Positions 1 to 23,077 of a stretch of DNA of 23,077 bases are shown here, in pieces (position 1 is the stretch's first letter; each line of letters opens with the position of its first letter). Source of the DNA: a virus; the IMG/VR virus record IMGVR_UViG_3300006916_000415, positions 1 to 23,077 of that record; one strand, written 5' to 3'. Under the pieces are notes generated by a model, which made no database searches, was not told the origin of the DNA, and saw only the letters and a list, made by a program, of their open reading frames with translations. The position numbers were made by a program, and so were the translations under genes.

Positions 1-111
1 AAGAACCACACAATTGTTTGGAACTACACCGATTTCGTGAGTTGAGCTAGTGGTAAGATCACCGTGAGCAATCACGGCAGTCTCAATACGAACTGGAGAT
101 TGTAAAGCCAT
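1..111 (-). CDS. Partial virion-region protein of unknown function (5' end only)
   Basis: The first 37 codons of a minus-strand gene are present; it runs off the left edge of the window. The ATG at 111-109 is preceded by an AGAGAGGA Shine-Dalgarno sequence and lies 14 bases after the capsid gene stop, so it belongs to the capsid transcription unit. The visible protein starts MALQSPVRIETAVIAHGD and continues with a Thr/Ser-rich stretch. Position directly after the major capsid protein suggests a head decoration, head-completion or tail-adaptor protein, but no domain is recognisable in so short a piece. Confidence 0.75.
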   Translation of the reverse strand, partial: MALQSPVRIETAVIAHGDLTTSSTHEIGVVPNNCVVL

Positions 112-125
112 TGTTTAGTCCTCTC

Positions 126-1199
126 TTATGCCAAGTTGTATTTAGCAGTAACCAAGGCTTCTGGCCTCAGAATTTTTCTGCCGTAAAGGTGCATACCACG
201 AACAATGTCAGCAAAGCTGTCAGGGTCACGGTAAGTTTCAGTCTTGTTGATCTGCTCAGCAGTTGCTACAGCAGAATCATGACCAGCTACAATCGCCCCA
301 TAGTTAGCGTTTTGGTTTGCTGTACCTGTAGTTGCAGAACCAGTACCAACTGAAGGCAGGTTGCTTGAAGTGTATACACGGAAACCGTGGAAGTTATTCA
401 AGACCAGACCATTACGTAGTCCACCTGCTTCACCGAAGTCTGAATTAAAGAGGCGTGAATCTTCGTCACGAAGTACTTCCATGAACACGGGGTCAACTAC
501 GAGCCACCTTCCTTGAGTATCAACTTGCTGTTGATCCAAGAGGCGGGCCATACGAGCAACAACCATTGCTGGTGAAGCGTATGCTGTTGGAAGGGCTGTG
601 GCACCAGGCAAACGTGCTGCAACTGGGATCGAGTGATCACCTGCTGAAGCTGTTGTGATGTTACCAAAGTCACCTTTTTTCAGTTTCATGCTTGAGAGCA
701 ATTCATCTGAACCAGCAGTAGTTACTGCTTTAGTACCGTTTACTTGGTCATTGACAGTATCGGCATCGGCATGTAAAGCTGATTGCTTGTAGCCAGCCAA
801 GTAACCAAGAACTTCTTGGTCATGCTGGTCAGCCAAACGATAAGCTGCACGGTTGGTTGCAAGATCCATGAAATTAACATGGGAATGGGCTTCCTCGATA
901 TCGTCGATTTTAAAGGCAAAATAGTTAGCTTTATCAACGACTAATGAGAAATCCTCATCATCAAGATCTTGTGCTGAGATGTTAGTACCACGAGCATAGC
1001 TGCTCACAGAAATCTCAGGTTCTTTAATAATTTTGACCGTATCCCCTTGGGCTGCGATCTCCCCGAAATAATCAGAGTTGGTGATGTCACCACATACAGT
1101 ACTCTTGCGGAAAGCAAGCTGTACTTTTTTAGAGTAGATTACGGAACTGAAGTTGCCGTTTGGCAAGTTACCGTATCCCCCTGCAGTTGAAAAAGCCAT
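126..1199 (-). CDS. Major capsid (coat) protein
   Basis: 357-aa protein that would form the icosahedral head lattice. Identification rests on similarity to coat proteins I recall from uncultured marine podoviruses, with an N-terminal region MAFSTAGGYGNLPNG, a following segment reading VIYSKKVQLAFRKSTV (strand/helix entry of a HK97-fold coat), and a Gly/Ala-rich middle. Context supports it strongly: it follows the scaffold gene and sits in the portal-scaffold-coat order of P22-like phages. The start has a very strong ribosome site (GGAGGA six bases before ATG). It has its own promoter (1484-1511) and a 278-nt leader, consistent with the need for many copies. P22 coat is longer (about 430 aa), so an inserted domain of the P22 type is probably absent or reduced. 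Exact family not proven from sequence alone. Confidence 0.88.
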   Translation of the reverse strand: MAFSTAGGYGNLPNGNFSSVIYSKKVQLAFRKSTVCGDITNSDYFGEIAAQGDTVKIIKEPEISVSSYARGTNISAQDLDDEDFSLVVDKANYFAFKIDDIEEAHSHVNFMDLATNRAAYRLADQHDQEVLGYLAGYKQSALHADADTVNDQVNGTKAVTTAGSDELLSSMKLKKGDFGNITTASAGDHSIPVAARLPGATALPTAYASPAMVVARMARLLDQQQVDTQGRWLVVDPVFMEVLRDEDSRLFNSDFGEAGGLRNGLVLNNFHGFRVYTSSNLPSVGTGSATTGTANQNANYGAIVAGHDSAVATAEQINKTETYRDPDSFADIVRGMHLYGRKILRPEALVTAKYNLA

Positions 1200-1281
1200 A
1201 GTAAATCCTCCATGATATTTGGCTTAATAAATAAAACTCACACAAGGTGCTTAAGGTTAATCGAGTTATGTATGAGTTTCG

Positions 1282-1342
1282 GGATACAAAGCTTAAACAC
1301 CTATAAAGAGGCTGATTGTTTTTTAGGGTGCGTATTGTATCC
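1282..1342 (-). promoter_or_regulatory. Long hairpin in the capsid mRNA leader
   Basis: Perfect 8-base arms GGATACAA (1282-1289) and TTGTATCC (1335-1342) enclose a second, partly bulged stem in which CACCTA-AAA (about 1297-1306) pairs with TTT-TA-GGTG (about 1321-1330). The element lies in the 315-base gap 1200-1514, which holds no gene, about 85 bases before the capsid start. There is no U-run behind it in the direction of transcription, so it is more likely an mRNA-stabilising or translation-control element than a terminator. Function is inferred. Confidence 0.45.
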
Positions 1343-1483
1343 AGTCGGCCAACCAGATATTTAACGGGCCTATACTTAATCAGGTAGTTCTTATTTTGTT
1401 TAGACTTTATGTAGTAAGGTTTGGGAAAGGTTTATAGTATAAGAGGTAGTCTAAAAAGAGGCTCTTAAAACTATACGTACTTA

Positions 1484-1511
1484 GTTATATGTACACAAAA
1501 GGATTTGTCAA
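1484..1511 (-). promoter_or_regulatory. Sigma70-like promoter for the capsid gene
   Basis: On the minus strand, TTGACA (1511-1506) is followed after 16 bases by TATAAC (1489-1484). The -35 box begins four bases after the scaffold stop codon (TAG, 1517-1515). Predicted transcription start is near 1477, giving an approximately 278-base untranslated leader before the capsid ATG at 1199. The -10 context TATAACTA matches the promoter before the terminase operon and resembles that before the lysis operon. Confidence 0.65.
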
Positions 1512-1514
1512 CAC

Positions 1515-2456
1515 CTATCGTGCACTACCACTAAGATCATACACGAATTTCCCTGTTCGCATAGCCTTAGTAATTTCTTCTTCACGAGACTCAAACTCTC
1601 TGGCTGACATCTTAGCAACCTCTGACTCTCTAATCATGGAGCCAGCTTCCGTAGGATCAACTTTAGTTCTTGAACCTTTACCAATTGTTTTGGCTGCTGC
1701 TTTAGTCTTAGCCTTTTTAGCTTGAGGAGTTTCCCCGCTGTCAATCTTATAGAGATCAATAACTCTAACCACTGAGTCAGGATCATCCATGTTTTCGTAT
1801 AAGGCATCACGTACCCATTTCGGTTGTGCTTCTGCCCAAGAGTGAAACTCGTCTGATTCTCTCAATCTATCAAAGTCAGGATGAGACTCTCTAATCTTAC
1901 TCTCAGCTGTTTTACGCTCTGCCTCATATTGTATTTCATCTAGTTGAGATAGTCTGTCTTCAGCCTTCTTAAACATCTCTTGAGCTTTCTTAGCAGCGAT
2001 AGTCTCAACAATACCAGCTACATCAGGATACTCTTTAGCCCAGTTCTCAATGTCTTCATCTGACTTAGGGGGAACGATAGATTCTTTACGCATTCTATCT
2101 TCAAAGCTACTGAACTTTTCTTCCCACTCTTTTTCTTTTTGTTGCATGTGGCGGCGTAAATCACCATAGCGTTTCTTAAAAGACTTTTCCTCAGGGCTTA
2201 GGTCTGAGTCATCTTCTTGTGCTTCAACTTCAATGTTGGCTTCTTCTTGTTGGGTATCACCCGTGGCCTGTACTTCGGTTGCCTCAAGTCCTTCGCCATC
2301 GGATTCCTCTTCGACGGTTTCACCTCTGGCCTCCGCTTCTAGTTTAGCAATCTCTTTTTCTTCATCTTGTATACGTTTACGTTTAAGTTCGTAGTTATAA
2401 CCTCGATCAACAAAACCTGCTGTCTTTGGGCTTTCTACTTGTGTTAGTTCAGGCAT
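1515..2456 (-). CDS. Capsid scaffolding/assembly protein
   Basis: 313-aa, highly charged protein located between the portal region and the coat gene, the usual place of the scaffold in P22-like and T7-like heads. It has no recognisable enzymatic motif. The N-terminal third is very acidic with predicted coiled coil (about residues 20-55, rich in K, R and E, then a run of E/D to about 95); a second charged helix covers about 95-130; a helical middle follows, and a Lys/Ala-rich linker (KKAKTKAAAK) precedes a C-terminal helical segment that could be the coat-binding tail. The start is set by AGGAG six bases before ATG. The gap before it (2457-2525) contains a small CCAGC/GCTGG hairpin (2478-2492). 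Role is inferred from composition and position; scaffold sequences diverge quickly. Confidence 0.82.
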   Translation of the reverse strand: MPELTQVESPKTAGFVDRGYNYELKRKRIQDEEKEIAKLEAEARGETVEEESDGEGLEATEVQATGDTQQEEANIEVEAQEDDSDLSPEEKSFKKRYGDLRRHMQQKEKEWEEKFSSFEDRMRKESIVPPKSDEDIENWAKEYPDVAGIVETIAAKKAQEMFKKAEDRLSQLDEIQYEAERKTAESKIRESHPDFDRLRESDEFHSWAEAQPKWVRDALYENMDDPDSVVRVIDLYKIDSGETPQAKKAKTKAAAKTIGKGSRTKVDPTEAGSMIRESEVAKMSAREFESREEEITKAMRTGKFVYDLSGSAR

Positions 2457-2477
2457 ATCTTTCTCCTTATGTTGGGG

Positions 2478-2492
2478 CCAGCGGAATGCTGG
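2478..2492 (-). other. Small intercistronic hairpin before the scaffold gene
   Basis: CCAGC-GGAAT-GCTGG forms a 5-bp stem with a 5-base loop in the 69-base gap between the 78-aa gene and the scaffold, 22 bases upstream of the scaffold start. No U-run follows it, so a terminator is unlikely; an mRNA processing or stability element is possible. Confidence 0.25.
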
Positions 2493-2525
2493 GTAGCCTT
2501 ATCTTTATTTGGAATGCCTAGGGGT

Positions 2526-2762
2526 TTAACGTGATCCTAAGCCAGCACGTTTCATTTGGGGTTGTTCCATAGGGGGTTGTTGTACTGGAGCTTCTTCTAC
2601 TGGAACATCTCTCGGGAAAAGACCTTGCATCTCAGGGAAGAGTTTACCTAAAGCATCTCCTATAGGTGTCTCAGGTACTCTTCTAAGAACTGATTTATCT
2701 TCCTCAGGTAAATTTAAAAACCTATTCAGAACTACTTCTTTGTATTCTTCAATACCTTCCAT
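2526..2762 (-). CDS. Small protein of unknown function between the 1468-aa protein and scaffold
   Basis: 78-aa protein beginning MEGIEEYKEVVLNRFLNL. The ATG at 2762 overlaps the TAA of the preceding gene (TAATG), so translation is probably coupled; an upstream in-frame TTG at 2774 is open but less likely. The first half is helical and acidic, the second half is Pro/Gln/Met-rich (VQQPPMEQPQMKRAGLGSR). No domain is recognised. Position within the head gene cluster suggests a minor head or assembly protein. Confidence 0.7.
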   Translation of the reverse strand: MEGIEEYKEVVLNRFLNLPEEDKSVLRRVPETPIGDALGKLFPEMQGLFPRDVPVEEAPVQQPPMEQPQMKRAGLGSR

Positions 2763-5700
2763 TACTTGATCCAATCTTTTTCTAGTCTATTAACCATTGC
2801 CTTGTAGGTAGTATAAGCGTTATCAAGCATATCCTTTTTGATATACTCAACAGACTTATCAACCTGAGATCCAATCCAGTCCCAGTCTTTATGATCAGAT
2901 GGAATAGATGCAACAATCTGAGGAGCTACTCTGTAATACTTTTCTACCTCTTCAGGTATACCCGCTAAGTAAGTATCTCTAAAGTTTCTCAAGATAGTCA
3001 ACGTTGGCCCATTATCAGCTTCACCCCTACGTTCAACAATAGCTGTAGTCAGGAAGCAACCACCGCTATCTGAAGCCTCGTTAGCATTGTCTGTGTTAGA
3101 ACTATCCCCAGCAGCCGACTCGTTAGCCCGTCTGTTAGCTGTAGCTACGTAGTGATCTGTTAGGGCAGGGTTAGCCGCCAGAGATTCTTTCTCTCTATCT
3201 GACAAATGATTAGTTACGTTAGTACTTGTATTAGGGTTAGATCTATCTAGTCGGGTAGACTTGTCATTACTTGTAGAAGGCTTTGCTGCGGGTTTTGCTG
3301 CGGGCTTTGCAGCAGGCTTTGCTGTGGGCCTTGCCTTAGGTCTAACTGTTGTTGCCCCTGGTTTAAATACGTTTACTGTTTCACCCTTATCAGTAGTCGT
3401 AGTCTCCACGAAAGTACCACCTAAGTCTTCACCTCTGATTGGACCTTTTCTTACAATAGCACCGTCATCTCTAACAGTAGCACCCTTATAGCCTGGGCTT
3501 TCTGCTATAAGGTACTCGCTAACGTTTTCTTTACCTTTATCACTTAATTTTTTGAAGTCAATAATAGCATCCTCAGGCGCATCTATACTTGTAGCAGCTT
3601 CAATAGCGTTATTAAATCTTCTAGTACCTTTAGCTACGTACTCGTCAAGTGTGTCAACGACCCCTGGAGCATTCTTAATAAAGTTATCTATTTCAGTTTG
3701 AATAGCTGTAGCATCCTCGTCTTTACCTAAGAACTCAGCCATCTGTAAGTTTGCTTGCGCTTTAGAAACAGCAGTAAGTTGTCCTGCAGCGTTAGCCATA
3801 CCAAGACCAAGGCCTAAGAAGGGATTAATAGCAGAGGCTACAATACCAGCGCCTTGAGGTATCTTAGTAGCCCCTTCTAGCGCATCCTTAGCCCCTTGAA
3901 GAGGATCTTTTAGATTGACACCGCTGTCTTCATACAGAGCTTGAACACCCTCAGGAGTATTGGGATCAACCTTTGTTCTAATGTCTATGTCATCAGTTTG
4001 ATCTTTGTCATCACTTGTTGCAACACCCTCAGTAGTTACTTCTGGTGCTGCTTCTTCTACACCAAAGTTAAGTTTAGTTCTGTTCTCTGGGGTGTCCTCA
4101 AGGAACTCACCAAAGTCAGCTGGAACAGTACTAATTGGTCTACCATTCAAGATAAGAACTGATATTCTTCTGCCATCCTTGTGAATGTAAAAGGTTGTCT
4201 TCATACCACTTTCACCAGTCGGTGTCGCATCTGGTGTAGCAGTTGTCGTTGTTGAAACAGGAATAGCTGTTGTTGGAGCTTGCTCCATAGTTGTATCTAA
4301 TCCATAAATCTTATTTGGATCTGTAGCAGTCGGTGTGCTTACCTGTGGTGTTTGAGGTGAGGTAGGTGGCGTTGGGGCTGCTGAGATAGGATTTCCAAAC
4401 GGATCTAACTGTTGGCCTTTGTAAGTTGTTCCTACAGAAACACCCTCAGCTGCTTTAAGAGGTTCTTTGTACATCATAGCCTGTTGCTGATACGGATCAG
4501 TAGGGGCCATCTGTTGGCCTACCATACCACCCATAGCCATACCAGTCGGCTCCGCTGACATAACTTCTTGTAGTAAAGCCATTTCATCATCTGTTAATTC
4601 ATCGTCATCTGGTATTTCTTCACCGCCTATACGACCATTGGCTTCCATCTGAGCAAGGGCAGTTTTAGCCTGAGCACGTAAATCTTCGAAGAACTTAACA
4701 CCATAGTATCGAGTAACATCAGCAGGAACTACATACTCATTTTCGGACAACATAGCTGGGATATCATCTCGTACTTCTTTAGGTGTTGATCCTGGTGGTA
4801 CTTCATTCCCTGATACTGGATCAATTTGGCCTACCTCACCGCCAAGAGCATAACCCGCACGGCTAGACTTAAACACTACATCCATTTGATCTTTCATTGC
4901 CATACCGCCTTCGTTAAATTTTTGTGTAGAACCCATACCCTCTGGTGCTGATGCTGTAGCATCTACCTCAATGTAATCATAAAGAGGATGTTCTTTTTTA
5001 CCTACTTTAATAGTTCCTACTTGATCACCAAGTGTGACATCCCCTACTGTAACGGGACGTAAATTAGGCTGCGGTACTTCTTTCTTTACCTCACCTGTAT
5101 TTTTATTCTTTCGATTAACTTTGTTAGTAATCCTATCCATACGAACAGGGCCAACAAACTGTGTATCAAGAGTATAATAATGTTTTTTATCACCTTGTAT
5201 GTTATGAACGGCAACAATAGGGTGATCTAAATCTTGTAGACCTTTATCTGTAACTACATTAAATCGTTCAGGTTGCAAAAGGTTTGTGCGTACTTCTACA
5301 CCAGTCTTACCAGTAGCAGCTTTATAGTTTGCCTTCATATCAGCTACAGTAAGAGATGGTCCATCATAGACATTAGCACGGGCTACAGACTTATTGTTTT
5401 GCCCAAAGGTTGTTTTCTTCTGGGATGGTCTTGCTGATATAAATAGGTTTTCAAAGGTTTCATTGCTTACATCTTTAGGAGCACCCTTACCCATCATAAT
5501 GTAATTACCGAACTCAAGGTCTAACTCGATGTCAGCATCTTGAAGCATACCAACAAATCTATCCCCTTTGTAACCTTTCTTAGAGGGGTCAAAGAACTTT
5601 CCAGGTCCAGGCATAATACTTCCAGCTGTCTCAGCAGACATAGCTCTCCCTAGCCTAGGGTCTAAGTCAGCAGCCAAATCCTCTGAGGGACGCAGGATAG

Positions 5701-7168
5701 CTTCACCTGTTTTCTTAACATTTTTCTTAGTAGATTTAACAGGAGTCATTACTTCCTCAAAGGTATCTTTCTTTCGAATAGAACCTACACCAAATGCAGA
5801 AGTCGTGTTTGTATCAATCTCATACTGAGAAGCTTTATTCTTCAGAGCCTTTAGTCCTTTAGACCCATACTTAATAGCTAAACCACCAAGAGCTATCATA
5901 GCGGCCTCAGTTGCGGCAGACTTCCCAGCTTTATTTAGTTCTTCTCGAATATACTCGTAGTTACGTTCTTCTTCGGGCTTAGAGTACTCGTCTATAACAT
6001 TAGCTACGTTACCCCCTGCTTCATAAAAAGGAACTAGAGTTTCCCCTGCTTTGTCTAACCCTGCCATAAGTTCTTCTTCAGAAACATTTTCTTTTAGGAA
6101 AGAACCAAACCCACTAAAGTCAAAAGCCCCATCTCCCCTGAAACCAGGTCTACGAGAAAAGGAACTAGTCTTTTTTAACGGCGGGGTAGCTAGAGTACTG
6201 TCTTTCTTTTCAGTTTCAATAGGACTACTTGAGGGTGCCGAAAAGTTTAAGTCACCCATCTGATTTGATAAACCAAAAGTATCTTCTGACACCATACCCC
6301 CTTCGTTGAAACCTAACTTAATTTTAATCTTATCTAAAAAGGATTCTTTATAAGAAGGTGCTTGAGGTGGCTCTCCTGACTCAGTAAGTATATCTTGAGC
6401 AGCTTCCATTAACTTTATATAAGGCTCATACTTTTTAACTAAAAATTTTGACCTGTCTTCGGGTTTCTTTTTTATTAATTTTTGAAACTCTTTTATTCTA
6501 TTTAAATCTACTTTGTCTAAGTCAGAAGCAGGATCTTCCCCTCTAAGAATAGAATTAGCTACATCATCAAACATCTCTGTAGTGCCTTCATGTGATTCTC
6601 CAGAAGCACCTATTAAAGCATTGAAAGCTCTCTTTCCGTATTTTTCTTGAAACTTTCTTTGACCAGCTAATGGTCCACCTGGGTCATTGTTTATTTCTTC
6701 AAGGATTCTATCAAATCCTCTATGAGACATTTCATGTGACCAAGTACGAGGATTAGCTGTATCAACGTCTGTTACAATAGAGTCAGGGGTTGTTGTTGAA
6801 GCAACCTCACTGGGAACACCCTCTGCTTTTAGCAATGAGGTAGCTCTTTTTTGAGAGATATTAGACGGAATATAAAAGGCGTTATCCTTTATATCCAGAC
6901 CAACTATTTTTTCTGAAAAACCTTCGGGTACTGTAAGGTTAGTCACTTTATCTCTTTCGTACCCCTTAAAACCTAAGCGAGCAATAGGATTCCAAGACAT
7001 GGATGGATCAAACTCTGCCCTAGATTCTACGGTAGCTAGGCTGTATTGTCTTTCTGGATCACTTATTCTGCGTCTAGGTGTTATAGACGTTTCAGGAGCA
7101 GAAGATTTCTTTTCCCCTAACCCCTTTGGTCTAGGTTTTGGTCTTAAGGATTTTTTAGGAGCCGCCAT
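2762..7168 (-). CDS. 1468-aa multidomain protein with an HExxH motif; possible virion/ejection protein
   Basis: By far the longest gene here. Residues 1-35 are basic and Pro-rich. Residues 145-149 read HEMSH, a zincin-type HExxH, followed by acidic residues in HEGTTEMFDD (193-202) that could supply a third metal ligand. Two FNEGGM boxes (about 287-292 and 750-755) look like module borders. The segment after the second box contains SENEYVVPADVTRYYG, a phrase I recall from large proteins of marine podoviruses. Further on come Thr/Pro-rich linkers, an Ala/Gly-rich hydrophobic stretch, tandem AKPA repeats (about 1281-1297), and a final 100-residue domain starting CFLTTA (1371-1376), which resembles CFI-box C-terminal domains. 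The gene overlaps the 64-aa gene by 14 bases. Placement between portal and scaffold is unusual for P22-like order. A peptidase, internal or DNA-ejection role is inference. Confidence 0.75.
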   Translation of the reverse strand: MAAPKKSLRPKPRPKGLGEKKSSAPETSITPRRRISDPERQYSLATVESRAEFDPSMSWNPIARLGFKGYERDKVTNLTVPEGFSEKIVGLDIKDNAFYIPSNISQKRATSLLKAEGVPSEVASTTTPDSIVTDVDTANPRTWSHEMSHRGFDRILEEINNDPGGPLAGQRKFQEKYGKRAFNALIGASGESHEGTTEMFDDVANSILRGEDPASDLDKVDLNRIKEFQKLIKKKPEDRSKFLVKKYEPYIKLMEAAQDILTESGEPPQAPSYKESFLDKIKIKLGFNEGGMVSEDTFGLSNQMGDLNFSAPSSSPIETEKKDSTLATPPLKKTSSFSRRPGFRGDGAFDFSGFGSFLKENVSEEELMAGLDKAGETLVPFYEAGGNVANVIDEYSKPEEERNYEYIREELNKAGKSAATEAAMIALGGLAIKYGSKGLKALKNKASQYEIDTNTTSAFGVGSIRKKDTFEEVMTPVKSTKKNVKKTGEAILRPSEDLAADLDPRLGRAMSAETAGSIMPGPGKFFDPSKKGYKGDRFVGMLQDADIELDLEFGNYIMMGKGAPKDVSNETFENLFISARPSQKKTTFGQNNKSVARANVYDGPSLTVADMKANYKAATGKTGVEVRTNLLQPERFNVVTDKGLQDLDHPIVAVHNIQGDKKHYYTLDTQFVGPVRMDRITNKVNRKNKNTGEVKKEVPQPNLRPVTVGDVTLGDQVGTIKVGKKEHPLYDYIEVDATASAPEGMGSTQKFNEGGMAMKDQMDVVFKSSRAGYALGGEVGQIDPVSGNEVPPGSTPKEVRDDIPAMLSENEYVVPADVTRYYGVKFFEDLRAQAKTALAQMEANGRIGGEEIPDDDELTDDEMALLQEVMSAEPTGMAMGGMVGQQMAPTDPYQQQAMMYKEPLKAAEGVSVGTTYKGQQLDPFGNPISAAPTPPTSPQTPQVSTPTATDPNKIYGLDTTMEQAPTTAIPVSTTTTATPDATPTGESGMKTTFYIHKDGRRISVLILNGRPISTVPADFGEFLEDTPENRTKLNFGVEEAAPEVTTEGVATSDDKDQTDDIDIRTKVDPNTPEGVQALYEDSGVNLKDPLQGAKDALEGATKIPQGAGIVASAINPFLGLGLGMANAAGQLTAVSKAQANLQMAEFLGKDEDATAIQTEIDNFIKNAPGVVDTLDEYVAKGTRRFNNAIEAATSIDAPEDAIIDFKKLSDKGKENVSEYLIAESPGYKGATVRDDGAIVRKGPIRGEDLGGTFVETTTTDKGETVNVFKPGATTVRPKARPTAKPAAKPAAKPAAKPSTSNDKSTRLDRSNPNTSTNVTNHLSDREKESLAANPALTDHYVATANRRANESAAGDSSNTDNANEASDSGGCFLTTAIVERRGEADNGPTLTILRNFRDTYLAGIPEEVEKYYRVAPQIVASIPSDHKDWDWIGSQVDKSVEYIKKDMLDNAYTTYKAMVNRLEKDWIK

Positions 7169-7349
7169 TTACTTTATCCCTCAAGCGAGTCAAAGATCGT
7201 AGAGCACGTACTTCACCTTGAAGTCTGTATAGTTCCTCTACTTCTGTTCGTTGTTCTAGCTGTTTGTAAGCAAACTGGATGCGAACCTCTAACTCCTCTA
7301 GCATCGCATCCCAAGAGTCTTTGTTATTAACTACTAACTTTAAGCTCAT
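7155..7349 (-). CDS. Small helical protein downstream of the portal gene
   Basis: 64-aa, charged, almost entirely helical protein (MSLKLVVNNKDSWDAMLEE at the start; a long central helix with regularly spaced L, E and R suggests a coiled coil). Its ATG overlaps the portal stop codon as ATGA (7349-7346), and its own end overlaps the 1468-aa gene by 14 bases, so all three are probably translationally coupled. Function unknown; a portal-associated assembly factor is possible. Confidence 0.75.
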   Translation of the reverse strand: MSLKLVVNNKDSWDAMLEELEVRIQFAYKQLEQRTEVEELYRLQGEVRALRSLTRLRDKVNGGS

Positions 7350-9478
7350 GCAGCACCTTGCTGCCCTGTATTACCTGAGAAGCCCTGTTCTCCTGGCTGA
7401 GGCGCTGTACCAGTTCCTATGTTACCGCCCCCTGCTCCAGAGGTATCCTGTACTCTAGGGGCTGCTCCCGCTCCCTGAGGACCACCCTGAGGTGAGGGTA
7501 CACCTTGCTGAGGTTGTGCTTCAGGATTTTGAGCTTGGAACTCTTTTAGAAGTTCTGCTTGTAGTCTGGCGTCAGCCATCGAGTTGACTACCTTATCGGG
7601 ATCAAGATCCATAGACTTAGCAATCTCTCGAATAATATAGTCCATCTTAGAGAACGGAGCTAAGGTTGGGTTCTGTGTAATCTGTAAGAACTGGAGTAAA
7701 CGCTGGCTGCGAACTTCATTAGCCATTAAGCTTTCAGTACCTTGTGCTTTAACTTCTAAGTCACCCTTAATCTCTTGATCAAAGTCAAACTGCATATTAA
7801 AGTTAAAGAATGCTTTACCCAATGGAGAAAGTAAGTAGTCATCTACGTTCTTAACCACATTACGAATAGAACCATTAGCAGCAGACATAAGCATACTAAT
7901 ACCGCTTGCAGTCCTACCAACACCGCTAACCCCTGTTTGACCATGTGCAAAAGACGGGAACCCTGTTGATTCATCTGCTAATACCCTTGCCTTGTCGAAG
8001 AGTTGCATGTTTTCGTTAGATACGTTGGGAAACTTAGTTCCAAAAATTCCTTGACCAGGTGCCCCTCCCTGTCTCCTGAACACTTTACCTGGATACACGG
8101 AGAGGTCTTGCCCTGGGACGAGATTCGTCTCGTCAACCTCGATGATAAGATTACCAGATAAAGCAGCATTGTCAACGGCCATTCTCATAAAGCCATTCAT
8201 CAAAGTCTGCGTATCATCCATGTTTTCAGCAATACCTACACCAAAGAAACTATAGGGATTAACTTCGTAGGGTACAGCGTAATACGGGATATAAGAAGGT
8301 GTAAACGGGTTCATTACTAGGCGTAAAACTTGTCCATTACAAACCCAAGCGTTTACAGATACTTGATCTACGTCTTCCATATCTTTTGGAATTTCTACGT
8401 TTTGATCTTTTAGAAGGTCAGTATCCATATAACCCCAGAACTCTAAGACTTCAAAACGCTCGCTACGGGCTTCCTGTTCATCGTCATCCATAGCTTGCTC
8501 CCACCACTCTTTAGTGTAGGACTCACCCATAGAAATTGAAGTGTCGATAGCATTTGTGCGGAAGAAGGGTCTGTTCTTAAGTGCTCTAAGTTGAGTACGA
8601 GACATCTTGTGACGCTCGATGATATACTCTGCGTCATCCATGTTAGAGGCATCGGGATCAGGATAGAAGTTCCAGATAGAAACAGAAGAACATTTAGGTA
8701 CTGTTTTAATAAGAGGTGAGTACTCTCCTTCCTCAGACCAGTTGGGGTACTCTTTATCTACAGCAAACGGACCTTTCATAATGCCTGTACCAAACAGTGC
8801 GCACTCAAAGGCTGCTGTACGTAGTTCTTTCCTAGCGTTTGATTCTTCTAGTTGATCATGGATCTTCTTTTCCATTTTCTTAGCTGCAATCATAGCAGGA
8901 TGGAAAGTAATCTGTGTAGGTGATTCAGCCTCACCTTCCATAAGGTTCTCTTCTACAGGAGCTAGTTTTTCTTTTAAGCCAGCCAGTCTTTCTCTGAAGT
9001 CTACAAGAGTTTCACCTGGTTCTAAAGTTGGAACTCCTTGGTCCTCAGGAGCTTGTTGTTCATTCATTTTCTTAACAGAGTCTTCTGTCTCAAGACGAAC
9101 AGCTTCTGTTACACCATCGGGTAAGATAGTAGGGTCAATACTAATAGGAAACTTGTTAGCTCCAAAAAGAACTTCTACAATCTGACCGTAAGCAGCTAGA
9201 ACTTTAGTCTTTGTAACTTTAACAAACACTCTAGATTTTTCAGTAGAAGTAAACTGTACGTCTGGTCCGTATAGACCTCTATAGTTTCTATAGGATCTAA
9301 TCCAGCGTTGTTCTTCTCCGTTTCGAGCAGTCTCAGCTTTACTAAAACGTTGTTGGATATAGTTGACGATAGAACCCACTAACGGATCACTAGTGTCATT
9401 CTCTTCGGTATCCTCTATGTAAGATACTTCAGCATCTTCCATGTAGACTTCTTCAGCTAAGATGTCATCTTCTTCCAT
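7346..9478 (-). CDS. Portal protein (P22-like)
   Basis: 710-aa protein expected to form the dodecameric ring at the head vertex through which DNA is packaged and ejected. Length matches P22-type portals (about 725 aa). The acidic N-terminus is followed by a helical region with RNGEEQRWIRSYRNYRGLYG (about 52-71), a crown/stem core typical of these portals, and a Gly/Gln/Pro-rich low-complexity tail over the last 60 residues. It directly follows the large terminase gene (9 bases between), with AAGGA seven bases before ATG. The downstream 64-aa gene starts inside its stop codon. Identification is by family pattern and position and is fairly secure. Confidence 0.9.
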   Translation of the reverse strand: MEEDDILAEEVYMEDAEVSYIEDTEENDTSDPLVGSIVNYIQQRFSKAETARNGEEQRWIRSYRNYRGLYGPDVQFTSTEKSRVFVKVTKTKVLAAYGQIVEVLFGANKFPISIDPTILPDGVTEAVRLETEDSVKKMNEQQAPEDQGVPTLEPGETLVDFRERLAGLKEKLAPVEENLMEGEAESPTQITFHPAMIAAKKMEKKIHDQLEESNARKELRTAAFECALFGTGIMKGPFAVDKEYPNWSEEGEYSPLIKTVPKCSSVSIWNFYPDPDASNMDDAEYIIERHKMSRTQLRALKNRPFFRTNAIDTSISMGESYTKEWWEQAMDDDEQEARSERFEVLEFWGYMDTDLLKDQNVEIPKDMEDVDQVSVNAWVCNGQVLRLVMNPFTPSYIPYYAVPYEVNPYSFFGVGIAENMDDTQTLMNGFMRMAVDNAALSGNLIIEVDETNLVPGQDLSVYPGKVFRRQGGAPGQGIFGTKFPNVSNENMQLFDKARVLADESTGFPSFAHGQTGVSGVGRTASGISMLMSAANGSIRNVVKNVDDYLLSPLGKAFFNFNMQFDFDQEIKGDLEVKAQGTESLMANEVRSQRLLQFLQITQNPTLAPFSKMDYIIREIAKSMDLDPDKVVNSMADARLQAELLKEFQAQNPEAQPQQGVPSPQGGPQGAGAAPRVQDTSGAGGGNIGTGTAPQPGEQGFSGNTGQQGAA

Positions 9479-9487
9479 AATTATTCC

Positions 9488-11077
9488 TTAGTATCCAAAC
9501 GTTGAATCTGCTGCCTGAAAGCCTGTACGTTGAGAGCTAGAATCAAAATCAAACAAGTTACTTCTAGGTCTTGTCATGATTCCGTATCGTAGTGCATCGT
9601 ATACGTGATCTTCTGCTTTTGTATCTACGTCTTCAGGATTGTTTTTATCTATGGGCAAGGCGGGTAGTTGAGCTATCGTATTATAGCAAGTACTAAAGAA
9701 AACTAATCGAGGCTCTTCAGTAAACTCATCTACCTGCAGTCTTCTATGTAATTCATTCTTACCTGCTATACGAGAACCTTTTGATCTATCTGCTGGTCTC
9801 CACCTACAGCCTTTGACTATCATTTGTTCAGCCAGTGATGGCCCAGTGTCACCACGCTTATGCCATAAAGAGCTATCCAAAACACCATATCGTATTTTCT
9901 CATCAGATTCAAGGTCTAAAACCATATCAGCTAAATCAGTTGCTAATACTTTAGACACGTAGAGTTCCCTATAGACTATAAGTTGTTCATCTGGAGCAAC
10001 AGCAAACCAAACAACAGCACTGTAAGATCCGTATCCGTAGTCAGCCGCTCTAAACCTAGGCCAACTTTGAGGTATTTCATAAGGGTCTACCACATGTATC
10101 TTACGAGTAAATTCAGGAAAAGCGGCCCCTTCGTTAATGTCCCAGTCTCCCTCAAGCAACTGCCTTCTTTGGTGCTCAGGCAGAGAGAGTAGGTTGGCTT
10201 CGTACATCCCGTCATCAGACAGGTAAGGATTATCAAACAAAGTCGCAGGGATAAACTTTCTCTTAAATAGAGGGTCGCCTTCCCTGCTATGTCCTTTAGG
10301 CCAACAGATGGTTTCTCCGTCTTGGTCTGTAGCCCAAAATGCACAATTAGGAGTGCCTGGATCAATAAAGGTTCGTTTAACCCACTGATGCCCTGGACCT
10401 CCTGGGTTACTCGTAGCCCTCATGTATAGAGGCAACCCTGAAGCTTTAGTAGTACGTAGTCTTGAACGCATATAATTCCAGGAGTAGTCTGAAGGCCACT
10501 GCGTGAGTTCGTCGAAGCCAATCCAGTTAAAGGCCTGACCTTGGTATCTCATAACGTCATCGTCACGGTCTAGATAAGACATCCAGAGAGTTGCACCACT
10601 AGGTGCTACCCAAGTCTTATCTCGTTCCATAAACTTAATACCTGGTATCGCTCTGGGGTATAGCTGCTTAGATACTGATATAAGTTCTCTTAATTCTTCT
10701 GTGCTTCTCCGTACAATTAACATCCTAGCGTTAGGGTTGTTTAAGTATCGCACTGGATCAGCTATTAGACTATAGGACTTACCACCACCAGCTGCCCCAC
10801 CATAGAGTACTTCTTGCTCTGTAGCGGCTAAGAAGTTTGTCTGAGGACCAGGGTTAGGTTCAAAGATAATATCTTGCTTAGCTTGATCTAAATCTGCATC
10901 AGCTGGCTTCGGAACTGCTGGAATCTGACTCGAAGTCTTTAAAGATTCTTTTGGCAGCTCTACCACCAATTCTTTCTTTTTCGATCTTCTCCGCTTTCCT
11001 TGCCGCTTCTTTATACTTTTTGGCATACTTTCTATAGCTAGAGGAAGCTCGTCTGCGCTTTTCTTCGATCCTGACAC
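9488..11077 (-). CDS. terL: Terminase large subunit (packaging ATPase/nuclease)
   Basis: 529-aa packaging motor that translocates DNA into the procapsid and cuts the concatemer. Visible motifs: Walker A GGAAGGGKS (93-101), Walker B IGFDE (186-190) with catalytic Glu, coupling motif SNPGG (223-227), and an RNase H-like nuclease with acidic residues at AADYG (D346), VLDSS (D401) and HVYDALRYG (D494). All key residues are intact. The start is uncertain: the longest form begins at GTG 11077, with AGGG ten bases upstream; an internal ATG at 11026 (residue 18) has a weaker site. Either way the first 40-60 codons overlap the preceding gene in another frame, and this Lys/Arg-rich N-terminus precedes the ATPase core. 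Confidence 0.95.
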   Translation of the reverse strand: MSGSKKSADELPLAIESMPKSIKKRQGKRRRSKKKELVVELPKESLKTSSQIPAVPKPADADLDQAKQDIIFEPNPGPQTNFLAATEQEVLYGGAAGGGKSYSLIADPVRYLNNPNARMLIVRRSTEELRELISVSKQLYPRAIPGIKFMERDKTWVAPSGATLWMSYLDRDDDVMRYQGQAFNWIGFDELTQWPSDYSWNYMRSRLRTTKASGLPLYMRATSNPGGPGHQWVKRTFIDPGTPNCAFWATDQDGETICWPKGHSREGDPLFKRKFIPATLFDNPYLSDDGMYEANLLSLPEHQRRQLLEGDWDINEGAAFPEFTRKIHVVDPYEIPQSWPRFRAADYGYGSYSAVVWFAVAPDEQLIVYRELYVSKVLATDLADMVLDLESDEKIRYGVLDSSLWHKRGDTGPSLAEQMIVKGCRWRPADRSKGSRIAGKNELHRRLQVDEFTEEPRLVFFSTCYNTIAQLPALPIDKNNPEDVDTKAEDHVYDALRYGIMTRPRSNLFDFDSSSQRTGFQAADSTFGY

Positions 11078-11375
11078 GTTTGTCTAACCCTACATGTGAT
11101 ATATACCTACCTGACTGTTGAGATAACCATTTAGCTACTTGCCTTAGGCTGTACTCTCGTAGGAATAGTTTTGCTTTTTCTAAAAGTTCTAATTCTTCTG
11201 GTAAGGGTATTAGTAAATCAGGATCTTCCTCATCCTGCTTGTATCCAAAGGGTACATGTCTTCCAACTCGTATAATCGGATACCACTCTCCACTTTCTCC
11301 TCGTAGTGGTATCTGCCAGTCTGTCTTAGCTGGATACTTTGCTTCAGACGCTCTAGCAGTTTTAATCTTCGGCAT
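10899..11375 (-). CDS. Conserved basic HTH-like protein upstream of terL
   Basis: 158-aa protein starting MPKIKTARASEAKYPAKTDW. The middle segment LREYSLRQVAKWLSQQSGRY (about 91-110) looks like a helix-turn-helix resembling the C-terminal DNA-binding part of serine recombinases, and is followed by a strongly basic helix rich in R, K and A. No recombinase catalytic domain is present. The ATG at 11375 lies just inside the end of the small terminase gene, and its last 179 bases overlap terL in another frame, an unusually long overlap. I recall similar proteins next to terL in marine podoviruses. It may assist terminase DNA recognition; that role is inferred. Confidence 0.78.
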   Translation of the reverse strand: MPKIKTARASEAKYPAKTDWQIPLRGESGEWYPIIRVGRHVPFGYKQDEEDPDLLIPLPEELELLEKAKLFLREYSLRQVAKWLSQQSGRYISHVGLDKRVRIEEKRRRASSSYRKYAKKYKEAARKAEKIEKERIGGRAAKRIFKDFESDSSSSEAS

Positions 11376-11733
11376 CACTATCTTTAGACGGTAAAATAAA
11401 TAGAGGCTCTGATGCTTTAACCTCTACTTTGTCTGTCTTAGTAAAACCTGCTCGATCTAGGATGTCTTTAGCCGCTGTCATCTTTTCTTTGACACCTAGG
11501 TCTGTTGGGTCAGCCATTACACTGAACATGGTGTACGCAGCCTTGGTGGATGACTGAGCAATAAATTTCTTAGTTCTCTCAACAATCTCATCTTCAATAG
11601 CTCCCACAACCTGTGCTGTAGCCACGCCTTCGGCGTATCCTGCAAGCTTTTTAGCTTTAACAGGATCACCTCTGGCTTCATCAAACAGAACGTCTAAGAA
11701 CTTCTGTTGTTTTTCAGTTAGCTGTCTTGCCAT
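11362..11733 (-). CDS. terS: Probable terminase small subunit
   Basis: 123-aa protein beginning MARQLTEKQQKFLDVLFDEA, the typical opening of small terminases and related HTH packaging proteins (Lys-Gln-Gln-Lys-Phe-Leu, then an Ala-rich helix and a helix-turn-helix-like KKLAGYAEGVATAQVVGAI). It would bind the packaging site and load the large subunit. The start at 11733 is chosen because AAAGGA lies seven bases upstream; a longer reading frame to 11811 overlaps the DUF1127 gene and lacks that site. Position two genes before terL fits. The C-terminus contains a Lys/Glu-rich segment and an acidic end. Confidence 0.8.
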   Translation of the reverse strand: MARQLTEKQQKFLDVLFDEARGDPVKAKKLAGYAEGVATAQVVGAIEDEIVERTKKFIAQSSTKAAYTMFSVMADPTDLGVKEKMTAAKDILDRAGFTKTDKVEVKASEPLFILPSKDSDAED

Positions 11734-11752
11734 AAACAAGTCCTTTGTAGTC

Positions 11753-11902
11753 TTACTGGTTTTGACCAAAGACCTTATTGTAAATCTCACCACGGGAAAT
11801 ACCCATGTCATGAAGGTCTTTGTCTTTGAGGTTCATAAGAACCCAGTAGTCTGCTCTGCGTTGCTGATGCTCTTGAAAGCGTGTTAGTAAGTTTCTAAAC
11901 AT
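11753..11902 (-). CDS. DUF1127-type small arginine-rich protein
   Basis: A 49-aa gene too short for most ORF filters. The translation MFRNLLTRFQEHQQRRADYW continues with a second half containing LKDKDLHDMGISRGEI, which matches the DUF1127 signature (L-x-D-x-x-L-x-D-I-G-I-x-R-x-x-I). Members are common in Alphaproteobacteria; in Rhodobacter sphaeroides the DUF1127 protein CcaF1 was reported to bind RNA and affect sRNA maturation and RNA turnover. A ribosome site GGAG lies ten bases before ATG and is within a predicted stem (11912-11955). It is the first gene after the promoter at 11973-12001, 19 bases before terS. The phage copy could target host RNA metabolism or signalling; that is inference. 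Confidence 0.8.
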   Translation of the reverse strand: MFRNLLTRFQEHQQRRADYWVLMNLKDKDLHDMGISRGEIYNKVFGQNQ

Positions 11903-11911
11903 ATTTCTAAA

Positions 11912-11955
11912 TCTCCAGTTAATTTGTGCGTGTTGGCTAGGATACCAACTGGAGA
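11912..11955 (-). promoter_or_regulatory. Leader stem covering the DUF1127 ribosome site, with a competing stem
   Basis: Arms TCTCCAGTT (11912-11920) and AACTGGAGA (11947-11955) are perfect 9-base complements. In the minus-strand transcript the GGAG Shine-Dalgarno of the DUF1127 gene is inside the stem. A second possible hairpin, GTTGG (11932-11936) with CCAAC (11945-11949), shares three bases with the first, so the two exclude each other. This has the form of a translation switch; no ligand or regulator is known. Confidence 0.5.
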
Positions 11956-11972
11956 CTAGTTATATACGAATA

Positions 11973-12001
11973 GTTATATCATACTACACATAAGATTGCA
12001 A
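11973..12001 (-). promoter_or_regulatory. Sigma70-like promoter for the DUF1127-terminase-portal operon
   Basis: On the minus strand TTGCAA (12001-11996) is followed by a 17-base spacer and TATAAC (11978-11973). Predicted start near 11966 gives a 64-base leader containing the stem at 11912-11955. The -10 context TATAACTA equals that of the capsid promoter. A second TATAAC (11964-11959) has no matching -35. Confidence 0.6.
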
Positions 12002-12014
12002 CCCCGTTATGCAT

Positions 12015-12377
12015 TTAACGGTTAGGGTTGTAGAATTGCTTGACAGAAATAAATACTTCTATTCCACCACTAGCACCATCAAACCCTAAGATCTTATCAC
12101 CAGCATGTAAATGAATCCTATCAGAAGTAATAATGTTGTACACATCTTTACCTGCAACAGATTTATCATTTACAATATGATGATACGTATTTGTGTCTGC
12201 ATGATACCACTGTATGGTTACGTTTTGTGTAGAAGCACTACCGTTAGACACATGTAAAAACTCTATAGTTGCATCATGATTAGGTGGGCAAGTATAGACA
12301 AGGTTAGCACTAGCACCGCCTGATGTAGCGGTGATAGTTACTGCTTCTGTATCAGTGGTATAGTTACGGTCTACCAT
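12015..12377 (-). CDS. Probable virion structural protein, beta-rich
   Basis: 120-aa protein beginning MVDRNYTTDTEAVTITATSG. It is rich in Thr, Ser, Val and Ile in alternating patterns typical of a beta-sandwich and has few charged helices, resembling small head-decoration or tail-surface proteins of marine phages. It is the last gene before the terminase promoter and follows the Lys/Pro-rich 274-aa gene by four bases. An AAGG site lies 13 bases upstream, somewhat far. No named domain recognised; the structural role is inferred from composition. Confidence 0.68.
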   Translation of the reverse strand: MVDRNYTTDTEAVTITATSGGASANLVYTCPPNHDATIEFLHVSNGSASTQNVTIQWYHADTNTYHHIVNDKSVAGKDVYNIITSDRIHLHAGDKILGFDGASGGIEVFISVKQFYNPNR

Positions 12378-12381
12378 TTAA

Positions 12382-13206
12382 TTAGTACTTACCTTCTACA
12401 CCAAACTTTTTCTTGTGTTGCTTAATAGTTTCTTCTTTGTACCTAGTTGTGTACTTCTTATTATTCCAAGTAAAAGTAGGATTACCAGCTTTTCTGTTTC
12501 TAGCAAACGCCTTACCAAAAGACTCATTGGTTGTTGGACCAGCCGCTGGACGCTTCTTTGGTTTAACTGGTGTATTCTTTTTAGTATCTTCCCTGCGAGT
12601 AGGAGTCTTACTAGGATCTCTAGCTGGTGCTGTCTTCTTAACAGGTGCTGTAGTTTTAGGCTTTGCTCTCGTTTTCTTAGGTGGAGTAGCTGATACTGTA
12701 TCTACTTCTGGCCCACCTTCAAGAGTTGATGCTCGAAGTCCAGCAGCCGCTGGGGATTTCTTAGGAAGAGTAGGACGCTTAGGATAGGTCACACCACCTG
12801 GTCCTTTAGGCATCAAAGGTGGCTTCTTTCTTGTCGGTGCCTTAGTAGAAGTTGAAGGCTTAGGACTTGGCTTAGCTGGCACACTTGGCTTTTTAGGAGA
12901 AGCAGCAGATACCGAAGTACCTGATCCACTTGGTTTAGCTGGTGCTGTACGAGTACTAGAAGAAACCTTCGGGTCTGTCTTTGGTCTATAGGCTGGTGGT
13001 TGGTTCTTTCTGAACTGACCTGTACTAGAAGACCTTGGGTTTGGTAAAGTAGGAGCCTTAGTAATCTTAGCATCTGCTGGTATTTTACTTTTAGGGACTC
13101 TCTTACCACCTTGTCTTACTAGGTCATCAGCAACCTTCTTACTGTTAGTTCCAAAAATCTTTTTACCGATTTGAATTAGAATTTTAAATGCACTTGATGC
13201 CGCCAT
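12382..13206 (-). CDS. Lys/Pro/Ser/Thr-rich low-complexity protein
   Basis: 274-aa protein from the ATG at 13206 (MAASSAFKILIQIGKKIFGT), which has AAGGG nine bases upstream; a longer in-frame start at 13254 would overlap the preceding gene and is less likely. After a short amphipathic or hydrophobic helix (about 1-20), residues 40-215 are disordered, built from repeated KPS, PKK, TKAP and similar units. The last 45 residues look folded (NRKAGNPTFTWNNKKYTTRY). The C-terminal motif resembles short folded tails on large phage linker proteins. Very basic; it may bind DNA or act as an internal virion protein. Function unknown. Confidence 0.68.
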   Translation of the reverse strand: MAASSAFKILIQIGKKIFGTNSKKVADDLVRQGGKRVPKSKIPADAKITKAPTLPNPRSSSTGQFRKNQPPAYRPKTDPKVSSSTRTAPAKPSGSGTSVSAASPKKPSVPAKPSPKPSTSTKAPTRKKPPLMPKGPGGVTYPKRPTLPKKSPAAAGLRASTLEGGPEVDTVSATPPKKTRAKPKTTAPVKKTAPARDPSKTPTRREDTKKNTPVKPKKRPAAGPTTNESFGKAFARNRKAGNPTFTWNNKKYTTRYKEETIKQHKKKFGVEGKY

Positions 13207-13210
13207 TGTC

Positions 13211-13663
13211 TTAACCCTTATATGATGCGCCGCATTTGGCTTGGATAACACCACCTGCTTTATAACCTGATTTCTTTTTAGTCATGCCACCACCCATGTA
13301 GCCTGACTTCTTGGACATACCGCCTTTAGACATGTAGCCCATTTTATTTCTTACTGAAGTAGGAAGTTTTTTAAGACCCTTCTGGTCTGCCGTAGGAGTT
13401 TTCATTGCTAGTGTACCTTTGTTTGCTCTGAATGGTTTTACTTTTTTTGCGATCTTTTTAGGTTGAGCCACAAACTGCTTACCTGCCTTAGTGCCTTGTC
13501 GTTTTGCTCTAGTAGTGGCTGCGTACTCACTATCACTAAGAGCATCAATAGCCTTAGAAGGTAAATACCTCTCGCCAGTTTTAGCACTAGGCTTGCCACT
13601 TTTAGTGCGCCACTTTTGTTTTGTCCAATTGGAGAGGCTTTGTTGAGACTTTGCTTTACTCAT
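13211..13663 (-). CDS. Basic Gly/Lys-rich phage protein (DUF5872-like)
   Basis: 150-aa protein. The first 85 residues (SNWTKQKWRTKSGKPS, then TGERYLPSKAIDALSDSEYA and QPKKIAKKVK) match a conserved small basic protein family of marine phages that I believe is listed as DUF5872. The last 50 residues are a Gly/Lys/Met low-complexity tail with imperfect repeats of KKSGYMGGGM and KKKSGYKAGG. No obvious Shine-Dalgarno precedes the ATG. Function unknown; abundance of Lys and Arg suggests nucleic acid binding. The family name is from memory. Confidence 0.72.
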   Translation of the reverse strand: MSKAKSQQSLSNWTKQKWRTKSGKPSAKTGERYLPSKAIDALSDSEYAATTRAKRQGTKAGKQFVAQPKKIAKKVKPFRANKGTLAMKTPTADQKGLKKLPTSVRNKMGYMSKGGMSKKSGYMGGGMTKKKSGYKAGGVIQAKCGASYKG

Positions 13664-13680
13664 TTAATCTTGGGAGGACT

Positions 13681-13971
13681 TCAACTTTTATATCCTCCCC
13701 CTTTCGCTTTATATTGTTTTGCGACCATCTGAGCTTTTCTAGCTGACCACTGCCCTGGCTTTCCACCTTTGCCGCCAGCTTTGATAGAGCTAACAAGACG
13801 CCTACGCATACCAGGCTTAGTATAATTACCCGCTGCATTAACTGTGTCACCACCCTTAGAGTAACCAGAAGCTTTTATAGCTCTTCCTTGGCGCTCTGCC
13901 CAACCTCTAGTTTTATAAACCTTACCAGTTGTTCCCCACTGAAAACCACCTGGTACTTTTCTTACTGGCAT
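13681..13971 (-). CDS. Small basic Gly-rich phage protein
   Basis: 96-aa protein in two parts: an N-terminal MPVRKVPGGFQWGTTGKVYK segment (with KTRGWAERQGRAIKASG) that is common as a separate small phage protein, and a C-terminal part with VNAAGNYTKPGMRRRL and GGKGGKPGQWSARKAQM, a motif I recall from many marine phage and algal virus proteins (possibly DUF6321). It may therefore be a natural fusion of two small families. AGAGAG lies seven bases before ATG. Function unknown. Confidence 0.72.
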   Translation of the reverse strand: MPVRKVPGGFQWGTTGKVYKTRGWAERQGRAIKASGYSKGGDTVNAAGNYTKPGMRRRLVSSIKAGGKGGKPGQWSARKAQMVAKQYKAKGGGYKS

Positions 13972-13981
13972 TGGTACTCTC

Positions 13982-14233
13982 TTACGCTATTATAAAGTCT
14001 ACGATCTGACCGTCAGGCATCCTAAGTTTATTTGGGTTAGGATTATATGCATACATCTGATTGACTAGCTTTAGATCTTCTACTGCTGTGTCAGGTGTTA
14101 CTCTATTAGGCTGCTCTGGTTTGTACTCTTCGTTATTCCTACTTGACCTATCCTTATCAGCTTTCTCAAAGACGATGTTCTCATGTGTTTGAAAGGGCAT
14201 ACTAGGTAAAGGGAAATGCGAGATAAGAGTCAT
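13982..14233 (-). CDS. Small protein of unknown function (83 aa)
   Basis: The ATG at 14233 overlaps the TAA of the previous gene (TAATG), indicating coupled translation. The protein starts MTLISHFPLPSMPFQTHENI, has a hydrophilic charged middle and ends with a short segment RMPDGQIVDFIIA. No domain, signal peptide or membrane segment is evident. It lies in the late block between lysis and packaging genes. Confidence 0.6.
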   Translation of the reverse strand: MTLISHFPLPSMPFQTHENIVFEKADKDRSSRNNEEYKPEQPNRVTPDTAVEDLKLVNQMYAYNPNPNKLRMPDGQIVDFIIA

Positions 14234-14427
14234 TAAACCTTAGAGCCTATATTTAACTTGTAGCACTCGCCTCGTATGTACAAACCGTTCTTAGTTAACT
14301 CAGCAGCTACAGCCTGTACTTCTTTTCTGCATTCTTCTTGAGAGTCAAACATACCACCTGTTCTTACTAAAACATCACAGGTAGTAGCTATTGGCCCTGA
14401 ACAAGCTAGGAGAACCGCTAACCACAT
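14233..14427 (-). CDS. Small putative lipoprotein or exported Cys protein
   Basis: 64-aa protein with a short hydrophobic N-terminus ending in a lipobox-like LLAC (MWLAVLLACSGPIATTC), followed by a hydrophilic domain with three more Cys (C17, C33, C54). If processed, Cys9 would be lipidated. The signal is very short and lacks positive residues, which weakens the call. The start overlaps the preceding stop as TGATG. Its place within the lysis region raises the possibility of an outer-membrane spanin-like component, but the Pro-rich character of o-spanins is absent. Confidence 0.55.
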   Translation of the reverse strand: MWLAVLLACSGPIATTCDVLVRTGGMFDSQEECRKEVQAVAAELTKNGLYIRGECYKLNIGSKV

Positions 14428-14744
14428 CAGACCATTGCTTCGTCTAAGCCCATGTCTTTACACTCCCATGCTTGACAAGAAGCTTCCTGAGAACACATAA
14501 ACTTGAACTTAATACAGGCACCCATACCCGATTCACCATTCAGAGCCTTTAGAGTTCTAGCCCTGTTATCAAAGTAATCGCAATTACCACACTTCTTGAG
14601 TTTAGCATACTCGATATCTTTATCCCAAGCCTTTGCTAACTCTTCTTCAGATGCTCCATACATCCAGTACTCTTCAGCACGATCTTTGTTCTTGGGGTCT
14701 ACCTCTGGTACATCACCCCCAAGCATTAATCCTAATTTCATCAT
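14427..14744 (-). CDS. Cys-rich protein, possible metal-binding
   Basis: 105-aa protein from the ATG at 14744, which overlaps the stop of the preceding gene as ATGA and has AAAGGG three bases upstream; an ATG at 14759 would add five residues. The C-terminal half contains KKCGNCDYF, GACIKFKFMC, SCQAWEC, giving a C-x2-C pair and four more Cys spaced in a way that resembles small iron-sulfur (high-potential type) or zinc proteins. The N-terminal half has PEVDPKNKDRAEEYWMYG, an acidic helix. Function unknown; the metal site is inferred from Cys spacing. Confidence 0.68.
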   Translation of the reverse strand: MMKLGLMLGGDVPEVDPKNKDRAEEYWMYGASEEELAKAWDKDIEYAKLKKCGNCDYFDNRARTLKALNGESGMGACIKFKFMCSQEASCQAWECKDMGLDEAMV

Positions 14745-15058
14745 GATCCCTTTACCCATTTCTTTGAGGGTGATTTAGTTTTAGAGGAACTCCACTTGAC
14801 CTTATCAGCCCAGTAAGCAGCTGATAGTTTTCCTCTCTTGATATTTTTAGCGTGTCTAGACTTAAAGGCTTCTCTTTGACCTGCTGTCTGATTTGTCTTT
14901 ACACCCTGTTGACCAAACCTAATAAGCTTATACTTACCACCCTCAGAAGCCATAACAACATGGGACTTAGTGGGATGCTTAGGAGTTCTCTTAGGTTTAT
15001 TAACACCTGAGAGTCCCTCTCTTTCCATAGCAGCTTTAACTCTTTCAGGTATAGCCAT
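14741..15058 (-). CDS. Conserved small basic phage protein
   Basis: 105-aa protein with the recognisable pattern SGVNKPKRTPKHPTKSHVV (about 17-35), then IRFGQQGVKTN, FKSRHAKNIKRGK and SAAYWADKVKW. I recall this family from many marine podo- and myoviruses, often near the lysis or head genes, with no assigned role. Lys/Arg/Ser-rich throughout, no membrane segment. It begins four bases after the endolysin stop, without a clear Shine-Dalgarno, and overlaps the next gene by ATGA. Confidence 0.75.
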   Translation of the reverse strand: MAIPERVKAAMEREGLSGVNKPKRTPKHPTKSHVVMASEGGKYKLIRFGQQGVKTNQTAGQREAFKSRHAKNIKRGKLSAAYWADKVKWSSSKTKSPSKKWVKGS

Positions 15059-15062
15059 ACTA

Positions 15063-15572
15063 CTATATCATACTTAAGGCTTGATCTAAAGTCTCTTTAT
15101 TTCTTCTAGTCCAACCTCTTCCAAAAGTCTCAAAGGTACGAAGAGACTCGTAGAACTTCTGACGTTGACTGAAGACACTCTCGATAATCATCTTAGGATC
15201 TTTATTCATAATAGCTTGTAAAGTCATAGGACCGATAGCTCCATCGGCTGCAGCCCCTACAGCACGTTGAATAGCTTTAGCAGGTCTACCACTGCCAGAA
15301 TTAACGGCCCAATCAAAGGCACACCAATCTACACCACTAGGAAGATCATCTCCTCTTACTCTATCCCAATAATTCTTCTTGTAGATAGGGGCTACATCGT
15401 CAGGTTTCAAGTCCATCATTTCAGTCTTAGTAGACTCACGGCCAATCCACTTGTCATACACAGCCTTAGTCACCCCAAGGTTAGTCATGCCACCAGGATC
15501 TTGGGGGTGATTCACAAAGCCCCCTTCGTGGTGTAGCAACATCTCTAAACAATTCTGAAAGTTCTTATGCAT
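15063..15572 (-). CDS. Endolysin, GH108 N-acetylmuramidase
   Basis: 169-aa peptidoglycan hydrolase. The N-terminus has HHEGGFVNHPQDPGGMTNLG (14-33): the glycoside hydrolase family 108 signature with the catalytic Glu in EGG and the PGGxTNxGVT loop. The second half (about 85-169) matches a PG_binding_3 domain (NSGSGRPAKAIQRAV, then DGAIGPMTL). Length is typical of ZliS-type muramidases. No signal peptide is visible, so release depends on a holin; two candidate holin genes immediately precede it. Its start overlaps the holin stop as TAATG. Identification is secure. Confidence 0.93.
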   Translation of the reverse strand: MHKNFQNCLEMLLHHEGGFVNHPQDPGGMTNLGVTKAVYDKWIGRESTKTEMMDLKPDDVAPIYKKNYWDRVRGDDLPSGVDWCAFDWAVNSGSGRPAKAIQRAVGAAADGAIGPMTLQAIMNKDPKMIIESVFSQRQKFYESLRTFETFGRGWTRRNKETLDQALSMI

Positions 15573-15925
15573 TACTTCTTCCCAAAGAATTTACTTACGG
15601 ATCTAATTCCTATCGAGGCACTTACAATTCCACCAAGGGAGTACTGATACCATGCTGGCATAGTCTCAAGTGCAGCAAAGCCAGCTTGAACAATACTGTT
15701 ACCCCAGTCACCACAGAATGCTAGAATCAATGGAATAGAAAAAAGTAGAGTTATCCACTCATCCTTCCAGCTATTCTGTGTAGCCTGTATAGCAGCCAGA
15801 TCCCAGTCAATCTCACCAGTAGCCTGCTTAAGTTTAATCTCAGCATTAGCTTTTTGTATTGCTACTTTACCATCTAAGTAAGTAGAAGCTAACCCACCAA
15901 CTGCCCCTAGTATCTGACCAATCAT
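15572..15925 (-). CDS. Holin, three-TM GTA-type family
   Basis: 117-aa membrane protein. MIGQILGAVGGLAST, an amphipathic Lys/Ala-rich segment, TGEIDWDLAAIQATQNSWKD and WITLLFSIPLILAFCGDW match the holin family described from gene transfer agents (GTA_holin_3TM). Hydrophobic segments: about 3-17 (weak), 57-71, and 78-110 (Phe/Ala/Gly-rich). It would permit endolysin to reach the periplasm. Its ATG overlaps the stop of the preceding two-TM protein (ATGA), and its stop overlaps the endolysin start. Strong match. Confidence 0.88.
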   Translation of the reverse strand: MIGQILGAVGGLASTYLDGKVAIQKANAEIKLKQATGEIDWDLAAIQATQNSWKDEWITLLFSIPLILAFCGDWGNSIVQAGFAALETMPAWYQYSLGGIVSASIGIRSVSKFFGKK

Positions 15926-16128
15926 TTCTCGTTACCTAACCAAACAGCAAAGGCTCCAGTCAAAGCTCCTGTTACAGTTGCTGTAAGTGCAGTTGCCTGT
16001 GAGGTCATAGCCTCTGGTGGTAAAGACATAAACCACTCGATAACCCTGATGTACATAAGAGTCATAACTAACATCATTAGTCTTGGTAAAAGCTTCCAAG
16101 CTAAAATGCGTTCCATTGCTACAGTCAT
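15922..16128 (-). CDS. Small two-TM membrane protein, putative second holin or antiholin
   Basis: 68-aa protein from the ATG at 16128, which overlaps the TAA of the preceding gene (TAATG); an earlier ATG at 16137 would add three residues but sits directly against the AGAGGGA. Two predicted transmembrane segments: about 12-34 (PRLMMLVMTLMYIRVIEWFM) and about 45-64 (ALTATVTGALTGAFAVWL). Length and topology are those of a class II holin or an antiholin; the next gene is already a GTA-type holin, so the two may act together. Confidence 0.72.
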   Translation of the reverse strand: MTVAMERILAWKLLPRLMMLVMTLMYIRVIEWFMSLPPEAMTSQATALTATVTGALTGAFAVWLGNEK

Positions 16129-16382
16129 TATTCCCATTCCCTCTTTCTGTCAGGATCTAGAACGTTAAACCTATCAAGCATTCCCTCTAAGTACATAGAT
16201 CTTTCCATTCTGTCTAGGGATACCCACTTACCAGAATACTGAAGGTAAGCCTCTCTAGCATAGAAGACTGAACTATGAGGTATGTGTACTCTCTTAAGGA
16301 TTCTTTCATTACCATCAGCTAAAGCCTTGTAGAACTCTTCTAGTACTTTGTCTGACTGGTAGTACTTTACTCTTTTAGACAT
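16128..16382 (-). CDS. First gene of the lysis operon, unknown function
   Basis: 84-aa charged protein beginning MSKRVKYYQSDKVLEEFYKA, mixed helix, with no membrane segment. It follows the promoter at 16407-16434 after a leader of roughly 18 bases that contains no Shine-Dalgarno sequence, so initiation may be inefficient or leaderless-like. It overlaps the next gene by one base. No domain recognised. Confidence 0.72.
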   Translation of the reverse strand: MSKRVKYYQSDKVLEEFYKALADGNERILKRVHIPHSSVFYAREAYLQYSGKWVSLDRMERSMYLEGMLDRFNVLDPDRKREWE

Positions 16383-16406
16383 GATATAAAAACCAACGCA
16401 CCACTA

Positions 16407-16434
16407 GTTGTATCCAATAGTCTGCATCTGTCAA
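16407..16434 (-). promoter_or_regulatory. Sigma70-like promoter for the lysis operon
   Basis: On the minus strand TTGACA (16434-16429), 16-base spacer, TACAAC (16412-16407); predicted start near 16400, about 18 bases before the first ATG (16382). The -10 context TACAACTA resembles the capsid and terminase promoters (TATAACTA). Confidence 0.55.
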
Positions 16435-16490
16435 CATCTAAATGCAGATCTAAAATTATATTTTACTTTTTATAGAATAGATAGAAGAAT

Positions 16491-16640
16491 AACAGTAGGT
16501 ACTGTTGGTAGATACTAGTAGTATTATAAGTATTATAAGTATAAGAAGTATAAGACTACTAGTAGTAACCAACAGTATTACTTACTAGTATCTACTAATA
16601 GTACATACCGTTACTTACTGTAGGTATATACTAACAGTAT
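16491..16640. repeat. TAGTA-rich repeat array with a large imperfect hairpin
   Basis: Arms TACTGTTGGT-AGA-TACTAGTAGT (16500-16522) and ACTACTAGTA-GTA-ACCAACAGTA (16555-16577) pair over 20 of 23 positions. The 32-base spacer is built of tandem 9-mers (ATTATAAGT twice, then ATAAGAAGT). A nested inverted repeat AACAGTA-GG-TACTGTT lies at 16491-16506, and TACTAACAGTA, the reverse complement of the repeat at 21832 and 21844, lies at 16629-16639. Looks like an origin or protein-binding array; not proven. Confidence 0.7.
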
Positions 16641-16642
16641 TA

Positions 16643-16670
16643 ATTATATAGATACCCGCCCTTTTGTCAA
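16643..16670 (-). promoter_or_regulatory. Near-consensus leftward promoter upstream of the hairpin array
   Basis: TTGACA (16670-16665), 16-base spacer, TATAAT (16648-16643) on the minus strand: both boxes are perfect sigma70 consensus. The predicted start near 16636 would send a transcript through the repeat array, 250 bases before the first leftward gene. It could supply a primer or untranslated RNA or act as a second lysis promoter. Confidence 0.6.
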
Positions 16671-16710
16671 CCCCTAAGTTACATAAAAGTTGATCACGAA
16701 TTGTTTCAAT

Positions 16711-16766
16711 TGTTACAAGTATGTTACCTCTGCCTCTGTATCTCACCAAATGTTACAGAATGTTAC
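16711..16766. repeat. Four TGTTAC repeats close to helical phase
   Basis: TGTTAC occurs at 16711, 16722, 16751 and 16761, spaced 11, 29 and 10 bases, close to whole helical turns. Three are followed by A. This is an iteron-like arrangement for a DNA-binding protein on one face of the helix. An AATTG-TTT-CAATT inverted repeat (16699-16711) lies at the left edge. Confidence 0.5.
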
Positions 16767-16849
16767 AGTTGTAAACCATCAAAAATACAATGTGGTTAAC
16801 AGTTGTATACAACCCCCCGCTGTCAAAGGTCATGTACATATAGCGTACA

Positions 16850-16872
16850 CCCCCGCCCTGGCCCACGCCCCC
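16850..16872 (-). other. Canonical G-quadruplex motif (minus strand)
   Basis: On the plus strand five C, then G, three C, TGG, three C, ACG, five C. The minus strand therefore has four G-runs of at least three with loops of 3, 3 and 1 bases, satisfying the G3+N1-7 rule. It sits in a short C-rich island inside an AT-rich region. Confidence 0.65.
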
Positions 16873-16936
16873 TGCTCGATGTAAGACACACGGTACATAT
16901 TCAATTATCTTTATATATCAATATGTTAATACGTAT

Positions 16937-17036
16937 AGTTCAACCTTAAACTAAAAGTAGTTTAACATTAAACTATTTACTGATAGGGATAGTTTAGTAT
17001 TAAACCATTATTTAAAAATTAGTTTAACGTTAAACC
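16937..17036. promoter_or_regulatory. Operator array: four 16-bp palindromes
   Basis: Copies at 16937-16952 (AGTTCAACCTTAAACT), 16959-16974 (AGTTTAACATTAAACT), 16991-17006 (AGTTTAGTATTAAACC) and 17021-17036 (AGTTTAACGTTAAACC). Start-to-start distances are 22, 32 and 30 bases, near two and three helical turns. The array lies about 270 bases upstream of the first rightward gene. A dimeric repressor or activator is the expected ligand; no candidate gene is evident in the window. Confidence 0.7.
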
Positions 17037-17063
17037 TTTTGTTTGCTTCCGGAAATTTTCAGC

Positions 17064-17138
17064 TTGTGATCACAAAAGAATAAAGCATCTATGAAACCCT
17101 AACACATTCCAAAAGATGAATACGAAATGTGATCACAA
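17064..17138. promoter_or_regulatory. Two TGTGATCACA palindromes
   Basis: TTGTGATCACAA at 17064-17075 and ATGTGATCACAA at 17127-17138, 63 bases apart (about six turns). They share half-sites with CRP/FNR-type operators but lack the usual central spacer (six bases in CRP sites), so the binding protein may be different. The second lies just before AT-rich -10-like sequence (TATAGTATACA, 17153-17163). Confidence 0.5.
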
Positions 17139-17304
17139 AAAAGTTTACTCTCTATAGTATACAAATCCAGGTCAACCTTAAGATGATCTCGATGCAACCA
17201 GGACGGTCATCACGAAATGTTTCAAATTGGCTGCTTGTCTTGTATCTTTCTTTTTTGTTTCTAAGTATGGTTTCAGAACGCAACAAAACAAAAGGTTTAA
17301 ACAA

Positions 17305-18045
17305 ATGGAAAAGCTAACACTTAAAAAAGCAATTGAAGAAAGTGGCAAGGTTTCTTTGGGCAATACTAAAATGCCAAGCACAACATTTGCTATCAGCGCC
17401 AAGCATTGCAATGTTGGCGGCAAGCTTGTGGATATTGAAGGTTCTACATGTTCGCGCTGTTATGCTCTTAAACTTCAAAAGCTTCGCCCGTCTGTTGATA
17501 CGGGATGGACAAACAATCTCTTTAAAGCTGTTAAAATGATTGAAGAAAATCCAAAGCTTTGGGCTAAGATGCAAGCTTTCCAAATAGAAAGAGGGTGCAA
17601 AAAACTAGGCGTAAATTATCACCGCTGGTTTGATAGTGGAGATTTACAGTCTGTTGCTATGTTGCGTGCAATTGTTTTGACAGCAGAAAGAACACCAGAA
17701 ATAAAGCATTGGTTGCCTACTCGTGAAGCAAAACTAGTGAAGCTATACCGCAAAGAATATGGTCAAGAACCTAGCAATTTGGTAATTCGTGTTAGCGCAA
17801 CAATGATAAGCGATAAGCCTATTGCTGGTCATGCTAATACTTCCACGGTACACAGAAAAGGTGAAACCATACATGGCAAAGAATGTTTAGCTTTTAGAAC
17901 CAATAAGAATTCCGAAGTGGTTGAAGCACAAGCTTTTAAAGATATGACAAGAGAACAAAAGAAAGAGCAAGATTTTGGTCATTGTGGTGACTGTCGTGCT
18001 TGCTGGTCGAAGACTGTTGATAATATTTCTTATCCCTTGCACTAG
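17305..18045 (+). CDS. GP88-like cysteine-motif phage protein
   Basis: 246-aa protein, first gene of the rightward block. The ATG at 17305 is chosen because AAAGG lies upstream and the product then starts MEKLTLKKAIEESGKVSLG; the frame is open to 17227 without a ribosome site. It matches the 'gene product 88' family of phage proteins: MPSTTFAISAKHCNVGGKL (about 24-42), STCSRCYAL (about 48-56), RWFDSGDLQS (about 112-121), LPTREAKLVKLYR and SNLVIRVSA, with a C-terminal HCGDCRACW. The conserved Cys set suggests a metal or iron-sulfur site. The biochemical role of this family is not known to me. Its codon use (many GCA, AAG, AGC) looks slightly different from the late block. A hairpin overlaps its stop codon (18029-18052). 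Confidence 0.8.
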   Translation: MEKLTLKKAIEESGKVSLGNTKMPSTTFAISAKHCNVGGKLVDIEGSTCSRCYALKLQKLRPSVDTGWTNNLFKAVKMIEENPKLWAKMQAFQIERGCKKLGVNYHRWFDSGDLQSVAMLRAIVLTAERTPEIKHWLPTREAKLVKLYRKEYGQEPSNLVIRVSATMISDKPIAGHANTSTVHRKGETIHGKECLAFRTNKNSEVVEAQAFKDMTREQKKEQDFGHCGDCRACWSKTVDNISYPLH

Positions 18046-18052
18046 GGATAGG
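18029..18052 (+). other. Hairpin spanning the stop codon of the GP88-like gene
   Basis: CTTATCCC (18029-18036) pairs with GGGATAGG (18045-18052) with one G-U pair and an 8-base loop; the TAG stop (18043-18045) is in the loop-stem border. No U-run follows, so it is not a classic terminator; it may mark an mRNA 3' end or processing site. Confidence 0.35.
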
Positions 18053-18090
18053 AACCGATAGAAAACACAAACACAAGAGGAGCAAAGATC

Positions 18091-18309
18091 ATGAACAATT
18101 TAACCATTTATTTGTATAAAAATTATGAGCACGGCCAAGCGCTTGCAATATTGGGAAGCAATGTCAGCTCTTATAATAAGCTTAAAGAGGCGAAACAATT
18201 AGCCCGCAAACTTGATTGCGTTATTACTGGTCGTGATTGCTTAGGCGGTTTGCGCTTTGAGATAAACCTAAACGCACCAAAACAACATCAAGTTAAAACA
18301 ACAAAGTAG
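18091..18309 (+). CDS. Small early protein, unknown (72 aa)
   Basis: Strong start: AGAGGAGC lies before ATG 18091. The product (MNNLTIYLYKNYEHGQALAI at the N-terminus) has a mixed alpha/beta pattern, SNVSSYNKLKEAKQLARKLD in the middle and a Lys/Gln tail. No domain recognised; typical of host-takeover genes. Confidence 0.72.
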   Translation: MNNLTIYLYKNYEHGQALAILGSNVSSYNKLKEAKQLARKLDCVITGRDCLGGLRFEINLNAPKQHQVKTTK

Positions 18310-18323
18310 AAAGGTTTAAAATC

Positions 18324-18512
18324 ATGCATTGTTCATGCTGTGGAAAGATAACAGACGAAAGATCACTTGATTTTGTTCTAAACTTAGATGGTCCTGATTG
18401 GCCTATATGCTTAGGCTGCGGACACGAATACAGCGACGAAGAGCTATACGAAAAGGTATGCAAGCTTGAAACAAGATATGGTTTTGATTGGACCAGAAAG
18501 GCAGGTTCTTAA
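18324..18512 (+). CDS. Small zinc-ribbon-like protein
   Basis: 62-aa protein with MHCSCCGKI (C3, C5, C6) and WPICLGCGHEY (C29, C32): two Cys pairs about 25 residues apart, as in a treble-clef or zinc-ribbon fold. It is preceded by AAAGG. Possible nucleic acid or protein binding; the metal site is inferred from Cys spacing. Stop overlaps the next start (TAATG). Confidence 0.72.
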   Translation: MHCSCCGKITDERSLDFVLNLDGPDWPICLGCGHEYSDEELYEKVCKLETRYGFDWTRKAGS

Positions 18513-18670
18513 TGTGGTATGCTCAATATAAACTATACGGCCAGATGTGGTATCATACACACGAAGACAAAGAGACAGCATTGCAGACAGCAAGAGCAAG
18601 GTGCCCGTCATACTGTTGGGATCTTATAAGCTTGTTTTATTATGAACCAGACAAACCAGAGAAAGGTTGA
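18512..18670 (+). CDS. Small aromatic-rich protein (52 aa)
   Basis: The ATG at 18512 overlaps the preceding stop as TAATG; an in-frame ATG at 18488 lies within the previous gene. The product MWYAQYKLYGQMWYHTHEDK is rich in Trp and Tyr, then has a helix KETALQTARARCPSYCWD. Function unknown. It is followed after four bases by the next gene. Confidence 0.65.
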   Translation: MWYAQYKLYGQMWYHTHEDKETALQTARARCPSYCWDLISLFYYEPDKPEKG

Positions 18671-18674
18671 GACC

Positions 18675-19004
18675 ATGCAACACAAAGAACCATATTCTGC
18701 AAATTTTCCAGACTATGACAACCATGCCATGTTTAAGCTTATGAAAGCGGCATTAGGTCCACAGTTTACAGATAGCTCTTATTGTAATGATGAAGCGCCT
18801 AGTCTTTTCTGTGAAGGCCTGAGAGATGATAGGCAGGTTGCTGTTTACGTATGCTATCAAGACAAGCATAGGCAGACAGGACAAATCTCAGTCTTTAATA
18901 ACATGCACCCCAGCGGTGAAGACTGGCAAATATTCCCAGCTGATAAAGCAAGTGACGCAATTAGACTAGCAAACAAACTAACAAACCAAGCGAAGAGAGG
19001 ATAA
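18675..19004 (+). CDS. Early-region protein of unknown function (109 aa)
   Basis: ATG 18675 is chosen for its AAAGG eight bases upstream; an ATG at 18642 overlaps the preceding gene. The product has MQHKEPYSANFPDYDNHAMF at the N-terminus, two Cys, and IFPADKASDAIRLANKL near the C-terminus. The last helix resembles the end of single-domain phage accessory proteins. No domain recognised. Confidence 0.7.
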   Translation: MQHKEPYSANFPDYDNHAMFKLMKAALGPQFTDSSYCNDEAPSLFCEGLRDDRQVAVYVCYQDKHRQTGQISVFNNMHPSGEDWQIFPADKASDAIRLANKLTNQAKRG

Positions 19005-19008
19005 GAAA

Positions 19009-19470
19009 ATGAAATTAGAATTGAAAGCAGTAAAGCACAGCGAATGGGCATCACAGGAAACCAATTGCTATCAAGCAACCATATACCTAGAGGGCAAACC
19101 TTTTGCATCTGTACAGAACGAAGGGTTTGGTGGTCCGACCAGCATTTACCGTGACCATAGGTTCAAAGGTGATATGAAAGATTGGAATTATAAAAAAGAG
19201 AGGGTGAACAAATACCTGCAGATGAACTTCGAAGATGTCTGGGATTTTGAAGAGGCTATTGTCTCATGGTCTGACAAAGCACTGGTTGATTGGTTAATTA
19301 TGAAAGACCTACGCAATGCCATGAAGAGAAAGATCTTATTTAAGAAAGCAGACGGTAAGCTATACGAAGCAAAGGCAACCATCGAGGCTATCCGCAGCCA
19401 ATTTCCTGACGCCCAGATCTTGAATGATATGCAGACACAGGAAGCTTTCCGCATCTTTTCAATGGCTTAG
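19009..19470 (+). CDS. Conserved phage hypothetical protein (153 aa)
   Basis: Start has GAGAGGAT before ATG 19009. The N-terminal part, MKLELKAVKHSEWASQETNC with YLEGKPFASVQNEGFGGPTS, looks like a beta sheet domain; the C-terminal part is helical with GKLYEAKATIEAIRSQFPDA and ILNDMQTQEAFRIF. I recall related proteins in other marine phage early regions, always without assigned function. A hairpin follows it (19483-19516). Confidence 0.74.
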   Translation: MKLELKAVKHSEWASQETNCYQATIYLEGKPFASVQNEGFGGPTSIYRDHRFKGDMKDWNYKKERVNKYLQMNFEDVWDFEEAIVSWSDKALVDWLIMKDLRNAMKRKILFKKADGKLYEAKATIEAIRSQFPDAQILNDMQTQEAFRIFSMA

Positions 19471-19482
19471 AAAAAAGTTTAG

Positions 19483-19516
19483 GTTGGGGGTTGTAATCCT
19501 GGATTTTATCCCCAAC
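19483..19516 (+). other. Intercistronic hairpin
   Basis: GTTGGGGG (19483-19490) pairs with TCCCCAAC (19509-19516), with an inner AATCC/GGATT stem. On the minus strand it is followed by CTAAACTTTTTT; on the plus strand no U-run follows. It sits in the 81-base gap after the 153-aa gene and may stabilise or process mRNA. Confidence 0.45.
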
Positions 19517-19551
19517 TGTATCACACAGTATAACACAACAAGGAAAACAAC

Positions 19552-19791
19552 ATGCGTAATATATGGAAATTACAGGTCTCTATGTGGTCTGATGAGAAAG
19601 GATCTTTTGAAGATCAATACGATGCTTACTATTCATCTAAGAAAAAAGCTATTGAAGCTTCTAAAGGTATCATCAAGGTAGTAGATGGTGACACCCCTAA
19701 GGTTTCGGACAACGGACCAAGCTTTATTGCTGTTGTTCCTGAAGTAGGATTGAAGCGGCATTGTTTTATTTCACGGCAAACATTGGCTTAA
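19552..19791 (+). CDS. Small early protein, unknown (79 aa)
   Basis: AAGGA lies seven bases before ATG 19552. The product MRNIWKLQVSMWSDEKGSFE, with KKKAIEASKGIIKVVDGDTP, looks like a small alpha/beta fold. No domain recognised. A following gene begins 18 bases downstream. Confidence 0.68.
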   Translation: MRNIWKLQVSMWSDEKGSFEDQYDAYYSSKKKAIEASKGIIKVVDGDTPKVSDNGPSFIAVVPEVGLKRHCFISRQTLA

Positions 19792-19808
19792 GAAGAGGAG
19801 ACAAACCA

Positions 19809-20144
19809 ATGGAAACGATAAGAGCAATTCACGAAGCGGCATTGACAGCGGCAGAACATGCGGCACAGCAAGCCTACGATTTACACGGTGACACAGGTGC
19901 CTGTGGTTTTGGCTGGGTTGAGATTGAATTAGATGGCCGCAGCCCAAGATCTAAAGAGCTACAAAAGCTTGGTTGGTCTAAGGCTTATCGGGCTAAGACC
20001 CTTATGTTCTGGCGTCCGTCTAATGCAATGGTGCAGAGTGTATATGTGCAAGAGGTTGGTGCATCTGCCTACGCTAAGACATTCAATGATCTTGTGCCTG
20101 ATTCCTTTGGCATTCAAGTAATTCCCTGTTCACGTTTAGATTAG
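19809..20144 (+). CDS. Conserved phage hypothetical protein (111 aa)
   Basis: GAGGAG lies eight bases before ATG 19809 (an earlier in-frame ATG at 19761 overlaps the preceding gene and is rejected). Sequence: METIRAIHEAALTAAEHAAQ (Ala-rich helix), CGFGWVEIELDGRSPRSKEL, KTLMFWRPSNAMVQSVYVQE. The order helix, Gly/Trp segment, basic segment is like phage proteins seen near replication genes. No domain named; function unknown. Confidence 0.73.
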   Translation: METIRAIHEAALTAAEHAAQQAYDLHGDTGACGFGWVEIELDGRSPRSKELQKLGWSKAYRAKTLMFWRPSNAMVQSVYVQEVGASAYAKTFNDLVPDSFGIQVIPCSRLD

Positions 20145-20161
20145 AGAAAGGATAAGATCCA

Positions 20162-20338
20162 ATGGAAGATAATATGGTATGTATGTTCTATGTTACTGAA
20201 AGGCTGAAGCTTATAGCTAAGTCTAATAATCCAGAAGGATTGGCTGAGGATTTTCTATCAGAGATGTATCACAACCTAGGTGTAAATGCCTACAACAACA
20301 GAGCGTTTAGAGACGCACCCTATGAAGGAGAAGAGTAA
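20162..20338 (+). CDS. Small early protein (58 aa)
   Basis: A gene below common length limits. GAAAGGA lies 8 bases before ATG 20162. Product: MEDNMVCMFYVTERLKLIAK, NNPEGLAEDFLSEMYHNLG and an acidic end. Its TAA overlaps the next ATG (TAATG), a common junction in this phage, which supports both genes. Confidence 0.65.
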   Translation: MEDNMVCMFYVTERLKLIAKSNNPEGLAEDFLSEMYHNLGVNAYNNRAFRDAPYEGEE

Positions 20339-20652
20339 TGAAGATTGAGACACAGACTTTAGAAGTAAAAGTATGGGATCACCACGATGCAGTAGTGTTT
20401 GTAACACAACAGCGCTTCGAAAAGACAGGTGAGAAGACTGATAGTGGCACTGATATATACAAGCACTGGAAGGAAGTACTGACAGCTATCCCCGTAGACT
20501 TTGGGTACAACCATGAACTAGAGGACGAAGATAAGTACAAGCTAGTCAAGAATGTAGCTGACTCTTTAGTTGCACTATACCAGTACGATCATGACAACTA
20601 CGAGATTGGCGTGTCCTACTACATCAACCACGACCAGTTTGTAAATGGATAA
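20338..20652 (+). CDS. Small early protein, unknown (104 aa)
   Basis: ATG 20338 overlaps the preceding stop. Acidic protein rich in D, E, Y and H: MKIETQTLEVKVWDHHDAVV at the N-terminus, then YNHELEDEDKYKLVKNVADS. No domain recognised. The methyltransferase gene starts five bases after its stop. Confidence 0.7.
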   Translation: MKIETQTLEVKVWDHHDAVVFVTQQRFEKTGEKTDSGTDIYKHWKEVLTAIPVDFGYNHELEDEDKYKLVKNVADSLVALYQYDHDNYEIGVSYYINHDQFVNG

Positions 20653-20657
20653 GATAA

Positions 20658-21563
20658 ATGAGACACGTTGATTTATGCTCAGGCATAGGTGGTTTTGCCC
20701 TTGGTTTCCAATGGGCAGGACTATCCCCGCAGCCACAACTCTTTTGCGACATCGAGCCTTGGTGCCGCAGTATTCTCCAACAACACTGGCCTAATGTACC
20801 AGTAGCTTCAGACGTAAAGGAATTATCGAATGACCCAGACAGAAATGTTCCCGACTGTGACATCCTCACCGCAGGATACCCATGCCAACCGTTCAGTGCA
20901 GCGGGAAAGAGAAAGGGCACAGAAGATGACCGCCACATCTGGCCGTACATCCTCAAAATTGTTGCATCCAAAAGACCCACTTGGTGCGTTTTCGAAAACG
21001 TTTATGGGCACATCTCACTGGGACTCGACGAGGTGCTCACTGACTTGGAACACGAAGGCTACACCACAAGGACGTTTGTTGTTCCAGCTTGCGGCGTCAA
21101 CGCTCCCCACAAAAGAAACAGAGTCTGGATTATTGCCCACACCGACAACCCAAGACAACCCACAGGTGAAGGGGAATCCAGAGCATCCAAAGAGGGGAAC
21201 AACACTGGGCGGGTATGCGAGAATGTTTCCAACACCAGCAGCAGCCGACAGCAAGGGCACCACTGGGGGCGGTCAGAACAGTTCACTCAGGACGCATGTA
21301 AGGATGTTCCCGACACCCAGAGCATCGGAATACAAGGATTGTGGCCCAGTGGGAAGCAAGAGTCACACTCATATGAAGGACAGAAAATATCTATGTGCGA
21401 CAGTGAAGGAAGAAGACAAACCGACTGGGATGTTGAACCCAACGTGGGTAGAGTGGCTAATGGGATACCCAAAAGAGTGGACAGAATTAAAGGACTAGGT
21501 AATGCTATCGTACCACAGATAGCTGAACGCATAGCCTGGACGATCTTGGAGATTTCTAAATGA
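20658..21563 (+). CDS. DNA (cytosine-5) methyltransferase
   Basis: 301-aa enzyme that transfers a methyl group from SAM to cytosine C5, probably protecting phage DNA from host restriction. Motif I DLCSGIGGFALG (5-16), motif IV GYPCQPFSAAGKRKG with catalytic Cys76, motif VI ENV (113-115), motif VIII RNRVWI (153-158), and motifs IX-X VGRVANGIPKRVDRIKGLGN leading to AIVPQ. The region between VIII and IX (about 160-262, target recognition) is short, and contains repeated VSNT/VPDT phrases. A second open frame lies inside this gene (20830-21498). The ATG follows the preceding gene by five bases; its stop overlaps the next start (ATGA). Identification is secure; recognition sequence cannot be told. 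Confidence 0.95.
   Translation: MRHVDLCSGIGGFALGFQWAGLSPQPQLFCDIEPWCRSILQQHWPNVPVASDVKELSNDPDRNVPDCDILTAGYPCQPFSAAGKRKGTEDDRHIWPYILKIVASKRPTWCVFENVYGHISLGLDEVLTDLEHEGYTTRTFVVPACGVNAPHKRNRVWIIAHTDNPRQPTGEGESRASKEGNNTGRVCENVSNTSSSRQQGHHWGRSEQFTQDACKDVPDTQSIGIQGLWPSGKQESHSYEGQKISMCDSEGRRQTDWDVEPNVGRVANGIPKRVDRIKGLGNAIVPQIAERIAWTILEISK
20830..21498 (+). CDS. 222-aa protein encoded in the +1 frame inside the methyltransferase gene
   Basis: Lies wholly within the methyltransferase gene, shifted by one base. It has its own Shine-Dalgarno (AAAGGA, 20816-20821, eight bases before ATG 20830). The translation looks like a real protein: KMTATSGRTSSKLL (32-45), RLLFQLAAS (82-90), three LPTP/FPTP boxes (102-105, 133-136, 160-163) each followed by a short A/D-rich segment, and a C-terminal LNPTWVEWLMGYPKEWTEL before a stop that falls in the conserved motif IX-X of the methyltransferase. 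I recall near-identical phrases (MTATSGRKC, LPTPTAxD, WVEWLMGFP) in many hypothetical proteins beside phage and prophage methyltransferases, which supports dual coding; whether the protein is made is not known to me. A spurious frame shaped by amino-acid constraint on the methyltransferase remains the alternative. Confidence 0.6.
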   Translation: MTQTEMFPTVTSSPQDTHANRSVQRERERAQKMTATSGRTSSKLLHPKDPLGAFSKTFMGTSHWDSTRCSLTWNTKATPQGRLLFQLAASTLPTKETESGLLPTPTTQDNPQVKGNPEHPKRGTTLGGYARMFPTPAAADSKGTTGGGQNSSLRTHVRMFPTPRASEYKDCGPVGSKSHTHMKDRKYLCATVKEEDKPTGMLNPTWVEWLMGYPKEWTELKD

Positions 21564-21706
21564 AATTATACGTAGCAATATACGACGAAGAATTTGGCGG
21601 TAAGATCTGTTGGAAAAGCTTCAAGAGAAAGGAAGAGGCTGAGCAGTATATGAAAGATGCCAATGAACTCAACGGTATAAGGGCAGAACTTAAGGTAAAG
21701 GTTTAG
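21560..21706 (+). CDS. Small alpha/beta protein (48 aa)
   Basis: The ATG at 21560 overlaps the methyltransferase stop as ATGA. The product MKLYVAIYDEEFGGKICWKS, followed by a charged helix (KRKEEAEQYMKDANEL) and a beta-like end, is protein-like and coupled. Unknown function. Confidence 0.58.
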   Translation: MKLYVAIYDEEFGGKICWKSFKRKEEAEQYMKDANELNGIRAELKVKV

Positions 21707-21712
21707 CTGCGG

Positions 21713-21793
21713 ATGGAAACATATGAGCTAATATCTATTGGTACAACAGTAGCCTTTTGGTTTGTTGTCTACCTAGTCTACAAAAAGTTTTAA
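21713..21793 (+). CDS. Tiny single-TM membrane protein (26 aa)
   Basis: METYELISIGTTVAFWFVVY then LVYKKF: one hydrophobic helix (about 8-22) and a positive C-terminus, a topology seen in small phage membrane proteins. AAAGG lies ten bases upstream. Too short to be sure; kept because the charge pattern and ribosome site fit. Confidence 0.4.
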   Translation: METYELISIGTTVAFWFVVYLVYKKF

Positions 21794-21831
21794 TAGAGGT
21801 ACTTGAAATGCAGAAAAGATCCCTACGTAAA

Positions 21832-21935
21832 TACTGTTAGTACTACTGTTAGTATTACTCTTAGTTTTTATTTCTTATATAGAAAAATAATACTAATAGG
21901 TACTAGAAGTATATACCAATAGAAGTATAACTAGG
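21832..21935. repeat. Second TACTGTTAGTA repeat array
   Basis: TACTGTTAGTA at 21832-21842 and 21844-21854, with a degenerate third unit TACTCTTAGTT at 21856-21866, form a 12-base tandem repeat. TTAGTATTA (21849-21857) pairs with TAATACTAA (21888-21896). Right of this, the 11-mers CTAGAAGTATA (21903-21913) and ATAGAAGTATA (21919-21929) repeat at 16 bases. The same motifs occur at the hub (16491-16640). The array fills the 176-base gap before the next gene. Confidence 0.68.
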
Positions 21936-21969
21936 GTTCTCTTGCATTTAACTTAGAAAGGAAAAGGCA

Positions 21970-22182
21970 ATGGCAGACTACGAAGATGTTGAGATAGAAG
22001 ACATCCAAACAATAGATGAATACTTTGAAGAATTTGGTAACGATAAGAATGCCCTTAAATATCTGATAGGTTTATTCCTTGACCAAGTGTTTGATCTTCA
22101 GGAATTCATAGAAGAGAATGGACACACAGCTGAGGAGTTTTTTGAATGGCAGAAAGCAAAAGAGAAAAAGAATTACCACTGA
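21970..22182 (+). CDS. Small acidic protein (70 aa)
   Basis: AGAAAGGAAAAGG before ATG 21970. The protein is strongly acidic (MADYEDVEIEDIQTIDEYFE) and helical, ending in Lys-rich EWQKAKEKKNYH. Acidic small phage proteins can mimic DNA or bind host polymerase; nothing here shows which. Its expression is probably set by elements in the repeat array just upstream. Confidence 0.66.
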   Translation: MADYEDVEIEDIQTIDEYFEEFGNDKNALKYLIGLFLDQVFDLQEFIEENGHTAEEFFEWQKAKEKKNYH

Positions 22183-22292
22183 CAGAACATGATGATGTCA
22201 CACACTGGATAGGTGAGATGGAGAAGACTGATGGAAAGCAGAGTGATACCAATAGATCAACACCTAAGGGATCTTCAAAAGGAAAGGGATGA
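22146..22292 (+). CDS. Possible small hydrophilic protein overlapping its neighbours
   Basis: 48-aa frame with a good GAGGAG eight bases before ATG 22146. It overlaps the end of the 70-aa gene by 37 bases and the start of the next by 62, in another frame. Product: MAESKREKELPLTEHDDVTH then a Lys/Ser-rich tail. Composition is plausible but low-complexity; the main support is the ribosome site. Confidence 0.38.
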   Translation: MAESKREKELPLTEHDDVTHWIGEMEKTDGKQSDTNRSTPKGSSKGKG

Positions 22293-22398
22293 CCTAGAGT
22301 GGTCTGGTGATTTCAGTAGGTCTGACTTCCTACAGAAAATGATTGACGCAGCCAGACAGATGAGAGATAACGGCGAAGTATACTATCCACTATTCTGA
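22231..22398 (+). CDS. Small helical protein (55 aa)
   Basis: The ATG at 22231 is chosen because GGAG lies seven bases upstream; an in-frame ATG at 22213 has none. Product: MESRVIPIDQHLRDLQKERD, then SRSDFLQKMIDAARQMRDNG. Helical, charged. It ends eight bases before the tRNA. Function unknown. Confidence 0.62.
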   Translation: MESRVIPIDQHLRDLQKERDDLEWSGDFSRSDFLQKMIDAARQMRDNGEVYYPLF

Positions 22399-22406
22399 GA
22401 GATACA

Positions 22407-22483
22407 CCACCCTTAGCTCAACTGGATAGAGCAACTGCCTTCTAAGCAGTAGGTTGCAGGTTCGAGTCCTGCAGGGTGGGCCA
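22407..22483 (+). tRNA. trnR: tRNA-Arg (UCU anticodon)
   Basis: Complete cloverleaf: acceptor CCACCCT (22407-22413) with AGGGTGG (22473-22479); D stem GCTC/GAGC; anticodon stem ACTGC/GCAGT with loop CTTCTAA and anticodon TCT (22441-22443); T arm GCAGG-TTCGAGT-CCTGC; discriminator G and an encoded CCA (22481-22483). It reads AGA (and AGG by wobble), codons that are rare in many GC-rich alphaproteobacteria but common in this AT-rich phage (the methyltransferase, for example, begins ATG AGA). It is embedded in the early block. Confidence 0.95.
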
Positions 22484-22511
22484 AGATAACTGATTACATA
22501 AAGGAAATAAA

Positions 22512-22700
22512 ATGGGAAATATGTTTAGCGTTATGCCTAAGGAAGACATAGGTGCAAGAAGTTCTACTACAATAAAAGGTAGTAAGGTTTCTTTTACTAT
22601 GATAACTGGCAGGGAAGTTACCAAAGCTTACATACCTGTGAAGAAGACTTCGCTAAGGACAACCCCAAAGAAACCAAAAGCATTGAGAGGTAGACCCTGA
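22512..22700 (+). CDS. Small basic protein (62 aa)
   Basis: AAAGGA lies six bases before ATG 22512. Product: MGNMFSVMPKEDIGARSSTT, a beta-like middle and a Lys/Pro-rich C-terminus (KKTSLRTTPKKPKALRGRP). Its TGA overlaps the ThyX start (TGATG). Function unknown; the C-terminus may bind nucleic acid. Confidence 0.68.
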   Translation: MGNMFSVMPKEDIGARSSTTIKGSKVSFTMITGREVTKAYIPVKKTSLRTTPKKPKALRGRP

Positions 22701-23077
22701 TGTCAAACATTGAAGTAACATACGTAGATCACATGGGTACAGACTTATCTGTAGCTAATGCAGCACGAGTAAGCTTTGGCAAGAAGAGTGAGATGGATAG
22801 CAGTGATCCTTGGGGTCCACCTTTACTAAAGGTTAAGGACGCTAAGCTAATACGCTACCTTGCTAAGCATAAACACATCAGCCCATTCGGACATTGCTTT
22901 GCCAGCTTTCATGTCAAGGCACCTGTGTTTGTAGCTAGGCAGTTAGTCAAGCATAAGTTCCTACGTTGGAATGAAATCAGCCGTAGGTATGTTGACCATG
23001 AGCCTGAGTTCTATCAGCCAACAGAGTGGCGTGGACGTAGCGTAGATGCTAAACAGGGTAGTGAAGGGGTCACTTAT
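22700..23077 (+). CDS. thyX: Flavin-dependent thymidylate synthase ThyX, 3' end outside window
   Basis: 126 codons are visible; the gene continues beyond the right edge (full ThyX is about 210-250 aa). ThyX makes dTMP from dUMP with FAD and methylene-tetrahydrofolate. Recognisable features: SNIEVTYVDHMGTD start, ANAARVSFGKKS (19-30), HISPFGHCFASFHVKAPVFV (59-78), then RQLVKHKFLRWNEISRRYVD (80-99). The classic RHRxxSxxxxSxR motif is here K-H-K-F-L-R-W-N-E-I-S-R-R (84-96), with the two Arg replaced by Lys and the first Ser by Arg, a variant that also occurs, as I recall, in marine phage ThyX. It begins in the stop of the preceding gene (TGATG). Confidence 0.93.
   Translation, partial: MSNIEVTYVDHMGTDLSVANAARVSFGKKSEMDSSDPWGPPLLKVKDAKLIRYLAKHKHISPFGHCFASFHVKAPVFVARQLVKHKFLRWNEISRRYVDHEPEFYQPTEWRGRSVDAKQGSEGVTY

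Follow-up and report, generated by a model that had tools for sequence, protein, structure and literature searches.

The window analysed here, a stretch of 23,077 bases that makes up a complete virus record, carries capsid, portal/adaptor, terminase and endolysin genes on its minus strand. A pair of overlapping genes lies on the plus strand, the outer ORF, here called alpha, enclosing a shorter inner ORF, beta (Table 1). An earlier note on this DNA had described a +1-shifted ORF inside the methyltransferase gene, with a Shine-Dalgarno of its own eight bases ahead of the inner ATG and a stop inside motif IX-X. The nesting is as described, AAGGA is seen at the expected place, and the inner stop, TAG at 21496-21498, falls at the start of alpha motif X. 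The three LPTP/FPTP boxes, RLLFQLAAS and WVEWLMGYPKEW listed for the inner protein are all seen. A 104-aa ORF immediately 5' of the pair (20338-20652) gave only a sub-threshold match in Pfam (VitK2_biosynth, E 9e-4) and none in PHROG.

Table 1. Features of the alpha/beta locus, with positions in the window.
Feature	Positions	Strand	Basis or remark
Alpha, outer ORF, C5-cytosine DNA methyltransferase, 301 aa	20658..21563	+	motifs I-VIII and X, without motif IX
Alpha motif I region, DLCSGIGGFALGF	20670..20708	+	M.HhaI alignment
Beta Shine-Dalgarno and ATG	20816..20832	+	AAGGA ends 8 bases 5' of ATG
Beta, inner ORF, 222 aa, +1 frame within alpha	20830..21498	+	probable motif IX/target-recognition subunit
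Alpha motif IV, PCQPFS, catalytic cysteine	20880..20897	+	M.HhaI alignment; P75, C76, Q77 invariant
Alpha motif VI, ENV	20994..21002	+	E113, N114, V115 invariant
Beta conserved predicted hairpin, TRCSLTWNTKATPQGRLLFQLAA	21034..21102	+	57-sequence alignment; AlphaFold strands 69-77, 83-91
Alpha motif VIII, RNRVWI	21114..21131	+	R153, R155, W157, I158 invariant
Beta box 1, LPTP	21133..21144	+	sequence
Alpha residues 171-281	21168..21500	+	predicted disordered; pLDDT below 50; beta is the constrained frame
Beta box 2, FPTP	21226..21237	+	sequence
Beta box 3, FPTP	21307..21318	+	sequence; P161 invariant
Beta motif IX, GMLNPTWVEWLMGYPKEWTEL	21427..21489	+	in-frame homologue ahead of motif X in L204
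Alpha motif X, GLGNAIVPQ	21492..21518	+	L280, G281, N282, P286 invariant

By profile and by the presence of motifs I, IV, VI, VIII and X, alpha is a C5-cytosine DNA methyltransferase. It matches phrog_363 (E 5e-73) and PF00145 (E 5e-38), the latter match stopping at profile position 210 of 324, ahead of motif IX, and it aligns with M.HhaI across motifs I-VIII. The AlphaFold model of alpha has a confident catalytic core and a C-terminal helix, and its ordered part matches M.HaeIII and M.HhaI; the pLDDT is 31-40 over most of residues 171-281. The region that usually holds target recognition exists in alpha as a predicted disordered stretch, and protein-level constraint on residues 171-281 is small, save in their last part. 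A chain carrying both motif IX and a target-recognition domain together with the catalytic motifs was found neither in the window's alpha nor in the 259 relatives whose alpha is without motif IX.

Beta falls into a known family of phage proteins, PHROG 1008, labelled 'DNA methyltransferase' (E 2.2e-34; residues 3-220 of 222 against profile positions 31-281 of 329), which agrees with the statement in the earlier note that proteins resembling the inner one occur in phages. The number of boxes differs among homologues, mostly between 2 and 5. Near the C-terminus, G200, L202, N203, P204, E208-G212, P214 and T218 of the putative motif IX are invariant in a 57-sequence alignment. The AlphaFold model of beta alone was poor (pLDDT 57) and too weak for a structure search, and a ureidoglycolate lyase assignment (NCBIfam, E 0.08) was dismissed. 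Given that sequence searches of Pfam and the PDB with beta returned no significant match, the motif IX assignment was drawn from relatives in which the enzyme occupies a single frame.

The C-terminus of beta, LNPTWVEWLMGYPKEWT, resembles motif IX of C5-methyltransferases, and in L204, a Rickettsiales MAG, and its viral relatives L290-L292 this segment stands in the alpha frame, directly ahead of motif X; in L204, L290 and L292 the PF00145 match is full-length. Against M.HhaI LHPRECARVMGYPDSYK...GNSVV the L204 segment is in register ahead of motif X, being weak as a separate domain (E 16-32), and profile comparison links it to the C-terminus of beta with 97.5% probability. L204 retains the boxes, but not motif IX, in its +1 frame. 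Among 281 unique loci, motif IX was found only in the +1 frame in 259, only in alpha in 8 and never in both, with no motif IX recognized by pattern in either frame of the other 14. Thus, wherever it is found, there is one motif IX per enzyme, in either of the two frames. In the window it sits in beta and is absent from alpha.

Motif IX in alpha together with a retained beta-like +1 ORF was seen in Gordonia phage Trax, Streptomyces phage Darolandstone and Rhodococcus phage ReT1v-2. In these actinobacteriophage methyltransferases (L085, L086, L087 and L370, with ShiLan gp70 similar) alpha has an EWMMG motif IX-like segment or its tail, and the +1 frame, with its TSGR and TP boxes, has also stayed open, the module being arranged here in a second way. 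In a Clostridia MAG (L182:2688-3682) motif IX ends the alpha frame and motif X lies in another frame, which may mean that the frames were exchanged, that the copy is broken or that the sequence contains an error.

Beta also occurs as a gene of its own, an independent sign that it is a protein. In a Flavobacteriales MAG (L187), where alpha occupies 2031-2888, a beta with boxes and LNPVWVEWLMGYPANWT is encoded 3' of alpha and without overlap, at 2923-3660, and it matches the window's beta by BLASTP (E 7e-22) and by hhalign (99.6%). A truncated +1 ORF akin to the N-terminal part of beta persists inside this alpha (L187:2191-2667; phrog_1008 E 9e-13). In L168 (2908-3138), and likewise in L030 and L162, an extra 76-aa ORF 3' of the nested pair, with one LWPTP box and motif IX (LNPDWVEWLMGYPIGWTDL), resembles a partly duplicated beta C-terminus that stands alone.

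Taken together with the pattern of constraint described below, we consider it highly likely that alpha and beta are one split C5-cytosine DNA methyltransferase, with beta contributing motif IX and, probably, target recognition. Nested phage genes often have unrelated roles, and the lack of a confident fold or a Pfam match for beta would also fit a separate small phage protein, acting for example in anti-restriction or methyltransferase regulation, that merely overlaps the gene. We regard such an unrelated protein as unlikely because beta terminates in the very methyltransferase motif that alpha is missing and that never occurs in both frames. Moreover, no beta-like protein was found apart from a C5-methyltransferase, with 286 of the 287 non-excepted matches lying in the +1 frame of one, and even the free beta of L187 lies directly 3' of its alpha.

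That both frames of the overlap are coding can be read from the relatives. In a first sample of 80 viral loci, picked by their match to beta, each of the 80 matches fell in the frame shifted by +1 within a methyltransferase gene, and both frames were open through the match in 78. Because this sample had been selected via beta, a second was gathered via alpha, consisting of 66 distinct loci. A long +1 ORF was present in 66 of 66, with a median of 230 aa. Shuffling the synonymous codons of alpha reduced the median to 92 aa, the +2 frame having 46 aa, and the observed length was matched by fewer than 1% of the shuffles in 58 of the 66 loci. The earlier note had named frequent +1 stops and normal synonymous variability as findings that would speak against its proposal, and neither was found. 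Stops in the +1 frame are rare, the overlap being free of them in 220 of 254 loci (34 have one within the tested stretch), as against 0 of 254 for the +2 frame. The overlap is also precisely where synonymous variability drops strongly: at positions where 41 non-redundant alphas, averaging 62% identity, share an amino acid, codon identity is 0.454 ahead of beta, 0.728 in the overlap and 0.382 past it, codon usage leading one to expect about 0.355, and the rise is bounded by the edges of beta itself. An AAGGAG-like Shine-Dalgarno with ATG or GTG recurs ahead of beta in the homologues, and the Lys codon within it is AAG in 133 loci and AAA in 13, compared with 247:239 elsewhere in the 5' part. 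By these computational tests the locus is dual coding, with a start of its own for beta, and the codon conservation and the rarity of +1 stops support the claim of two proteins from one DNA stretch.

Which of the two proteins is held where can be told from difference rates at the alpha codon positions in 66 independent pairs of relatives, alpha position 1 being beta position 3. Ahead of the overlap, the rates at alpha positions 1/2/3 are 0.076/0.034/0.249. Within it they are 0.076/0.029/0.116 where motifs IV-VIII are encoded, 0.275/0.138/0.126 in the variable part and, in the stretch ahead of motif X, 0.120/0.055/0.048; past it they are 0.067/0.048/0.241. Wobble therefore follows alpha outside the overlap and beta between motifs VIII and X, both frames being held in the motif part. 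Expressed as the ratio of position 1 to position 3, the values are 2.19 in the variable part (95% interval 1.83-2.81) and 2.50 ahead of motif X, against 0.30 and 0.28 outside the overlap. Given that the wobble between motifs VIII and X falls on the third codon position of beta, beta is the constrained protein there, and amino-acid differences in the variable part are 0.324 for alpha and 0.185 for beta. Between these motifs alpha is close to filler. The switch from alpha to beta as the constrained frame occurs at about codon 160.

A switch at this point is also what a programmed +1 frameshift past motif VIII could leave behind, yielding one chain that runs from the N-terminus of alpha into the C-terminus of beta, with motifs I-VIII, the boxes and motif IX, the start of beta going unused. 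We find this very improbable because the synonymous constraint on the +1 frame begins at the beta start, about 100 codons 5' of the switch, and because beta is free in L187; in addition, the Shine-Dalgarno and start of beta are conserved, and the fused chain would be without motif X. That the inner ORF is an untranslated by-product of the amino-acid and codon composition of alpha, which by itself does yield +1 ORFs of fair length (101 aa on average when the window's alpha is shuffled), is already refuted by the constraint pattern, barring alignment artefacts throughout, as the +1 ORFs of homologues exceed their shuffles, codon conservation is confined to the overlap, the wobble is of the beta type and L187 has a separate beta gene.

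In the split enzyme that we favour, alpha would provide the large catalytic domain with cofactor binding, catalysis and motifs I-VIII and X. Beta, started at its own Shine-Dalgarno and ATG, would provide motif IX together with the boxed, variable region that lies between motifs VIII and IX, this region probably being the target-recognition half, and across this boxed stretch alpha would serve more or less as a stop-free linker carrying the ribosome on to motif X. The small domain of M.HhaI and M.HaeIII, which touches the target bases, is made up of the variable region and motif IX (PMC3404938). We infer that the two chains physically assemble in trans, as in M.EcoHK31I, that both parts are needed and that beta acts as the recognition domain; the assembled pair would methylate DNA, presumably shielding phage DNA from host restriction. 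The earlier note had suggested that the inner protein helps or regulates the enzyme, for example in target choice. This pointed in the right direction but was too weak, beta having the look of a subunit that the enzyme needs and not of an accessory regulator, since it holds the motif IX that is absent from alpha and is better conserved over the usual recognition region.

The closest known systems are M.EcoHK31I and M.EaeI, C5-methyltransferases of two polypeptides for YGGCCR. In M.EcoHK31I, according to Lee, Kam and Shaw in 1995, beta is reportedly nested within alpha in another frame, both being needed for methylation; in the present pair, too, the gene for the small subunit lies in a different frame inside that for the large one. 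Motif layout is shared as well, the large polypeptide of M.EcoHK31I having motifs I-VIII and X together with the predicted target-recognition domain and the small one motif IX (PMC3404938). Judged by motif layout and nesting, the pair most likely belongs to the M.EcoHK31I kind. Unlike M.EcoHK31I, it is an orphan and resides in phages, and whereas target recognition was predicted there in the large subunit, the constraint pattern here points to beta, and a recognition region encoded by beta would be the more novel part. The genes of M.AquI, another split enzyme, are not known to be nested. As in the present pair, one polypeptide of M.AquI has the catalytic motifs and the other motif IX; however, its split lies inside the variable region and its small subunit carries motif X in addition to motif IX (PMC3404938), while here motif X is in alpha.

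The same nested C5-methyltransferase frame is found in PHROG 1008, in Paenibacillus phages Diva and Lily, where it is called an 'internal gene', and in Escherichia phage K1G, where it is an 'Mte8-like protein', their annotation giving either no function or just 'DNA methyltransferase'. In the open-licence literature 'Mte8' occurred only as a K1-phage annotation, and no paper explaining the nested phage gene was found there, although an earlier survey could exist. The out-of-frame HNH ORF of ShiLan similarly overlaps a phage methylase gene whose frame stays open and is predicted to be disordered. We rejected the idea that it is the same thing, as it is a mobile and patchy HNH insertion, in contrast to beta, which has no HNH match and is conserved with alpha.

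The layout is conserved in hundreds of viral sequences, usually without annotation. Relatives occur in Paenibacillus, Lacticaseibacillus, Escherichia, Klebsiella, Bacteroides and actinobacterial phages, in E. coli prophages, and in 38 genome contigs spanning many bacterial groups; outside Diva, Lily and K1G, the nested gene is unannotated in N15, HB10c2 and the E. coli prophages. We lean towards the view that these form a widespread class of phage methyltransferases with the recognition region and motif IX in an overlapping frame, the annotated protein being half the enzyme. If so, the constrained frame would pass from alpha to beta and back to alpha within one gene, and changes in the boxes of a usually unannotated protein would set and diversify target specificity. 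Many phage and prophage 'DNA cytosine methyltransferases' may then be annotated as single proteins though their target reader is an overlooked overlapping ORF, and predicting specificity from the annotated protein or cloning alpha alone would fail. Given that the module comes in a nested form, as a free-standing gene and in a form whose motif IX is encoded by the outer frame, it provides a natural test case for overlapping genes. Among the E. coli relatives no EcoHK31I-like restriction-modification locus was found, 4 of 4 lying in prophage-type surroundings and one being broken, a prophage copy (L374:2056-3225) that is annotated as two broken cytosine methyltransferase pieces.
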